Under the pieces are notes generated by a model that ran no database searches, was not told the origin of the DNA, and saw only the letters and a program-made list of their open reading frames with translations. From assembly GCF_009856605.1 (NCBI RefSeq), contig NZ_CP047242.1, positions 2,796,001-2,860,000 of the forward strand: a DNA stretch of 64,000 nucleotides. The letters run 5' to 3'. The position numbers and the translations under genes are program-made. Every line of letters begins with the position of its first letter. The first letter of the stretch is position 1. This document shows positions 1-64,000 of the stretch, piece after piece. The DNA comes from Trichormus variabilis 0441 (GTDB lineage: Bacteria; Cyanobacteriota; Cyanobacteriia; Cyanobacteriales; Nostocaceae).

Positions 1-1068
1 GGCCAGCAACCCAGTTAAAATCTGGCTCACCATCATTGGCCCTTGGTAAATCCAGCCCGTATAAACTTGAATCAGGCTGGCTCCAGCAGTAATTTTTGCC
101 CAAGCATCTTCAGGGGTAAATATGCCCCCAACTCCAATGATGGGGATTTCTCCCTGGGTTTGCTGCCAAATAAAACGAATGATTTCCGTGGAGCGATCGC
201 GCACTGGCGCACCGCTAATTCCGCCAGCTTCTTCTTGGGGTGCTTTGCCTGTTTGCTCAATCACTTGAGTTTTCAGTCCATCACGGCGAATTGTGGTGTT
301 AGTAGCGATAATCCCTGCTAATTGGTAGGTTTTAGCTAATCCAATAATGTCAGCGATCGCTTCCCATTCTAAATCCGGCGCTATCTTGACAAATATTGGT
401 TTATGTGATTGATTTTCTTTTTGTAAAACATCCAAGATAGAACTGAGCATCGAGGCATCTTGGAGCGATCGCAAACCCGGAGTATTGGGAGAAGACACAT
501 TAACTACAAAATAGTCACCCAATTCCTTGAGTAAGCGAAAACTATTTAAATAATCTTCGGCGGCTGCTTCTAAGGGTGTCACCTTAGATTTACCTAAATT
601 AATACCTATAGGGATAGAAAACAGTCCTTTTTCATCAGCCAAGCGTGTAGCCATCACCGCCGCACCATGATTATTAAAGCCCATGCGGTTAAGAGCCGCT
701 TGATCCAACGGCAGGCGAAACAGACGCGGGGGAGGATTACCGGGTTGTGCGACAAATGTGACTGTTCCTAGTTCCGCAAAGCCAAAACCCAAACTAGACC
801 AAATCCTAGCTGCTACACCATCCTTATCAAAGCCAGCAGCCAAACCCACAGGATTGGGAAACCTTAAGCCAAACAAATTCTGCTCCAGCCGAGAATCTTC
901 TATACACAGTGACTTTTGTAAGATATTTTGCACCCACTTAGTACTTGTGCGATCGCTTGTGTGTGACAGCCAACTCAAACTCCTCATTGTTTGCTGATGC
1001 AACCACTCCGGATCAGCCTTCACCAAATCAAATAAAAGTGGACGAACTGCAAATTTATATATATCCAT
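1..1068 (-). CDS. pyrD: Dihydroorotate dehydrogenase, class 2 (3' end beyond window)
   Basis: Oxidises dihydroorotate to orotate in pyrimidine synthesis, passing electrons to the membrane quinone pool. It reads leftward from an ATG at 1068-1066 ([15 protein letters not shown]...), and 356 codons are present before the window edge. The N-terminal 30 residues form the helical membrane-docking extension typical of class 2 enzymes. They are followed by the FMN-site motif [13 protein letters not shown], the substrate loop [11 protein letters not shown] with the class 2 catalytic serine, KIAPDLEW, and the phosphate-binding [12 protein letters not shown]. Only roughly the last 20-25 residues should be missing. 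No frameshift was seen. It is transcribed away from the GAF-kinase gene to its right. Confidence 0.95.
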
Positions 1069-1206
1069 AGTCAAGAGTCAGTTGCCAATAATTTTCTTTT
1101 CCCAGTCCCCAGTCCCCAGTTCCCAGTCCCTTTCATCCCGAAATATCAATCAATACACGTAAAGATATTAGTGTGGGTAATTTGGGCATCTTATATATTA
1201 CAAGTT

Positions 1207-4098
1207 ATGTTGATCAAAAATCAGATGGGGCAGCCACATAAATCAATAGCCGCCGAACAACCAATTCTTGCCTTAGGACGTGTTCTGCAAATCCTCAGGG
1301 AGGAAGATGATGTTGATGTTCTGATTGAAACTACTATTAATTACATTCACCGTGAGTTTAACTACAAGCTGATTTGGATTGCTAGTTACGATCGCCTGAA
1401 ACACACTTTATTTGGTAAAGGGGGTATCGCGCCTGGTAGCGACATTAACTTTTTACGTAGACGGCTGGTTCTACAACCAGGGGATTTATTAGAACAGGTA
1501 GTAATTCAACAGTCTCCCTTAGGGGTTGCAGATATCCGCAACGAAAAACGGGCTGGAGAATGGCGAGAAGTTGGCACAAAATTTAATATCCAAGGAACAA
1601 TCATGCTACCCATGCGTCATAAAAACAGCTGCATGGGATTGCTGTTACTCGGTTCAGAACGTTGGGGTTATTTGCTACCAGAAGATGCTAAAGCTCGTCT
1701 GATGATGGTTTTAGGTGAACTAGCAGCCAGTCTCTATCAACAGGAAATAAGTTTGCAACAAAAGCAAGTCAAGCGTCCTGATGAGCCATTATTACAACTA
1801 CTAGAAAATATCCGTAATCTGAATAATTTAGAGGAAAGGCTAAAGGCGGTAGTAGAAGCTACCCATAGTTTCGTTTCCCCCAGTCGTACAAATATTTACT
1901 GGTTTGAAAGGCAAGGACGCTATTTTTGGTGTCGGATGGGCGATCAATTAGTCAATATTGGTCGGGAAACTAACCGTGAACAGTCAGCCGCAGGGATGAC
2001 GGTGCAAGACTTAAGTGATTTATATTATGCTTTATCGGTTAATAAAATTATTTGGATTGGTGATGCTCGCAGTTCCTTAGAAGGCCAGTTTACAGCTAAA
2101 CTGTTGCAACGTCTGCGGGTGCGATCGCTCTTAGCAGCCCCGATTATTTGGCAGAAAGACCTGTTGGGATTTCTGGCGGTAGAAGGTTATGAACCACGCA
2201 TCTGGACGGAAGCTGATAAAAATTTTGTTCAAGGTGCGGCGGGGTTTCTATCACTGGTAGCACCTAACGACAAAATAGAAAATATTATTAAACAAATTCA
2301 AGAAGATTCCCAGTTAACTAGTGAAGTGGCTCAAAGTATCTACACTTACCAAGACTGGAAGGAAACTTTACGGGTTTGTGCTGCTAAAGTATTACATCGC
2401 TTTAATGCTACTCGTTTTTTACTCTTACATTACGACCCTGACCAGAATAATTATCAAGTTATTTATCAAACTCAGCCCCACCATCGCCGTCCTCTAAGCT
2501 GTAGCTTCGGTTTATTGTCGCAGACTGATAGACAGATGTTGAAAACTGCAAATGCTACAGTGGCAGTAGAAAATGTAGAAGCAGATTTACGGTTTTTTAA
2601 CTGGCGGCCTCTTTTATTAGAGCATGGCGCGCGATCGCTGTTAATTTGCAATTGCACTCAAGATCCGAAAGCAGAAGTATTATTAGTTGTCACCCACACC
2701 AGCCATCGCAGTTGGACGAACCTAGAGAGGGAACTGCTGTGGGTTGTGAGTCAACAAATAGGGGTAGTTGTCAAACAGTGGCGACTACAAAAGAATAACG
2801 AACAACAGCAACAAGTTCTCCAGAGTATCCAAGAATGTCTACAGATTGTAGACGGAACTGAGAGCGAAAACAGCGAAACTGAAAAAAATCATTTGGAATG
2901 TGCAGCACTTAGGCAAATGGCCTCTGTGTTTAACTGCCCTTTGGCACTGTTATTATCTTGGTCACATGGCGAGTCTACAGCAGAAATTATCCCTGGGGTA
3001 ATTCCCGATAATCGATTTGAAGTTGAGGTATCAGCCAAACTTTCCATTCAATATGAAGCTGTAATTCAATGGGCGCTGGTGGAAAATAGTTACTTAAATG
3101 TCAGTGTAGATCATTTACCTCCAGAAACACGCCAATGGTTACATGGTGAGGGGATTGGACAAGTTTTATTAATGGCTTTACGAACTGGAGTTGATCACCA
3201 ACCTACGGGAGTTGTATTGTTGGCAGACCATCGAGAACGCCACTGGCCACAACATCGTCTTGATGCTGGCAAAATTTTAATTGATCAGCTTGCTTGGTTG
3301 CGTCGTCAACAACAAATTAGTCAGCGTCTAGAGTCTACAACCCAGGAGTTGCGCCAACTCAATTGGTACAAACATCGTCGTTTGGAAAGCGTCCAGCGCA
3401 CGACTACAAACTTACTGAAACAAATGTATGATCTGGGCGTTCCTACAAATGATATGGCACATACACGGTATCAAGTTTTACTGAAACAGTTAGACCATAC
3501 ATTTACTTCCATCACCTCAATGGTCAAACTGGAACAATGGCAGTTACATATAAACTGGGAAACTATGCCCATAGCCAGTTTACTCAAGCGATCGCTCGAA
3601 CGCATAGATAAATTAGTTCAAGAACAAAAGTTGTGGATTGGTGTCCACGGTTTGGCACAAGCCCAAACAGAAAAGGAAGTAACCAATAGTGGTGCATTAC
3701 TCAAAGGCGTTTCCACCCCAGCGAATCTATCAACAATGGCGATCGCTGGCGATATTGTAAAATTTGAACTAGTCCTTTACGAATTATTGCTCGCCGCCTG
3801 TCATCGTTCTCCTAACAGCAGCAGAATAGATATTTGGTGTCGTCATATAGATAAGCAATTTTTAGAAGTATCAATTACAGATAACGGTAAAATTCCAGCA
3901 GAATTACTCACAGAGATACAACAGAAAACTCACAACGATATTCTGGCCTTCTGCAATTTTGCTCAATCGCCCAATTTAAATTTGTTAATTTGCCAACAAC
4001 TAATACAGCAACTAGGCGGGGAATTGGATATCTATCAATCAACTGATAATCGAGTCGTTAGCCGCTTAGTGCTGCCATTGGCTGAAATTAGTTCGTAA
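1207..4098 (+). CDS. Multi-GAF sensor protein with degenerate histidine-kinase ATPase domain
   Basis: Cytoplasmic signalling protein of about 963 residues with no membrane segments. Several GAF-like sensory modules fill roughly the first 700 residues; one contains GFLAVEGYEPRIWTEAD, a typical GAF end. A helical linker rich in Gln and Arg follows, with WYKHRRLE as the only place resembling a phospho-acceptor helix. The C-terminal 100 residues are HATPase-like: the D-box ITDNG is intact, but the N-box reads ELLLAACHRSP and the glycine-rich G2 box is replaced by SPNLNLLICQQL. Kinase activity is therefore doubtful and a sensory or scaffolding role is possible. The frame is open from a GTG at 1171; I prefer ATG 1207 (1225 is another option), and no clear ribosome site decides it. 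Confidence 0.8.
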   Translation: MLIKNQMGQPHKSIAAEQPILALGRVLQILREEDDVDVLIETTINYIHREFNYKLIWIASYDRLKHTLFGKGGIAPGSDINFLRRRLVLQPGDLLEQVVIQQSPLGVADIRNEKRAGEWREVGTKFNIQGTIMLPMRHKNSCMGLLLLGSERWGYLLPEDAKARLMMVLGELAASLYQQEISLQQKQVKRPDEPLLQLLENIRNLNNLEERLKAVVEATHSFVSPSRTNIYWFERQGRYFWCRMGDQLVNIGRETNREQSAAGMTVQDLSDLYYALSVNKIIWIGDARSSLEGQFTAKLLQRLRVRSLLAAPIIWQKDLLGFLAVEGYEPRIWTEADKNFVQGAAGFLSLVAPNDKIENIIKQIQEDSQLTSEVAQSIYTYQDWKETLRVCAAKVLHRFNATRFLLLHYDPDQNNYQVIYQTQPHHRRPLSCSFGLLSQTDRQMLKTANATVAVENVEADLRFFNWRPLLLEHGARSLLICNCTQDPKAEVLLVVTHTSHRSWTNLERELLWVVSQQIGVVVKQWRLQKNNEQQQQVLQSIQECLQIVDGTESENSETEKNHLECAALRQMASVFNCPLALLLSWSHGESTAEIIPGVIPDNRFEVEVSAKLSIQYEAVIQWALVENSYLNVSVDHLPPETRQWLHGEGIGQVLLMALRTGVDHQPTGVVLLADHRERHWPQHRLDAGKILIDQLAWLRRQQQISQRLESTTQELRQLNWYKHRRLESVQRTTTNLLKQMYDLGVPTNDMAHTRYQVLLKQLDHTFTSITSMVKLEQWQLHINWETMPIASLLKRSLERIDKLVQEQKLWIGVHGLAQAQTEKEVTNSGALLKGVSTPANLSTMAIAGDIVKFELVLYELLLAACHRSPNSSRIDIWCRHIDKQFLEVSITDNGKIPAELLTEIQQKTHNDILAFCNFAQSPNLNLLICQQLIQQLGGELDIYQSTDNRVVSRLVLPLAEISS

Positions 4099-4103
4099 TT
4101 TTT

Positions 4104-4366
4104 CATTAGGGGTATCAGGGTAGGCTGTTGACTTTGTACCTTTTCAGGTGTTAAAAATTCATGCACAATCCTTTCCTTTCCTGACTGAGTAAAATTCGCA
4201 GTGAGAAAAGTTATTTTTGGCGCTTTTTAAGTAACAAGTGATAATAATGGGTATTTACTCGTTACTCATTTAATTTGCTTCACCAATGAAGACACCAAAA
4301 CTTTATAAATAAAAAATCGGTAAATCTCATCAAAGTCAACAGCCTACCCCTATACCCCTACTAATG
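4104..4366. mobile_element. MITE-like element with 33-36 bp terminal inverted repeats
   Basis: Positions 4104-4136 and 4331-4366 are inverted copies of each other. The inner 18 bases (TAGGCTGTTGACTTTG and neighbours) match exactly, and the outer CATTAG matches the terminal CTAATG; the arms differ by a 3-base insertion and a substitution or two. The 194-bp core has no ORF of note, so there is no transposase. This is the form of a miniature inverted-repeat transposable element. A target duplication is not clear; TA or a short T-rich duplication is possible. The right arm ends on the ATG of the next gene. Confidence 0.7.
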
Positions 4367-4699
4367 TTTAAGGATATTCAAGTTAAGATATACAAATATA
4401 TTGCATTAATACTGCTATTAATTGTCTCAAATGCTGTGGCATTACCTGCTGTAGCTGCCGTATGCCGTAACTATCATGGTCAGCATATTTGTATTGTTAA
4501 CATTAATCGTAGTGCTAAAAATTATTGGGAATACAAGGCAAGTATTACTATTGACGGAGAAAAAAGACCACTAGAAGTCTATAATTGTCGGCACAAGTTT
4601 AAATTGCAACAAGATGGAACTTTAGTGACATTTCAACGCAAAGATCCAGGTGAGTTTATTTGTAGTTTTTTCAAAAACACCTCATATGGAGGAAAATAA
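4364..4699 (+). CDS. Small secreted protein, unknown function
   Basis: A 111-residue protein with an N-terminal signal peptide: a basic start (MFKDIQVKIYKY), a hydrophobic core (IALILLLIVSNAVALPAVAA) and a likely cleavage near AVAA. The mature part of about 80 residues has four or five cysteines (VCRNYHGQHICIV, YNCRHKF, FICSFF), which suggests disulfide bonds in the periplasm. I do not recognise the family. Its start codon ATG 4364 lies inside the right arm of the MITE-like element at 4104-4366, so the promoter must come from that element or from upstream of it. It ends 30 bp before the PadR gene and may be co-transcribed with it. Confidence 0.6.
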   Translation: MFKDIQVKIYKYIALILLLIVSNAVALPAVAAVCRNYHGQHICIVNINRSAKNYWEYKASITIDGEKRPLEVYNCRHKFKLQQDGTLVTFQRKDPGEFICSFFKNTSYGGK

Positions 4700-4729
4700 A
4701 GTTTTTAGGGGTTGCAAAAGTCTGGCTTA

Positions 4730-5032
4730 ATGGATGGACGAGAGTTTTATTCAAGTTTAATTAGGCTTCATATTCTGCATCATGCAGTTCAGGAGCCAGT
4801 TTTTGGGCTAGGTATTATTGAAGAACTGGCACGCCACGGTTATAAACTCAGCGCTGGCACACTGTACCCGATGCTACACGATATGGAACGTAAGGGATAT
4901 TTATATTCTGTTGAGGAGAAAGCCGGGCGGCAAAGTCGTAGACTCTACCAAGCCACGGACTTAGGTAAAATCACTCTAGAGAATGCCAAAGAAAAGGTAC
5001 GGGAATTATTTGGGGAATTGTTGGAGGATTAA
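4730..5032 (+). CDS. PadR-family transcriptional regulator
   Basis: A small winged-helix DNA-binding protein of about 100 residues. The family core is plain: FYSSLIRLHILHHA at the first helix, GLGIIEELARHGYKLSAGTLYPMLHDMERKGYL as the helix-turn-helix with the diagnostic GTLYPxLxxLE-type motif, and a wing ending in SRRLYQATDLGK. A short C-terminal helix (ENAKEKVRELFGELLED) would mediate dimerisation. PadR proteins usually repress a nearby gene, often in response to a small molecule. I chose ATG 4730, which matches the usual family N-terminus; a TTG at 4712 in the same frame would add six residues. The ligand is unknown. Confidence 0.9.
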   Translation: MDGREFYSSLIRLHILHHAVQEPVFGLGIIEELARHGYKLSAGTLYPMLHDMERKGYLYSVEEKAGRQSRRLYQATDLGKITLENAKEKVRELFGELLED

Positions 5033-5091
5033 AATCATCCTGAGTTGCTGTCACTGACGTTGGCACACACCAAACTACTCCCACAAAACTT

Positions 5092-6351
5092 TCAACGTTT
5101 GGCTAATTCTGGAGTTTTCCCCTTCAATCCAATCATTAACTTGAGCATAAATGTTTTTAGCGCGGGTACACTTTGCAAAAACCATAAACCCAAACGACGA
5201 ACAAACACCAAGGGAGGGAATTGGTTAGAAAACATCCGGTCTAACATATCGGTGAACCCTAAAATGGCTAGGTTCTCTTTTTGTCGCCAGCTTTCGTAAC
5301 GTTTCAATACCCGAATGTTGCCAATATCTTCACCAGCTTGATGTGCTTTTTGGATAACTTGGGCTAAAGCGGCGACATCTCGGATACCCAAGTTTAATCC
5401 TTGTCCACCCACAGGATGACAATTATGCGCTGCATCGCCAACTAAAGCTAAACGGGGAAGAACATAACGATCGCTTTGCATGAGTTGTACTTGAAAAACG
5501 AAGCGATCGCCTAACAATTCCAACTTACCCATCTGCTTGCCAAAGCGTTGGCTAAGTTCTTGTAAAAATTCTTCATCATTTAAGGCACACAGGGCTTTTG
5601 CTTCATCGTGGGGAGCTGTCCAAACGATGCGGCAACGGTTCCCTGGTAGAGGTAAAATCGCAAAGGGGCCACTAGGCCAAAATCTTTCGTAAGCTGTATC
5701 GTTGTGGGGTTTTTCTGGCTTGACAAAGGCGACAATGCAGGATTGCCAGTACTTCCAGCCGTGAGTTTTAATCCCCGCCGCTTGACGAATAGGCGATCGC
5801 GATCCATCTGCGGCTACCAGTAATTTGCTACGGATTGTGTTTAATTGATCGGCAATTTTAACAGCGATGACTACTTCATTTTGCTGGTAATTGGTACTCA
5901 CCACCTCAGCCGGACAAAGATATGTCACATTTGGGCAATTCTGCACAAACTCCTGTAGAGGTTCCAGTAACGCTTGATGTTCCGCTACATAACCTAATTC
6001 TGGTGTCCCTAAATCTGTGGTTTCAAACTCCACCACACCAGGATAATCAGCATCAGAAAGGCGGACTTGGCGGTACTTGGCAATCTGAGGCAGAATTTTA
6101 TCCCAAATACCAATTCCTTGGTAAATTAGCGCTGATAGCAGATGAACTGCATAGGCTTGACCTTTGGCTACTGCTGCGGATGAGACTTTAGCCTCGATCA
6201 ACAGTATATTCAAGCCAGAATCTTTTAATGCCGAAGCTAGGGTTAACCCAACAATTCCGCCGCCGACGATGACCAAATCATAGTCGTATTTTCGCAGTTC
6301 TGGCGGTGTCGGTTGAGGAGAAACAGTTTGAGTAATCTGCGTTAGCGCCAT
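5092..6351 (-). CDS. FAD-dependent hydroxylase, UbiH/UbiF/Coq6-type
   Basis: A 419-residue flavoprotein monooxygenase. The dinucleotide-binding fold starts at about residue 25 (YDLVIVGGGIVGLTLASAL). The mid-protein DG motif is LLVAADGSRSPIRQAAGI, and the second FAD motif is LVGDAAHNCHPVGGQGLNLGIRD, the GD...P signature of aromatic-ring hydroxylases. The family hydroxylates quinone precursors; in cyanobacteria a plastoquinone-type or other isoprenoid-aromatic substrate is plausible but not shown by sequence. The gene stands alone, convergent with the PadR gene, with only about 60 bp between their stop codons. Confidence 0.9.
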   Translation of the reverse strand: MALTQITQTVSPQPTPPELRKYDYDLVIVGGGIVGLTLASALKDSGLNILLIEAKVSSAAVAKGQAYAVHLLSALIYQGIGIWDKILPQIAKYRQVRLSDADYPGVVEFETTDLGTPELGYVAEHQALLEPLQEFVQNCPNVTYLCPAEVVSTNYQQNEVVIAVKIADQLNTIRSKLLVAADGSRSPIRQAAGIKTHGWKYWQSCIVAFVKPEKPHNDTAYERFWPSGPFAILPLPGNRCRIVWTAPHDEAKALCALNDEEFLQELSQRFGKQMGKLELLGDRFVFQVQLMQSDRYVLPRLALVGDAAHNCHPVGGQGLNLGIRDVAALAQVIQKAHQAGEDIGNIRVLKRYESWRQKENLAILGFTDMLDRMFSNQFPPLVFVRRLGLWFLQSVPALKTFMLKLMIGLKGKTPELAKR

Positions 6352-6696
6352 TGTTAAGAGAGATTAAGGCATTCTAACTATTATTCTTACGCGATCGCCC
6401 CTGTTTGAGCAAGTTATACCAATTTGAAAAAAGAATGCGACAGATACATAGCCCCAAATGCTTGTCTTGATTCTTAATTGTGAATTTTGCGGAAAGTTGC
6501 GTGCGGGGGTTCCCCCCGTTGAGCAAACTTTCCAAGACGAATTTTGAATTGGTATGGACTGGGAAGAGAAATTTCCATACTTTCGTGGTGTGGATGCGTC
6601 ACCTAGTCTTGTTACGAGAAAAAGCCGGAAGAGCAGCTACTTTCTGTATTAAAATTTTCCTAAATCTCCTCAGGGTAAATGTAATTTCTGCCAACT
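6352..6696. other. Intergenic region between hydroxylase and Rpn gene
   Basis: The gap holds the MITE-like element at 6416-6555. The remaining 140 bp has no credible gene. A 75-codon open frame at 6480-6707 starts inside the repeat and overlaps the downstream gene, so I treat it as chance. Confidence 0.6.
6416..6555. mobile_element. MITE-like element, copy 1 (140 bp, ATACCAATT ends)
   Basis: Begins ATACCAATTTGAAAA and ends TTGAATTGGTAT, giving terminal inverted repeats of at least nine bases. The interior (GAATGCGACAGATA..., GCGGAAAGTTGCG, GGGGGTTCCCCCC, AACTTTCCAAGACGAATTTTG) is nearly identical to 26420-26572. The centre contains short self-complementary stretches (GCGGAAAGTT with AACTTTCC), so the element can fold. 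It has no coding capacity. A TA target duplication would fit but cannot be proved from one site. Confidence 0.75.
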
Positions 6697-7509
6697 GTGA
6701 AAACTGACACCCTTTTTTATAGCCTATTTCAGACTTTCCCCAATGTATTTTTTGAATTAATTGGTCAACCGGAAACTGATACTAGCGGCTATCAATTCAC
6801 ATCCATTGAACTTAAACAACAGTCTTTTCGTCTAGACGGGGTATTTTTACCCATATCTGGCAACCCTAATCAACCAATCTACTTTCTGGAAGTGCAGTTT
6901 CAGAAAGACGAAGCTTTCTACCAGCGAGTTTTTGCCGAAATCTTTCTCTATTTATACCAGTATCAGCCAGCAAATGAATGGCGTGCTGTGGTTATCTTTC
7001 CCAGAAAGAGTGTGGAACCGAAAGAACCTAGACCTTATCGCTTTTTACTCAACAGTTCCCTAATACAACGAGTTTATTTAAATGAACTGGGAAAAACTGA
7101 CAATACCTCAATCGGTGTTGGTATTGTGCAGCTAATTGTGGAAAGCGAAAGTGAAACAGCCGGAAAAGCTAAACAACTAATTGGGCAAGCTAAACAGCAG
7201 TTAACGGATGCGCTTACCCAGCAAGAAATTATAGAATTTATTGAGACAGTAGTAATTTATAAGTTTCCCAGACTTAGCAGGGAAGAGGTAGAAACTATGT
7301 TGGGTTTGGATGCTATTAGGAATACAAAGGTTTATCAAGAGGCAAAAGAGGAAGGTAAACTCGAAGGTAAACTCGAAGGTAAACTGGAGGGTAAGCTTGA
7401 AGCAGTGCCTAAGTTTTTGAAATTGGGATTGAGTGTAGAACAAATCGCTGAGGCTTTGGAATTAGAAGTTGATTTGGTCAGACAAGCCGCAGAACAATCG
7501 TCTTCTTAA
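6697..7509 (+). CDS. Rpn/DUF2887-family PD-(D/E)XK nuclease-like protein
   Basis: A 270-residue member of the Rpn (recombination-promoting nuclease, formerly putative transposase) family common in cyanobacteria. The nuclease core shows LDGVFLP followed by IYFLEVQFQ, that is, D...ExQ as in many Rpn proteins. The middle region is YRFLLNSSLIQRVYLNELG. Next come a helical segment and a short array of (E)GKL repeats at residues 219-235, encoded by four 12-bp units at 7351-7398. A final helix-turn-helix-like tail reads LGLSVEQIAEALELEVDLVRQAAEQ. Start is GTG 6697 (MKTDTLFYSLFQTFP, the usual family N-terminus). Family members act as DNA endonucleases promoting recombination; the role here is unknown. 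Confidence 0.85.
   Translation: MKTDTLFYSLFQTFPNVFFELIGQPETDTSGYQFTSIELKQQSFRLDGVFLPISGNPNQPIYFLEVQFQKDEAFYQRVFAEIFLYLYQYQPANEWRAVVIFPRKSVEPKEPRPYRFLLNSSLIQRVYLNELGKTDNTSIGVGIVQLIVESESETAGKAKQLIGQAKQQLTDALTQQEIIEFIETVVIYKFPRLSREEVETMLGLDAIRNTKVYQEAKEEGKLEGKLEGKLEGKLEAVPKFLKLGLSVEQIAEALELEVDLVRQAAEQSSS
7351..7398 (+). repeat. Four tandem 12-bp units inside the Rpn gene
   Basis: The unit GAAGGTAAACTC is repeated twice exactly, followed by two diverged copies (GAAGGTAAACTG, GAGGGTAAGCTT), encoding EGKL repeats in a charged linker. Copy number in such in-frame repeats often varies between strains of one species. Confidence 0.85.
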
Positions 7510-7563
7510 GGAGTGAGGTATAAAATTTTGATTTCCTACCTTCCCCAGCGATGAGACATTTAT

Positions 7564-8322
7564 CTAGGCGAAACTCACCGCCATAAGATTTTCGGACATT
7601 TCAAAGTTAGATGTCACATTTTGGACATCATCTAACCCTTCTAGAGTATCAATCAATTTGAGCAGCGATCGCGCTTGGTCTGGTTCAGTAACTTCTACAT
7701 TATTACTGGGAATCCAGCGCAACTCGGCATCTGTCACCTTAAAGCCTTGGTCTTTGAGTGTCTGATTGAGAATTTCTAAATTTGCTACTTCTGTAAACAC
7801 CTCGGCTGTCTCATCCTCGGTCATTTCATAAGATTCAGCACCACCCTCTAAGGATGCTTCTAAAAGCTGGTCTTCATCCACAACACCAGAGACAACACAG
7901 ACACCCTTTTGATCAAACATCCAGCTAACGCAGCCAGTTTCACCCAAATTACCACCATTTTTACTAAAAGCTACTCGTAAATCAGCAGCCGTGCGATTGC
8001 GGTTATCAGTCAAAGCTTCAATTAAAATCGCTACACCCCCAGGGCCATAACCTTCGTAACGAATTTCCTCTAAACTAGCGTTATCGCCGCCAAATGTACC
8101 TGCACCTTTAGCGATCGCCCGTTCTATATTATCGTTAGGAATACCAGCCGCTTTTGCTTTATCGATGGCGGTACGGAGTTGAAAATTTCCCGATGGGTCT
8201 GGAATCCCGCTTCTAGCTGCCAAAATAATTGCCCTCGATAGCTGAGTAAAGGTCTTACCCTTCTTGGCATCTACTACCGCTTTTTGGCGCTTAATGTTTG
8301 CCCATTTACTATGTCCTGCCAT
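7564..8322 (-). CDS. YebC/PmpR-family protein (TACO1 homologue)
   Basis: A 252-residue, full-length member of the YebC family. It starts with the invariant MAGHSKWANIKRQKAVVDAKKG and has the family body: DNIERAIAKGAG, EEIRYEGYGPGGVAILIEALTDNRNRT, FSKNGGNLGETGCVSWMFDQKG. YebC proteins were named as transcriptional regulators, and several are now known to act on translation of proline-rich stretches like mitochondrial TACO1; which applies here cannot be read from sequence. Monocistronic, convergent with the Rpn gene. Confidence 0.95.
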   Translation of the reverse strand: MAGHSKWANIKRQKAVVDAKKGKTFTQLSRAIILAARSGIPDPSGNFQLRTAIDKAKAAGIPNDNIERAIAKGAGTFGGDNASLEEIRYEGYGPGGVAILIEALTDNRNRTAADLRVAFSKNGGNLGETGCVSWMFDQKGVCVVSGVVDEDQLLEASLEGGAESYEMTEDETAEVFTEVANLEILNQTLKDQGFKVTDAELRWIPSNNVEVTEPDQARSLLKLIDTLEGLDDVQNVTSNFEMSENLMAVSFA

Positions 8323-8344
8323 AATCTAAAGCTAATAAATCTCT

Positions 8345-8398
8345 CTTCCAAAGTTAATGGTTAATGGTCAATAGTCATTAGTCAATAGTCCCTCACTC
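8345..8398. repeat. Heptameric short repeats (TTAGTCA/ATAGTCA type)
   Basis: A run of degenerate seven-base units (AATGGTC, AATAGTC, ATTAGTC, AATAGTC) just upstream of the binding-protein gene. The same heptamer family recurs at 13613-13640, 30785-30865, 32576-32610 and 47450-47485. These are the short tandemly repeated repetitive sequences known from heterocyst-forming cyanobacteria. Confidence 0.7.
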
Positions 8399-8403
8399 TG
8401 TCC

Positions 8404-9789
8404 ATGAAAGTTAAAAAATTGATTAATCTGTTTTATCAAAACTGTGCGCGGTTTTTTTTCGCCTCTGATGATTCTAGGGTAAAAAGAAAAAATTGGCGAT
8501 TTTACCGATATCGTTGGCTATCGCTGTTTCTAGTAGGAATATTGGTTACTAGTGGATGTCAGGTAATCCAAAATGGCATGAAGGCAGATAAAGTCATTCA
8601 TTTAACTTTATGGCATGGGGTGAATCCGCCACCTAATCGGGATGTCTTTCAAAAGCTGGTAGATAAGTTTAACCAAAGCCATACAGATATTCAGGTAGAT
8701 GCGATTTACGCTGGACAACAAGACCAACAAATGCCGAAGATTTTGGCAGCTGTCGTAGGTAATGCGTCCCCGGATATTTTGTGGTACAACCCAGCAACTA
8801 CAGGGCAACTAGTAGAACTAAATGCCTTGGTTCCTTTGGACGAAATGTTGTCAAGTTCACTAATTAAAGATGAAATTGACCCCAGCTTATACCCGGCTGT
8901 GGAATACCAGGGTAAAACTTGGGCAGTACCTTTTGCTACAAATAATGTTGGCGTTTTTTATCGTCCCAGTTTGTTTAAGGCGGCGGGAATTACACAATTA
9001 CCTAAGACTTGGGAAGAGTTTCGGGAAGTTGCCAAAAAATTGACCCGTGATACCGATGGTGATGGAAGAATTGATCAACATGGGATGGTACTACCTTTAG
9101 GCAAAGGTGAGTTTACCGTTTTTACTTGGCTACCATTTATGTGGAGTGGAGGCGGCGAGTTGGTAAGCAAAGATTCACAGAATGCGGCTGGTGTCACTTT
9201 AGAAAATAATGCTGGGGCGATCGCTGCTTTACAATTGTGGCGTGATTTAATAACAGATGGTTCGGCTGTGTTATCAGGCCCAGAAAGAGGTTATGAAACC
9301 AACGATTTGCTAGCTGGTAAAGTAGCGATGCAATTAACCGGGCCTTGGACTTTAGGGGAGTTTCAAACTAGTGGGGTTGATTTTGATGTATTCCCTATTC
9401 CGGTGGGGCAAAGACCTGCTACTGTAATTGGCGGCGAAAATCTTTATATTTTTAAATCTAAACCGGAAAGAGAAAAGGCAGCTTTTAAATTTCTTGAATA
9501 TGCGGCTGGTGAGGAATTTCAAACAGAGTTAGCATTGGGAACCGGTTATTTACCAATCAATTTAAAATCCCGCGAAAGTGCAAAATATCAGGCATTTGTG
9601 AAAAAAGTACCCCAAGCAAAGGTATTTTTAGAACAGGCTAAATATGCGCGATCGCGTCCTACTTTCCCCGGTTATAATCGAATCTCTGATAGTGTGGGTC
9701 GGGCAGTGGAAACTGTATTGATGGGTAAAAGTTCCCCAGCAGATGCCCTAAAAGCTAGTCAGCAGCGCTTAGATTTGATTTTCAAATAA
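8404..9789 (+). CDS. ABC transporter substrate-binding lipoprotein, sugar type (family 1)
   Basis: A 461-residue extracytoplasmic solute-binding protein of the UgpB/MalE class. An unusually long 37-residue basic leader precedes the hydrophobic core WLSLFLVGILVTSGC, whose Cys52 is the lipidation site. The mature protein reads like a family 1 binder: LTLWHGV, PDILWYNPATTGQLVELNALVPLDE, WAVPFATNNVGVFYRPSLFKAAG, PKTWEEF, and near the end GYLPIN and ARSRPTFPGYNRI. It also has a DTDGDGRID loop that could bind calcium. A sugar, oligosaccharide or glycerol derivative is the likely ligand. No permease or ATPase lies beside it, so its membrane partner is encoded elsewhere. Confidence 0.9.
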   Translation: MKVKKLINLFYQNCARFFFASDDSRVKRKNWRFYRYRWLSLFLVGILVTSGCQVIQNGMKADKVIHLTLWHGVNPPPNRDVFQKLVDKFNQSHTDIQVDAIYAGQQDQQMPKILAAVVGNASPDILWYNPATTGQLVELNALVPLDEMLSSSLIKDEIDPSLYPAVEYQGKTWAVPFATNNVGVFYRPSLFKAAGITQLPKTWEEFREVAKKLTRDTDGDGRIDQHGMVLPLGKGEFTVFTWLPFMWSGGGELVSKDSQNAAGVTLENNAGAIAALQLWRDLITDGSAVLSGPERGYETNDLLAGKVAMQLTGPWTLGEFQTSGVDFDVFPIPVGQRPATVIGGENLYIFKSKPEREKAAFKFLEYAAGEEFQTELALGTGYLPINLKSRESAKYQAFVKKVPQAKVFLEQAKYARSRPTFPGYNRISDSVGRAVETVLMGKSSPADALKASQQRLDLIFK

Positions 9790-9922
9790 GGGAACAAAAA
9801 AATAAATTACCCGAAATTGATGTTTTGGTTGGGTGCGTCAGTATGAAGAATTTCTGAGTATAGTTAGGTTTTATGGTAAGTAGCGCACCCTAAATTTTGG
9901 ATATTTTTATCTGGAAGTCCCT
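9789..9922. mobile_element. Dispersed about 135-bp repeat, copy 1
   Basis: Matches 27949-28083 over its whole length: the AGGGAAnnCCAAAAAATAAAT-like left end, GGGTGCGTCAGTATGAA, AGNTAGGTTTT, GCGCACCCTA and the right end ATTTTTATCTGGAAGTCCC. GGGTGCG and CGCACCC within it can pair to a hairpin, and the ends GGGA/TCCC are inverted. It has no ORF. Its form is that of a small non-autonomous element. It begins at the stop codon of the binding-protein gene. Confidence 0.65.
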
Positions 9923-10239
9923 AATTAATAGCAATTAACTCAATTTACTGGTTGTGTAAATATAGTTTTTGGAATTGGTAATTGGTAATTAGGAAGACAG
10001 TAGGGTGGGCATTGCCCACCATGTAAATGCTTGGCTGAAAAACGCTCTAATTTCAATTACAAATCACACGTTACCAATATACGATTTGAAAATCCACAAT
10101 ATACTTTATTGCCAAATCCCCAATTCATTGTGGTATAAAAAGTAATTGCTGCTTTACTTTTGAGTTAAAAGTACCTGATTCAAAAATTTCAGAATTTTTT
10201 ACCTCAATGCTGACATAACAGGGCAATACTACTACTGCA
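9923..10239. other. Non-coding gap with short palindrome upstream of deacetylase
   Basis: About 320 bp without a gene. It holds the GTAGGGTGGGCATTGCCCACC repeat at 10000-10020 and otherwise AT-rich sequence that should include the deacetylase promoter. I could not pick a convincing -10/-35 pair. Confidence 0.5.
10000..10020. repeat. GTAGGGTGGGCATTGCCCACC palindromic repeat
   Basis: A near-perfect palindrome (GGTGGGCA/TTGCCCACC). The same unit occurs twice in inverted orientation at 42727-42781, so it is a dispersed repeat. Confidence 0.75.
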
Positions 10240-11106
10240 ATGACTACTCAAAATTTTCCTTTTAGTTTAGCCTTAGTTTCTATAATTTCTCTAGCTGTAC
10301 TCAATTTTAGAACTACTGAGCCTATAGTACCTATTTTAGGATTTCACGGCATTTTAGATACGAAAAGTAATAAGACTATATCAGCTTTATCTCCAGAGGA
10401 GATGCACTACTCAAAACAGGAGTTAGAAAAACTTTTAGAGTCTTTAATTATTAACAACTATTGGTTTTTAAGCACAGAAGATTTATATAATTTTCATTTA
10501 ACTAAATCCCAGGAAATTCCGGCAGAACATCGGCGAAAAAAGCCGATAATGTTGACATTTGATGATGGATATAAATCAGTACATACCAAGCTATTACCTA
10601 TTTTATATAAGCTAGAAAAAAAATATGGAATAAAGGTAAAAATAGTCTTATTTATTAATCCCAGTCGTTTAGCTCAAAAAACAAGTAGTAGTAAAAATCA
10701 TTTGAGTTGCCAAGAAATCAGGGAAGGTTTACAAAAAGGTTTTTATGATATTCAATCTCACGGATTAAATCACAAGGATTTAACCAAATTATCCCGGCGA
10801 GAACTGGTGCATGAACTTTTAAAATCTAGAAGTATCCTCAGAAAATGTACACAAGATTTAGATCCAGAACAAAAGGTAGCATCTCATTTTGCTTATCCTT
10901 ATGGAGCTTATAATAAACAGGTAGAGTTATATGTTTCTAGATATTATTTATCCGGGTATTTATATAATGACGAAACTTTAAATTACACTTGTAAACATAA
11001 TTCTTATGAAATTCCTCGATTAATAGTTAATTACACTAAATCACCTAAACAAATTATCAAGATGGTTGAGGACTTAGCTCCAATTAGTAATCAGGTGTGT
11101 CAATAA
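10240..11106 (+). CDS. Polysaccharide deacetylase (NodB domain, CE4 family)
   Basis: A 288-residue protein with an N-terminal hydrophobic segment (residues 7-23, signal anchor or signal peptide) and a NodB-type catalytic domain. Visible motifs are GFHGIL, TFDDGY (metal and base aspartates), SHGLNH (metal-binding His pair) and FAYPYGAYN. CE4 enzymes remove N- or O-acetyl groups from peptidoglycan, chitin-like or other envelope polysaccharides outside the cytoplasm. Base composition is more AT-rich than that of its neighbours. It is the only envelope-polysaccharide gene in this part, so the substrate is not indicated. Confidence 0.9.
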   Translation: MTTQNFPFSLALVSIISLAVLNFRTTEPIVPILGFHGILDTKSNKTISALSPEEMHYSKQELEKLLESLIINNYWFLSTEDLYNFHLTKSQEIPAEHRRKKPIMLTFDDGYKSVHTKLLPILYKLEKKYGIKVKIVLFINPSRLAQKTSSSKNHLSCQEIREGLQKGFYDIQSHGLNHKDLTKLSRRELVHELLKSRSILRKCTQDLDPEQKVASHFAYPYGAYNKQVELYVSRYYLSGYLYNDETLNYTCKHNSYEIPRLIVNYTKSPKQIIKMVEDLAPISNQVCQ

Positions 11107-11215
11107 GGAATTAGGGAGCTACTTTAGCCATGTATATACCTTAATCCTCCCTAGTTTTTGCATACAGCCATGTATATACATAATTTAAAGCTGAGGACTA
11201 GCCAACCGTAGGTGA

Positions 11216-12085
11216 TTACGAGTTAGTGTGATTGCCTGAAAAACCTTGGCGGGCAAAGATTTCAATCATTTCACTGCGAGTCAAATTATTTTTCTCTGCT
11301 AATTCTGCCAATTGTTCCCAGGCTGTATTCGTCAATCTTATGGACCTTAACTGTTTGGGTTCTGAAGCGTAGTCCATCTGGAATTTACCCGAAGCTGTAC
11401 GCCTGCGCCTTGGGGATTTCTGCCTTGTACCAGAATACTGATTAGTAGAAGTATTTTGAGAAAGATTAATAGTGATTAAATTAATCAGATTGTCAATCAG
11501 GCGATCGCTCTCCATTGGCAAGATATCCTGACTATGGAGCATATATTGAAGAATTATAAAATGCACTACTGTACCAAGAAAAATACGTGCTGCTACCTCT
11601 GGATCAGGTAATTTTAGTTCTGAATGCTCTGTAAAATATTCACTTAGCCTCTGTAGAGCTTGTTTATCTATGTTGCAGACAAAGGTTTTTGCTAAGGATG
11701 GAAACCGCCCAGATTCGCCGATAATTAGCCTGACTAAACTCAAAAACTCTGGTTCTTGCTCTACTTGATTGAAAATATTTGTTGCTAAACGGCGTAGAAC
11801 AATATGGGGTTCTCCTTGCAAAAGCTCAGGATTGTGCATTAAAAAACATTTTTCCTGGGCTAGTTTTTCAATCAAAGCAGCAAATAATCCTTCTTTGTCT
11901 TGAAAGTAGCTGTAGACAGTGGTTTTCGAGACTCCGGCTGCGGCTGTCACTCTATCCATTGTTGTAGCTGCATATCCGTGGGTCAAAAATTCTTGCATCG
12001 CACCGTTGAGAATTGCATCAACCTTTTCTGCTGACGGCAAGCGGTCGGCATGATTAGTTTCTATATGTGCCTTTTTCTTACTCAT
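11216..12085 (-). CDS. TetR-type regulator fused to a C-terminal ribbon-helix-helix domain
   Basis: A 289-residue regulator. Residues 22-70 are a clear TetR DNA-binding domain (AILNGAMQEFLTHGYAATTMDRV, AAAGVSKTTVYSYFQDKEGLF). Residues 70-205 form the helical ligand/dimer domain. A basic linker (QKSPRRRRTASGK) leads to residues 246-282, which read like a CopG/Arc ribbon-helix-helix unit: strand RSIRLT, helix NTAWEQLAELAEKNN, turn, helix LTRSEMIEIFARQGF. TetR proteins normally lack such a tail. It is divergent from devB, and an inverted repeat in the shared promoter (12204-12235) is its probable operator, so it likely controls the exporter and itself. Confidence 0.88.
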   Translation of the reverse strand: MSKKKAHIETNHADRLPSAEKVDAILNGAMQEFLTHGYAATTMDRVTAAAGVSKTTVYSYFQDKEGLFAALIEKLAQEKCFLMHNPELLQGEPHIVLRRLATNIFNQVEQEPEFLSLVRLIIGESGRFPSLAKTFVCNIDKQALQRLSEYFTEHSELKLPDPEVAARIFLGTVVHFIILQYMLHSQDILPMESDRLIDNLINLITINLSQNTSTNQYSGTRQKSPRRRRTASGKFQMDYASEPKQLRSIRLTNTAWEQLAELAEKNNLTRSEMIEIFARQGFSGNHTNS

Positions 12086-12182
12086 ATTTTTATATTTTCG
12101 CTAAATAAACTAGCTTAGATCGATAAGTGAACCTAATTGTGGAGATTCCTGCGGTAATGATTCATTTTCTGCCCATAAACCC

Positions 12183-12235
12183 TTGACAATATTGTAATGT
12201 ACGGTTTAGTTTAATTGTAGATTACTAAACTAAAC
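12183..12235 (+). promoter_or_regulatory. Probable devBCA promoter with TetR-type operator
   Basis: GTTTAGTTTA at 12204-12213 and its exact complement TAAACTAAAC at 12226-12235 form a 10-bp inverted repeat with a 12-bp spacer. A TTGACA hexamer lies at 12183-12188, and 18 bp downstream is TAGTTT (12207-12212), a plausible -10 inside the left arm. A repressor bound here would block the promoter. The site lies between the divergent TetR gene (start 12085) and devB (start 12270). The assignment rests on position and symmetry. Confidence 0.6.
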
Positions 12236-12269
12236 AGTTTATTTAGCGTCCTAAACAAAAGAGGGGCTT

Positions 12270-13604
12270 ATGGTACGCGAGGTAGCAGATCAAGGTTCCG
12301 TATTCTTCAAGCGTAACTCCCGACAATTACTCATTTTGGCAGCAGCCACAGGTTTGGCGATCGCTGGTGTAAAGGGTTATAGTTCACTCCAAACTCAAGC
12401 ACAGCCATCTCCTGTAAGTCTAACTCCCCAAGTCAGCACACCGCAGATAAAAACGGTAACGGCATTGGGCAGACTAGAACCAAAGGGTGAAGTCATTAAA
12501 CTTTCCGCACCTTCATCACCTGGACAAGGAAGTCGAGTAGAGAAACTGTTAGTTAAAGAAGGGGATAAGGTAAAAGCTGGACAAGTAATTGCTATTTTAG
12601 ATAACCGCGATCGCCTAGAGGCAGCTTACCAAGAAGCCCAAGAAGCGGTGAAAGTCGCCCAAGTTAACTTAGAGAAAGTCCGAGAAGGGGCAAAAGTTGG
12701 GGAGATAGAAGCCCAGAGAGCCGAAATTGCCCGTGTCCAGGCACAGACAACAGGTGATGAGAGAGAACAACAAGAAACCGTAGCCAGATTAGAAGCCCAA
12801 TGGCAAGGTGAGAAATCAGCCCAACAGGCCACAGTTAAGAGATTAGAGGCAGAACTGAAAAACGCTCAAAGTGAATGGGAACGCTATCAAAAGCTTTATG
12901 CTGACGGTGCAATTTCCCAGTCTTCCTATGATACTAAGCGATTAAGTGTAGATACTATTACTCAACAGTTGAGTGAAGCGCAAGCCAACCTGCAAAGAAT
13001 TGATAGTACTGGACGTAAGCAAATCAGCGAAGCGAAAACAGCCCTATCTCGAATCAACACTACAGGTAGCAAACAAGTCAGCGCCGCCGCCGCTACTTTA
13101 AATAAAATTGCGGAAGTGCGTCCTATTGATATACAAGCAGCCAAGGTAGAGGTAGACCGTGCTTTAGCAGCAGCAAAACAGGCAAAGGCTAACTTAGATC
13201 AAGTTTATGTGCGTTGGCCGAAGGACTTGGCGGAGCCATCGCCCCAAGATGGTGTGATATTTGACATCTACACCCGTGCAGGCGAAGTTGTATCCACTGA
13301 TGGCATCGTCGAAATTGGGCGAATCGACCAGATGTATGCAGTTGTCGAAGTTTATCAAAGCGATGTCAACAAAGTCCGTACAGGGCAAAAAGTGGAGATA
13401 TCGAGTAAATCTCTCCCAGGAAAACTGCGAGGTACAGTAGACCAAATTGGCTGGAAAGTCCAACGTCAGAACATTATCAACAGCGACCCTAGTGAAAATA
13501 TTGATTCACGCGTCGTAGAAGTTCATGTGCAACTAGATGAAGCCTCAAGCCAAAAAGCTGCCAAATTCACTAACTTACAAGTCACAGCAGTAATTGAACT
13601 ATGA
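12270..13604 (+). CDS. devB: ABC exporter membrane-fusion protein, DevB family (HlyD-like)
   Basis: A 444-residue periplasmic adaptor. One membrane segment at residues 20-37 (LLILAAATGLAIAGVKG) anchors it. A lipoyl-type half-domain follows (VTALGRLEPKGEVIKLSAPS, VEKLLVKEGDKVKAGQVIAILDNRDRLEAA). Then comes a long Gln/Ala/Glu-rich coiled-coil hairpin, roughly residues 115-300, containing LYADGAISQSSYDTKRLSVDT. The second lipoyl half and beta-barrel follow (SPQDGVIFDIYTRAGEVV, VEVYQSDVNKVRTGQKVEIS). In heterocyst formers DevB joins DevC/DevA to a TolC-like channel and exports glycolipids; several paralogous sets exist per genome, so this set's cargo is open. First gene of devB-devC-devA. Confidence 0.92.
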   Translation: MVREVADQGSVFFKRNSRQLLILAAATGLAIAGVKGYSSLQTQAQPSPVSLTPQVSTPQIKTVTALGRLEPKGEVIKLSAPSSPGQGSRVEKLLVKEGDKVKAGQVIAILDNRDRLEAAYQEAQEAVKVAQVNLEKVREGAKVGEIEAQRAEIARVQAQTTGDEREQQETVARLEAQWQGEKSAQQATVKRLEAELKNAQSEWERYQKLYADGAISQSSYDTKRLSVDTITQQLSEAQANLQRIDSTGRKQISEAKTALSRINTTGSKQVSAAAATLNKIAEVRPIDIQAAKVEVDRALAAAKQAKANLDQVYVRWPKDLAEPSPQDGVIFDIYTRAGEVVSTDGIVEIGRIDQMYAVVEVYQSDVNKVRTGQKVEISSKSLPGKLRGTVDQIGWKVQRQNIINSDPSENIDSRVVEVHVQLDEASSQKAAKFTNLQVTAVIEL

Positions 13605-13647
13605 GGCTGTTGACCAATGACTATTGACTATTGACTAATAACTAAAT

Positions 13648-14826
13648 ATGACTGGATTCATTCAAGAACTACAGCGACGTACACCTTTGGGATGGCTACA
13701 ACTGAGTCATTATAAAAGCCGCCTCTTGGTTGCTTTATCTGGTATCGCCTTTGCCGATGTCCTGATGTTCATGCAGTTGGGCTTTCAAAATGCCTTGTAT
13801 GACAGTAACACCCGCCTCAATCGGGCAGTGCTTGCAGACATCGTTTTAATCAGTCCTCAAAGCCGAAATATGCAGAACTTGGCTACCTTCTCGCGGCGGC
13901 GGCTGTTGCAAGCTGCGGATGTTCCCGGTGTGAAGTCCGCAGAAGCCATGTATATCGGTTTAGTCACCTGGAAAAATCCCCAAACTCGCCGTAAAACTTC
14001 AGTACAAGCAATTGGGTTTAATCCTGAGCAACCTGCTTTGAATATCCCAGAAGTTAACAATCAGCTAGATAAGATTAAGTTACCAGATAACTTCATTTTC
14101 GACCGCGCAGCTAGGGGTGAATACAACAAAGTTTTTAGTCAAATTAGTGCGGGGGAAAGTGTCACTACAGAAGTAGATAAACGTACCATCTCGATTAGTG
14201 GGACATTTAAACTAGGTGCTTCCTTTGGTGCTGACGGTACTTTAATTTCTAGTGATGAAAACTTCCTGCGTTTGTTTCCTCGCAGGCTAGCAGGAAGTAT
14301 CAATCTAGGCTTAGTTAATGTTCAACCCGGTTATGATCCAAAACAAGTAGCCGAAGCACTGAAGTCTTACCTTCCAAATGATGATGTCAAAGTATTGACT
14401 CGTGCTGAATACGTCAAAATGGAGGAAGACTACTGGAAAACAAGTAGCCCCATCGGCTTCATTTTCAGTTTAGGCGTATCAATGGGATTTATGGTCGGTG
14501 TGATTATTGTTTATCAAGTACTTTCCACTGACGTAAATGCCCACCTCAAAGAATATGCCACATTCAAAGCAATGGGATACGGCAATTCTTATTTATTAGG
14601 AGTAATTTTTGAAGAAGCTTTAATTCTAGCAGTCTTGGGTTTTATTCCAGGGTTTATAGTTCCCTTAGGGCTTTATCGATTAGCCGCAAATGCCACAAAT
14701 TTACCCATATTTATGACAGCAGTTAGAGCCTTCTTAGTCTTATTATTAACCCTAATCATGTGTATCTTTTCTGGAGCTATAGCCACACGTAAATTACAAT
14801 CTGCTGACCCAGCCGATATGTTTTGA
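13648..14826 (+). CDS. devC: ABC exporter permease, DevC family
   Basis: A 392-residue inner-membrane permease of the MacB/FtsX type. It has the family N-terminus (RRTPLGWLQLSHYKSRLLVALSGIAFA) with the first membrane helix at about 28-48. A large periplasmic domain of about 210 residues follows, and three further helices form the FtsX core (residues ~268-292 SLGVSMGFMVGVIIVYQVL, ~318-345, ~352-378). The end is ATRKLQSADPADMF, the usual DevC C-terminus. It lies 43 bp after devB, with heptamer repeats in the gap, and its stop overlaps the region just before devA. Confidence 0.93.
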   Translation: MTGFIQELQRRTPLGWLQLSHYKSRLLVALSGIAFADVLMFMQLGFQNALYDSNTRLNRAVLADIVLISPQSRNMQNLATFSRRRLLQAADVPGVKSAEAMYIGLVTWKNPQTRRKTSVQAIGFNPEQPALNIPEVNNQLDKIKLPDNFIFDRAARGEYNKVFSQISAGESVTTEVDKRTISISGTFKLGASFGADGTLISSDENFLRLFPRRLAGSINLGLVNVQPGYDPKQVAEALKSYLPNDDVKVLTRAEYVKMEEDYWKTSSPIGFIFSLGVSMGFMVGVIIVYQVLSTDVNAHLKEYATFKAMGYGNSYLLGVIFEEALILAVLGFIPGFIVPLGLYRLAANATNLPIFMTAVRAFLVLLLTLIMCIFSGAIATRKLQSADPADMF

Positions 14827-14834
14827 GACAAGTT

Positions 14835-15548
14835 ATGCAAAGCATTAATACTTCCGAACCTGTAATTTCCATTCAAAACCTCGACCATTACTTTGGTAGT
14901 GGACAACTCCGCAAACAGGTTTTATTTAATATCAACCTCGAAATTAATGCAGGCGAAATAGTGATTATGACAGGGCCTTCCGGTTCTGGAAAAACTACCC
15001 TACTAACTTTAGTTGGTGGCTTGCGTTCAGCCCAGTCTGGTAATTTGCGGATTTTAGGTAGTGAACTCTGCGGTGCTAGTAGTAAACAGTTGACTCAAGC
15101 ACGACGCAACAACGGTTATATATTCCAAGCGCATAACCTACACGGTAGCCTAACAGCACTGCAAAATGTGCGGATGGGTTTGGAATTGCAACCAGGAATT
15201 TCCACCCAAGAAATGCTCACTCGCTCAACAGCAATGTTAGAAGAAGTCGGCTTAGGAAATCGGCTGAATTATTACCCAGATAACTTATCGGGAGGACAAA
15301 AACAAAGGGTAGCGATCGCTCGTGCTTTAGTCAGTCAGCCTAAAATAGTCTTAGCTGATGAACCAACAGCCGCACTAGATAAACAATCAGGGCGCGATGT
15401 CGTGGAATTAATGCAAAAATTAGCCAAAGAGCATCACTGTACAATTCTGCTAGTTACCCACGACAACCGCATTTTAGACATCGCTGATCGCATTGTCTAC
15501 ATGGAAGATGGTCATCTTGTCAAGGACGAGGTGAGTGTCAATAAATGA
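14835..15548 (+). CDS. devA: ABC exporter ATP-binding protein, DevA family
   Basis: A 237-residue ATPase with every catalytic element intact: Walker A GPSGSGKTT (47-55), Q-loop Gln98 (YIFQAHNL), signature LSGGQKQR (151-158), Walker B IVLADEP with Glu176, and switch His209 (LLVTHD). It is close to the MacB/LolD ATPases that serve FtsX-type permeases. ATG 14835 is preferred; a TTG at 14823 overlapping the devC stop would add four residues. It energises DevBC. The palindrome directly after the stop (15549-15578) may terminate the operon transcript. Confidence 0.94.
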   Translation: MQSINTSEPVISIQNLDHYFGSGQLRKQVLFNINLEINAGEIVIMTGPSGSGKTTLLTLVGGLRSAQSGNLRILGSELCGASSKQLTQARRNNGYIFQAHNLHGSLTALQNVRMGLELQPGISTQEMLTRSTAMLEEVGLGNRLNYYPDNLSGGQKQRVAIARALVSQPKIVLADEPTAALDKQSGRDVVELMQKLAKEHHCTILLVTHDNRILDIADRIVYMEDGHLVKDEVSVNK

Positions 15549-15578
15549 TGTAGAGACGTTGCATACAACGTCTCTACA
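15549..15578. repeat. Palindromic repeat GTAGAGACGTTGCATACAACG..., terminator-like
   Basis: A 30-base near-perfect palindrome (TGTAGAGACGTTG / CAACGTCTCTACA) one base after the devA stop codon. The same core stands at 29951-29974, and the similarity runs on in both places into CAGAATAAAGNNCATCT, so it is a dispersed repeat that could also act as a hairpin terminator here. There is no U-tract. Confidence 0.75.
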
Positions 15579-15601
15579 GTCCAGAATAAAGCACATCTTC
15601 A

Positions 15602-16363
15602 TTAAGAAACGGTATCAGCATTCAAAAATTCTAAATACCCATTACTCAGTTCTTTGACAGCTAAATCATAAAATTGCTTACCATGTTCTGGTGTTGCTAA
15701 AGCGGGATTAGAACCCATCCGTCCATCTGGGTAATGTTGGCGAAAATCGGTAGCACTGTAAATTCGATGTCCTCTGGCTACTTCTGGTGAAAGCGGTGCT
15801 TGCTTAATCGCTTCTGGGTAGACATATTGAGTTACAGCTACTTCACTAGGGGTAGCATGAGAACCTTCTTGATCACCATACAATTCTTTGGCAAGCTGGT
15901 ACACGGAACCACACATAAACCAGTTGGCGACTTGACATTGTACTTTATGGGCAGAGGGAATCTGCAAGTCTTCCAGATACGCGTATGTTTCCGAGAATGC
16001 AGCTTTGAGAGTGGCGATATTACCACCGTGTCCGTTAATAAAGTAGAACTTTGTAAAACCAGCTTTAGCCAGGCTAGTCACATAATCTCGCACCAGCAAA
16101 ATTAAAGTACTGGGACGCAAACTAATCGTACCTGGAAAAGCGGTATGGTGTAGAGCCATCCCTACATTAATTGTAGGTGCAACGATCGCCCCAGTTGCTT
16201 CACCCACACCACGAGCGATCGCTTCTGCACAAATCGCATCTGTACCAATTAATCCCGTCGGCCCATGTTGTTCAGTCGAACCAATCGGGAGAATAATCCC
16301 TGTTGATTTTTGCAAGTAGGTTTCAACTTCCTGCCATGTGCTTAAACTTAGTAACATTTTCAC
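15602..16363 (-). CDS. Creatininase-family amidohydrolase
   Basis: A 253-residue metal-dependent hydrolase of the creatinine amidohydrolase fold. The family metal and active-site motifs are visible: PIGSTEQHGP near residue 27, GTDAICAEAIARG, PTINVGMALHHTAFPGTISL and FINGHGGNIATLKAA, with EGSHATPSEVAVTQYV further on. The fold also serves mycofactocin-type peptidases and other C-N hydrolases, so creatinine is not necessarily the substrate. Its start is 18 bp downstream of the carotenoid oxygenase stop, so the two are almost certainly one operon. Confidence 0.9.
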   Translation of the reverse strand: MKMLLSLSTWQEVETYLQKSTGIILPIGSTEQHGPTGLIGTDAICAEAIARGVGEATGAIVAPTINVGMALHHTAFPGTISLRPSTLILLVRDYVTSLAKAGFTKFYFINGHGGNIATLKAAFSETYAYLEDLQIPSAHKVQCQVANWFMCGSVYQLAKELYGDQEGSHATPSEVAVTQYVYPEAIKQAPLSPEVARGHRIYSATDFRQHYPDGRMGSNPALATPEHGKQFYDLAVKELSNGYLEFLNADTVS

Positions 16364-16381
16364 TCACTTTGCAGTACTAGT

Positions 16382-17914
16382 TTATACAAATACCTGGGGA
16401 GTAAAGTTGCCGTGAAGACCATAGGGTACATGATGCTGGAGATGTAGCCTAGCGATCGCCCCTTTAGTAAAATCACTAGCATCTAAAATTACCACATCTG
16501 AACGGTGATGAGCCGCATCATAAACTAAAGCCAGTACCCAACCATCATCCTCTTTTTCTGAGCCTGGACGGGGAACAAAAATCGGCTCACCCGTAAAACC
16601 GCGAGGTGCTGCACTCCATATCTGTTTTTCTCCAGACTCTAAATCTATTTTCAGTAATGCTTGCAATGGTGCATTACCACTATCCCTATGAGCCGCACCC
16701 ATATACAAGTATCGATAAGAACGCCCTACATTACGGGGATGAATTGCGGGAAACTCACAACAACGAGATTCAATTAATTTTTTTTGTACTGTCCCATCCT
16801 TGAGATTAAGGTAAAAACGCCATAGTTGACCAGGTGCGATCGCCTCAAAATCCACTTGGCGAAAATCACTTTCTGGCTCTACTTCTGGTAGGGAGTCATA
16901 ACAAATTGAGTCTACAAGAATTTCATCTCCCACAACGAAAGCATTAACGTGATGGAAAATGAAACCTGAACGCACTTCTAAAGTTTTGATTTCTTTTTGT
17001 CCTGACTGAGGAAAGCGAGGAATGATAATAATCCGTGTTGGCTGATTTGGTTTTACTTGAATACATTCCCCAGCGCCACGTAATCCTAAGGCGAAAGGTA
17101 TAGGGTTAAAGCTAACAGGATTTTGAAAGAAGATGCAGTAATTAGGTGTAATTACAAAATCGTGAATAAAACAAAACCCAGGTACATTGTGAGCGTGCTT
17201 TCTGACAACTTCGCCTGCTAGATTTAACTCAAAAATCGTAATTTTCGTAGATAATCCGGGTTTAACCGAAAAATTGACTAAGCAAGGTGCGCCGTTATCC
17301 TGCTCACAACTGGGGTCAAATCGGGGATGAGCGCTAAAAGCTTCACCTGCTGACAAAACATCATCAAAATATTCTTTACCCAATGTCTCTAACGTTTTGG
17401 GGTCAAGACGATGGGGTTCCGCCGCCTCCCACAATGCTAAAAGTTTATTACCCCAATAGATAACATTAGTGTTAGCAATATTCTTCAGTTTGAAATCAAA
17501 TATATTAGCTAACCAACCACCCGGTTTTTGAGTACCAAAAACTCCCCGATGCAGAATTTTACCAGCATTTTTTTCTGCCAAATACCCTGCTGTTTTGACA
17601 AAACTATTACGGTAATGAGCGCGACCATTGACAAAGCTAATACGGCTAATCATGCCATCACCATCAAAGGGGTGATGAATACTTTGTCCTTTGATATCTA
17701 GTAATCCTGGCCCGTTTCTAAACAAAGTACCTTGTAGTTCGGCAGGAATTTCCCCTTCTACATCATCAATCCAATAATCAAACTCTTGCGTTAGAGATTT
17801 ATATCCTCCCTGCCAGTCTTCACGAGTATATGATTTTTCTGAAGTTTCTTTTTGTTGATATTTGTAACTTTGCATATTAAAAAAGGTAGGCTTTAAGAAA
17901 GGATTATTTTGCAT
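16382..17914 (-). CDS. Carotenoid cleavage oxygenase
   Basis: A 510-residue non-haem iron dioxygenase of the RPE65/CCD family with a seven-bladed propeller. The four iron-binding histidines can be placed: SAHPRFDP, CFIHDFVITPNY, FIFHHVNAFVVGDEI, and the C-terminal YGLHGNFTPQVFV. Family motifs FRNGPGLLDIKG, HPFDGDGMI and EPIFVPRPG are intact. It cleaves a carotenoid or apocarotenoid double bond; the position cannot be told from sequence. The start is the first of two in-frame ATGs (the other is 13 codons on). Translated upstream of, and with, the creatininase-family gene. Confidence 0.95.
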   Translation of the reverse strand: MQNNPFLKPTFFNMQSYKYQQKETSEKSYTREDWQGGYKSLTQEFDYWIDDVEGEIPAELQGTLFRNGPGLLDIKGQSIHHPFDGDGMISRISFVNGRAHYRNSFVKTAGYLAEKNAGKILHRGVFGTQKPGGWLANIFDFKLKNIANTNVIYWGNKLLALWEAAEPHRLDPKTLETLGKEYFDDVLSAGEAFSAHPRFDPSCEQDNGAPCLVNFSVKPGLSTKITIFELNLAGEVVRKHAHNVPGFCFIHDFVITPNYCIFFQNPVSFNPIPFALGLRGAGECIQVKPNQPTRIIIIPRFPQSGQKEIKTLEVRSGFIFHHVNAFVVGDEILVDSICYDSLPEVEPESDFRQVDFEAIAPGQLWRFYLNLKDGTVQKKLIESRCCEFPAIHPRNVGRSYRYLYMGAAHRDSGNAPLQALLKIDLESGEKQIWSAAPRGFTGEPIFVPRPGSEKEDDGWVLALVYDAAHHRSDVVILDASDFTKGAIARLHLQHHVPYGLHGNFTPQVFV

Positions 17915-18005
17915 GAATTTATGTCTCTGTGTTGAGGAAATAATCTTTCAACCACAGAGGCATTGAGACACAAGTAAAAATTAGGCTATCGTTTGTTGCA
18001 AAATT

Positions 18006-19424
18006 TTATTCAACTATTTTTGGTTCTGCTTCTCGCAACCTTAATTCAGAAACTAAATTAGACACTTGACTATTAGCTGAAGCTGGTGCTAATGCCTGGG
18101 TTTCTATTTCTGCATCATCGGCTGGTAGCCAGTTGAGAAACGGCAATGGCAATAGTGTACTCAAGTTAGTGATTAATACCAAAAGCCAAAGTAAATCAAA
18201 GTTAGTTTCAGTAATTCCTAGCCAGTGCATGATGATGGCTCCCACTTCGTAAGAAACCATGCCGGCTAAATTAAAGACTGACATCAATAAGGCAAATAAT
18301 GTGGCTTCTACACCAGGAGGGCAAAGTCTGGCAGAAAGTACCAAAACTGGCATATAGGCAATTTGTCCCATCACTGTGAGAATGAGGCTATCACCCAAAC
18401 TAAACCAACGGTCATCTATACCCAAAGCCCGATTTGTGTGGGTCACCAGCAAGAGCATAGTCATGCCCAAAACTGCGGAAATGACCGTACTCCAACCAAA
18501 AATTAGCCGGAAGGAGACACTTTTTAAGAAACGTTGAAAAATCCAAACGCCAATCAAAGATGCCAGACTGGTAACTAAACGCACTCGCCCTAAAAACTCT
18601 GGTTCAAAGTGCAGTTCATTGGTACTGAAGAAGAAAAAGGCTGAGTCAGCAGTTGGGGTGGCTTGCCAAATAAATACGAATGCAGTGGGTAGCCAAATAC
18701 TTTTTTGGGTGAATGCTTGGCGTAGTTGCTGTAGTTGCTGCTTGACACTGAGGAGGTTAGTATTATCACTCCCGTCTTTACTAACAGGAGACTCAGCAAT
18801 CAACCACGCGACCCCTGAGACAATGAGAGGAAATGAAGCTGTAATCAAAAATACGGTACGAGTAGTGAAATGCTCTAGTAGCAACCCACTAAAGTAGGCA
18901 GTAATTAAACCACCGAAGGCAGAAGCTCCCCAACATAATGCTTGTAGTGAGCCAACATGAGACACTGATTCTTCTCTGGCGCGTTCCACAACCAGGGAGT
19001 CAACTATCACATCACTCACAGCGACAGATAGAGAACCAAGGGCGATCGCTACGGTAGCTGCCCAGCTAGTATGAACTATTGTGGCCAAACTGATCCAAGA
19101 AATTGCTCCCAGTATTCCTGATAACACTAGGTATGGTCGGCGACGGTAGCCGAATATCGGTAAGCCGTCTGAAACAAAGCCAAATAATGGCTTAACCATC
19201 CAAGGTAAGGCCACAATTCCCATTAATGCCGATACCTGAACAGGACTTAACAACAATTCATCTTTGAGAAAAAAGCTGACGGCTAGACGCGCCAGGCCTA
19301 AAATCCCTTGGACAAAATAGACGCTAAGGATGGCAATTAATTCGGCACTAGGTTCATTACCGAAGAAAATTTGTTTTCTTACTGAGTCTTTGACCTTGGA
19401 CAAGCCAGAGGAGTCAATCAGCAT
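18006..19424 (-). CDS. Folate-biopterin transporter (FBT/BT1) family protein
   Basis: A 472-residue membrane protein with about twelve hydrophobic helices and the MFS-like arrangement of the FBT family. Markers are LSPVQVSALMGIVALPWMVKPLFGFVSDGLPIFGYRRRPYL, AVSDVIVDSLVVERAR, LQALCWGASAFGGL and, late, CPPGVEATLFALLMSVFNLAG. Cyanobacterial and plastid members carry folates or pterins across membranes; others of this family differ in substrate. Single gene, same strand as its neighbours, with 90 bp to the carotenoid oxygenase start. Confidence 0.9.
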   Translation of the reverse strand: MLIDSSGLSKVKDSVRKQIFFGNEPSAELIAILSVYFVQGILGLARLAVSFFLKDELLLSPVQVSALMGIVALPWMVKPLFGFVSDGLPIFGYRRRPYLVLSGILGAISWISLATIVHTSWAATVAIALGSLSVAVSDVIVDSLVVERAREESVSHVGSLQALCWGASAFGGLITAYFSGLLLEHFTTRTVFLITASFPLIVSGVAWLIAESPVSKDGSDNTNLLSVKQQLQQLRQAFTQKSIWLPTAFVFIWQATPTADSAFFFFSTNELHFEPEFLGRVRLVTSLASLIGVWIFQRFLKSVSFRLIFGWSTVISAVLGMTMLLLVTHTNRALGIDDRWFSLGDSLILTVMGQIAYMPVLVLSARLCPPGVEATLFALLMSVFNLAGMVSYEVGAIIMHWLGITETNFDLLWLLVLITNLSTLLPLPFLNWLPADDAEIETQALAPASANSQVSNLVSELRLREAEPKIVE

Positions 19425-19563
19425 TTGATGAATATTCTTTAAGTTTTATCGACTTTTCTATCATATCCGTTTCTGAAATGAAGGGATTGGGGATTAGGGA
19501 CTGGGGACTGGGGAAAAAGCAAAATTTTTATGGGGAAATCTCTTGTTGTCTCACCTCTACAAC

Positions 19564-20730
19564 CTAACCCCGATGATCATTTCCTCTTCCTAAAGCTATA
19601 GCTGCATTCTGTCCACCAAAACCAAAACTCAGACATAACACCTGTTGAATTTGGCTGTGTTGTGCTGTTTTTACTATATTCAAATCAAATTCTGGTTCCT
19701 GTAATCCCACACAGGGAGGTAATATTTTTTGCTCTAAAGCTAGAAGTGAAAACGCCACTCCTAACGCGCCTGATGCGCCTAAAGTATGGCCTGTACTGCC
19801 TTTGGTAGAACTAACTGCTACTTTTGAGGGAAATAAATGTTTGATTACTTGACTTTCTATTCGGTCATTCAGCTGAGTAGCCGTACCATGAGCATGAATG
19901 TAATCAATATCAGCCGATGTTAGCTGACTCCGCACTAAACATTGCTCAATAGCAGCGATCGCACTCTTCCCCTTTGGTTCTGGTTGGTTACTATGATAAG
20001 CGTCGTTTGTCAAGCCAAAACCCAAAATTTGTCCATAAATCTTGGCTTTGCGTTTTTCTGCCAATTGTCTGGATTCCAAGACAAATACAGCAGCGCCTTC
20101 ACCTAAAACTAAACCTTCACGCTGTAAATCAAAAGGGTAAGCTCCGGTTTTCGCTAAAGCTCCCATTTGTTGAAACCCTGACAAAGTTAAGGGTGTAATT
20201 GCTGCTTCTGTAGCTCCAGCAATGACGCGTTGATATTGCCCTGTTTGGATGAGAATTGCGGCTTGAGCGATCGCCCAAATGCCTGTAGCACAAGCCGCCA
20301 TCGGTGCTGTAACTGCCCCTGTAGCCCCAATTTGTCTGGCGGTAGCCATCGCGTTCATGTGGGGTAAAGTATCTAACCAATCCTCTAATCTTTCTGCGTT
20401 ATCAAATGAATTATCACCAGCATATATTTGCTGTGCTAGTTTTTCCCAGGATGCTTGATAACCGCGACTAGAGCCAATAACTACAGCACAATCAGTTAAA
20501 GGTGGTACTAACCCAGCATCTTTGATTGCCGCATCCACCACCACCTGAGTCAAGCTTGGCAAACTAGTCGGCTTTTGACCAATTAAGCCCAGAGGTAGAG
20601 GCGGTAACTCTGGAAATGGTTGATGCCATGTTATTCCAGACTTACCAGCAATTAAACTTTGCCAACTCTCCTCTAGGCTCGTACCCAAGGCTGAAACTAG
20701 CCCAATACCAGTGATAACAACTTCGATCAT
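19564..20730 (-). CDS. Beta-ketoacyl-ACP synthase (KAS, FabF-like), stand-alone
   Basis: A 388-residue condensing enzyme. I start it at ATG 20730 (MIEVVITGIGLVSALGTSLEESW), which matches the family; the frame runs 22 codons further upstream without reason. The catalytic set is complete: Cys147 (APMAACATG), His281 (HAHGTATQLND) and His315 (KGSTGHTLGASG), with Lys310. The usual HGTGT is HGTAT here, and GVNSFGFGG-like is LSFGFGGQNAA. No acyl carrier protein or other fatty-acid gene is adjacent, so it may be a second, specialised ketosynthase rather than the housekeeping FabF. Confidence 0.9.
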   Translation of the reverse strand: MIEVVITGIGLVSALGTSLEESWQSLIAGKSGITWHQPFPELPPLPLGLIGQKPTSLPSLTQVVVDAAIKDAGLVPPLTDCAVVIGSSRGYQASWEKLAQQIYAGDNSFDNAERLEDWLDTLPHMNAMATARQIGATGAVTAPMAACATGIWAIAQAAILIQTGQYQRVIAGATEAAITPLTLSGFQQMGALAKTGAYPFDLQREGLVLGEGAAVFVLESRQLAEKRKAKIYGQILGFGLTNDAYHSNQPEPKGKSAIAAIEQCLVRSQLTSADIDYIHAHGTATQLNDRIESQVIKHLFPSKVAVSSTKGSTGHTLGASGALGVAFSLLALEQKILPPCVGLQEPEFDLNIVKTAQHSQIQQVLCLSFGFGGQNAAIALGRGNDHRG

Positions 20731-20896
20731 GTGAGAGCAGGAAAATGGCTTACTCAAAACCATACTACCGCTCTGCCAAAGAAGACCACAGACCATGCTT
20801 GTATCATCACCGTCAGCGTGATTACGAGGCGATCGCTTACCAACTTTGATCGGAAAAAGCGTATTTGATTTTGAATTGATTCATTGTGGTGGGATC

Positions 20897-21436
20897 TTAC
20901 TTGGTCACTGCATAGCAGTAGCAGTCTCGTGGCTCTTGTGACATATTTGGATGAATGAACCACCGCTCTAATACACCTTCTCTGTGCATTCCAACTTTCT
21001 CCATCACCCGCTTTGATGCCTGGTTTTCAACATCACAAACAGCCCAGACTCGATAAATCTCATTTTGTCCCAATGCCCAATCCGTCAGTGCTTGGACAGC
21101 CTCTGGCATATATCCTTTACCCCATTCTGATTTTGTAAGAACATATCCCAACTCTGCTTTAAACTGGTTAATGCGAATTTCTACCATGCCGATGAGTTGA
21201 GCATCTTCCTTGCGGATCAGAACATAAGGAAATGCGGAGACATTAGCCCAAACTGAGGTGCATCGATTAATGAATTCATCCGTTTCTTTAATGGATTTGT
21301 GAGTTTGCCAACTAGTGTATTTAGCAACCTCTGGATCTTGTGCATACTGCGTAAATATTAATGCTGCATCTTCAGCGACTGGTTGCCTTAAGGATAATCG
21401 TTGAGTTGCTAAAGTTTGCGGTGGTTTCATGCACAA
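20897..21436 (-). CDS. GNAT acetyltransferase, RimJ/RimL type
   Basis: A 179-residue N-acetyltransferase. It begins TLATQRLSLRQPVAEDAALIF, typical of the RimJ group, and has the acetyl-CoA segment ELGYVLTKSEWGKGYMPEAVQALTDWA (Q/RxxGxG/A loop as SEWGKGY). The conserved end is VENQASKRVMEKVGMHREGVLE. The group modifies ribosomal protein N-termini or antibiotics and small molecules; the substrate here is unknown. It sits alone between the ketosynthase and the cyclophilin. Confidence 0.88.
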   Translation of the reverse strand: MCMKPPQTLATQRLSLRQPVAEDAALIFTQYAQDPEVAKYTSWQTHKSIKETDEFINRCTSVWANVSAFPYVLIRKEDAQLIGMVEIRINQFKAELGYVLTKSEWGKGYMPEAVQALTDWALGQNEIYRVWAVCDVENQASKRVMEKVGMHREGVLERWFIHPNMSQEPRDCYCYAVTK

Positions 21437-21528
21437 CCCCTTATTTCCAGCCTTAAGTTAGAGATTTTGGCGGTTGGGAACAAAGAGATGAACTTTATTC
21501 CCAATCCGTAGCCCCCAATCCCTGTTAT

Positions 21529-22317
21529 CTATTGTGCTGCTTTCAGATTCTCAGCACCTTGAGTAACTTTAGCCGAGTCGATGCGATCGCCTTGCTGAAT
21601 TTTGTTCACTACGTCAAAGCCTTGAGTAACTTGACCAAATACAGCATAGTTACCGTCGAGGAATCCCAAATCGGCTAGAGCAAAATAAAACTGTGAAGAT
21701 GCCGAATCTGGTTGTTGCGATCGCGCCATTGCGACTGCCCCTTGTTTATGCTGTAACTCAGGTGCTACCATCACTCTAGCAGACTCGAAAGTTTTGCCAT
21801 AAAGTGGTTCTGCCTCCCCTTTGGGTTTAATTTCCAAAGGAATGCGGCGTTCAGTGCCTGTTTTTGGGTCAATGTAGCCACCAGTTCCCCAAAGTTGTTG
21901 AGAACTTTTTGGGTCTTTACTTTGAGGATCGCCGCCTTGCACTACAAAGGGTTGAGGCTGACGGACAACTCGGTGGAAAACTGTGTTATCGTAAACACCT
22001 TTTTGAACTAAATCAATGAAATTGCCAGCTGTGATGGGGGCATTTGTACCGTCTACCTCGACAGTAATTGGCGACCCTTTAACTGTAATTACCACAGTAG
22101 CTTTGCCTTCGAGGCGTGGTAAAGAATTTGTCATTCCCGAATTACTCTCACTATTTGTTTCAGACACAGATGTTGCTTCAGCAGTAGTGGTGGTTGTCTC
22201 AACTGCTGTAGACCCTGGAGAAGAGTTAAGGCTAACCTCCTGGGCAGAACAACCTCCCAAAATCAGGGAGCCGATGATCAAAAATGCAACCAAGAATTGT
22301 GAAAATTTTAACCGCAT
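21529..22317 (-). CDS. Cyclophilin-type peptidyl-prolyl isomerase, lipoprotein
   Basis: A 262-residue exported prolyl isomerase. The signal [23 protein letters not shown] ends in lipobox LGGC, so Cys23 is lipid-modified. A Thr/Ser/Glu-rich linker of about 45 residues follows. The cyclophilin domain then reads [39 protein letters not shown] and [30 protein letters not shown]. The catalytic FHR...QGGDP core is present. It should assist folding of envelope or lumenal proteins. Confidence 0.93.
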
Positions 22318-22360
22318 TGTCAGTTACTGGCTCAACCAATGTATATTAGCCTCTATTAAC

Positions 22361-22447
22361 AATTCAAAATTCAAAATTCAAAATTCAAAATTCAAAATTC
22401 AAAATTCAAAATTCAAAATTCAAAATTCAAAATTCAAAATTCAAAAT
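22361..22447. repeat. Perfect heptamer array (AATTCAA), about 12 copies
   Basis: The unit AATTCAA/AAAATTC runs head to tail for 87 bases without interruption, 44 bp upstream of the cyclophilin start codon. It is the longest uninterrupted microsatellite of the window. Such heptamer arrays are a Nostoc/Anabaena feature and are expected to change copy number. Confidence 0.95.
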
Positions 22448-22588
22448 AAATAATTAACTAGAGGAATGGGCAGAGGGAACAGGATTTAGGAGGACAGGGG
22501 GAAAACTTTCTCTAACTTTTCCCCCTTGCTCCCCTGTTTCTTCATCTACCAAACTTCGGAAAGCTAAAGCTACATCCAATCATTACCC

Positions 22589-23185
22589 TTAAAGACCTTC
22601 TAAAGGTACTCCTAAAAAGCGGGCTAACTGAGCGCCTTGAGTTTCTAATTCTGCCAAAGATAAAGGTTGACCAACTCTAGTCAACGGTATATCTCGACGA
22701 CCTTTAACACGGAGATATAGTGCGCGGCGGGGGTTCAAGCCTTCCTTGATGTCTATACGTACAGACTGTATATCTTGTATACGGCTGCCAATTTCAATCT
22801 TACGGTTTTTACCAGGAAATCCCCAACGAAATATTTTAATATTCCCAGTTTCTCGATTGAAATCGTTGTAGCCGCCGCCTAAGTCCCAGAGGATAGCTAG
22901 CCACAAGTACGACGCTAAAAGCAAGCCAGCAGTACCATATAGACCCATTACCAAACCTTGAGGTACAAATATCAGTTGAGTTGGGTCGGTAACTATGAGT
23001 AAATTAACTTTTAAGTAACTGGATATGCCTGCCAAAAGAAAGCCCGATGCTCCCAACGTCACAATACTTGCCCACCAGTAGTTACTGAACCGACGAGAAC
23101 CGAGAACTTTTTGATGGAGGACGCTGGAAGCGGAACTGTCACCGTTAGGTGAATCACCTTTGTTAATTGTTGTTGATGCCGTCAT
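22589..23185 (-). CDS. ycf4: Photosystem I assembly protein Ycf4
   Basis: A thylakoid protein that helps assemble the PSI complex. I start it at ATG 23185 (198 residues), which gives the usual length; an upstream ATG at 23257 would add 24 residues. Features: a polar N-terminus, VLGSRRFSNYWWASIVTLGASGFLLAGISSYL as the first membrane helix (about residues 34-58), a second helix (GLVMGLYGTAGLLLASYLWLAI), and the conserved cytoplasmic part WGFPGKNRKIEI and GLNPRRALYLRVKGRRDIPLTR. It lies divergent from psbD, linking PSI and PSII genes. Confidence 0.95.
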   Translation of the reverse strand: MTASTTINKGDSPNGDSSASSVLHQKVLGSRRFSNYWWASIVTLGASGFLLAGISSYLKVNLLIVTDPTQLIFVPQGLVMGLYGTAGLLLASYLWLAILWDLGGGYNDFNRETGNIKIFRWGFPGKNRKIEIGSRIQDIQSVRIDIKEGLNPRRALYLRVKGRRDIPLTRVGQPLSLAELETQGAQLARFLGVPLEGL

Positions 23186-23681
23186 GGAAATATCTTGGCC
23201 TGTGAGTTCTTCCCTTTTAAGAGTCTGCCACCTGAACAGGATGTCTTGCAAGCTCAAGAATTAGTTAGTTAAGGGTTAAAAGTTAAAGGTTAACTGTCAG
23301 CCGTCACTCATCCAATGTCAAGATTTCTGAGAAAAGTTGTGTCAGATTGTAAAATTTCTGATATTCATAGTATTTAATAGGTTCGTGTTTCATGGTTGAT
23401 TCACATTAGATGGATTAAGCAAAAGCCGGACTAATATGGTAAGTTAAGAATCATTAAGTTACCACAAGCTAGGTGACTAGCTGATGGTGCGTGTAAAGAC
23501 ATATCTCTGAGAAAAGCCAATTTAACTAATTGGTCGGCTCTCAGGAACTCAGAAGTTTTAAGACAACTGAGAATGTCAAAAAAAACGTTATTTCCTCGCG
23601 GTAGTTGCCAGAAGTTGGGAAAACCAACGAAAGCACTGCTTAAAGACGTTGCAATTTTTAGTAAAAGAGGATTTTAGTTAA
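23186..23681 (+). promoter_or_regulatory. ycf4-psbD divergent intergenic region with psbD leader
   Basis: Nearly 500 bp without a gene. The psbD ribosome site is probably AGAGG at 23666-23670, 11 nt before ATG 23682. The last 200 bp contains paired segments (CTCTGAGAAAAGCC / GGCTCTCAGGAACTCAG region, 23502-23550) that could form a structured 5' leader. I cannot place the transcription start. Heptamer-like TTAAGGG/TTAAAAG repeats occur near 23265-23295. Confidence 0.45.
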
Positions 23682-24737
23682 ATGACCATCGCAGTAGGAA
23701 GGGCCCCCAGTAGAGGGTGGTTTGACGTACTAGACGACTGGTTAAAGCGCGATCGCTTCGTATTCGTAGGTTGGTCAGGGATATTATTATTTCCTTGCGC
23801 CTTCCTAGCACTAGGCGGTTGGCTAACCGGTACAACATTTGTCACATCGTGGTACACCCACGGACTAGCATCATCCTACCTGGAAGGAGCAAACTTCCTG
23901 ACAGTAGCAGTATCAAGCCCAGCAGACAGCATGGGACACTCCCTGTTGTTGTTGTGGGGACCAGAAGCCCAAGGGGACTTTACCCGTTGGTGTCAGCTAG
24001 GGGGGTTATGGCCATTCGTAGCCCTACACGGAGCCTTCGGTTTGATCGGATTCATGCTACGTCAATTTGAAATTGCGCGCCTAGTAGGAATCAGACCCTA
24101 CAACGCACTAGCATTTTCAGCACCCATAGCGGTATTCGTCAGCGTATTCCTGATGTACCCATTGGGACAATCATCTTGGTTCTTTGCACCAAGCTTTGGA
24201 GTAGCAGCAATCTTCAGATTCTTGTTATTCCTCCAAGGGTTCCACAACTGGACACTAAACCCCTTCCACATGATGGGAGTAGCAGGTGTACTAGGTGGAG
24301 CGCTACTGTGTGCCATCCACGGTGCAACAGTAGAAAACACCCTATTTGAAGACGGCGAAGGCGCAAACACCTTCCGCGCCTTCAACCCCACCCAATCAGA
24401 AGAAACCTATTCAATGGTGACAGCGAACCGATTCTGGTCACAGATATTCGGGATTGCTTTCTCCAACAAACGCTGGTTGCACTTCTTCATGTTGTTCGTA
24501 CCCGTCACTGGGTTGTGGATGAGTGCGGTAGGCATCGTTGGTTTAGCATTGAACCTGCGGGCTTATGACTTCGTTTCCCAAGAATTACGGGCAGCAGAAG
24601 ACCCAGAATTTGAAACCTTCTATACCAAGAACATTTTGCTGAACGAGGGTATCCGCGCTTGGATGGCTCCTCAAGATCAGCCTCACGAAAAATTTGTATT
24701 CCCCGAAGAGGTACTACCACGTGGTAACGCTCTCTAA
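23682..24737 (+). CDS. psbD: Photosystem II D2 reaction-centre protein
   Basis: The D2 core subunit (351 residues), which binds half of P680, the active pheophytin side partners and QA, and the non-haem iron. It starts [25 protein letters not shown] and has five membrane helices. Recognisable stretches include the chlorophyll/iron His region [18 protein letters not shown], the QA loop [27 protein letters not shown] with the second iron His, and the end [10 protein letters not shown]. The sequence looks complete and functional. Its last 17 nt overlap the start of psbC, giving one transcript and likely coupled translation. Confidence 0.98.
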
Positions 24738-26100
24738 TACCTTAGGCGGCGGACGCGACCAAGAATCATCCGGTTTTGCTTGGTGGTCTGGTAATGCGCG
24801 CCTAATCAACTTATCCGGTAAACTGCTGGGCGCTCACGTTGCTCATGCTGGCTTGATTGTGTTCTGGGCCGGAGCGATGACCTTATTTGAAGTCGCTCAC
24901 TTCATTCCAGAAAAACCGATGTACGAGCAGGGTTTAATCCTGTTACCTCACGTCGCTACCCTTGGTTGGGGCGTTGGCGTTGGTGGTGAAGTTATCGATA
25001 CTTTCCCCTACTTTGTTGTTGGTGTACTCCACCTGATTTCTTCTGCCGTATTAGGCTTTGGTGGTATTTACCACGCCGTCCGTGGTCCAGAAACCTTAGA
25101 AGAGTACTCCTCTTTCTTTGGTTATGACTGGAAAGATAAGAACAAGATGACCAATATCATCGGCTTCCACCTGATCATCCTGGGATGTGGTGCGTTGCTG
25201 TTGGTATTGAAAGCAATGTTCTTTGGTGGTGTCTATGACACCTGGGCCCCTGGTGGTGGTGATGTACGTGTAATTACTAATCCCACACTGAACCCAGCTG
25301 TAATCTTCGGTTATTTGCTTAAATCTCCCTTCGGTGGCGAAGGTTGGATTGTTAGCGTTAATAACATGGAAGATGTCATTGGCGGACACATCTGGATCGC
25401 TTTAATTTGTATTTCTGGTGGTATTTGGCACATCTTCACCAAGCCTTTTGGTTGGGCGCGTCGTGCGTTTATCTGGTCTGGTGAAGCATATCTTTCCTAC
25501 AGCTTGGGCGCTTTGTCCTTAATGGGCTTTATCGCTTCCTGTATGGTTTGGTACAACAACACTGTTTACCCCAGCGAATTCTTCGGCCCAACTGGCCCTG
25601 AAGCTTCTCAAGCTCAAGCTTTAACCTTCTTGGTTCGTGACCAACGCTTAGGTGCTAACGTTGGTTCTGCCCAAGGCCCTACAGGTTTGGGTAAATACTT
25701 GATGCGCTCTCCTTCTGGTGAAATCATCTTCGGTGGTGAAACCATGCGCTTCTGGGACTTCCAAGGCCCTTGGTTAGAGCCTCTACGTGGCCCTAACGGT
25801 CTTGACCTAGATAAAATCAAGAATGATATTCAGCCTTGGCAAGCACGTCGCGCTGCTGAATACATGACCCACGCTCCTCTAGGTTCCTTGAACTCTGTGG
25901 GTGGTGTGGCTACAGAAATTAACTCTTTCAACTACGTATCCCCTCGTGCGTGGTTGGCTACTTCTCACTTTGTGTTAGGCTTCTTCTTCTTAATTGGTCA
26001 CTTGTGGCACGCTGGACGCGCTCGCGCTGCTGCTGGCGGTTTCGAGAAGGGTATTGACCGTGAGAATGAACCAGCAATGTCTATGGGCGACCTCGACTAA
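24721..26100 (+). CDS. psbC: Photosystem II CP43 chlorophyll-binding protein
   Basis: The CP43 inner antenna (459 residues from GTG 24721). The protein starts [39 protein letters not shown], the standard psbC N-terminus; the frame is open further upstream but only as overlap with psbD. Six membrane helices carry many chlorophyll-binding histidines. The large lumenal loop includes [20 protein letters not shown], with the Glu/Arg pair (GGETMRFWD) near the oxygen-evolving cluster. The GTG start inside psbD is a conserved cyanobacterial and plastid feature. Confidence 0.97.
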
Positions 26101-26141
26101 GTTGCAAATTTTATTTCATCACTGACAATCAAACGCTTTTT

Positions 26142-26173
26142 AAGCTCTTGTGTAATAACAAGAGCTTTTTTTT
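26142..26173 (+). terminator. Rho-independent terminator of psbDC
   Basis: AAGCTCTTGT and ACAAGAGCTT (26142-26151 and 26158-26167) form a perfect 10-bp stem with a six-base loop, followed directly by eight T residues. It stands 41 bp after the psbC stop codon. Confidence 0.95.
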
Positions 26174-26196
26174 AATTCCTTACACCCTTATACCCC

Positions 26197-26365
26197 AATA
26201 CGGTTCAGTTAACGTTGTCAGCTTATCGATTTCAGAAGAACCAAGACTTGGGGGATTCTCCCCCAAACCCCCGATTGGGGGACGGTTGCGTCCCCCAAGC
26301 CCCCTCCAAAAAATAGATCTGTTTTATGTGTAGCAGTTAATTTATTTTCTTAATTGAACCGTATT
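26197..26365. mobile_element. MITE-like element with AATACGGTTCARTTAA ends (169 bp)
   Basis: Positions 26197-26212 and 26350-26365 are inverted 16-base repeats with one mismatch. The core contains G-rich/C-rich hairpin segments (CTTGGGGGATTCTCCCCCAA and GATTGGGGGACGG...GTCCCCCAAGC). The open frame at 26148-26333 merely runs through it. No transposase, so it is non-autonomous. No second copy was seen in this window. Flanks CTTATACCCC and CCTTATACTCC are alike and could be part of the target. Confidence 0.7.
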
Positions 26366-26419
26366 ACCTTATACTCCTATACCCTTACACCCAGTCTCAA
26401 CAAACAATCTACGGTAATA

Positions 26420-26572
26420 ATACCAATTTGAAAAATGAATGCGACAGATATATAGCCCCAAAGGCTTTTCCTGTCTTGATTCTTAATTTTGAATTTTGCG
26501 GAAAGTTGCGGTGCGGGGGTTCCCCCAGTTGAGAAAACTTTCCAAGACGAATTTTGAATTTTGAATTGGTAT
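26420..26572. mobile_element. MITE-like element, copy 2 (153 bp, ATACCAATT ends)
   Basis: Second copy of the 6416-6555 element, slightly longer by small insertions (an extra TTTGAA unit and TTTTCC). Ends ATACCAATTTGAAAAA and AATTTTGAATTGGTAT are inverted. It lies 54 bp beyond the preceding MITE-like element and six bases before the DUF2808 stop codon. Confidence 0.75.
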
Positions 26573-26578
26573 AACTAT

Positions 26579-27148
26579 TTACCAGAAAGGGAAATGTCCG
26601 CTAATGTCATTGTAAAAATGCAATCTACCAAAACCAAGGAATTGGCTGTGAGTTTTTTCTCCTGGTGGAAAAGCTGTAACGCCAAATAGATATACTCCTG
26701 AGACAGTTGGATTTTGCCAAGGTTTCAAGGCAATTGTGATCGTTTGACCTGGAGAGACTGGCGGGTCAAATATGATGGATACTGTTCTGGTGTGACGATT
26801 ATCCGTCGCATCTTTTAATCCAATTCTTTTACCTTGACGGGAGTGTGTACCTTCAAAAGCAAAACTGTTTTTCAGGTCGAAATGAATGTCATCTACTCCC
26901 TGATGCTGGTTAATTGCGACTTGTTGTAAGGGTTCGCTAGCGTTTTCTGGTAAGTTGACGGTGAAATAATATGTTGCGCCCCAGAAATTGACCTGGCTGT
27001 ATGTGGTTACAGCTTCTACAAGGCGTGGTGGTTGAACAAAATAGACTGTACCATCTTGCAACTGAATTGCTTGACTCGGTGGGATGGTAGATCCATTGAG
27101 TATTGCTAAACTGGCGATCGCTGTACCCAATAATACTTTAAAGCCCAT
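26579..27148 (-). CDS. DUF2808-family exported protein
   Basis: A 189-residue cyanobacterial protein of unknown function. A signal peptide (MGFKVLLGTAIASLAILNGSTIPPSQA) precedes a beta-rich domain. The family pattern is visible: TYYFTVNLPENASEPLQQVAI, FAFEGT, VSIIFDPPVSPGQTITIALKPWQNP, SGVYLFGVTAFPPG, and the aromatic end GFGRLHFY. Probably periplasmic or envelope-associated. The stop codon lies next to a MITE-like element, but the C-terminus matches family expectation, so it does not look truncated. Confidence 0.85.
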   Translation of the reverse strand: MGFKVLLGTAIASLAILNGSTIPPSQAIQLQDGTVYFVQPPRLVEAVTTYSQVNFWGATYYFTVNLPENASEPLQQVAINQHQGVDDIHFDLKNSFAFEGTHSRQGKRIGLKDATDNRHTRTVSIIFDPPVSPGQTITIALKPWQNPTVSGVYLFGVTAFPPGEKTHSQFLGFGRLHFYNDISGHFPFW

Positions 27149-27357
27149 AACTCAGCTTGTTTGACCAATTAGATAGTAATTATACTTGCTCAATCGCTAA
27201 ATAATTAGCCCATAAACTTAATATTTATTATTGATAAATTACTAAGATAACTATTATTACTTAAAAATACAAATGATTTGTAAAAGATAATTGATATCTA
27301 TTGTCAGAGTTACTATGAAAGTTAGAAACTAAACATACAAACCCAGCAATTATTCTT

Positions 27358-27849
27358 ATGAATGCTATTTCTAAAGTTGAATTCAAGCATCCGAGTTGGC
27401 AAACTGCTACCTTGTTTGCTCTCGGCTTCTGGCTGAGTGCTAGTCTAGTTTTGGATTGGGTAATTATGCCTAGTCTTTACCTTTCAGGGATGATGTTGCA
27501 AGAGGGTTTTACTACAGCAGGGTATGCAATTTTTTGGATTTTTAATCGCTTAGAATTGTTATCTGCGGCTGTAGTATTGACTGGCATACTGGTTTGGAGT
27601 AAAACTCACACACAAGGGAAAGTGAATATGACAGTTATCGCCGTTATGCTGTTGGCGATCGCTCTCCTCAATACTTATTTTTTTACTCCGCAAATGTCGG
27701 CTATTGGAGTTAATCTCAATCTATTTGCCACAGAATCTGCTATTCCAGCAACGATGAATTTACTCCACGGTGGTTACTTTATACTAGAGGTGGTGAAATT
27801 ATTAGTAGGTGGCGTACTTTTTAATTGGTGCTGGCAACAGCAAAGTTAG
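27358..27849 (+). CDS. Four-helix membrane protein, unknown (DUF4149-like)
   Basis: A 163-residue protein with four predicted membrane helices: about residues 17-38, 50-78, 90-110 and 132-157. Layout and motifs (ASLVLDWVIMPSLYLSGMM, IFWIFNRLELLSAAVV, LNTYFFTPQMSAIG) resemble the DUF4149-type membrane family, in which a Pro-containing first loop and a late PxM motif recur. No catalytic residues are evident. It stands alone; the upstream 200 bp is AT-rich and should contain its promoter. Confidence 0.75.
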   Translation: MNAISKVEFKHPSWQTATLFALGFWLSASLVLDWVIMPSLYLSGMMLQEGFTTAGYAIFWIFNRLELLSAAVVLTGILVWSKTHTQGKVNMTVIAVMLLAIALLNTYFFTPQMSAIGVNLNLFATESAIPATMNLLHGGYFILEVVKLLVGGVLFNWCWQQQS

Positions 27850-27948
27850 ATAGTCGTCCCTAAAAAATAGATGAACTCCAGGCAACAAGTCCTGAAGCCG
27901 AATGAGATTAAACTCGTGAATGTTGATCAGCTATTACGCTTTTAAATT

Positions 27949-28083
27949 AGGGAAGACCAAAAAATAAATTATTCCAAATTGACGGTTAGTAGGGTGCGTC
28001 AGTATGAATAATTTCTTGGTACAGCTAGGTTTTTTCGCACTGACGCACCCTACATTTTGGACATTTTTTTATCTGGAAGTCCC
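27949..28083. mobile_element. Dispersed about 135-bp repeat, copy 2
   Basis: Matches 9789-9922. Here the internal inverted pair is longer: TAGGGTGCGTCAGT and ACTGACGCACCCTA, 14 bases, which can form a strong stem. Ends are AGGGAAGACC and TCTGGAAGTCCCC. No ORF. Confidence 0.65.
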
Positions 28084-28139
28084 CTTACATAGTCATATAA
28101 TTTATTGAAGGCTGACGGTTAACTGTCAGCCTTCAATTG

Positions 28140-29666
28140 TTAAAAATACTGTACTCTTGCGTCTAAACCATTAGAACGCAACATCCTAGACATTTGTTCT
28201 GCGGAAGAGCGATCGCTATAGGTTCCAGCATTGACAAAAGTTCCTAAATTGGATTTAGATGTGTAAGCACTAGGTACGTAACGGCGCACTTGGTTGAGAG
28301 TCCCGCCATTACTAATCGGCACTATGACCACATAGCGATTATTACCAGAATTATAAGAAATCTCTGCGATGGGTGAACCATTGATGTTGAGGGCTTGCCA
28401 AGTTTGCGAATCTACGTTGCCAGTGGGGTTCAGTTGATAATATTGCTGGAATGAGGCTACAGATGCTCTGGTGTATTCATCAAAATAACCATCGAGACTG
28501 CCAGTAAAAAAACCTAGCTGTGTCAAACGCTGTTGGACTGCTCTCACATTGTTGCCGCGATCGCCTACAGTGAGTAAATTTCTATTAGGCTGGTTGGCAT
28601 ATCTGTCTTCCCAGACTCGGCTGACTGCTTGTAGGATCTGCACATCAGCAATACCATCGGCTGTGAGTCGATAATCGCGCTGAAATCGGACAATTGCATC
28701 CCTTGTCATTACACCAATAGAGCCAGTGGGATTGCCATTAAAATAACCCAAATCCCGTAGACGTTGCTGCAAATCTCTCACCTGTGGAGTAGATAAACCC
28801 GGTCTATTGGGAACTTGAGCAACACCACCTAAAGCATTCCACGTTTGTTGATTGACAACTCCGGTAATAGGTAAACCTGCATTGCGTTGAAAGGCCATGA
28901 CCGCATCTCTAGTGATACTGCGAAAATTGCCTGTAGGATTAGGGCTGAAATAACCCAATTGACGTAAACGCTGTTGCAGTCTAGTGACAGCTTGACCAGT
29001 ACTACCTTCCGAAAGTACTGGAGATTTAACACCTAAGCTACCAGTTGCTGCATTTCTGATAGCTTGTGCAGTTTGACTACCAACAATACCATCAGCACCT
29101 ATGCGATTGGCACGTTGAAACCTGATAACTGCTTGCTGAGTTTCTGAGCCAAAATAGCCAGTGTTGGGGCCGTTAAAGTAACGCAACCGCCGCAAATTCT
29201 GTTGTAATTGGGAAACGGCTACTCCTCTGCTACCTAGCCGCAAGTCACTACTGTTTATAGCTCCAGGAGTTGCACTACGACACGCTCTTTGTAAAGCCCT
29301 TTGTGTCCCACCACCCACAACACCATCAGCCGCGAGTCTATTAGCGCGTTGAAAACCAATCACACCACTACGGGTGATGCTAGCAAATCTGCCATTCACG
29401 GGGCCATTGAAAAAGCCTAATTTTTTTAAACATCTTTGGATTTCGGCAACTTCTGAACCAGTACTGCCTACTTTTTGTAACGCTAAAGCTTCTCCAGCCA
29501 GACTCAAGATGCTTATACTCAGGGCTACAGATAACAGCCTAATTGCTGCACTACTAGAAAACTTTGGCCATTGCCAAAATTTTAGATTAACTTTTATGGG
29601 AATAAATTCTATATCTTCCGATGCCTCATAAATAGAGGCAAGATGGGAATAACTGATGGTGTCCAT
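28140..29666 (-). CDS. Peptidoglycan-binding protein with five PG_binding_1 repeats
   Basis: A 508-residue envelope protein. A membrane segment at about residues 41-62 (AAIRLLSVALSISILSLAGEALA) acts as an internal signal or anchor after a 40-residue cytoplasmic leader. Five peptidoglycan-binding units follow, each with the V..LQ..L..LGYF.G...G.F...T..AV..FQR pattern (starting near residues 66, 143, 216, 288 and 364). The last 75 residues (RYVVIVPI..., GTFVNAGTYSDRSSAEQMSRMLRSNGLDARVQYF) look SPOR-like, another glycan-strand binder. No catalytic domain is present. It probably anchors at, or organises, the cell wall. Confidence 0.9.
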   Translation of the reverse strand: MDTISYSHLASIYEASEDIEFIPIKVNLKFWQWPKFSSSAAIRLLSVALSISILSLAGEALALQKVGSTGSEVAEIQRCLKKLGFFNGPVNGRFASITRSGVIGFQRANRLAADGVVGGGTQRALQRACRSATPGAINSSDLRLGSRGVAVSQLQQNLRRLRYFNGPNTGYFGSETQQAVIRFQRANRIGADGIVGSQTAQAIRNAATGSLGVKSPVLSEGSTGQAVTRLQQRLRQLGYFSPNPTGNFRSITRDAVMAFQRNAGLPITGVVNQQTWNALGGVAQVPNRPGLSTPQVRDLQQRLRDLGYFNGNPTGSIGVMTRDAIVRFQRDYRLTADGIADVQILQAVSRVWEDRYANQPNRNLLTVGDRGNNVRAVQQRLTQLGFFTGSLDGYFDEYTRASVASFQQYYQLNPTGNVDSQTWQALNINGSPIAEISYNSGNNRYVVIVPISNGGTLNQVRRYVPSAYTSKSNLGTFVNAGTYSDRSSAEQMSRMLRSNGLDARVQYF

Positions 29667-29950
29667 AGATGTCCTGCTTTTTCGTGGTAGAAGGATTCCC
29701 TGACAAAGGTTCTTGTCTAGATTAAAATCACAACAATCGGCTCATTTTCCGGTGGTTCAGCAAAGTTACTTAATAATGTGTGAACTTAAGGCACAATTAT
29801 TGGTTTGAATCTATATAGATTTACTATGTTTGCACTTAATTTTATATAGAAAATATACCACGTTATCAGTGTTATTGGTACATTATGGTATTTCATCAGT
29901 GTCGCTATCGTGCTGAGAATGTAGCTTTAATAACTGTAGATGGGCTTGCG

Positions 29951-29974
29951 AGAGACGTTGCATGCAACGTCTCT
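29951..29974. repeat. Palindromic repeat AGAGACGTTGCATGCAACG...
   Basis: A perfect 24-base palindrome (AGAGACGTTGCA/TGCAACGTCTCT), followed by CAGCACAGAATAAAGTGCATCT, which matches the sequence after the devA gene (15549 on). A dispersed Nostoc-type repeat. Confidence 0.8.
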
Positions 29975-30188
29975 ACAGCACAGAATAAAGTGCATCTATG
30001 GCTACGCCAGGCAAGCTACATCAAGAAACTGTATAAGTCCTAAATTTATCTTTATTAAAGTGATAAATTATGTAAGTTTTGAAACGTAGAGTAACGCTAA
30101 GTTAAGCGCAGATTAGCTCTGATTTTGAATGAAAAAATTAAGTTTGCGTTAAAGTAGTTTTCTTATGCTCAATTATCAGGTTTTAAGA

Positions 30189-30273
30189 TGCCTACATCCA
30201 AACTTAGCCCCAAGCCACAGCTGAAAACGGGGTTTAGATCATCCCCGTCTTGTGGTATGAGGTGCTGTAGGCA
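30189..30273. ncRNA. Possible structured RNA or foldback element
   Basis: Three nested stems can be drawn: TGCCTACA (30189) with TGTAGGCA (30266), CCACA (30215) with TGTGG (30251), and ACGGGG (30227) with CCCCGT (30243). Such long-range nesting over 85 bases is unusual for intergenic DNA. It may be a small RNA, a riboregulator in the 3' region of the SH3 gene, or the foldback remnant of an IS200/IS605-type end. Nothing in the sequence separates these. Confidence 0.35.
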
Positions 30274-30294
30274 CAATGTTTTAAATCTTGACTA

Positions 30295-30774
30295 TTATTC
30301 ATCCACTCGTTCAATATTCCCAACTTTTGTCCAACCCTCTATTTTGGTGCTTTCAACGCGAACCTTTTTCCAAAGTTTATCTGGGTTTTCTTCTAAGACA
30401 ATAATTTTTTCGTCGAAACCAGCGCCTCCCACTCGTTCAGCCTCTTGAGTTGGTTCAGCCCTCAAGCTTACCCCTTGAGGCCATGTAATACGCCCTTTAT
30501 AAGCACCTTTTGGCAATGGCTTTTCTGTTTCTGTGGGGGATGGACTGGGAGTAGGAGTCGTTTCGATTTTAGCTTGAGGTGTGGAGACAGGTTCTATCTT
30601 ATTCTTTTTGCTATCCGGGTCTTTGAGTGCAGGAGTATCATTAGCATACATAGGCTTGGTTGGCGGTATGGCGGTTCTATTCATGAAATAGAGTCCAACC
30701 GCAACGCCGCTACCTAATAAAACTGCGATCGCTAATAATATTCCCAGTATGAACTTAAGCAAGGCGGAAAACAT
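30295..30774 (-). CDS. Membrane-anchored SH3b-domain protein
   Basis: A 159-residue protein. Residues 5-31 form one membrane helix (LLKFILGILLAIAVLLGSGVAVGLYF). A Pro/Thr/Ser/Lys linker (about 35-90, STPQAKIETTPTPSPSPTETEKPLP) extends across the periplasm. The last 65 residues are a bacterial SH3 domain (VSLRAEPTQEAERVGGAGFDEKIIVLEENPDKLWKKVRVEST, IEGWTKVGNIE). Such domains often bind cell wall or a partner protein. It lies downstream of ycf46 in the same direction, 125 bp from it, with heptamer repeats between. Confidence 0.8.
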   Translation of the reverse strand: MFSALLKFILGILLAIAVLLGSGVAVGLYFMNRTAIPPTKPMYANDTPALKDPDSKKNKIEPVSTPQAKIETTPTPSPSPTETEKPLPKGAYKGRITWPQGVSLRAEPTQEAERVGGAGFDEKIIVLEENPDKLWKKVRVESTKIEGWTKVGNIERVDE

Positions 30775-30784
30775 AATTTAAAAC

Positions 30785-30865
30785 CTCATTACCAATAGTC
30801 AATAGTCAATGGTCATTAGTCATTAGTCAATAGTCAACAGTTTGAGACTTGAGACTATTGACTTT
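30785..30865. repeat. Heptameric short repeats between SH3 gene and ycf46
   Basis: At least eight degenerate seven-base units (AATAGTC, AATGGTC, ATTAGTC), then an inverted partner GACTATTGAC. Same family as the repeats at 8345-8398 and elsewhere. Confidence 0.75.
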
Positions 30866-30899
30866 GCACAAATTAATTATGGCAACTTACACTGAAGTG

Positions 30900-32411
30900 T
30901 TAGCGTAGCTTGCCAAAGCTGTCACTCAAGGGGCTTTGTTTTGAAGCTAGACGCGCTCTCCCTGCTGCTGCCCATTCTTGTAGTTCCTGAATCTGCTCTA
31001 CAGCCGTTCTAGCCAGGGGTATGATTTGACTAGCCGCCTCCAAAACATCGTCGGTAGTGAAATCTCGATTTTGACTAAAGCCGATGTGCATTGCTTCTAT
31101 CAAAGTTTGCTCGATTTCTGCCCCTGAAAAATCTGGTGTTTCGTATGCTAAACGCTCAATGTCATAATTTTTCAAATTGTGGGGGCGCAGTCGGGATAAA
31201 TGAACATTAAAAATGGCTTTTCTTTCTTCTTGACTGGGTAAACCAACAAAGAAAATTTCGTCAAATCGCCCTTTCCGCAACATTTCTGGTGGTAAAGCTT
31301 GGATGTTGTTGGCGGTAGCAACAACGAACACTGGGGAGGTTTTTTCAGCTAGCCAAGTAATAAATGTGCCGAAGACGCGGCTAGTGGTTCCCGCATCACC
31401 TTTACTACCCAATCCAGAAAAAGCTTTATCAATTTCATCAATCCACAGAACACAGGGTGCAAGGGCTTCTGCTACCTGAATCATTTGCCGGGTGCGGGAT
31501 TCTGATTCACCCACCAAACCGCCAAATAATCGTCCGACATCTAGGCGTAGTAGGGGTAAGTGCCAATGATGAGCGATCGCTTTTGCCGTTAAGGATTTAC
31601 CAGTACCTTGAATGCCTACTAATAATAAACCCCGTGGGTGGGGTAATCCATATTGGCGGGCGCGCTCGCTAAAGGAACCGCCACGACGTAATAACCAATC
31701 TTTGAGGTTATCTAGTCCCCCTATATCAGAAATCTGCTCAGTGGCGGGGTAAAAGTCGAGGATTTGGGTTTGGCGGATAGTTTGGCGCTTTTCCTCCAAA
31801 ACTAAATCTACGTCTTCTGGTTGCAATTCGCCATGAGTAGCGATCGCTTTCGCCAAAACCCGCCGAATTCTTTCCATCGATAGCCCTTGGCAAGAACGCA
31901 CTAAATCATCGGTAACTTTCCCAGAGAGGGAATTACCAGTAGCTTGCAGTAAACGTTCAATCTCTACTTTAATTTCTGGGGCGTTAGGTAAGGGGAACTC
32001 GACAACCGTTAAAATTTCAGTTAAATCGTCAGGAATAGCGATGCGTGGCGATAATAAGACAATATTTTTCGGTTGCGACTTCAGCAGTCTCGCCAGATTG
32101 CGGAGTTTGCGAGCGATCGCCACATCATCCAAAAATCGATGATAATCTCGCAAAATAATGACTGCTGGCGCTGATGCTGGTAATTTCTCTAAAAATTCTA
32201 AAGCTTGCAGGGGATTGCGCCGCCCAAATCCCACATCATTGGGGTTACCTTGATAACCATCGACAAAATCCCAAGTGTATACTGGGCGATTACCTTGATT
32301 GGCTGCTTCTTCACGGATAGCAGTTTCTACCCGTTCTTCTTCATAGGTAGGTATGTAAATTAACGGATAACGCGCTCTCAGTAGCAGCTTAAACTCTTCA
32401 CGGAAGTTCAT
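30900..32411 (-). CDS. ycf46: AAA+ ATPase Ycf46
   Basis: A 503-residue AAA+ protein conserved in cyanobacteria and red-lineage plastids. The N-terminal half is an inactive-looking ATPase-like domain ([37 protein letters not shown]). The C-terminal half is a full AAA module: Walker A GIQGTGKS, Walker [13 protein letters not shown], sensor 1 ATAN, arginine-finger region [14 protein letters not shown], and lid [12 protein letters not shown]. Work on the Synechocystis homologue points to a role in inorganic-carbon use; the molecular target is unknown. Upstream of the SH3b gene. Confidence 0.93.
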
Positions 32412-32594
32412 ATCTAGGGTTTATGGTTAGTTGCTCTTGAAGGCAATGTACAACTTTCTTTAACCAAAATCCCATTTGATCATGCGATCTAGTGTTGAGT
32501 GGGGGATTGGGGACTGGGGATTGGGGAATAGGAAGAGTTAGGGGAATAGAGATCAGGCGGAAAAGAATAGTGACAACTGAATAATGACAACTGA

Positions 32595-33251
32595 CTAATG
32601 ACTAATGACTAATTGCTGCTTAAAGTAGCTCTTGGGTAAAAAACAGCGATCTGGTAAGAAAGGATTATCAATATATTGAGATAAGAAAGTTCCTGGTTGG
32701 ACTCGATGACAGAATGGTGGCACAATTCCCCATTCTTCTGCTAACCAAATCCAGTATCCAATTTCGATTTTGCCGTAGCTGGATACAGTTAAAATTTCCC
32801 CAACGCTATTGTTGATAGATACTAACTCAGGGGATGACTTAACTTCGGTTAACAACCAAGCTAATTCATCTACAGAAAAGTAATAGCCATAATCAGCAGC
32901 CACTTTAGTAAACTGTTGTGGATTTTTCGCTGATAGTAATTGATCTTTGAGTAGCGGTGTTGTTTGCGCTAAATCAAATAAATTCCAAATCTGCTTCCTA
33001 GTAATGAGGAACCAAGCAATTTCTTCTGCTTTTAAGCAATATCCATTATCTACTACTAAGTTAATAAACCCTTCTAAGGTATCAACTTCTCCTAGTTGAC
33101 TTTTTAAGAATAAGTTTTGCTCCACAAAAGCAAAAAAATCAATAACTTTCTGCCAGGTTAATTTATTCGGATTATTATAAAGATTTATTTCATTCTTCCA
33201 AAAATTATACCGTTCTTCTTTTAAGAAGAAATTCCATATCTGGTAGTACAT
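32595..33251 (-). CDS. Protein with two Nif11-like domains
   Basis: A 218-residue protein starting at ATG 33251, chosen because GGAG stands nine bases upstream; the frame is open for 42 more codons without a ribosome site. Residues ~22-65 (FFAFVEQNLFLKSQLGEVDT, GFINLVVDNGYCLKAEEIAWFL) and ~72-115 (LFDLAQTTPLLKDQLLSAKN, FTKVAADYGYYFSVDELAWLL) are two Nif11-like units. Nif11 folds are best known as leader peptides of nitrile hydratase-like RiPP precursors, but here no peptide-modifying enzyme is adjacent. The last 80 residues (WIWLAEEWGIVPPFCHRVQPG, PFLPDRCFLPKSYF) are unassigned. The final residues LVISH and the stop are read from a heptamer repeat. Next to the ATPase-nuclease operon. Confidence 0.7.
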   Translation of the reverse strand: MYYQIWNFFLKEERYNFWKNEINLYNNPNKLTWQKVIDFFAFVEQNLFLKSQLGEVDTLEGFINLVVDNGYCLKAEEIAWFLITRKQIWNLFDLAQTTPLLKDQLLSAKNPQQFTKVAADYGYYFSVDELAWLLTEVKSSPELVSINNSVGEILTVSSYGKIEIGYWIWLAEEWGIVPPFCHRVQPGTFLSQYIDNPFLPDRCFLPKSYFKQQLVISH

Positions 33252-33600
33252 AATTTGTAGCTCCTTTCCTTGAATATTTGTAAAAGTATTAATAAATATC
33301 AGTGTAGTAACTATAAACCTGTATGTTCGACAGTATTCATGAAACTTCTTTTGTGAATACCAGCACACAGGGTACAAGTATATTTTCCTGTAAAAACTAT
33401 AGCTGACAGAAAAAAATTACTGAGACAAAGTTCTCAGCGATCGCTAATTTTATATTTTTAAAAATAGTGATAATTTCTAAATATATCGAAATGTTTATAT
33501 AAATTATTTAATATTTGCTTAAATACAACTCGCTTGGTAAATTGTGGAGGTGATAGAGGCGATCGCTCATTTTTCACTATGATTTGTCTGTAAATGCGAA

Positions 33601-33635
33601 GCATCTCTGTAGTTAATTTTTAACCACAGAGATGC
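33601..33635 (-). terminator. Hairpin downstream of the ATPase-nuclease operon
   Basis: GCATCTCTGT (33601-33610) pairs with ACAGAGATGC (33626-33635), and GTTAA with TTAAC inside, giving a 15-bp stem with one mismatch and a three-base loop. It starts 24 bases after the nuclease stop codon on the minus strand. There is no long U-tract, so it may stabilise the 3' end rather than be a classical terminator. Confidence 0.55.
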
Positions 33636-33658
33636 AAAAGTAAAATAAATATGCGGTG

Positions 33659-35122
33659 TTATTTTGAGTTTATTGGTAAATCGCGGAGGTAGTAAAAGCG
33701 ATCGCTCCTCCAATCACTACCTTTAACTCGTCCTAAGTAGCCTGTTAAGGGCGATGAAAGCTCTATCAAAATTTCGTGCAGTTCTTTAGATTCTAATGCT
33801 TGAGGATAATCAGATGTCATGTAGGCAGCATGAAGTGCTTCGACTCCAGCACGTTCATATTTAGTACGTTCAAGGTAATTTCTTAGTACTTGGATAATGT
33901 GCGATCGCAATTTAATCTGTTGTTCAACTTTATCAATATATTCGCCAATCTTATAGTCAATCTGTCCAGGTTCTAGGTATTTTTTTATTTCAATTAAGTT
34001 GATAGCACCAGGATATTTTGCTGAAAATTCAACTAGCTTTTGTAAAGTCATAGCATTGATAATACTTACTTTCCATTCTTGTGCTGCTTTGAGAGTATCT
34101 GCTGATGGATTACCTGGGCCAATTACTAATTTAGTTGAAAGTAGGAATTTATCTGAGCCTAAGTGCATACCACCTAGCTTAATAAGCTCCTGTACGGTAT
34201 GACTGGGAATCAGTCTACCCGCCTTACATTCACAAAGCAGAGGGTAAGGTTGTGAACAGAATAAATCTAAGCCTCCAGCACCGCCTTTATAAGCATCTTC
34301 AACCTTAAATCCTAAAAATTCTAGACTTTGACGTGTAATATTTTCAAAGTCTGTACCAGCTTGGTAATTGCTTTTTTTCTCGTCTAGCTCTATGCTGCGA
34401 TCGCCTAATTTAGCAATGTCATTTATCCAAGCTAAATCTGTATTTATTGATTGAATCTGCTTAGTGTTTTTCCAACCTAAAAATATTTGAATATCATCAT
34501 CTAATTTTTTAGCTACTGGGTTACTGATTGCAAGCAAGGCTAGAATACTCTGTAATTCTTCTAATTCTTCATGCTGTAAGGGTTCTAGTTTTTCTAGTTG
34601 TTGTCTGCGTTGTGCGAAGATGCGATCGCTTAACACTGGATTATCTTCAGTCACAGTCAGGGATCTTGGCAACGGTACAAAGTGATGGCTTTGATTTTGT
34701 ATATCAATTTCCTGTGGCTCTGGTAGTAAGTATACGCGTAGGTAAGCCAAAAAAATATAAGGTCTTTGTGCAAGAGTTTGTTGTAATGCTTGTGTAGTCC
34801 AGATTGTTAATTTAGACAAATCCTCAATAGATTCACGAGCATTCAGCATTTGGCAAACTTCACATTTCGCCCAAGCTTTAATTAAAGCTGTTTCAGTACC
34901 TAAATTTGCACTAACCGTTTGAGCAATATTTAAGAAATTTGGACGGTAGTATTTTTCATTAGGTAATAAGTTAATCGAAATATTAGCTGGATAAATACCA
35001 AAAATCTGCCCCGGATTAATGAATTTCCGAGGCATAGCTGCAATAATTCGCCCTTGTATTAGTGCTTCAGTGTCAGGAGCAGGTAAACATAGAGCATTGT
35101 ATATAAAAACTGATTTGCTCAT
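33659..35122 (-). CDS. PD-(D/E)XK (Mrr-like) nuclease-domain protein, third gene of operon
   Basis: A 487-residue protein I do not recognise as a whole. Residues 255-345 are a restriction-endonuclease-like fold: Glu260 in GTDFE, then FLGFKVEDAYKGGAGGLDLF with Asp286, then PLLCECKAG with Glu298 and Lys300, then a helix TVQELIKLGG. This is the D...ExK catalytic set, apparently complete. The N-terminal 240 residues (MSKSVFIYNALCLPAPDTEAL, LIQGRIIAAMPRKFINPGQIF) and C-terminal 140 residues are of unknown fold and may recognise DNA or partners. It starts two bases after the ATPase stop, so translation is coupled. Possible roles are defence, plasmid or phage restriction, or DNA repair. Confidence 0.75.
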   Translation of the reverse strand: MSKSVFIYNALCLPAPDTEALIQGRIIAAMPRKFINPGQIFGIYPANISINLLPNEKYYRPNFLNIAQTVSANLGTETALIKAWAKCEVCQMLNARESIEDLSKLTIWTTQALQQTLAQRPYIFLAYLRVYLLPEPQEIDIQNQSHHFVPLPRSLTVTEDNPVLSDRIFAQRRQQLEKLEPLQHEELEELQSILALLAISNPVAKKLDDDIQIFLGWKNTKQIQSINTDLAWINDIAKLGDRSIELDEKKSNYQAGTDFENITRQSLEFLGFKVEDAYKGGAGGLDLFCSQPYPLLCECKAGRLIPSHTVQELIKLGGMHLGSDKFLLSTKLVIGPGNPSADTLKAAQEWKVSIINAMTLQKLVEFSAKYPGAINLIEIKKYLEPGQIDYKIGEYIDKVEQQIKLRSHIIQVLRNYLERTKYERAGVEALHAAYMTSDYPQALESKELHEILIELSSPLTGYLGRVKGSDWRSDRFYYLRDLPINSK

Positions 35123-35124
35123 CC

Positions 35125-37098
35125 TTAATTAAATAACTCAATCAATGCGTCTGAATCATCTGTATTATCATTAATTGACGGATTTAAAAAACTGTTTATT
35201 AGTTCTTCTCCCTCAATAGCTTCTTCATCAATTTGACAAGAAGGCTCACTCAAAATTTCTAGTAACAAAGGATGTATACGAGTTATTTTCTGGGAAAATT
35301 GGATAACTTGTTCTTCGGTAAGTTGATAGTTACTGCACTTTTGATAGACATAATAAAGCTCAATAAGTGGTTTTATTTCTTCTGGTTTCAAATCTAACCA
35401 TTCGCCACCCAATTTTGACACAAGGTCTTCTAATAAATTATATGCTTTTGATGCCTTATTAATCTTATTGGATTTAGAACGCAGTAAACAACCACGATTA
35501 ATATCAAATTTTTGATAATCAGTTAGCCGATTTAATGTAGATAGTATTGATTTACTAGGTTGGCTGATAGCTACTCCAATCTTGATATTTTTTTCATTTT
35601 CTGTAGCGACAATTTTGAAATTAATGTAGCCATTGTTGGCTGATTTTTGAGCTAATTCCTCAATTGCTTGTATGATAAATCCGTTCAATCTTTCACCCGT
35701 AGAAGTCTCACCTTCTAATATTTCACCTTTGAGGGTTTCAAAGCTAAAGCGCAAAGCATCAGCAATCAAGGAATTATTATCTAAATAATTTCCAATATCT
35801 GCCTCACTTTCTCTTTTTAAAGCCAATTCAAAACGTTCTAATGGGTCTATTGGTAAAATTTCACCCTTAACCTTAAAGTTTTCTGCACACCATCTTAATG
35901 CTTCTCTAATAGTTGGTCTTCCTTTACCAAATTCTTGCAGTTGATTAACTTCAAATGGGTAGAGTAAATCCGGTGGAGTTAAATTTCTTGCATTGTAAAA
36001 GTCTTTGAGCCAAATAGTTACTAATTCAATCAGAGAATTACTATCAATATATCGTAAATCTATTGGTTTTGTACCTGTATATTTTGAAACTCTATTTGGC
36101 GTACCACCCGGTATGCTGTTTATACTATTAGTCCAGGTTTCAGGAAGCATGACTGTGATAATAACAACACCTCGACCGAGTTCATAATTTTCGAGAGTAT
36201 CATGCAGAATTTTAACTAAATTAGCAATTACGATTTCCGTGGTTAAGCCATCCTCGTTACAGTTTATTTTGACATCTATTTCGTCAAAACAAATAACTAC
36301 TGGGTTGTAGTAACTGACTAAATTTAAAATTTGCTGAATATTTTTGAGAGCTTCAGCTTCTTTGTCTTGATTAGTTTTGCTAGGGTTTGGTAATCCCAGA
36401 GCATCCGCATCAGAGTTGGCTAACTCATCACCAGACAACCATTTGATTGCAAATGGTGATTTAGTTTCTGAAAGAGTCCACAAAATAGCTCTGAGAATAT
36501 AAGGATCTGCATTTGGCTTTGTTGTCAGAACTGGTTTGATGAGCGCGTTCATCAAATTTTTGTTATTCGCTGAAAAACTTGCATCTACTTTGTCAAATCT
36601 GTTCACAAGTTCTTGAGAAGAAAGGTTTGCACCATTGGGATTAATAGCTTTGAAACCTTCATTTGCGATCGCTGCTGCTACTTCTTGCCACTGAGTTACT
36701 CCTTGACTTCCAGTTTTGCTGAGACTATCTGCCAAAGTTTGCTGAAATTGGTATTTAACTAAATTTAAATCTGTATAGTTATTGACACCTGAATATATGA
36801 ACAACGCACCACCATCAAGTTCCAGCCTATGACGAATACGGCTGAGAAGGTGTGTTTTTCCAACTCCTTTTGCCGCAGTTATGGCAATTGATGTTACTTT
36901 ATCTTGACTAGATTGACTGGTACGCACCAAATCAATTGCTTGAAAAATAGTATCAGAAGCATGGGCATTTAAGGTAGTTACGTCAAATCTCTTTTGCCAG
37001 ACATCTGATTCTGTGTTGATGCCAGCATTGGTAAATGGGTTATGGCTTTGAATAGCGGCGTTGACGGCTTCTATTGGAGAAACAGAAATATTAGTCAT
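35125..37098 (-). CDS. P-loop (AAA/ORC-like) ATPase, second gene of operon
   Basis: A 657-residue ATPase. The P-loop is AITAAKGVGKTHLLSRIRHRL (Lys81, Thr82), and Walker B is NPVVICFDEIDVK (Asp271, Glu272). A candidate sensor strand is GRGVVIITVMLPETW, and a lid-like segment is GRPTIREALRWCAENF. Between the two Walker motifs lies an insertion of about 150 residues. Residues 430-657 are unassigned and end in an acidic tail (EEAIEGEELINSFL, NDNTDDSDALIELFN). The layout suits a DNA-bound or switch-type ATPase. It sits between a winged-helix-like protein (49 bp upstream) and a PD-(D/E)XK nuclease (2 bp downstream), an arrangement common in defence and DNA-processing systems. Confidence 0.78.
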   Translation of the reverse strand: MTNISVSPIEAVNAAIQSHNPFTNAGINTESDVWQKRFDVTTLNAHASDTIFQAIDLVRTSQSSQDKVTSIAITAAKGVGKTHLLSRIRHRLELDGGALFIYSGVNNYTDLNLVKYQFQQTLADSLSKTGSQGVTQWQEVAAAIANEGFKAINPNGANLSSQELVNRFDKVDASFSANNKNLMNALIKPVLTTKPNADPYILRAILWTLSETKSPFAIKWLSGDELANSDADALGLPNPSKTNQDKEAEALKNIQQILNLVSYYNPVVICFDEIDVKINCNEDGLTTEIVIANLVKILHDTLENYELGRGVVIITVMLPETWTNSINSIPGGTPNRVSKYTGTKPIDLRYIDSNSLIELVTIWLKDFYNARNLTPPDLLYPFEVNQLQEFGKGRPTIREALRWCAENFKVKGEILPIDPLERFELALKRESEADIGNYLDNNSLIADALRFSFETLKGEILEGETSTGERLNGFIIQAIEELAQKSANNGYINFKIVATENEKNIKIGVAISQPSKSILSTLNRLTDYQKFDINRGCLLRSKSNKINKASKAYNLLEDLVSKLGGEWLDLKPEEIKPLIELYYVYQKCSNYQLTEEQVIQFSQKITRIHPLLLEILSEPSCQIDEEAIEGEELINSFLNPSINDNTDDSDALIELFN

Positions 37099-37147
37099 GG
37101 TGATTTTGTAAAGTGTGAGGAACTACAAGACTTTTGCAACTATCTGA

Positions 37148-37813
37148 TTAACTCAATCGTTTGGCGTAAGAGCGTAATTCTGCCCCAGGGATAGTGATTG
37201 AATCTTCACGTTTATCAGGAGTGAAGTCTGGTATTTCTCCAGCAATCAACTGAAAAATGTCATTAGCCTGTACTTCCAGCAGCCACTCATGAAAATTTTC
37301 ACGACTTACGCGATCGCCAATTTCTCTCCTAATGCGATAAATTGGTACTAAATCATTCAAGTTATAGTTTTGGTTTAACTTGTCGTAGACTTCCAACACC
37401 ACTGACTTAAACTCTTCATAAGAAGCGATCGCATTCTTTCCATTAACTGGTACAGATGTGTTAACTACCGCAACATCAATCTGACTAATCCACTTCACCA
37501 ACGCATTCGCCGCCCAAGTACCAACAATAGTCCCCTCAAACTTAAACTCGCCACTCCGCAAACTCTCACCCAACACTTCTAAACCCTTTGGCGATGTTAG
37601 AGTGTATCCTTGCTTAGAGATGGCGATCGCTCCTTGTTCCTGTAATTCTTCAAATACACCCTGATAATCTGCCGCTTTCTTACCCTTCGATAAAATTCGT
37701 TTGTTGAGTTGTCCTTTCTTTACTTCCTGCTGCATTCCCCCCAAATCCCACAAAGCAAGCAGAAGACGAGTTTTAGTTTTGGCAAGCTGTAAACTATCTT
37801 TACCCGAACCCAT
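37148..37813 (-). CDS. Winged-helix-like protein, first gene of operon
   Basis: A 221-residue protein without a family name I can give. Residues 14-75 look like a winged helix (TRLLLALWDLGGMQQEVKKG, VFEELQEQGAIAISKQGYTLTSPKGLEVLGESL: helix, recognition-like helix, wing). Residues 128-220 may be a second such unit (FKSVVLEVYDKLNQ, NLNDLVPIYRIRREIG, VSRENFHEWLLEVQANDIFQL). It could recognise DNA for the ATPase and nuclease that follow, or regulate the operon. A TGATGTA...TACATCA inverted repeat (37815-37849) lies directly before its ATG and may be its own operator. Confidence 0.7.
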   Translation of the reverse strand: MGSGKDSLQLAKTKTRLLLALWDLGGMQQEVKKGQLNKRILSKGKKAADYQGVFEELQEQGAIAISKQGYTLTSPKGLEVLGESLRSGEFKFEGTIVGTWAANALVKWISQIDVAVVNTSVPVNGKNAIASYEEFKSVVLEVYDKLNQNYNLNDLVPIYRIRREIGDRVSRENFHEWLLEVQANDIFQLIAGEIPDFTPDKREDSITIPGAELRSYAKRLS

Positions 37814-37814
37814 G

Positions 37815-37849
37815 TGATGTAGCCTGTTTAACTGGTGATTATTACATCA
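37815..37849 (-). promoter_or_regulatory. Inverted repeat before the ATPase-nuclease operon
   Basis: TGATGTA at 37815-37821 and TACATCA at 37843-37849, exact complements with a 21-bp spacer, one base upstream of the first start codon. The position suits autoregulation, but seven-base arms can arise by chance. Confidence 0.35.
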
Positions 37850-38235
37850 TTATAGTTTGCTTTTTCTTACACACTTGGCTTAAGTACCATTGAAAAATCT
37901 CTTGATTTTTTACGAAAAATAGCTGTTTTGTTCAATAAAACAAATATTTTTATTAACCCTATGTAATTTTTTATATATTTGATGACACAAATTTTCTGAT
38001 ATTTTACCTAAGCATAAAAGCCACAGGATATCTTATTAGAAATTAAGGTTTCAATGCGATAAGTTTTGCCGATCGCTCCTAATTTCTCCCTACATGATTT
38101 TCCGAGCGTACTAACCACAAGCCTATTTCTTTGGAGCGATCGCAATGTCTCTCAAAAGTAGGACGGAATACATGACAAATCAGATCACCATATACAACAG
38201 TTGTCCTCAGACAGAATTTCCCCAGGAGATAGATT
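37850..38235. other. Non-coding divergent region
   Basis: About 390 bp, AT-rich, between the operon and the acidic protein gene. It should hold both promoters. A short inverted repeat (TGTTTTGTTC / AATAAAACA, near 37920-37942) is visible. No credible gene. Confidence 0.5.
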
Positions 38236-38493
38236 ATGGTGGGTGATTTTTTCCGTAAAGCCAAAGATTTTATGGGCGGTTCCAGAGACGAAGATCGTGG
38301 TTATCGGGAACGTTGGGAAGAGAGCGATCGCCCCTCCCGTAATGACCGTTATGAAGATGAAGAGGATGAAGAGGAGTATTCTGGCGATGTCCGCCGCTCC
38401 CGCGATGACCGTTATGAAGACGAAGAAGATGAAGGGGAGTATTCTAGCCGTTCTCGCAGAGACCGCTATGACGACGAAGACGAGGACGAATAA
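38236..38493 (+). CDS. Highly acidic repeat protein, unknown
   Basis: An 85-residue protein with AGGAG nine bases before ATG 38236. The first 15 residues (MVGDFFRKAKDFMGG) could form an amphipathic helix. The rest is charged low-complexity sequence with two or three copies of a DRYEDEEDEEEYS-like unit separated by Arg/Ser. The start recalls the membrane-targeting helix plus acidic linker of SepF, but the SepF core domain is absent. The charge pattern and the ribosome site argue for a real, probably disordered, protein. Function unknown. Confidence 0.65.
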   Translation: MVGDFFRKAKDFMGGSRDEDRGYRERWEESDRPSRNDRYEDEEDEEEYSGDVRRSRDDRYEDEEDEGEYSSRSRRDRYDDEDEDE

Positions 38494-38535
38494 TATCAAG
38501 TGTGAGAATGGGTAATACTAACAACCAATCACCAA

Positions 38536-39177
38536 TTACCCATTACCAATTTCTAATATTGTCCCTACCAAACAAGCTTTATCTATATTCACACCTTGTA
38601 AATTCACCCCTGCCAACTCTGCACAGAGTAAGTTAGCCCCAGTCAAGTTCGCTCCCGCCAGATTCGCCCCCCGCAGGTCGGCTTCTTCGAGATTCGCTTC
38701 ACTCAATAACGCCCCTTGTAAATCAGCACGGCTTAAGTCTGCGCCTTTCAGGTTCGCACCAGTTAGGTTAACCCCTCGCAAATCAGCACCCCGTAAATCA
38801 ACGCCCTGTAAATTGACGTTCATTAAATTAGCGCCACTCAAAAAAGCCCCAGCCAAGGCTACACCACTGAGTCTAGCTCCCATCAGGTTCGCACCACGCA
38901 AATTACTACCCCGCAAGTCTGCCCCTGTTAAATCTGCCTGCATCAAATTGGCTCCCATCAAATTTGCCCGCAAGTCAGTTTCTTGAAGGGTTGCACCCAT
39001 CAAATTTGCCCCCTCTAAATGCCCACCTTCGAGTTTAGAACGAGTAAAGTTAGTACCAACAAGGTGAGCGCCAGCTAAATTGATGCGGCTTAAGTCCAGT
39101 TGGGACAGTTCTTCATCTTCTAAATTAGCCCCTGGCAGTTGCTTGAGTTGTCCTAGTTTAATAGCGTCAATATTCAT
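38536..39177 (-). CDS. Pentapeptide-repeat protein
   Basis: A 213-residue protein made almost wholly of pentapeptide repeats (A(D/N)LxG units: LAGAHLVGTNF, GANLMGATLQETDLR, GADLRGSNLRGANLMGARL and so on to GVNLQGVNIDKACLVG), about 30 units forming a right-handed quadrilateral beta-helix. Cytosolic, with no signal. Its ATG overlaps the stop of the DICT/HD-GYP gene by four bases (39174-39177), so the two are translationally coupled. Pentapeptide proteins act by binding proteins or mimicking DNA; the partner here is probably the DICT protein. Confidence 0.92.
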   Translation of the reverse strand: MNIDAIKLGQLKQLPGANLEDEELSQLDLSRINLAGAHLVGTNFTRSKLEGGHLEGANLMGATLQETDLRANLMGANLMQADLTGADLRGSNLRGANLMGARLSGVALAGAFLSGANLMNVNLQGVDLRGADLRGVNLTGANLKGADLSRADLQGALLSEANLEEADLRGANLAGANLTGANLLCAELAGVNLQGVNIDKACLVGTILEIGNG

Positions 39178-40568
39178 TGCGGGTAACTACTCATCTCCTC
39201 ACTAGTCTTGTTTTGGCTATCCCATCGGGAATCAAGTAGCCACATACCTGTGCTGACTTTTGGTGTCATTAGGGGTAGGTCGAGTCCTTGTTGCAAACCC
39301 ATGACTAATAAAAACAGGGCATCTATTAGTTTAGGGTCAAAGCGGTTTGCTTGCTGTCGGCATTCTTCCAGGGCTTGTACAAATATCTCTTGCCGATTTT
39401 CACTAGCTGTTCTTTTTTGGTTAACTTGCCACTGAAAGTCTGCAACTAAAGCCAAAATTCTCGACTCTAGAGGAATTTCGTCACCAGCTAAACCCGCAGG
39501 TTCCCCCGTCCCATCCCACCACTCAGTTTGATGAGTAATAATTTGAGCTACTGCCCGTAATCTTGACATTTTGCGTAATGCTTGCGCTCCTGGGACTAAA
39601 GAGCAAGTTAATGGACAACTGGGGGCTGATTCTTGGTGGTGTGTGGAAGTTCCAGGTGTAAAAATACTCTCTGCTTTTTGCAGTGGATCTATTCGGTGCA
39701 ATAATCCTGCTAGTTTTAATCTTTTAATCTGCCATGCAGGTAAATCTAAAAGCTGTGCCAAAGTTTCTGCTAAGGTTGCCACTTCGGCGGCGGCTTGTGG
39801 ATTGGTGATATCAGCCAAATCCATCAACTGTGCCATCCGCAAAAATGCCTGGATTTCGTTGGAAACCAAGTTGCTATCTAAGGCTTGCTGACGAACGGCA
39901 GCAGGAATAGATAATTGCTCTTGTCCTGTTTGCAGGTAATCTACAACACGGGAAACGACTATACTCAAGTCTTCTGAAGTGCTGACATAGTTCTCAATTC
40001 CTTGAGCATGAATGAGGAGTTTTGCTGCTAATTCTGGGTTGTATTTTTGAATATGGGCGATCGCTAACTCTGCCGTTTCTTTTACTAATTCTGGCTCAAA
40101 AGTCCACAAGCCATAAAATTTACGCTCTACATCAGAAGCCGGTCTGCCACCTACTCCATAATCAGCATCAGATAATTCTTGACAAAGTACCATTGCTGTG
40201 TACTTAGGCGACAAAATAATCAAATGCCATTCTTGAGCTACTGGGTCGGATGGATCTAAAGGGACTAAATTGACATTTGGCAGTTGGCTAGTGGGATGTT
40301 CAGCAAAGCCTGCATCTGGCGCTGCCATGATAGCAATTTGGCGACTGCACTGAGCGATGTCTGCATATCTTTCAGCTTCTTGCAAATACCACTTACCCCG
40401 TTGGAAGGCAGTAATTACTAAAGGTGAATTATCATCCGCCAATATATGGTCTTCTAAAGCATGACAAAGCGCAACCAGGGTATTTTTGTAATACACCCCG
40501 AATCGGACTGGTCTGGTGCTGTGGCGATGGGACGCTTCTAGCTGTTGTAGAATTGAACCTTCTAACAT
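39174..40568 (-). CDS. DICT sensory domain plus degenerate HD-GYP-like protein
   Basis: A 464-residue signalling protein. Residues 1-170 resemble the DICT domain found with diguanylate cyclases and two-component systems (RPVRFGVYYKNTLVALCHALEDHI, SDADYGVGGRPASDVERKFYGLWTFEPELV). Residues ~235-430 resemble an HD-GYP phosphodiesterase core (QIKRLKLAGLLHRIDP, ITHQTEWWDGTGEPAGLAGDEIPLESRILALVADFQW). The GYP is GEP, and the early HD pair is not clear (LLHRID), so cyclic-di-GMP hydrolysis is doubtful. Upstream partner of the pentapeptide protein. Confidence 0.8.
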   Translation of the reverse strand: MLEGSILQQLEASHRHSTRPVRFGVYYKNTLVALCHALEDHILADDNSPLVITAFQRGKWYLQEAERYADIAQCSRQIAIMAAPDAGFAEHPTSQLPNVNLVPLDPSDPVAQEWHLIILSPKYTAMVLCQELSDADYGVGGRPASDVERKFYGLWTFEPELVKETAELAIAHIQKYNPELAAKLLIHAQGIENYVSTSEDLSIVVSRVVDYLQTGQEQLSIPAAVRQQALDSNLVSNEIQAFLRMAQLMDLADITNPQAAAEVATLAETLAQLLDLPAWQIKRLKLAGLLHRIDPLQKAESIFTPGTSTHHQESAPSCPLTCSLVPGAQALRKMSRLRAVAQIITHQTEWWDGTGEPAGLAGDEIPLESRILALVADFQWQVNQKRTASENRQEIFVQALEECRQQANRFDPKLIDALFLLVMGLQQGLDLPLMTPKVSTGMWLLDSRWDSQNKTSEEMSSYPQ

Positions 40569-40748
40569 GGGGTTTGATTATATGAATCGCCGAGGCGCTA
40601 AGGAAAACAGGATTTAATCCAGAGGTGATAAATTTATGCTTCTGAATCTTTAGTTTACTGTGCTTTGTGTGTCAGTTGTCAGATCCCCGACCTCTGGAAA
40701 AAGCCGGGAATCTAGCAAACCCGTGAAAGGAGTAAAGGAGAATAACTT

Positions 40749-41972
40749 TTGACTAATGATTATTTGCAATTTGCCAAACAAGGCGATATGAATGCGATCG
40801 CCTCATTGATGAGCTTATATTTTCAACCGCAAGGCATCACTGTCAAAGCTAGTATCAAAAATAGTTGTTTACAGTTGATGTTGGAGTCTGAACAGGTTCC
40901 AGATAAACCATCATCTGTAGCTTTTATTCGTCAGGAATTATCTACGTGGCAACCTGCATTAATTACTAATGTGCGAATTTATGGTTTGAGGACTGATCAA
41001 TCTTTTCCAGATTGGGAAGAAACTTTTTCACTGATCAGACAACAGTCTGAAACTGCAACATTTTTAGCAGCACTACGGACATTTAAATTTGCTTCTGTAG
41101 TTCCTTACCAAGATGTCTTTAGTGCCGAACTATATAGTAATAATACGGTCAAACTCCTATTATTTTTCGGACTATTCCCTCTAGGCATTGGTTTAATTGC
41201 TAACTCCAGTAATTTGGAACAGACTGCTTGGTTACTCGGTATTTATTACGCCAGTATTTGGGGAGTAGTTTTATACAATTTAATCAAGCCTGCTTGGTTT
41301 TCTTGGCGGGAAACACTGAAATGTATTGTGTTTACTGCCATTGTGGGCATACCTTTACTGCTGCTAATTCAACAATTTCCCCTATTTCAGTTACTTTACG
41401 CCGCTACAGAGTCGAACTTAGGACTAATCCCTCAATTGATTGGGTTTATTTTCGGTGTAGGAGTCTTAGAGGAAATTTGCAAAGCCTTGCCAGTATATCT
41501 ATTCTTGCTGCGTCCTAGAAAACTCAATGAACCATTGACAGGGGCATTTTATGGGGCTATGTCAGGATTAGGATTTGCGATCGCTGAAGGTGGTTCCTAC
41601 TCTTTACTCTACGCCTTTAACTTAGTCAGAGGACAATCAGGCTTTGGTACTTATATCTTGGTAAACACCATTCGCTTTGTCTCCTTACCCCTGTTCCATG
41701 CCATCTTAGCTGGAATAGTCGGTTATTTTTTGGGACTAGCAGCAATTAACCGTTCTCGACAGCTACCAATTATGTTTATTGGCGTAGCTTTGGCTGCTGT
41801 ATTACACGGTTCATACAACACATTTAGCGATGGCATCCTTGGTCTTGTTATCATCAGCTTTACAATTTTATTGTTCGTCGCTTATTTGCGTCGCAGCCAA
41901 CAAATGGTAACAGAAATGCAGCAGGCAGAATTGGAGAGATTGACATTACCGCAAGATAAATCTGAAAACTAA
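40749..41972 (+). CDS. PrsW-family intramembrane protease with N-terminal cytosolic domain
   Basis: A 407-residue protein starting at TTG 40749, supported by AAAGGAG 11-17 bases upstream. The first ~125 residues are a soluble domain (MTNDYLQFAKQGDMNAIASLM, NVRIYGLRTDQSFPDWEE). The rest is an eight-or-so-helix membrane domain with the glutamic-protease motifs: GVLEEICKALPVY (EExxK), GLGFAIAEGGSYSLLYA (FxxxE), LFHAILAGIVGYFLG and VLHGSYNTF (His motifs). PrsW proteases cut anti-sigma factors and other membrane proteins. The substrate is unknown. Confidence 0.88.
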   Translation: MTNDYLQFAKQGDMNAIASLMSLYFQPQGITVKASIKNSCLQLMLESEQVPDKPSSVAFIRQELSTWQPALITNVRIYGLRTDQSFPDWEETFSLIRQQSETATFLAALRTFKFASVVPYQDVFSAELYSNNTVKLLLFFGLFPLGIGLIANSSNLEQTAWLLGIYYASIWGVVLYNLIKPAWFSWRETLKCIVFTAIVGIPLLLLIQQFPLFQLLYAATESNLGLIPQLIGFIFGVGVLEEICKALPVYLFLLRPRKLNEPLTGAFYGAMSGLGFAIAEGGSYSLLYAFNLVRGQSGFGTYILVNTIRFVSLPLFHAILAGIVGYFLGLAAINRSRQLPIMFIGVALAAVLHGSYNTFSDGILGLVIISFTILLFVAYLRRSQQMVTEMQQAELERLTLPQDKSEN

Positions 41973-42111
41973 TTCTGCGTTAGCATTACCGTTGCTACTA
42001 AATGCAATTTTGCAACAAATACTGAACTCTTTATATAGGAGAAATATACTGTTTTGTACCCCAACAAGATAGTCTAATTACAGTTTAAATCAAATAAATA
42101 AAACAAATATA

Positions 42112-42513
42112 CTATTTTAGCTTCGCGTCTCGGACTATGAGCCGTAGCCACAGCCATCCTAAGCCACTACCAATAAAATAATAGGGAAAATCTGCCCAAG
42201 TGAAGGCAGTGCCAAGTAACATTCTTCCCCACCAAAATGAACGTACCCAATTTAGAAATGGTGGGTTCCACAATTGCATGACTTCCAACAGGCAAGTAAT
42301 TACCAATACCCATAAAGGAATTTGCCAAACTGCCCGACGAGTGGGAATAAATAGAAAAGCAAACAAACACCAAAATATCTCATAAAAAATTCCTCCTACC
42401 TCTTGATTCAACCACCAAACAGAATTGCGATAGTGGCTGTATAAAAGTCCAGTAGGAAGAACAATAGCCAGGGAAACAATGGTTCGCCAGCGAATGTTCG
42501 TAAATAGCGGCAT
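42112..42513 (-). CDS. DUF2809-type small membrane protein
   Basis: A 133-residue protein with four membrane helices: about residues 9-26, 42-57, 64-80 and 104-124. Motifs HYRNSVWWLNQEVGGIFYEIFWCLFAFLF and WVRSFWWGRMLLGTAFTWADFPYYFIG match the DUF2809 pattern. No function is known for the family. The 3' end is followed by AT-rich sequence. Confidence 0.8.
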   Translation of the reverse strand: MPLFTNIRWRTIVSLAIVLPTGLLYSHYRNSVWWLNQEVGGIFYEIFWCLFAFLFIPTRRAVWQIPLWVLVITCLLEVMQLWNPPFLNWVRSFWWGRMLLGTAFTWADFPYYFIGSGLGWLWLRLIVRDAKLK

Positions 42514-42813
42514 TATTTAAGGTTTTCTATCAATTATTTCGCTTCCAAGGAAGAGATTCATTGATTTTAACCGTGACACTACAAGCTGTCCACAACCATT
42601 AGTGGGGTTCAAAACCCCCGATTGTCTTTAATTTGAATTCCCCATACCCCTTCCCGCAGGGAAAGGGTTGATACCTGAATACTTCTATGGGAATCCGATT
42701 TGATTATGGAAATGCTCTAAGTATCTGTAGGGTGGGCAATGCCCACCATATGATGATTGTGGTGGGCATTGCCCACCCTACTTATATTTCAAAAATCAAA
42801 TACTAGTCCTATA
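42514..42813. other. Non-coding gap with several hairpins
   Basis: 300 bp with GGGGTTCAAAACCCC (42604-42618), CCCTTCCC/GGGAAAGGG (42648-42667) and the double palindromic repeat at 42727-42781. No gene was seen. Confidence 0.6.
42727..42781. repeat. Paired inverted GTAGGGTGGGCAATGCCCACC repeats
   Basis: GTAGGGTGGGCAATGCCCACCA (42727 on) and TGGTGGGCATTGCCCACCCTAC (ending 42781) are inverted copies around an 11-base centre. Each arm is itself a palindrome, so the DNA can form one long or two short hairpins. One more copy is at 10000-10020. It lies 33 bp past the radical SAM stop and may help end that transcript. Confidence 0.85.
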
Positions 42814-44403
42814 TCAAACCCCCACTAATTGTTTATCCTTTGTCTCAATTGGTGCGGAAAGTGCTGCTTCCAAATCCGCACACCCTAATCTTTCCTCAAG
42901 GATGTTCATGACTTCTCGCCCGAAATCATTGGGGTTTTGTCGCCAAGCTTGCAAGCAGACTTCGCCAAAGAATGAACCAAGAGGTTCTGGGTTCCACAAG
43001 AGTTTTTTGGCTGTCCAAGGCATCAAACTCATGGGATTGTACCCTGGTTTGAGGACACCTTCTTTAAAAGCATATTCTTCTAAATGGGTATGGGGTTGCA
43101 AGCCAATAAAGAAAATAGCTGGTTCGACTTTATCAGCACCGAAGATTTTTTCCAATTCGCGGTGGTAGGCGATGGTTTGACGGATGGTTTCGGGACGTTC
43201 GTCAATCACATTAAAGGAATAATTGACAGAAACCATATCATTAAACCCAGCAGCTTTTAAGTCACGGCAGTTTTGCAAGACAGTCCGCAAGTTATAACCC
43301 ATCCGCATTTTTCGCACGAGTTCTTGAGAACCACTGGTAATTCCAATTTCAAAATAGTTCATCCCAGTTTTTGCCATCAAATCACACAATTCTGGTGTGA
43401 GGTTGTCGGCTCTGATGTATGCTGCCCAGTGGATATCTGTCATGCCAGAATCAATAATTTTCTGTAACAGTTCCACAGCATCATCAATGAATTTTCGTGC
43501 AGGAATGAATTGGGCATCAGTAAACCAGAAGTTGCGAATGCCGCGATTATACAATTGCCGTATTTCTGCCACGACTTCATCAGCTGGGTTAATACGTACC
43601 TGTTTACCTTCCACTACGGTGTACACACAGTAACAACAGTTGTGAGGACAGCCACGTTTGGTTTGGACACCGATGTAAAAGTCTTGTTCTTGCAGGTAAT
43701 AGTTAAACTCTGGCCATATAGCTTCGATATAGTCGTAGTTACAGGCGCTCTTTTCCAGTGGGGTGGGTTGTTCGTGAATTAGACGCTGGCGTGGTTTCGC
43801 TTCTCCCACCACATAACAGCGTTCATCCCGAAACTCTTTGCCACTTAAGAATTTTTCGAGTAAAGTTTCGCCTTCGCCCACAGAAATAATTGTGCCGTTG
43901 GGTAGGCTTTTACCTAGTTGTTCGTAAAATACGCTGACAGCACCACCACCCACAACCGCACGAGCATCAGCATGATATTTGGCGGCACGCTTTAAGCCAC
44001 GTTTAATTAATCCCAGGTTACGCCACAACTCTACATAGTAGGCAATGAAGATGCGTAAGCCACCTAAAGCCCCACGTAATTTAATCAGGGGATTTTTAGC
44101 GTAGTAAAATTCAAAAGCGTTTTGCAAAGGGTTGCCACCACGTCCACCCACTGGGGCATAAATTTGAATATCTCGCCAAGAAAATACCAATAGGGTGGGT
44201 TGGAATTCGTCGATACAACGATCCAAGGCAGAGGCGTAATCTAAGGGTGGAACTGTTCCCAAATCAAAAATCCGTTGTTCGATGTTGGGAAACATTTTGT
44301 GGACATGATCGCTCAAGTAAACAACCCCAATAGGAAAGATGGGGTTACAAGGAAGGCGAACGTAGAGAATTCGATTTTCCATCATCGGTGTTTTAACTTC
44401 CAT
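42814..44403 (-). CDS. B12-binding-type radical SAM protein (PSII high-light acclimation type)
   Basis: A 529-residue radical SAM enzyme. The N-terminal 230 residues have a cobalamin-binding-like fold (ILYVRLPCNPIFPIGVVYLSDHV, AVVGGGAVSVFYEQLG, ISVGEGETLLEKFL). The [4Fe-4S] cluster motif is KRGCPHNCCYCVY (CxxxCxxC), followed by FWFTDAQFIPARKF, HWAAYIRADNLT and GMNYFEIGITSGSQELVRKMRMG. Homologues in cyanobacteria are annotated as photosystem II high-light acclimation proteins. The chemical reaction is unknown. Two starts six to seven codons apart are possible (MEVKTPMMENRILY). Confidence 0.85.
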   Translation of the reverse strand: MEVKTPMMENRILYVRLPCNPIFPIGVVYLSDHVHKMFPNIEQRIFDLGTVPPLDYASALDRCIDEFQPTLLVFSWRDIQIYAPVGGRGGNPLQNAFEFYYAKNPLIKLRGALGGLRIFIAYYVELWRNLGLIKRGLKRAAKYHADARAVVGGGAVSVFYEQLGKSLPNGTIISVGEGETLLEKFLSGKEFRDERCYVVGEAKPRQRLIHEQPTPLEKSACNYDYIEAIWPEFNYYLQEQDFYIGVQTKRGCPHNCCYCVYTVVEGKQVRINPADEVVAEIRQLYNRGIRNFWFTDAQFIPARKFIDDAVELLQKIIDSGMTDIHWAAYIRADNLTPELCDLMAKTGMNYFEIGITSGSQELVRKMRMGYNLRTVLQNCRDLKAAGFNDMVSVNYSFNVIDERPETIRQTIAYHRELEKIFGADKVEPAIFFIGLQPHTHLEEYAFKEGVLKPGYNPMSLMPWTAKKLLWNPEPLGSFFGEVCLQAWRQNPNDFGREVMNILEERLGCADLEAALSAPIETKDKQLVGV

Positions 44404-44922
44404 CTTGCCGTCTTTTGAGGAGAGTTGAAAAAATAGTCAATGTGCCAAGTGTGTTTTAGTCTGACGTGTATATTACAAGCCTGCTTGACATTTAAGCAGA
44501 TTCTTGATAAGCAGATTTTCCTGGCATGGAAATAATATAGATTGGCTTTATGAAGAAAAATTTCATATATCTTTACCATAACACTGAGTTCATTCCTTAA
44601 GCGATGATCCCTATAGTTAAGCCATAAGAAGGTTGAAACCGAAAATTTTCTGTTAGAGGCTTCATTGCAGAACTGGAATAACGGTGAGTCAATGGCATTG
44701 ATTATGAATTCAATCAGGCAGAAATTGAGAAAAAATATTTATTACTGTATAATTTCATGGGCAATAATTTCTTTTATATAAATTCCATAACTTGAACATA
44801 TCTTTAGATATAAATAGCGTAGAAAATTTCAGTTGGTAGTCGGAGTTACAACATATTGGGATCAGCCAGTGTTAACTTTGCAGGTGTAATGTAAAATTGT
44901 GGCGACAAGCTCCTCAGCAGTT
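44404..44922. other. 519-bp non-coding divergent region
   Basis: AT-rich, with no credible gene on either strand. It should contain the promoters of the radical SAM gene and of the DUF1830 gene. I see no repeat element in it. Confidence 0.5.
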
Positions 44923-45297
44923 ATGGCTCAAATATTAGATCCTCTACCACCTGAGCAATCAGGAAAAGTTCTCTGCTGCTACGTTAATGCCACGAGCAAA
45001 ATCCAGGTCGCTCGCATCACCAATGTTCCCAACTGGTACTTTGAAAGGGTGGTTTTTCCTGGACAACGCCTCGTGTTTGAAGCTCCCATCGAAGGGCAAA
45101 TGGAGATTCATACAGGTATGATGGCAAGTGCAATTTTGTCTGATACCATTCCGTGCGATCGCCTGATTATGAGCGAACCTAGCAGCAATGAATTTAATAC
45201 AGATTCCGTAGGGACAGACCCTATTAGTACAAAATCCGTAGTGCAGACAAATAATACAAAACCTTTAACAGTTGCTGGTCTAGCATCCGTTGAATAA
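44923..45297 (+). CDS. DUF1830-family protein
   Basis: A 124-residue cyanobacterial protein. The DUF1830 core spans residues 17-75: GKVLCCYVNATSKIQVARI, TNVPNWYFERVVFPGQRLVFEA, LEIHTG-like MEIHTGMMASAI, and DTIPCDRLIM with conserved cysteines. The C-terminal 50 residues are polar and probably flexible. ATG 44923 is chosen; a GTG at 44899 would add eight residues. Function unknown. A clean terminator follows. Confidence 0.85.
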   Translation: MAQILDPLPPEQSGKVLCCYVNATSKIQVARITNVPNWYFERVVFPGQRLVFEAPIEGQMEIHTGMMASAILSDTIPCDRLIMSEPSSNEFNTDSVGTDPISTKSVVQTNNTKPLTVAGLASVE

Positions 45298-45320
45298 GAA
45301 AATAATTTTAGTCAAATATT

Positions 45321-45348
45321 AAAAGCTGCTGAATTCAGCAGCTTTTTT
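45321..45348 (+). terminator. Rho-independent terminator after the DUF1830 gene
   Basis: AAAAGCTGCTGAATTCAGCAGCTTTT is a perfect palindrome (13-bp arms counting the A/T ends), followed by more T residues. It lies 24 bp after the stop and could work in both directions. Confidence 0.93.
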
Positions 45349-45353
45349 GTTTG

Positions 45354-45411
45354 GTTAATTGTTAATTGTCAGTTGTCAGTTGTCAGTTGTCAGTTGTCAA
45401 TTGTCAGTTGT
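45354..45411. repeat. Heptamer array (TTGTCAG), about eight copies
   Basis: TTGTCAG/TTGTCAA/TTGTTAA units run head to tail between the terminator and the DUF4079 gene. An open frame continues through them, which creates a false N-terminal extension of the downstream gene. Confidence 0.9.
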
Positions 45412-45516
45412 TTTACTCTACTCCCTTGCTTCCCCTGCTTCACCTGCTCCCCCTGCCCCCTACTCCCTTGCCCCCTGCCCCTTAAAAGTCCCACTCCCAT
45501 CTACAATAAATATTTT

Positions 45517-45978
45517 ATGCACCTACCTTCATTTATTTGGCTGTGGAAAATAGCCGCGTGGTCGATGGGATTATCGCTATTGGCTTATGTGCTGCTAGCA
45601 ACCACAGGGTTTTGGATGTGGCGGATAAGAAATTCGCTCACAGTTCCCAGTTTTATGGTGTTTGCTGGGGGTCGTTCACAATGGGTAACGCTGCACTTGA
45701 TTATGGGTGTCAGCATGGTCAGTTTAGTGTTGTTACTGCTGGCGATCGGAATTATCGGCACTTTGGGACACTTTGGCTTCTTGGGTCACTCATCGCACTT
45801 GTGGGCTGGATTAATTGTAGTGGGATTAGTTTTACTATCCGCCTTGAGTGCGACACAGATTAGGTTCGGGAAAGCTTGGGCTAGGCCGTTACACATAACT
45901 GTAAATACTATTTTGTTTGTAGGTTTCGCTTGGGTATCACTTACTGGTTGGAGTGTAGTACAGAAGTATTTACCTTGA
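45517..45978 (+). CDS. DUF4079-family membrane protein
   Basis: A 153-residue protein with four membrane helices: about residues 10-32, 54-76, 88-107 and 124-145. Conserved His residues occur (MHLPSFIWLWKIAAW, WVTLHLIMGVSM, GHSSHLWAGLIVVGLV, ARPLHITVNTILFVGFAWVSLTGW), the pattern of a haem- or quinone-type cytochrome b-561-like four-helix bundle, which fits DUF4079. ATG 45517 is chosen because upstream codons in the frame translate the heptamer array. Possibly co-transcribed with the next two genes. Confidence 0.85.
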   Translation: MHLPSFIWLWKIAAWSMGLSLLAYVLLATTGFWMWRIRNSLTVPSFMVFAGGRSQWVTLHLIMGVSMVSLVLLLLAIGIIGTLGHFGFLGHSSHLWAGLIVVGLVLLSALSATQIRFGKAWARPLHITVNTILFVGFAWVSLTGWSVVQKYLP

Positions 45979-46061
45979 ACATATTCAGCGACCAGCTACC
46001 ATCCCCTACTCTCACTATCCCGGTTAGACTAAATTTAAAAGCCTATAAGCCTAATTGAGCC

Positions 46062-46616
46062 GTGACAGCAAATTTAGTCGATAATTCAACTACTGTTTTC
46101 CGCCTATCTCCCCTAATTCGGATTACCTTACTCAGTCTATACATAGCCCTCACAGTCCCGTTACCTTTCTTAGCAGAGGCGACAAACGCACCTACACCAC
46201 CGACTTTGTTATGGGTGGGAATTAGCATTGGTTTTGTTGGCTTGTATGCGGTGTTGACTGAACGAGTAGTTGTAGATGACCAAGGAATACAGGTAACATA
46301 TCCAGTCTGGGTTCCCCAATTCTTCCGTAAAGGTTGGTCTTTACCTTGGAAAGAAGTAAAACAGATTAAACCCCGTTCCACAGGTCAAGGAGGGCTGGTT
46401 TATTATTTTCTCAGTCAAGATGGAAAAGCTTATTTACTACCCATGCGCGTAGCCGGATTTGCCCGTCTGGTGAACATTGTCCAAAGCAAAACAGGTATAG
46501 ACACCACAGATGTTCGCCCTTTAGCACAACCGTGGATGTATTTAATTTTATTAGGATTTACACTATTACTACTTTTAATCGATGCTTGGGCGATCGCCAC
46601 AGCTATAGCCATCTAA
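46062..46616 (+). CDS. Membrane protein with PH-like domain, unknown
   Basis: A 184-residue protein starting at GTG 46062. Two membrane helices are near residues 20-38 and 48-68, and a third is at the C-terminus (about 158-180, PWMYLILLGFTLLLLLIDAWAIATAIAI). The middle 85 residues look like a bacterial PH-like domain: ERVVVDDQGIQVTYPVWVP, LPWKEVKQIKPRSTGQGG, YFLSQDGKAYLLPMRVAGFARLVNIVQ. I do not know the family. It lies 78 bp before the ABC ATPase, on the same strand, and may be its partner. Confidence 0.7.
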   Translation: MTANLVDNSTTVFRLSPLIRITLLSLYIALTVPLPFLAEATNAPTPPTLLWVGISIGFVGLYAVLTERVVVDDQGIQVTYPVWVPQFFRKGWSLPWKEVKQIKPRSTGQGGLVYYFLSQDGKAYLLPMRVAGFARLVNIVQSKTGIDTTDVRPLAQPWMYLILLGFTLLLLLIDAWAIATAIAI

Positions 46617-46693
46617 GATGAGGAACTGGGGATTAGGGACTAGGTAAAAAACTTCTCCCCTACACCCCCACACCCTACACCCTTAAATTCCCA

Positions 46694-47449
46694 ATGACAG
46701 CCCAATTACGGCTAGAACAAGTTAATCTGTTTGCCAAGCTAAAAACCCAACTCCAGGGCTACCCAATATTGCAGGATATCTCTTTTGAGATTAACTCCGG
46801 CGATCGCCTAGCAATTATTGGTCCCTCCGGTGCTGGTAAAACTTCTCTACTACGTCTCATTAACCGACTTAGTGAACCCAATAGCGGCAAAATTTTTCTA
46901 GAAAATCAAGAATATCAGCAAATTCCTATTATCCAGTTACGCCAGATAGTGACCCTGGTATTACAAGAGCCAAAGTTACTGGGGATGACAGTCCAGCAAG
47001 CCTTAGCTTATCCTTTAGTTTTGCGCGGTTTGCCCAAAGAGACCATTCAACAGCGAGTCAGTCATTGGGCAGAACAGCTGCAAATCCCTAGTGATTGGTT
47101 AGGACGCACTGAGGTACAACTTTCGACTGGACAGAGACAGCTCGTAGCGATCGCTCGTGCTTTAGTCATTCAACCGAAAATCCTCCTCTTAGACGAGCCA
47201 ACCTCTCATCTAGATATTGGCATAGCCTCCGATGTCATCCCAGTCTTAACCCAGCTAACTCAAACTCATCACACAACAATTGTGATGGTAAACAGCCAGC
47301 TAGACTTCACTCAGATGTTTTGTAATCGGCTTTTGTATTTACAGCAAGGACGTTTATTGGTAGATCAAACAGCTTCTAACATCGACTGGACTGACTTACA
47401 AAAGAGGTTGATGCACGCCGAAAACCAAGCCGATGAAGAATGGAACTAA
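46694..47449 (+). CDS. ABC-transporter ATP-binding protein lacking the switch histidine
   Basis: A 251-residue ATPase. Walker A is GPSGAGKT (43-50), Q-loop Gln91 (LVLQEPKLL), signature LSTGQRQL (143-150, with T for the usual G), and Walker B ILLLDEP (Glu168). The switch position, normally VTHD, reads VNSQ (199-202), so the histidine is missing. The overall layout resembles FetA/YbbL-type single ATPases. No typical permease is adjacent; the PH-like membrane protein upstream is the only candidate partner. Confidence 0.87.
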   Translation: MTAQLRLEQVNLFAKLKTQLQGYPILQDISFEINSGDRLAIIGPSGAGKTSLLRLINRLSEPNSGKIFLENQEYQQIPIIQLRQIVTLVLQEPKLLGMTVQQALAYPLVLRGLPKETIQQRVSHWAEQLQIPSDWLGRTEVQLSTGQRQLVAIARALVIQPKILLLDEPTSHLDIGIASDVIPVLTQLTQTHHTTIVMVNSQLDFTQMFCNRLLYLQQGRLLVDQTASNIDWTDLQKRLMHAENQADEEWN

Positions 47450-47485
47450 GTTAATAATCAATAGTCATTAGTCAATGGTCATTAG
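47450..47485. repeat. Heptameric short repeats after the ABC gene
   Basis: AATAATC, AATAGTC, ATTAGTC, AATGGTC, ATTAGTT: five degenerate seven-base units of the family found throughout the window. Confidence 0.7.
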
Positions 47486-47529
47486 TTATTCTTCTTTGCT
47501 TCCCCTGCTCCTCTAATTCCCTACCTCCT

Positions 47530-48300
47530 CTACACCCTCTGCCCACTTAGTGTTGAGCGTTGGTTGCTAAATCTTTCTTTTGTTAACTTTGCTTGTGTTT
47601 GTGGAGGATTAGCATTCAAAATTTCCATGTTAAATCTGTATCCAACATTGCGGATAGTCTGAATGAGGCTAGGTTGGCGGGGATCAAGTTCTACTTTTTT
47701 ACGTAACGATAGAACATGAGTGTCAATGGTACGCGGATTGTCGATAGCGTCAGGCCACGCACGACGTAGCAACTCTGATCGGCTCAAAGGTACTCCACCA
47801 GCTTGCGCCAAAACGTACAACAAACTAAATTCCTGTGGAGTCAGGTCGATAAACTCCCCTTGGAATCGTACACGGCGCTGGACTAAATCGATTTGCAAAG
47901 TACCATAATCCAAATAAGCAGGAGCAGTAGGTGTACGCTTGCGGCGGATTAATGCCTCTACCCTAGCCAAAAACTCCTGCATCCCAAATGGTTTGCTCAA
48001 GTAATCATCAGCTCCCGCTTTCAACCCGGCAACAATATCAGCCTCATTAGTCCGAGCAGATAACATGAGAATTAGCGGCTGTTGCTGACGATGCAGCCAA
48101 CGGCAAAATTCAATACCGTCACCATCTGGCAAATCAGCATCCAGAATGACCAGAGTTGGCTGATGGCTCAAAAAGGCTTCCCTTGCTTGATATATGCTGG
48201 CGGCTTGATGCACACGGTACTCCAACTGTTGCAAGTGCCAACCCAGCAACGACCTCAGATGGGGATTCCCCTCAACGATTTCAATACAAACCGAACCCAC
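47530..48300 (-). CDS. OmpR/PhoB-type response regulator
   Basis: A 256-residue DNA-binding response regulator. The receiver domain has Asp54 (LVILDADLPDGDG), Ser81 (LMLSAR) and Lys103 (YLSKPF). The acidic pair at the start is incomplete: IEIVEGNP has Glu10 then Gly11 where Asp or Glu is usual. The winged-helix domain (about 130-228) is standard: DLTPQEFSLLYVLAQAGGVPLSRSELL, NPRTIDTHVLSLRKKVE, IQTIRNVGYRF. A polar 28-residue tail follows. No kinase is adjacent. It probably acts as an orphan regulator; which one cannot be named safely. Confidence 0.9.
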   Translation of the reverse strand: MGSVCIEIVEGNPHLRSLLGWHLQQLEYRVHQAASIYQAREAFLSHQPTLVILDADLPDGDGIEFCRWLHRQQQPLILMLSARTNEADIVAGLKAGADDYLSKPFGMQEFLARVEALIRRKRTPTAPAYLDYGTLQIDLVQRRVRFQGEFIDLTPQEFSLLYVLAQAGGVPLSRSELLRRAWPDAIDNPRTIDTHVLSLRKKVELDPRQPSLIQTIRNVGYRFNMEILNANPPQTQAKLTKERFSNQRSTLSGQRV

Positions 48301-48836
48301 GGCGGCAAGACCCCTTAGCGTCGATGAATTTCAAAGTAACAAGCCCATGCCCAAGGTTTTGTAGTCTTTGTTACTCTAGCCACAATTACCTTTACGTTTT
48401 TTTATAGCCTATGTTGGCAAAATGTTGAGTTTATGCCTTGTCCAGAGCGCAGTTGATAATATTATTAAATTTTTGTTATAGTTATTAAAAGTTCTTTTAG
48501 CTAAATGACTTACATTTAGAACCTAACAATGTACCTCAAGATCATCAGCAAAAGAATACGCAGCGTTAATTTTTGGCTAAATTTGCTTGTAATTTAGTTA
48601 ATTAGCACATTTTCCTTCTGCTCAAACTGTTCCCTGCACCTAAAAGTATAAAAATAGCCTAACGACTTAACGTGATTGTAAGTTTTCTGGAATAAAATCT
48701 AACTGTATTGTAGCTGCTGGAGTAACTATCAAAAGTGACAAAAAGGAATTGCATCTGAAATTGAAGCAGAAATTACCCTTCACATTTCAGCCTGAATCAT
48801 TTACAATTCTCATTCCAAAGAGATAAATCAGCAGTT
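48301..48836. other. 536-bp divergent non-coding region
   Basis: No gene was seen. It should hold the promoters of the response regulator and the small conserved gene. AT-rich, with no repeat element recognised. Confidence 0.5.
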
Positions 48837-49079
48837 ATGCTCCAAGACACACAAACCATCCGCTATTACCAACGAATTACCGACGCCTTCGTCGATTTGT
48901 GGAATCGCGGTTATCGCACGGATGAAATGCGGATGTATTTGGACGGTTATCTAGCCGCACTGCGACACAGTAACGTCATTGAGCCTTATCTGATTCATCG
49001 TTTAGAGGAGGAAGCTAGTCGCTACTTGTACGATGTGTCAAACTTTGTGAAAACACAGCCACAACCAGATTATTACTAA
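48837..49079 (+). CDS. Small conserved cyanobacterial protein (DUF6761-like)
   Basis: An 80-residue, wholly helical, cytosolic protein: YYQRITDAFVDLWNRGYRTDEMRMYLDGYLAALRHSN, EPYLIHRLEEEASRYLYD. The sequence has the look of a strongly conserved family restricted to cyanobacteria (I associate it with DUF6761). Function unknown. AAAGAGATAAATCAGC precedes the ATG, with AGAG as a weak ribosome site. Confidence 0.8.
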   Translation: MLQDTQTIRYYQRITDAFVDLWNRGYRTDEMRMYLDGYLAALRHSNVIEPYLIHRLEEEASRYLYDVSNFVKTQPQPDYY

Positions 49080-49642
49080 CCCTTACCAAAGAGCCAATAA
49101 TAGCGCCTGTAGCTCAACGCACGCAGACGATCTTAGCATATTATCTGTAATGGTCAAGAGCCACAATGACGGTAATTTGGGGAAATACTCTACTCATGGA
49201 TATCCGCCTCTCAGTTATTGAGGGATTTCCTATCATCATAATTGGGACACAGGGAGTTGAAATTTTGGATTTTTAATTGAGTATTTAGAATTGCAAATCC
49301 AAAATTACAGGGGCATAGGGCGTAGGAAATGGGAAATTGGCTAACTTTCCAGAATGTCTGCTCCAATACCTTTGGTAAAATATCTTTGGGCTATTCCTAT
49401 GCCCCGTACCCAACTTTATATGAAAGAGTATTATGCGTAAATCCTACTTTTTCTAATTTCTAGAAGATTGTCGAAATTCAGAATATAGAAACCAAATTTC
49501 AGAAGTCATGGGAATTTTAAAAACATTCAAGTTTACTATTTGATAAGTTACTTTTCACTAAGTAGCAGTAATGTTTACTCTTAAGTAAAACATAATTCTG
49601 ATTTGGGATTCTAAAAACTAATCTAGTTTAAATTCACTTGAT
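49080..49642. other. 563-bp non-coding region
   Basis: No convincing gene or RNA. GCGCCTGTAGCTCAACGC at 49104 recalls the 5' end of a tRNA, but no anticodon or T arm follows. The rest is AT-rich. Confidence 0.5.
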
Positions 49643-50080
49643 TTATTTAGCTCTAGCACAACCTTCCAAAACCGTATTACCTGCAATATATACTGCTGAG
49701 TAAGGGTACTTGATATCAGACATACCATCACTACAAAAACCTTTTCTGATTACCAGGGTACTTGTGCTGTTGCGCCCTCGCAAACGATAAACTCTGACTA
49801 AATCTGCTGGTCTTCCTGATGCTGTGGAAGGGGCAATATAAGGAAAATTTTGACTGGATTCAGGGGTAGAGTAGATTATTCCTTTTCTGCTAATTGTTAC
49901 ACCCCAAAATGGTTCTGTACCACTAGCAATTAATTCTTCACCACTAACTCGATTAGTTGCTTGAGAAACTAAGAAATTTTTATTAACGTATTCTTTTTTG
50001 CTGTTGGCACTACTAGGATTACTCAACATTAAGATAGTAGTCACTCCAGCTAAGAATGTAGACAAAATTTGTGTTTTCAT
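49643..50080 (-). CDS. Exported protein, COG3650-like
   Basis: A 145-residue protein with a signal peptide (MKTQILSTFLAGVTTILMLSNPSSANS). The mature domain has the pattern of the COG3650 group: ELIASGTEPFWGVTISRKGIIYSTPE, a middle strand LVIRKGFCSDGMSDIKYPYSAVYIAG, and the C-terminal GCARAK, with two cysteines likely bonded. Function unknown, probably periplasmic. Upstream sequence contains no obvious partner. Confidence 0.75.
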   Translation of the reverse strand: MKTQILSTFLAGVTTILMLSNPSSANSKKEYVNKNFLVSQATNRVSGEELIASGTEPFWGVTISRKGIIYSTPESSQNFPYIAPSTASGRPADLVRVYRLRGRNSTSTLVIRKGFCSDGMSDIKYPYSAVYIAGNTVLEGCARAK

Positions 50081-50333
50081 GGCTTGCTAATTAAATTTAG
50101 TAGTTAGCTAGTTTCGTGTTTTTTCAACTACAACATTAATAATATGTTTTCCGTCTAAATATTGAGGATTTTGAGAGCGGCGGGATACGCCTATTACCGT
50201 AATAGTTTTGTAAATATACCTAAATCAATTTCATACATAAACTTGACTAAATCGGTCAACATACCGGAAAATAACACTATCTCAAATAGTTAGACATACT
50301 AACAGTTCGATTGGCGAGGAATAATACAAGAGA

Positions 50334-51707
50334 ATGAGTAAGAAGAAACAACTAAGACTGGGTGCTTTCTTGCCAAGCTCTGGACATCATGTAGCATCAT
50401 GGCGACACCCTGATGCACAGGCGGATGGGGGCTTGAACTTTCAGCATTATCGCCGGATTGCCCAGACGGCGGAACGTGGCAAATTTGACATGATATTCCT
50501 AGCTGATGGTGTAGCTGTACGCGACAGAGGTCAAGGAGCCGATGTTTTGAGCCGTAATGGCAAACTCGTACATTTTGAACCTCTTACCCTACTGTCGGCT
50601 TTATCTGTCGTCACCGAACGCATTGGTTTGACAGCAACAGTATCAACGACGTATAACGAACCTTTTCACCTAGCCCGTAAATTTGCGTCCCTCGACTATC
50701 TCAGTGGTGGGCGTGCAGGCTGGAACCTTGTGACATCTGCGACAGAAGCCGAAGCGCTGAACTTCAACCGCGAAAAGCACATGGAACATACCCAGCGCTA
50801 TGAACGGGCGCGTGAGTTTGTTGATGTTGTCACCAAACTCTGGGATAGCTGGGAGGATGACGCATTCCTCAGAGATAAAGAATCAGGAATTTATTTTGAT
50901 GCTGATAAGCTGCACATTCCTAACCACAAAGGGGAACATTTTTCAGTACGTGGGCCGTTGAATGTCGCTCGTCCCATCCAAGGGTATCCGGTGATTATTC
51001 AAGCTGGCTCATCAGAAGATGGTAAAAATCTGGCAGCCCAAACGGCAGAGGTAATTTTCACTGCCCAACAGACTCTAGAGGAAGCCCAGGCGTTCTATGC
51101 TGATGTGAAAGGGAGATTGGCACAATATGGACGCTCTCCTGAGCATCTGAAGATTATGCCAGGAATTTTCCCAGTGATTGGTAAGACTGAACAAGAAGCC
51201 AAAGATAAATTCGACCAAATTCAAGAGTTAATTGATCCTGTTGTTGGGTTAAATCTATTGGGAGGGATGATTGGTGGATTTGATTTATCTGGCTACCCTC
51301 TAGATGGGCCTCTGCCAGATTTACCAGAAACCAATGGTGGTAAGAGCCGTCAGAAACTACTAACTGACCTTGCCAGAAGAGAAAATTTAACCATCCGCCA
51401 ACTGTATTTGTGGATTGCAGGGGCCCGTGGTCATCGTCAAATATTAGGTACACCCGCACAAATTGCTGACCAGTTGGAAGATTGGTTTGTAAATGACGGG
51501 GCTGATGGATTTAATATTATGCCCCCTTGGTTGCCAGAAGGATTGGATGATTTTGTAGAATATGTCATCCCAGAATTGCAACGCCGGGGTTTATTCCGCA
51601 CTGAATATGAAGGTAATACTTTACGTGAAAATCTAGGATTACCTCGCCCAGTCAACCAGTTTAGTAAAATAGCTGTTTCTCCTGAACTGGCGGGGGTTGG
51701 GCTTTAA
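50334..51707 (+). CDS. FMN-dependent monooxygenase, NtaA/DmoA (nitrilotriacetate) family
   Basis: A 457-residue flavin monooxygenase of the bacterial luciferase superfamily. Typical features are LGAFLPSSGHHVASWRHPDA, RGKFDMIFLADGVAVRD, LVHFEPLTLLSALSVVTERIGLTATVSTTYNEPFHLARKFASLDYLSGGRAGWNLVTS, and VIIQAGSSEDGKNLAAQTAEVIFTAQ, ending with QLEDWFVNDGADGFNIMPP. Family members oxidise sulfur or nitrogen compounds with FMNH2 from a separate reductase. Substrate unknown; no reductase or sulfonate transport gene is next to it. A bidirectional terminator separates it from mraY. Confidence 0.93.
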   Translation: MSKKKQLRLGAFLPSSGHHVASWRHPDAQADGGLNFQHYRRIAQTAERGKFDMIFLADGVAVRDRGQGADVLSRNGKLVHFEPLTLLSALSVVTERIGLTATVSTTYNEPFHLARKFASLDYLSGGRAGWNLVTSATEAEALNFNREKHMEHTQRYERAREFVDVVTKLWDSWEDDAFLRDKESGIYFDADKLHIPNHKGEHFSVRGPLNVARPIQGYPVIIQAGSSEDGKNLAAQTAEVIFTAQQTLEEAQAFYADVKGRLAQYGRSPEHLKIMPGIFPVIGKTEQEAKDKFDQIQELIDPVVGLNLLGGMIGGFDLSGYPLDGPLPDLPETNGGKSRQKLLTDLARRENLTIRQLYLWIAGARGHRQILGTPAQIADQLEDWFVNDGADGFNIMPPWLPEGLDDFVEYVIPELQRRGLFRTEYEGNTLRENLGLPRPVNQFSKIAVSPELAGVGL

Positions 51708-51743
51708 GGAGCAGAGGAAGGGATTGTTTCGCTCCCCACTCAT

Positions 51744-51784
51744 AAAAAAACAACCCTCTTCATTTAGAGAAGGTTGTTTTTTTG
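51744..51784. terminator. Bidirectional terminator between monooxygenase gene and mraY
   Basis: CAACCCTCTTC and GAAGGTTG form a stem (one bulged base) with a loop ATTTAGA. Seven A residues stand before it and seven or eight T residues after it, so it can end transcripts from both converging genes. Confidence 0.93.
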
Positions 51785-51808
51785 TTTGCAATTAATTGGG
51801 CGGGAGAT

Positions 51809-52912
51809 TCAGAATGGCGCGATCGCCAAACAGATAACAGCTAAGATGGTAGCTATCACGTAAAATGAGCTAACTACCTGTAATTCTGACCAGCCTGATA
51901 GTTCTAAATGGTGGTGCAGAGGAGCCATTTTCAAGAGGCGCTTGCCTTTGCCGTCAGGGCCTTTAGTGGCTTTGTAGTAGCTTACCTGTGCCATTACAGA
52001 AAGGGTTTCAACGAAGAAGATACCACTGAGGATAAACAAGGCTACCAAACTGTTAGTTAGTAAGGCTACAGCCGCTAAAGCACCCCCCAGTGCTAGGGAA
52101 CCTGTATCACCCATAAATACCCTAGCTGGGTTGCGGTTGTGAGCTAAGAAACCTAAGCAACTACCACTTAAAGCTGCACAGAAAACCATTAATGCGGGGG
52201 ATGTTGGGGCAACTATAGCACCTAATGCGAGTAAGGCGATCGCTACAGTTCCTCCAGCCAAGCCATCAATACCATCAGTTAAATTAGTTGCATTACTCTC
52301 TGCCACTAGGACAAAGCCAGCCAAAGGCCAGAATAAAAATCCCAAAGGTAGGGCAAAGCTTACCCAGGGTAAAGCAATACTCGTAATATTAGCGGGTTGA
52401 TTAAACATTAACCATAAACAAAAGGCTGCTGCAAAACAGATTTGCAAAGCCAATTTCATCCGTGGGGATATACCCTTATTAGACTTGCGGCGCAGAATTT
52501 GCCAATCGTCAATCCAACCAATTAGCCCATAGCTAAGGGTGAGAGCCGAGACAGCAAGTACTTCTGTGGCAAAGTTAGACAGTACACAAGCACCTACCAC
52601 GGCAACAGGAATGAAAAATATCCCCCCCATTGTGGGTGTGCCGGCTTTTTTCAAATGGGCTTGAGGACCATCTTCACGGATGATTTGCCCAGTTTTCAGT
52701 GCTTGCAGTAGAGGTACGACAAAGTAACCTGCAATAGCTGAAGCAATAGTACATAGCAACAAGGGCAAGGTAAGCGATGTACCTTGCCAGGGATTTCTGT
52801 TTGCTATCCAATCCAAAGTTAAAGCTGCTATGCCTAGCCCGGCGGCTAAGGAAGAAGCTAGACCAATACCAGAAATATTTAATCCTTGATTAGGCGATAA
52901 TTTAGCGTCCAC
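51809..52912 (-). CDS. mraY: Phospho-N-acetylmuramoyl-pentapeptide transferase
   Basis: Makes lipid I of the peptidoglycan pathway, in the cytoplasmic membrane. 367 residues, about ten membrane helices. Signature motifs: GPQAHLKKAGTPTMGGIFF, LIGWIDDWQILRRKSNKG, NATNLTDGIDGLAGG, VFMGDTGSLALGG and the C-terminal KMAPLHHHLELSGW. The DDxx(D) and HHH residues are in place. It is not within a division/cell-wall cluster here, as is usual for cyanobacteria. Confidence 0.97.
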   Translation of the reverse strand: MDAKLSPNQGLNISGIGLASSLAAGLGIAALTLDWIANRNPWQGTSLTLPLLLCTIASAIAGYFVVPLLQALKTGQIIREDGPQAHLKKAGTPTMGGIFFIPVAVVGACVLSNFATEVLAVSALTLSYGLIGWIDDWQILRRKSNKGISPRMKLALQICFAAAFCLWLMFNQPANITSIALPWVSFALPLGFLFWPLAGFVLVAESNATNLTDGIDGLAGGTVAIALLALGAIVAPTSPALMVFCAALSGSCLGFLAHNRNPARVFMGDTGSLALGGALAAVALLTNSLVALFILSGIFFVETLSVMAQVSYYKATKGPDGKGKRLLKMAPLHHHLELSGWSELQVVSSFYVIATILAVICLAIAPF

Positions 52913-52990
52913 AAAAGTTTCCCTTCACTCCACACTTCAATAAAAATGAATTATAGGGACTATACATAACAGAGTCCCAGTCTCAAAAGA

Positions 52991-53227
52991 CTAATCTTCG
53001 TCTATGGTGATATCGTCATCATCATCATCAAGGTAATCGATGCCGTCTTCTCCACCCAGGAACTCTGATATTTCTTCTTCTTCATCGGAAAAATCTGGTT
53101 CATGAACGTCGCGGGAAATCAGACGACCGTTGGCTTGCAACCAATCTAATAGGGAAGATTCTTGCTTTAGAGGGATGACAGCCGCACGCTGGTTACGAGG
53201 TTCTTCACGTAAAGGAGAATTCAACAT
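52991..53227 (-). CDS. DUF3134-family small acidic protein
   Basis: A 78-residue cyanobacterial protein. The family core is LREEPRNQRAAVIPLKQESSLLDWLQANGRLISRD. The second half is very acidic (SDEEEEISEFLGGEDGIDYLDDDDDDITIDED) and probably disordered. No function is known. It starts 79 bp upstream of mraY on the same strand and may share its transcript. Confidence 0.85.
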   Translation of the reverse strand: MLNSPLREEPRNQRAAVIPLKQESSLLDWLQANGRLISRDVHEPDFSDEEEEISEFLGGEDGIDYLDDDDDDITIDED

Positions 53228-53470
53228 ATCGATATCTAATGAGCAAAAAGACTTATGTAACTAGACATTAAGCAGTCTATCACTTGAGACGGGATAATTT
53301 AGTTATTTCTTCAACTATTGGATTGATAAATCCGCAAGCTGACAGAAATAATTTATTTGATAAAGATAAACTAATTGGGAATAGATTTTTAGTTATTTTC
53401 CACCTCCATACATAGGACATTAATATCGATTTAATGTGAGTTTAATAGTGATGCTTGTTAAAGGAATGTG

Positions 53471-54055
53471 ATGTTGAAAAAAACAGCTTTATTAGATGCG
53501 ATCGCCGGGACTAATCGCGGTTTATTGGCTAGTGAACAGCAGAAACGGGCTATCTTAGCAGCGATCGCTACATTAGAAGACCTCAATCCTACACCGCGTC
53601 CAGTAGAAAATGCCAATCTGCTAGACGGCAATTGGCGACTACTATACACCACCAGTAAAGCTCTTTTAAACTTAGATCGCGTACCTGTATATAAACTTGG
53701 ACAAATTTATCAGTGTATTCGGGTAGAAACTACCAGCGTTTACAACATAGCAGAGATTTATGGCTTACCTTATCTCGAAGGATTAGTTAGCGTAGCTGCC
53801 AAATTTGAGCCAGTTTCAGAACGGCGTGTTCAAGTGAAATTCCAACGTTCCATCGTTGGTTTACAACGATTAATCGGGTACACTTCCCCAGAAGACTTTA
53901 TCCAACGAATTGAAGCTGGTAAAAAGTTCACTGCCCTAGACATACTTATAAAAAGTGATACACAGCAGGGATGGTTAGATATCACCTACATAGATCACAA
54001 CTTACGCATTGGCAGGGGTAACGAGGGTAGCGTGTTTGTTTTAAGTAAAACATAA
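53471..54055 (+). CDS. PAP/fibrillin (plastid lipid-associated) family protein
   Basis: A 194-residue lipocalin-like protein. ATG 53471 is preferred over the preceding GTG, with AAAGGA upstream. Pattern: LLDAIAGTNRGLLASEQQKRAILAAIATLEDLNPTPRP, LLDGNWRLLYTTSKALLNLDRVPVYKLGQIYQC, GWLDITYIDHNLRIGRGNEGSVFVLSK, all standard for cyanobacterial fibrillins. These bind lipids or isoprenoids at thylakoids and protect photosystems under stress. It precedes psaE on the same strand, but 308 bp separate them. Confidence 0.9.
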   Translation: MLKKTALLDAIAGTNRGLLASEQQKRAILAAIATLEDLNPTPRPVENANLLDGNWRLLYTTSKALLNLDRVPVYKLGQIYQCIRVETTSVYNIAEIYGLPYLEGLVSVAAKFEPVSERRVQVKFQRSIVGLQRLIGYTSPEDFIQRIEAGKKFTALDILIKSDTQQGWLDITYIDHNLRIGRGNEGSVFVLSKT

Positions 54056-54363
54056 GTTTTTTCTTAAAAATGTGTTTGCGAACGAAGTTACGCGATCATT
54101 TAACCTTTGTCAAGGAGGGTCTGACCCCCGTCTTAAGGCTGAGATTGGCAAGGAAACAGTGACTAAAGGAGGAGATTGACACTAGAGGCAAAGAATCGAG
54201 AAAAACCTATGACTGTTGACTATGAGCAACTGATAACTGACAGCCGACAAATAACCAATCAGACAAATAACTTAACAAAGCCTCTAGTGATGGCATTCAA
54301 GATGTAGAGTGAAATCAAATAGCCCTATATATTGGCAATTGATAACTAAAAGGGAAGATACTC
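54056..54363 (+). promoter_or_regulatory. Upstream region of psaE
   Basis: 308 bp without a gene. AAGGGAAG at about 54350 is the probable ribosome site. A small palindrome GGGTCTGACCC at 54118-54128 and heptamer-like AACTGATAACTGACAG (54228 on) are visible. Promoter elements not placed. Confidence 0.4.
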
Positions 54364-54579
54364 ATGGTTCAACGTGGTTCTAAAGTACGTATTCTCCGCC
54401 CAGAATCCTACTGGTTCCAAGATGTCGGAACTGTAGCTTCTGTTGACCAAAGTGGCATCAAATACCCAGTAATTGTCCGCTTTGATAAGGTAAACTACTC
54501 TGGCATCAACACCAACAACTTTGCGGTAGATGAATTAATAGAGGTGGAAGCACCTAAAGCCAAGCCTGCTAAAAAATAA
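54364..54579 (+). CDS. psaE: Photosystem I subunit IV (PsaE)
   Basis: A 71-residue peripheral PSI subunit on the stromal/cytoplasmic side, needed for ferredoxin docking and cyclic electron flow. The whole sequence matches the family: [62 protein letters not shown], then a Lys-rich tail. SH3-like fold. mutM follows 237 bp downstream on the same strand. Confidence 0.98.
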
Positions 54580-54816
54580 GCAGCCAAGCCTCAAAGGGAT
54601 TATTTAATGGGATGATGGGAGAAGGGTAAAATTATAGATACGAAGTATGAAATTATAATTTTTCATTCTTCACATCAGCCTACTCTACCGTATACCAACC
54701 GCCATGCGGATATTTACGGATTCTCCTGAGTAGTGCAACAAAGATTTAGAGTGTCTATATTCTTTCTCGTTTTTGATTTCCAAAAAGTATTCCCATAGCT
54801 TGCTCAATCAGCTTAA

Positions 54817-55650
54817 ATGCCTGAATTGCCTGAAGTTGAAACAGTACGGCGGGGTTTAAACCAACTAACCCTAAACCGAAAAATTACGGGTGGAGATGTG
54901 TTGCTTCATCGCACCATCGCTCACCCTTTTTCTGTTGGTGATTTTTTGAATGGAATTACCGGTGATTCCATTAGTGCTTGGCATCGTCGCGGTAAATATC
55001 TCCTCGCTTCCACTACTTCCGCCGCTTGGCTAGGTGTGCATCTGAGGATGACTGGTCAATTACTGTGGTTAAACCAAGATGAGCCTTTACATAAGCACAC
55101 GCGGGTAAGAATATTTTTCGAGGATCAACAGGAATTACGCTTTGTTGACCAACGAACTTTCGGTCAAATGTGGTGGGTTTCATCGGGAATGGCTGTAGAA
55201 AGCGTGATTACTGGTTTAGCTAAACTTGCCGTAGATCCCTTTTCACCTGAATTTACTGTTGAGTACCTTGCTAATAAGCTGCATAATCGTCGCCGTCCCA
55301 TAAAAACAGCACTATTAGACCAGTCGGTTGTTGCAGGATTAGGTAACATCTATGCTGACGAAGCATTGTTTAAAAGTGGTGTGTTACCAGAAACTCTATG
55401 TACAGAAGTGCAGTTAAAGCAAATTGAGCTTTTGAGGACGGCAATTATTCAAGTTTTGGAAACCAGTATTGAGGCTGGTGGTACAACTTTTAGTAATTTT
55501 CTCAACGTTAAAGGGGTCAACGGTAATTATGGTGGTGTCGCCTGGGTGTATAACCGTGCAGGGGAACCATGTAAAGTTTGTGGTGATGTAATTCAGCGCA
55601 TCAAGCTAGGTGGAAGATCCAGCCATTTTTGTCGCCAGTGTCAAGTTTAG
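54817..55650 (+). CDS. mutM: Formamidopyrimidine-DNA glycosylase
   Basis: Base-excision repair enzyme removing 8-oxoguanine and ring-opened purines. 277 residues. The catalytic N-terminus MPELPEVETVRRGL (Pro2 nucleophile, Glu3) is intact, as are HLRMTGQLLW, the helix-two-turn-helix (LLDQSVVAGLGNIYADEALF) and the C-terminal zinc finger (CKVCGDVIQRIKLGGRSSHFCRQC). Its place after psaE, a source of oxidative stress, recurs in cyanobacteria. Confidence 0.97.
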   Translation: MPELPEVETVRRGLNQLTLNRKITGGDVLLHRTIAHPFSVGDFLNGITGDSISAWHRRGKYLLASTTSAAWLGVHLRMTGQLLWLNQDEPLHKHTRVRIFFEDQQELRFVDQRTFGQMWWVSSGMAVESVITGLAKLAVDPFSPEFTVEYLANKLHNRRRPIKTALLDQSVVAGLGNIYADEALFKSGVLPETLCTEVQLKQIELLRTAIIQVLETSIEAGGTTFSNFLNVKGVNGNYGGVAWVYNRAGEPCKVCGDVIQRIKLGGRSSHFCRQCQV

Positions 55651-55779
55651 GGGTGTAGAGAAAAAATAATTGTTTCCATTGAAAGTATTGATACCTGTCG
55701 CACCCCAGGTAAATTGAACTTTTGTACTCGGCTGCAAGCTAAAATCCTCTATGAGCCGATAAAAAAATAGAGGGGATTT

Positions 55780-55992
55780 ATGCCAGTTAAAAAAGGAGAA
55801 ATGGTTCGCGCTATCCGCGAGAAACTAGAAAATAGTGTAGAAGCGACAGCCAGCGATACTCGCTTTCCAGCTTACTTGTTTGAAACTAAGGGTGAAGTCG
55901 TAGATATCAAAGGTGATTACGCACTGGTAATGTTTGGACAAGTACCAACGCCTAATATCTGGTTACGTTTAGATCAAATTGAATCGTTTTAA
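55780..55992 (+). CDS. ndhO: NAD(P)H-quinone oxidoreductase subunit O
   Basis: A 70-residue peripheral subunit of the cyanobacterial NDH-1 complex (ferredoxin-plastoquinone reductase). The sequence [60 protein letters not shown] is the full NdhO domain. No membrane segment. 129 bp after mutM, 157 bp before mdh, same strand. Confidence 0.96.
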
Positions 55993-56149
55993 CGCGGGGA
56001 GTAGGGGAAGAGACTTTAGCTAACTAATGTCGAGTTTCCTTGCTTCCAGCCAATTCACTCCATGACAAATTACAATTTGCGAATTACAAGTTACAAATTC
56101 ATCTAAGTTGTTAAGGTGGGTGGTGTAAGGATGCAATTCTACTCGAACT

Positions 56150-57124
56150 ATGTCTTCTTCTCCAGACTCCCCCCCAATTTTGCATCGTCTACCTCGTGTC
56201 GCCATTATTGGTGCTGGTAGGGTTGGTAGCACTTTAGCTCAACGTATTGCTGAAAAAAATCTAGCAGATGTGGTGCTATTAGATATTGTTGAGGGTATGC
56301 CTCAAGGATTGGCACTAGATTTATTAGAAGCTAGGGGTATTGAACTGCATAATCGTCAGATTATCGGCACAAATAATTATGCTGATACCTCTGGTTCACA
56401 AATTGTCGTTATAACAGCCGGATTTCCCCGCAAGCCAGGGATGAGTCGGGATGACTTGTTGAGAACTAACGCCAAAATTGTTGTGGAAGCAGCAAAGCAA
56501 GCGATCGCCTACTCTCCCTGTGCTATTTTTATCGTAGTCACTAATCCTCTGGATGTAATGACCTATTTAGCTTGGGAAGCTACAGGTTTACCCCGTAACC
56601 GCATCATGGGTATGGCTGGGGTGTTAGACTCGGCAAGATTTGAAACTTTTATAGCCTTGGAATTAGGAGTATTACCTGCGGATGTCAAAGCGATGGTATT
56701 GGGTAGTCATGGGGATTTGATGGTTCCCCTGTCTCGTCATGCCACAGTTAATGGTATCCCGATTACAGAATTGTTAGATGCAGCCACAATAGAAAGGTTG
56801 GTGGAGAGAACCCGTAATGGTGGTGCGGAAATTGTGGAACTTATGCAGACTGGTGGCGCATTTTTTGCACCTGCATCAGCTACAAGTTTGATGGTGGAAT
56901 CGATTTTATTGAATCAGTCGCGCCTGTTACCTGTGTCTGTATATCTGCAAGGCGAATATGGTTTAAAAGATGTAGTGATTGGTGTTCCTTGTCGCCTGGG
57001 ATTAAATGGAATTGAGAGTGTAATCGAATTAAATCTCAGTGATAGTGAAAGAGAAGCTTTACAAACTTCGGCTCAATCGGTGCAGAAAAATATTGAGCGA
57101 TGGCATTCTACCCAGCATAGCTGA
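56150..57124 (+). CDS. mdh: Malate dehydrogenase (LDH-like type)
   Basis: Interconverts malate and oxaloacetate with NAD. 324 residues: Rossmann motif VAIIGAGRVGSTLAQRI, cofactor Asp in LLDIVEGMPQG, substrate loop AGFPRKPGMSRDDLL (the Arg typical of malate specificity), VVTNPLDVMTYLAW, MAGVLDSARFETFIA, and the catalytic His in VLGSHGDLMVPL. Intact. It lies at the end of the psaE-mutM-ndhO-mdh row. Confidence 0.96.
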   Translation: MSSSPDSPPILHRLPRVAIIGAGRVGSTLAQRIAEKNLADVVLLDIVEGMPQGLALDLLEARGIELHNRQIIGTNNYADTSGSQIVVITAGFPRKPGMSRDDLLRTNAKIVVEAAKQAIAYSPCAIFIVVTNPLDVMTYLAWEATGLPRNRIMGMAGVLDSARFETFIALELGVLPADVKAMVLGSHGDLMVPLSRHATVNGIPITELLDAATIERLVERTRNGGAEIVELMQTGGAFFAPASATSLMVESILLNQSRLLPVSVYLQGEYGLKDVVIGVPCRLGLNGIESVIELNLSDSEREALQTSAQSVQKNIERWHSTQHS

Positions 57125-57226
57125 TATCAATAAATTTTGAGTGTCACTTGATGAACTAAAAATATCTTACCTGAGATGTATATTTTAAAGATATTGGTAT
57201 GTTATTGGTTTCAGGAAAAGTAACTA

Positions 57227-58057
57227 TTAATGAAGTATTTTCTGGCTTTGCTTTCGCATCCACAATGCTAGTACACCCATAAACACAACTCCCATGATTC
57301 CTTGTAGGGGATTGTTATTCACTCCAGTTACCCAGTCAGGAACTTGACCTGAATATTGAATTAATCCTCCTACATTGATAATGTAGTATCCCCAGACTAA
57401 ACCACCATGTAACCCAATTGGTAAACCCAAACGTCCCCTACGCCAGCGTTTACCCCATACCTGCGTTAGCCCCAACAAGACCAAAGCTGGAAATTGCGGT
57501 AGTGTATGAATAATGACTTCTAGTGGTTTAATAAAATGTAGTGATGCAAATGTAACTGCATCTATCCACAATGCCGAAGGTGGACTGTAATCTCGTTGCA
57601 ACTCATCCAGCAACCATCCACGAAATAACAATTCTTCAGCAAATCCCACACCCAAACCGACGAAAAAGCCTTCTAAAACTATCTTGAGTAATAAAATTGT
57701 TGGTTGCTGCCATTTTAGCCAGCCCAAAAAACCTTCAATGGTGAATAAAATCAGAATGTTAATCAACCCCATTCCCAAGCCACAAAGCATTTCTACACCA
57801 TTACGCCGCGTGAATTCTAAACCATAGTGCTGAAGTATTTGCGGTTGCTGATAGACATTAATACCCCACAATCTCAGCAAAAAAATGAACTCTGCATACA
57901 ACAACACCATTGTCAAGATACTTGCTAAATTAGTATCACGCACTAATAAGTAAATTGGTGCGGCCAAAGGTAACCATAAGAATAATAAAGCGAGAATAAA
58001 ATAGCCCAGCCTAATTGGGGCTGGACGCTGGGCTAAAAAAGCAAGTCTGTTTTTCAT
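57227..58057 (-). CDS. CPBP-family intramembrane metalloprotease
   Basis: A 276-residue, eight-helix membrane protein (ATG 58057 preferred; an upstream ATG adds seven residues). The Abi/CPBP motifs are present: VGFAEELLFRGWLLDEL (EExxxR), ALWIDAVTFASLHFIKP (FxxxH), and LGLPIGLHGGLVWGYYIIN (HxxxN/B-like). Family members process prenylated or membrane proteins; the target is unknown. Convergent with mdh. Confidence 0.9.
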   Translation of the reverse strand: MKNRLAFLAQRPAPIRLGYFILALLFLWLPLAAPIYLLVRDTNLASILTMVLLYAEFIFLLRLWGINVYQQPQILQHYGLEFTRRNGVEMLCGLGMGLINILILFTIEGFLGWLKWQQPTILLLKIVLEGFFVGLGVGFAEELLFRGWLLDELQRDYSPPSALWIDAVTFASLHFIKPLEVIIHTLPQFPALVLLGLTQVWGKRWRRGRLGLPIGLHGGLVWGYYIINVGGLIQYSGQVPDWVTGVNNNPLQGIMGVVFMGVLALWMRKQSQKILH

Positions 58058-58176
58058 ATAGGGTTCACCAGTCAGCACTCCAGATTATGACTGATGACAT
58101 CATCATTGGTAATCCATACTTCGCAGTTGGCAATATTCGTTGTAAGAGCGAGACCTTGCTATTGAAGATTTACCGA

Positions 58177-58458
58177 TTATTCATCGGGTTCGATGGTACT
58201 GCTAAGACCGTGATCTTTGAGGGTTTCGCAGTAAAATTCTGCGTGTTCTTGAGCGCAGGTAATAACTAAGGCAAGCCCATTAGTGTGGGCTTCCATCATA
58301 ATACTCACAGCTTGAGGCTGGGTTAGGCTCGGCACGGTGGTGATTAGTACTTGCACCACATACTCCATAGAGTTGTAGTCATCGTTATGGAGCAAAACGC
58401 GATACCGAGGCGCGAGCTTGCGGGATGTGGAACGCTTCTCAATGGTTTCGACTGACAC
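58177..58458 (-). CDS. clpS: ATP-dependent Clp protease adaptor ClpS
   Basis: A 93-residue adaptor that delivers N-degron substrates to ClpC/ClpP. The core is YRVLLHNDDYNSMEYVVQVLITTVPSLTQPQAVSIMMEAHTNGLALVITCAQEHAEFYCETLKDHGLSSTIEP. The Asn-Asp-Asp and His residues of the substrate pocket (HNDDYN, EAHTNG) are all present. The short variable N-terminus is basic and Ser/Thr-rich. Confidence 0.96.
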   Translation of the reverse strand: MSVETIEKRSTSRKLAPRYRVLLHNDDYNSMEYVVQVLITTVPSLTQPQAVSIMMEAHTNGLALVITCAQEHAEFYCETLKDHGLSSTIEPDE

Positions 58459-58718
58459 AGCTTTTGCTCTTGCCTTTTGGAGTTACTACAATACAGTTTC
58501 TGTACAGCGATCGCTTAACGGTCATTTACTCATTTTATAGCATTTTCACGAGAATTTTATGTCATGGAAGACTTTCTTGCCAATAGTTTGTCTCGGCAAA
58601 ACAGTATTACTGGACATACTGCAATAGTTTTACAGCATATTTTCATCATAATATTCTACTTTCACTTTTAAAATAAAAGGAGAAGAAACCTGCAAATTTA
58701 TCCTTGCCATTGCCCTAA

Positions 58719-59087
58719 ATGATTATGGACATAAGTCTCAACTTTCAACCAGGACAAATTGTGTCTTTAGAGCATGGCGAGAGGAATCTGTATGCAGAAG
58801 TGATTCAAGTTGTAGTTGCCCGCCAGTTATGCTGGGTTCGTCCCCTACTGCTAGTAACTTATACTCCCGAACTACCAATAATAATTGATTTACGAGATGG
58901 ATCTGACTTACTTTGGCCTATCAAACTATTTAGACACGCCCTAGATACAGAAGTTATTACCCTCCTGAGTCAAGTGTTACTCAAAGAGCCAAAATTAGAA
59001 CCAGACTTAGTAGCCAAGCAGCAACTCCATCAATTCATTCAACAACTTTGGCAAGCGTATCAGGAGGAAGTAAGGAATGGAGAATAG
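58719..59087 (+). CDS. Conserved cyanobacterial protein, unknown
   Basis: A 122-residue soluble protein: MDISLNFQPGQIVSLEHGERNLYAEVIQVVVARQLCWVRPLLL, DLRDGSDLLWPIKLFRHALDTEVI, LLKEPKLEP, LHQFIQQLWQAYQEE. The first half is beta-rich and SH3- or KOW-like; the second is helical. I cannot name the family. The start is ATG 58719 or ATG 58725. Convergent with the aminotransferase gene. Confidence 0.7.
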   Translation: MIMDISLNFQPGQIVSLEHGERNLYAEVIQVVVARQLCWVRPLLLVTYTPELPIIIDLRDGSDLLWPIKLFRHALDTEVITLLSQVLLKEPKLEPDLVAKQQLHQFIQQLWQAYQEEVRNGE

Positions 59088-59116
59088 AGAGCCGAGGGAA
59101 AACTAACGACCATTGA

Positions 59117-60289
59117 CTAAGAATATCGAATTCCCGCATCCTGCATCCGTTGAATAGCTTCATGCAAACGTTCCTCACAGATGGTGAGGGCAATTCTAAA
59201 ATAACCTTCACCTGACACGCCATAGCCAACCCCTGGGGGAACGACGATACCACATTTATCGAGCAGCAAAGTAGTAAATTCAGTAGAGGTGTATCCAGGC
59301 GGTACAGGAACCCAAACATAAAGAGTAGCTTTTGGTGGTTCGATAGGCCATCCTAAAGATTGCAATCCCTTAACAATAATGTCACGACGATTTTGGTAAA
59401 CTGACATCACAGCTTGTAGTTCTACTTCATCGGTGTTGTAAGCTGCGATCGCAGCTTTTTGAATTGCTTTAAATACTCCAGAGTCAACATTCGTTTTTAC
59501 CTGACTCAAGCCCTGAATAGCATAGGCATTACCAACCGCAAATCCAATCCTCCAGCCTGTCATATTGTATGACTTCGATAGACTGTGAAACTCAATGGCA
59601 ATGTCCTTCGCACCTGGAATTTGCAGGACACTTGGTGGTTTGTAGCCATCATACGCCATTTCTGAATAAGCATGATCATGGCACAACAAAATACTGTGCT
59701 GCTGACAAAAAGCTACTAATTCCTCAAAAAACTCTAGTGTTGCTAAAGCCCCAGTAGGGTTGTTAGGATAATTAACCCACAACATTTTCGCTTTACGGGC
59801 AACTTCCTCAGGGATTAAATCTAAATCGGGTAAAAATTTATTTTCCGCTTTCAGAGGCATGGTGAAAGGTTCGCCCCCAGCAAAAATCGTGGAAGTTCTA
59901 TACACGGGATAACCAGGATCTGGTATTAATGTGTAATCTCCTGCTTCCACAAAAGCTAAAAAAGTATTATGTATAGCCTCTTTGGAACCAATAGAAGAAA
60001 CAACTTCCGTGTTGGGATTTAAATCCACTACCCCAAATCGACGTTCCATCCACTTTACGGCTGCTTCTCTAAACTCTTGTGTGCCTTCGTAAGGTGGATA
60101 GTTATGGTTAGAAGCTTCATCAATTGCCTCACGCATCGCCTGGAGAATATGAGCAGGAGTTGGCTTATCAGGATCACCGACTCCTATATTAATGATGTCA
60201 ACTCCTTGGGCAATCAGTGCTTCCCGTTTACGGTTAATTTCAGCAAACAAATAAGGAGGAATTTTTTCTAAACGTTTAGCAAACTGCAT
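59117..60289 (-). CDS. LL-diaminopimelate aminotransferase-type PLP enzyme
   Basis: A 390-residue class I/II aminotransferase. Motifs: IPPYLFAEINRKREALIAQGVDIINIGVGDPDKPTP, SIGSKEAIHNTFLAFVEAGD, VNYPNNPTGALA, CHDHAYSEMAYDGYKPPS, and the PLP lysine in SLSKSYNMTGWRIGF. The start and the GVGDPD motif are those of the LL-DAP aminotransferase group (DapL, lysine/peptidoglycan route), which also contains related aspartate aminotransferases. Substrate therefore likely but not certain. Confidence 0.88.
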   Translation of the reverse strand: MQFAKRLEKIPPYLFAEINRKREALIAQGVDIINIGVGDPDKPTPAHILQAMREAIDEASNHNYPPYEGTQEFREAAVKWMERRFGVVDLNPNTEVVSSIGSKEAIHNTFLAFVEAGDYTLIPDPGYPVYRTSTIFAGGEPFTMPLKAENKFLPDLDLIPEEVARKAKMLWVNYPNNPTGALATLEFFEELVAFCQQHSILLCHDHAYSEMAYDGYKPPSVLQIPGAKDIAIEFHSLSKSYNMTGWRIGFAVGNAYAIQGLSQVKTNVDSGVFKAIQKAAIAAYNTDEVELQAVMSVYQNRRDIIVKGLQSLGWPIEPPKATLYVWVPVPPGYTSTEFTTLLLDKCGIVVPPGVGYGVSGEGYFRIALTICEERLHEAIQRMQDAGIRYS

Positions 60290-60506
60290 GGCAACTTGTA
60301 ACTAATGCAAAAGTGGATGCTCTTTAGCACAGTTTACGCCACACGAGGTAACTAAATCACGGTAACCCGTTGCTTATTAGCTCTTACACTTTGACTGTGA
60401 TGGCGACTTTTGTTGTTACCAACTATGTAAATTTTTCTAGCTTAGTGTTACTAATTATTGCAGAATTAATTTTTCTTAGAGAAAAATACTAAGGTGATGA
60501 GCAGAT

Positions 60507-60713
60507 TCAATGTCCTAACCCTAGACTAGGAACTAACTGAACACGACCAGCATCCATCTCTGCCATCAATAATTCTAGGGCTTCGTAGTCAACGTCCGAG
60601 ATGTGACCCATTGCAGTCAACTCAAAATTAATCTCGTTTTCTATTTCTGGAGTTAACTTTTTAATATCCAGTGCTTTTTCTACCAACTGCCGAATTGCAT
60701 ATCTAGTTTTCAT
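60507..60713 (-). CDS. Small conserved protein, unknown
   Basis: A 68-residue helical protein: MKTRYAIRQLVEKALDIKKLTPEIENEINFELTAMGHISDVDYEALELLMAEMDAGRVQLVPS. The pattern of alternating helices suits the small cyanobacterial family found near many genes. Function unknown. No obvious ribosome site besides weak AGG-like bases. Confidence 0.65.
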   Translation of the reverse strand: MKTRYAIRQLVEKALDIKKLTPEIENEINFELTAMGHISDVDYEALELLMAEMDAGRVQLVPSLGLGH

Positions 60714-61186
60714 AGGTGTATGAACCCACTTTCAGTGATACTAAATTATCCAAGATAGAGTTAAGTATAAAATGTGATCCAGTCATGGCTATTTAAGTGA
60801 TTTAGATCACAATTAAACTCAGTAGATATTTCCTGATTTAACTCACGATTTGAAATGAAAATTTACAACGATTTCACCATTTAAATCGCTACTCAAAATA
60901 TGGCTCAATCAGTAGTGTTTACGAATAAGTCAGGCTTCGTAGCACAATTTTTAGTGATTGCTTTGGTTGGGTATCCCTACCACTGTTGATTTTTTTAGAA
61001 CCTCAAGGAAAAAAAAGTATATATGAACACATTTCCCTAGTAAGTTATGACAATCTTTAAACAGACCCGCAACAAACATAAAGATTCAGCAAAGAGACTT
61101 AGGACGTATGGTCGATGCCAAGGCAAAAAGTTTATGTTCAAATAAATTCAAGCTCCACAATTCAGTAACTCTAATTAGGATTTAAT
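60714..61186. other. 473-bp non-coding region
   Basis: Probable promoter region of the small helical protein (left) and the STAS gene (right). A basic 32-codon frame (61047-61145, MTIFKQTRNKHKDSAKRLRT...) has no clear ribosome site and is not called as a gene. Nothing else stands out. Confidence 0.5.
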
Positions 61187-61525
61187 ATGCAAGCAGTACT
61201 GAAGTGTCCGAAAATTCAGGTAATCCGTCCTTATGGCTGTCTGAATGCGACTAATGCTTTGGAATTTGAACAAGACTTAACCAAAACGCTGGCAAAGGAG
61301 GATATCTCAAGCTTGTGGGTGGATTTAGCAGATGTAGAATCCTTAGACAGCTCTGGACTGATGGCTTTAGTATCTGCACTGAAAATAGCTCAAAACCTGG
61401 GTAAGGGTTTTCAGCTTTACTCTGTTTCCCCAGCAACCAGGATTATTTTTGAGTTAACCCAACTCAACGAAATTTTTGAAATCTTTGAACACGAAGCAGA
61501 GTTGGTAGTCGGTCAATTATATTAA
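61187..61525 (+). CDS. STAS-domain protein (anti-sigma factor antagonist-like)
   Basis: A 112-residue single STAS domain. VIRPYGCLNATNALEFEQDL, LWVDLADVESLDSSGLMALVSALKIAQ and IFELTQLNEIFEIFE match the SpoIIAA fold. The phospho-acceptor position is Ser in ESLDSSGL. Such proteins are switched by a serine kinase and phosphatase; no partner is adjacent. TAGGA-type ribosome site (AGGA) nine bases upstream of the ATG. Confidence 0.9.
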   Translation: MQAVLKCPKIQVIRPYGCLNATNALEFEQDLTKTLAKEDISSLWVDLADVESLDSSGLMALVSALKIAQNLGKGFQLYSVSPATRIIFELTQLNEIFEIFEHEAELVVGQLY

Positions 61526-61588
61526 AACAGTCCATAAATATTAACAAATAAACTGGTTGAGCAGCGCTTAGTGTAAAGGAGTTCTAAG

Positions 61589-61645
61589 TTGCTACCCCAA
61601 AACCTGTTGAAAGAGCTAATCAATGCTAATGTTGGAGGTGAGTAG
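61589..61645 (+). CDS. Possible 18-residue leader peptide
   Basis: TTG 61589 has a good ribosome site (AAAGGAG, seven bases before it) and reads MLPQNLLKELINANVGGE then stop. It ends 30 bp before the GTG of the radical SAM gene. Very short frames arise by chance, but the ribosome site and position leave room for a translated leader. Confidence 0.25.
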   Translation: MLPQNLLKELINANVGGE

Positions 61646-61675
61646 CTGTAATCAAAGTAGCTCGAAGTTAGCACA

Positions 61676-64000
61676 GTGGCTGTCGCATTTGAAAGTTTAA
61701 TCACACCGGATATCTTAAAACCAGCCCGTTACTTGGGTAACGAACGTCTGGCAGTACACAAACCTTGGAATACCGCCGTCATACGCTGGGTGTTAACCTA
61801 CCCGGAAGTCTATGAGGTCGGAGCATCCAACTTAGGGCATATCATTCTGTATAACATCTTGAATGCCCAACCAAGACAATTATGCGATCGCGCTTACCTC
61901 CCAGGGACAGACTTAGCAGCAAAACTCAGGGCTACAAATACACCCTTATTTGCTGTCGAGTCCAAGCGATCGCTAAGTGAATTTGATATTTTAGGTTTTA
62001 GTCTTAGTTATGAATTAGGAGCCACCAACATTTTGGAAATGTTGGACTTAGCAGGGATTCCTCTCACTTGGCAAGAACGCTCACAAAGCAATTACCCCCT
62101 GATTTTTGCTGGTGGACAAACAGCAACATCAAACCCGGAACCATACGCCGACTTCTTCGACTTTTTCGCATTAGGAGATGGGGAAGAACTCCTAAGCGAA
62201 ATTGGTTTGGTATTAGAAGAAGGTAAAAAAGCAGGATTGAGTCGAGATAATCTCCTCCTCGATTTGGCGCAAATACCAGGCGTGTACGTGCCGCAATTTT
62301 ACCAGATGACGGACATGGGGTCAGTTCAGCCTCTACGTCCAGATGTACCAAAACGAATTTTGCGGCGGGTGGCTACTCCCATACCCGCTTATTCTATTGG
62401 GCTAGTACCATACGTAGAAACTGTACATGATCGCTTGACAATAGAGATTCGCCGTGGATGCACTCGTGGCTGTCGCTTTTGTCAACCGGGAATGCTCACC
62501 CGACCAGCTAGGGATGTAGAACCAGAAAAAGTAGTGGACGCAATAGAGCAGGGGATGCGGGCAACTGGTTATAATGAATTTTCTTTGTTGTCCCTGAGTT
62601 GTTCCGATTATTTGTCCCTACCAGCCGTAGGGATGGAAATTAAAAATCGGTTAAGAAATGAAAATATTTCCTTGTCTCTCCCCAGTCAACGAGTAGATAG
62701 ATTTGATGAAAACATTGCCAACATCCTGGGCGGTACACGGCAAGGCGGACTGACCTTTGCCCCAGAAGCCGGAACCCAAAGAATGCGGGATATCATCAAT
62801 AAGGGTTTAACCAACGAAGAATTACTAAGAGGTGTAAAAACAGCCTGGGAACAAGGCTGGGATAAAATCAAGTTGTATTTTATGATTGGCTTACCGGGAG
62901 AAACAGATGCGGATGTTTTCGGGATTGCAGAAACGGTAAGTTGGCTACAGCGAGAATGTAGGGAAAGAGGCAGAAGACCCCTCAACTTCAACATTACAAT
63001 TTCTAATTTCACACCCAAACCCCATACACCATTTCAGTGGCACTCTGTGGCGACTGCGGAATTTAAACGCAAGCAAGGCCTGTTGCGGCAAGCATTCCGC
63101 CAGCTACGAGGAGTAAAAGTCAACTTCACCGATGTCCGCATCTCAGCAATGGAGGACTTTATCGGTAGAGGCGATCGCTCCTTAGGTAAAGTAGTCCGTA
63201 GGGCTTGGGAATTAGGTGCAGGCATGGATTCCTGGTATGAGGGTCTAGATAAAGCTTTTGCAGCCTGGGAAAGTGCGATCGCTCAAGCTGGTCTAGATTG
63301 GAAATACCGCCTAGTAGAAAATGGTGAGTGGAATCTGTTTTATGCAGACGCTTTGGAAGGTGAAGAAATAAAGGAAGAAGAGGGAAAATCAAATCTCACT
63401 CAGCACTCCCTAGACTCTCCCCTCCCCTGGGATCATATAGATACAGGAATCGACAAAAAGTGGTTGCAAGAGGACTTAAAACGCGCTCTAGAAGCTGCCA
63501 TTGTTCCAGACTGCTCATTTGAAGGTTGTTCTCACTGTGGTGTTTGCGGCACTGACTTTGGCCACAACATCGTCATCGAGCCGCCGCCAATTCCCGAATT
63601 TGCTGGTGAGTTTGTTCCCAATACCACCAAGTCCCAACGACTACGAGTTTGGTTCGGTAAACAAGGTGACATGGCTTTAGTCAGCCATTTGGATCTAATG
63701 CGTCTATTAGATCGAGTAGTCAGAAGAGGCAGTCTACCAGTTACTTATACTGGAGGATTTCATCCCAATCCCCGGATTGTTGCAGCTAGTGCTTTAGCCT
63801 TGGGAGCTACTAGCAGTGGTGAAATTGTGGATTTTGAATTAACTCAATTAATTGAAGCAGATGCTTTTGTGCAGAAACTAGTTGATGAACTGCCACCAGA
63901 TATACCAATCTATCGTGTGGAACAGATAGATTTAAAATCCCCAGCCGCTAACCAAGTATTAGATAGGGCAGAATATGTAATTACGGTGGCAGCCTCAAGG
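61676..64000 (+). CDS. B12-binding radical SAM protein, TIGR03960-type (3' end beyond window)
   Basis: 775 codons are present from GTG 61676, the first possible start after an in-frame TAG at 61658. The protein begins MAVAFESLITPDILKPARYLGNE. A cobalamin-binding-like domain follows (VYEVGASNLGHIILYNILN, FDILGFSLSYELGATNILEML, FAGGQTATSNPEPYADFFDFF). Then the radical SAM domain with IRRGCTRGCRFCQPGM (CxxxCxxC) and FAPEAGTQRMRDIINKG, then a cysteine cluster CSFEGCSHCGVC. The C-terminal DUF2344-type domain begins LRVWFGKQGDMALVSHLDLMRLLDR. The reaction is unknown. Probably the two-domain fusion common in cyanobacteria. Cut by the window edge. Confidence 0.93.
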   Translation, partial: MAVAFESLITPDILKPARYLGNERLAVHKPWNTAVIRWVLTYPEVYEVGASNLGHIILYNILNAQPRQLCDRAYLPGTDLAAKLRATNTPLFAVESKRSLSEFDILGFSLSYELGATNILEMLDLAGIPLTWQERSQSNYPLIFAGGQTATSNPEPYADFFDFFALGDGEELLSEIGLVLEEGKKAGLSRDNLLLDLAQIPGVYVPQFYQMTDMGSVQPLRPDVPKRILRRVATPIPAYSIGLVPYVETVHDRLTIEIRRGCTRGCRFCQPGMLTRPARDVEPEKVVDAIEQGMRATGYNEFSLLSLSCSDYLSLPAVGMEIKNRLRNENISLSLPSQRVDRFDENIANILGGTRQGGLTFAPEAGTQRMRDIINKGLTNEELLRGVKTAWEQGWDKIKLYFMIGLPGETDADVFGIAETVSWLQRECRERGRRPLNFNITISNFTPKPHTPFQWHSVATAEFKRKQGLLRQAFRQLRGVKVNFTDVRISAMEDFIGRGDRSLGKVVRRAWELGAGMDSWYEGLDKAFAAWESAIAQAGLDWKYRLVENGEWNLFYADALEGEEIKEEEGKSNLTQHSLDSPLPWDHIDTGIDKKWLQEDLKRALEAAIVPDCSFEGCSHCGVCGTDFGHNIVIEPPPIPEFAGEFVPNTTKSQRLRVWFGKQGDMALVSHLDLMRLLDRVVRRGSLPVTYTGGFHPNPRIVAASALALGATSSGEIVDFELTQLIEADAFVQKLVDELPPDIPIYRVEQIDLKSPAANQVLDRAEYVITVAASR

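Follow-up and report, generated by a model that had tools for sequence, protein, structure and literature searches.

What is the function of three closely packed genes on the chromosome of the filamentous cyanobacterium Trichormus variabilis 0441, which encode a winged-helix protein, an ATPase and a nuclease-like protein? The window analysed here is a stretch of 64,000 nt (assembly GCF_009856605.1, NZ_CP047242.1, positions 2,796,001 to 2,860,000 of the forward strand), and all coordinates below refer to it. The three genes lie on its minus strand. g1 (37148..37813) encodes a 221-aa winged-helix protein, g2 (35125..37098) a 657-aa AAA+ ATPase, and g3 (33659..35122) a 487-aa protein made up of DUF1802, an Mrr-like nuclease and a C-terminal domain. 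The ORF coordinates agree with an earlier sequence-only reading of this DNA, which had described three minus-strand genes separated by 49 and 2 bp. The genes are real, complete and conserved.

Two flanking elements had been proposed to frame the genes as one unit. The hairpin behind g3 (33601..33635, minus strand) is a strong fold, far above chance (−23.6 kcal/mol, z −8.8 against shuffled sequences), and has no U-run. The inverted repeat before g1 (37910..37956, minus strand) folds no better than shuffled sequences (z −1.0), so the framing is only half right. A charged ORF on the plus strand (38236..38493) was spotted by eye, and similar ORFs are found upstream of g1 in some relatives.

In g3, residues 10-175 (34598..35095, minus strand) match DUF1802 (Pfam PF08819, E 6.3e-32), a feature that the sequence-only reading did not contain. 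Residues 256-362 (34037..34357, minus strand) form an Mrr-like PD-(D/E)XK nuclease domain of which two types occur; it matches Mrr_cat at 21.7 bits (cut-off 21), and a g3 relative of the second type scores 20.8 bits, just under that cut-off. For residue conservation we used 83 full-length triads, which remained from 89 chained triads after six had been dropped for length; since six genomes had been fetched twice, the 83 correspond to 77 distinct triads. None of the 83 (77 distinct) departs from E260, D286, E298 and K300. The motif D286, E298, K300 with an additional E260 had been read correctly. With an Mrr_cat domain and a full set of catalytic residues, g3 is a predicted Mrr-like nuclease. 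No FtsK or HerA family was among its Pfam matches at E up to 1.

g2 gave only weak matches to AAA and KAP-type P-loop families in Pfam, and its best NCBIfam match, a Sll1717-type ATPase, is below threshold (34.7 bits, cut-off 75). The predicted model (mean pLDDT 84.9) has a fold like those of ORC, Cdc6, TnsC and BrxC, and its AAA+ fold carries both Walker A and Walker B as in ATPases of the ORC/Cdc6/TnsC type; by this predicted structure g2 is an ORC/Cdc6/TnsC-like AAA+ ATPase. The core spans residues 13-411 (35866..37062, minus strand) and, as had been noticed, contains an insertion, which is helical. Walker A occupies residues 78-83 (36850..36867, minus strand), with the P-loop K81-T82 as read before and with G78, G80 and K81 present in 83 of 83 relatives. 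The Walker B region covers residues 267-275 (36274..36300, minus strand). Its acidic pair is D272-E273, one residue away from the Asp271-Glu272 given earlier; D272 is present in 83 of 83 relatives and E273 in 76, the other seven having Q. Secondary structure of the model places an alpha/beta domain at residues 436-590 (35329..35793, minus strand), and the order of its elements may recall a degenerate PD-(D/E)XK fold. Since hhalign found no match between this domain and the g3 nuclease, such a fold is something we infer from element order.

g1 had been read as one or two winged helices. The N-terminal one (residues 1-90, 37544..37813, minus strand) is supported by fold comparison; the C-terminal domain (residues 130-219, 37157..37426, minus strand) is probably a second, as judged from predicted secondary structure. 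No Pfam family matched g1, a Foldseek search against the PDB returned nothing below E 0.001, and hhalign gave no match between the g1 domains and the C-terminal domain of g3. With hhalign, about residues 47-216 of g1, the stretch in which the C-terminal domain lies, align with g1' from the sister module described below (E 1.8e-10).

The three genes travel together. A genome scan gave 60 loci, 59 of them cyanobacterial, and g1, g2 and g3 were all matched, in the same order and on one strand, in 55 of the 59, a count that includes pieces of broken copies. This is the co-occurrence that the sequence-only reading had suggested surveying. Of the remaining four loci, three stop at contig ends (L019, L036, L047) and one is without g3 (L057). 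The scan also showed broken copies (L049, L055, L061), tandem copies (L028, L044) and two loci in a single record (L026 and L038). Of 244 genomes sampled from the phylum, 42 had a match to g1, 46 to g2 and 45 to g3, weak or partial matches included. All three models were matched in 39 genomes, and with one left out for its partial pieces (G133), 38 carry the triad; in the family of the window's host the tally is 22 of 28. No match to g1, g2 or g3 was found in 72,556 plasmid records, none to g2 or g3 in 50,697 phage records and none to g1 or g2 in IMG/VR; these negatives hold for those collections, from which records very near the window may have been left out.

We surveyed the surroundings of 92 operon loci, some genomes being counted twice. 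Upstream neighbours recur, namely ndhO (37 loci), mutM (31), mdh (28) and psaE (26), and so do downstream neighbours such as a transporter permease gene (28 loci). These genes, like PAP-fibrillin, are named from our own recognition of their sequences, and the names are presumptive. In many Nostocales loci other than the window, PAP-fibrillin, psaE, mutM, ndhO and mdh lie upstream of g1 in its own orientation, and about 11 loci of Microcoleaceae type have a different common set of neighbours. In the window the block presumed to hold PAP-fibrillin, psaE, mutM, ndhO and mdh lies on the plus strand (53468..57121; psaE to mdh at 53.4-57.1 kb). Because about 19 kb separate mdh from g1 and the strand is the opposite one, a rearrangement has probably split the operon from this neighbourhood.

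The location thus resembles a chromosomal site maintained by vertical descent more than a mobile island. A PADLOC search of 10 nearby proteins found no defence island near the window's operon; it gave two matches, neither convincing, these being a Ycf46-like AAA protein that matched IetA (E 4.9e-24) over its AAA part only and a radical-SAM-like protein that matched PDC-M51A (3e-10). The sequence-only reading had regarded core-genome positions as an argument against its proposal, and this is partly borne out, the Nostocales operon occupying a recurrent site among housekeeping-type genes. We counted such neighbours, together with the lack of plasmid and phage copies in the collections searched, against a defence role.

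The same observations fit a housekeeping factor of DNA repair or replication, in which the ATPase would mark DNA that is damaged or stalled, for processing by the nuclease. A recurrent chromosomal position, presence in most sampled genomes of the host's family, absence from the plasmid collection (g1 to g3) and the phage collection (g2 and g3) and purifying selection would all be expected of such a factor. The last was seen in the pairs tested: of 11 pairs one was identical, and the other 10 gave dN/dS values of 0.06-0.46, which places the proteins under purifying selection. We nevertheless consider a repair role unlikely, because the operon is lost and leaves remnants, has an empty site, exists in tandem, gives way to other genes, and exchanges its ATPase and nuclease parts between divergent types while its flanks are conserved.

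Losses were seen at several places. Of ten genomes taken up for site occupancy, two gave no match. Among the other eight, with L142 and L143 left out of the occupancy reading, one has a clean empty site with both flanks (L140) and one is rearranged (L139); triad remnants were found in none of the eight site stretches at E up to 1e-3. Another locus (L118) retains only the end of g3.

Replacement was found in three loci (L119, L120, L121), where g1 breaks off after its first third and gives way to two foreign genes. Behind these, L119 (a 19-residue match) and L120 retain a short piece of the region near the g3 end; in L121 no g3 piece was found behind the foreign genes, and only remains of g1 are left. 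The larger foreign gene of L120 matches BnzB of Bunzi (E 3.8e-62), and the BnzB copies of L119 and L121 are 94% identical to it. The smaller one matches PDC-M09A (1.7e-13) and, weakly, BnzA (E 0.0025), so that the label Bunzi-like rests mainly on BnzB. Passages of two papers name Bunzi (BnzAB) as an anti-phage system (PMC10952713, PMC10121019).

The breakpoints can be placed by comparing L120 with the triad locus L026 of Sphaerospermopsis kisseleviana. The two share 93.4% identity as far as about 235 bp into g1, and identity resumes at 96% some 80 bp before g3 ends and continues beyond it; between these points L026 has the rest of the triad and L120 the Bunzi-like genes. In-place exchange of the triad with Bunzi-like genes is evident from this alignment. 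BnzB occurs in five of the 244 genomes, three of which belong to the family of the window's host, and all three have it at the triad slot; in the stretches fetched from the other two (G213, G135) no piece of g1 to g3 was found. Behind the intact g1 of a further locus (L111) comes a PLD/SNF2 helicase of 1097 aa, which matches the DpdE, DrmD and HKD+Snf2 models.

Exchange also takes place inside the operon. In a less biased set of 33 triads the three genes do not diverge in step. In three pairs of loci from it, each within one genus, the flanking proteins and g1 are well conserved and g2 is not. For L089 and L091 the identities are 0.82 for g1, 0.42 for g2 and 0.75 for g3, with nine flank proteins at 0.93; for L075 and L076 they are 0.79, 0.44 and 0.54, with seven flanks at 0.89; and for L082 and L089 they are 0.83, 0.43 and 0.50, with eight flanks at 0.91. 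L097 and L105 show the complementary case, with g2 at 0.93 and seven flanks at 0.86, yet only 27-50% identity in the nuclease and C-terminal part of g3. No swap was seen in the close pairs L080/L094 and L081/L090. The window can be compared with L075 and L076 through a single flank protein (0.67 and 0.70), so its own swap lacks a good baseline.

The g3 nuclease falls into two exchangeable types, which count 52 and 31 among the 83 triads (48 and 29 of the 77 distinct), and these counts lean to one g2 type, since loci L003-L062 were fetched by patterns of that type. In two pairs of opposite nuclease type (the window and L075; L097 and L105), stretches of 40 residues are about 22-50% identical from the nuclease through most of the C-terminal domain, and before the nuclease g3 is mostly 45-92% identical, with dips to 32-40% in L097/L105. 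In the less biased set of 33, the five triads with g2 of type 1 all have DUF1802 of type 1 (5/5), and their nuclease is of type 1 in four and of type 2 in one. At the sequence level, then, the ATPase and nuclease modules shuffle, with the nuclease swapped like a cassette.

Relatives of the g1-g2 pair were found with other partners. In L114, L115 and L125, distant versions of the first two genes (g1' and g2') are followed by g3', a protein combining a 3'-5' exonuclease, PDDEXK_1 and FtsK; that of L114 has a broken start. hhalign relates g2 to g2' with E 4.9e-20, and g2' precedes g3' in eight of eight loci checked, among which the L114 and L115 loci are counted once more. When g3' of L115 and L125 was searched with Pfam and PADLOC, its FtsK part matched PADLOC SspH (5e-62 and 1.4e-68, respectively). 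In one triad genome (G233) a g3' of the sister module is located some 8 kb away from the triad, and the genes between them read as housekeeping; g1' and g2' were looked for next to this g3' and not found. In a Synergistales MAG (L062) three genes in a row encode a winged-helix-like protein, an ATPase resembling g2 (hhalign E 7e-14) and a PDDEXK_1 nuclease; the first of them matches g1 only weakly (probability 7%). In L126 a DUF559 nuclease, a winged-helix-like protein and an AAA+/HerA fusion stand in succession, again with a weak g1 match. A Cas4-like partner also occurs among the related modules, besides SspH-like FtsK and HerA. Across the sister, L062 and L126 modules, then, an ORC-like ATPase with an adjoining winged-helix-like protein is found with several nuclease or translocase partners.

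These relatives bear on a reading in which the nuclease would serve developmental or altruistic degradation of DNA, a programmed cell death in filaments that is not tied to phage. The hosts named in the genome scan belong almost entirely to filamentous genera, as this reading would have it. Distant relatives of the module in Synergistales speak against it, it leaves the exchange with Bunzi-like genes unexplained, and we regard it as highly improbable. The TnsC-like fold of g2 together with an endonuclease could also suggest a domesticated remnant of a Tn7-like transposon, an idea that is barely credible, as ORC/Cdc6 chains match g2 equally well and Pfam shows no Tns or transposase family for g1 or g3.

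Another possibility, for which the SspH-like domain of the sister module speaks, is that the operon is the restriction partner of the cyanobacterial 'orphan' Dnd phosphorothioate modification and would, like SspFGH or DndFGH, cut DNA without the sulfur mark. Passages of one paper (PMC8569181) report that Nostocales carry dnd genes and that dndFGH is absent in Cyanobacteria, which we counted for this reading. DndC was found above cut-off in 35 of 40 genomes in a first count. Among genomes with the triad 33 of 38 have it, compared with 33 of the remaining 206, and the link is weak once the background is counted. Within the order the figures are 32 of 34 and 33 of 41 (Fisher p 0.10; p 0.32 with the fragmentary G133 as a carrier), so that shared ancestry explains most of the association. 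Five triad genomes (G051, G159, G027, G033 and G060) have no DndC above cut-off, G060 having a weaker match; dndC of the window's genome lies about 1.2 Mb from the operon; and g3 has no FtsK domain. A DndF search of the window's genome (G000) gave no match, and neither did its control anywhere. A phosphorothioate-dependent role is therefore decidedly unlikely; the operon can be tested as the restriction partner that cyanobacterial phosphorothioation lacks, but it is an unlikely one. A wider version would be a long shot too: the operon and the sister SspH-like module would together be the missing restriction halves of an ancient cyanobacterial Dnd modification, shuffling ATPase and nuclease cassettes and trading a slot with Bunzi.

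We favour, with a probability of roughly 0.7, the reading of the operon as an undescribed defence system of the restriction type, with three components and dependent on ATP, that would act on the DNA of phages or plasmids. The sequence-only reading had proposed an undescribed nuclease-ATPase system for defence, and the conserved gene order, the invariant nuclease residues, the replacements at the slot and the lack of PADLOC matches support it indirectly, through context. It had also found no fit to named systems, and PADLOC-DB 2.0.0 (2023) likewise returned no family for g1, g2 or g3 at E up to 1, nor for a type-2 g3 (L075) at E up to 0.1. Against sequence profiles of the PDB the three proteins reached best E values of 0.044, 0.48 and 0.13, none of which points to a credible relative. 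In a literature search on DUF1802 and on cyanobacterial defence with Mrr, winged-helix or AAA+ ATPase components, the g1-g2-g3 set was not found described; a paper on ternary conflict systems (eLife 2020, PMC7159879) mentions Mrr-like effectors, and its passages are without this set. The operon has no modification enzyme, which we counted against defence.

A defence system of this kind may work as follows. g1, with its winged helices, would be a conserved adaptor that binds DNA, g2 or both. g2 would load on DNA or assemble along it, presumably using ATP, and then license the nuclease. g3 would dock through DUF1802 and cut target DNA with its Mrr-like PD-(D/E)XK domain, and the scheme would include a sparing of self DNA.

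If this reading is true, a widespread restriction-type system is added to the little-known immunity of filamentous cyanobacteria, and DUF1802 gains a context. It would also mean that defence systems with no relation to one another take each other's place at one chromosomal slot, and that the breakpoints fall within the conserved ends of genes. The operon may further help to explain why some strains are poorly transformable.

By analogy, g1-g3 may work like restriction systems that consist of an ATPase plus a nuclease, such as McrBC and SspFGH, a likeness of mode and not a claim of membership in either. McrBC consists of an AAA+ motor plus a PD-(D/E)XK nuclease, and the operon likewise has an AAA+ subunit and a separate nuclease subunit; it differs in that g2 is ORC/TnsC-like and that no McrB or McrC model was among the Pfam matches at E up to 1. 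Mrr-type restriction endonucleases are single proteins. The PD-(D/E)XK Mrr_cat domain of g3 has the complete catalytic residues of that family, but it is fused to DUF1802, and its gene shares an operon with those of the ATPase and the winged-helix protein. Like SspFGH, which in passages of PMC8092258 has three genes, one with a Walker A motif, the operon has three genes and a P-loop in g2, and it is the sister of g1-g2 whose FtsK domain matches SspH; unlike SspFGH, its g3 joins DUF1802 to an Mrr nuclease, with neither FtsK nor HerA. BrxC of BREX shares the fold predicted for g2, whereas no PADLOC BREX model matches g1-g3 and the operon has a nuclease of its own. No PADLOC Bunzi model matches g1-g3 either, but Bunzi-like genes fill the very same slot in its relatives.

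On the downstream side of g3, the nuclease gene of the operon, the window carries a near-perfect 16-bp hairpin without a U-run (33601-33635), followed by a gene for a 260-amino-acid Nif11-domain protein (32595-33377). Relatives of this protein were found at 10 of the 92 operon loci compared. Beyond it lies an AAA protein (30900-32411), which PADLOC matched to IetA (E = 4.9e-24) through the AAA part only and which we take to be Ycf46-like. Close to the empty operon site in another genome, a 1060-residue protein, NACHT-like as judged by eye, adjoins mdh (L140:9166-12345).

Components of the triad also occur apart from it. A 160-amino-acid ORF in a genome from outside the window's order has the C-terminal domain as its sole part of g3 (L128:5851-6330). 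Relatives of the ATPase g2 stand solo in three genomes (L112, L113 and L116), the first of them adjoining a vWA (TerF-like) protein.

An 848-residue protein at another locus fuses an RNase_T/DEDDh-type exonuclease to a P-loop ATPase (L117:5960-8503). Other rows combine similar parts. In a member of the Synergistales, genes for a winged-helix-like protein, a g2-like ATPase and a PDDEXK_1 nuclease are consecutive (L062:7271-10810). A DUF559 nuclease, a winged-helix-like protein and a 1085-residue AAA+/HerA fusion, likewise consecutive (L126:3414-8407), possibly constitute a further defence module.

A sister module (L114, L115, L125 and L129-L136) consists of a winged-helix-like protein, a g2-like ATPase (g2') and a fusion protein (g3'). 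The g2' gene lay ahead of g3' in all eight loci examined, and genome G233 is an exception in which it does not precede g3'. The g3' protein joins 3'-5' exonuclease, Cas4-like and FtsK parts, and its motor is SspH-like.
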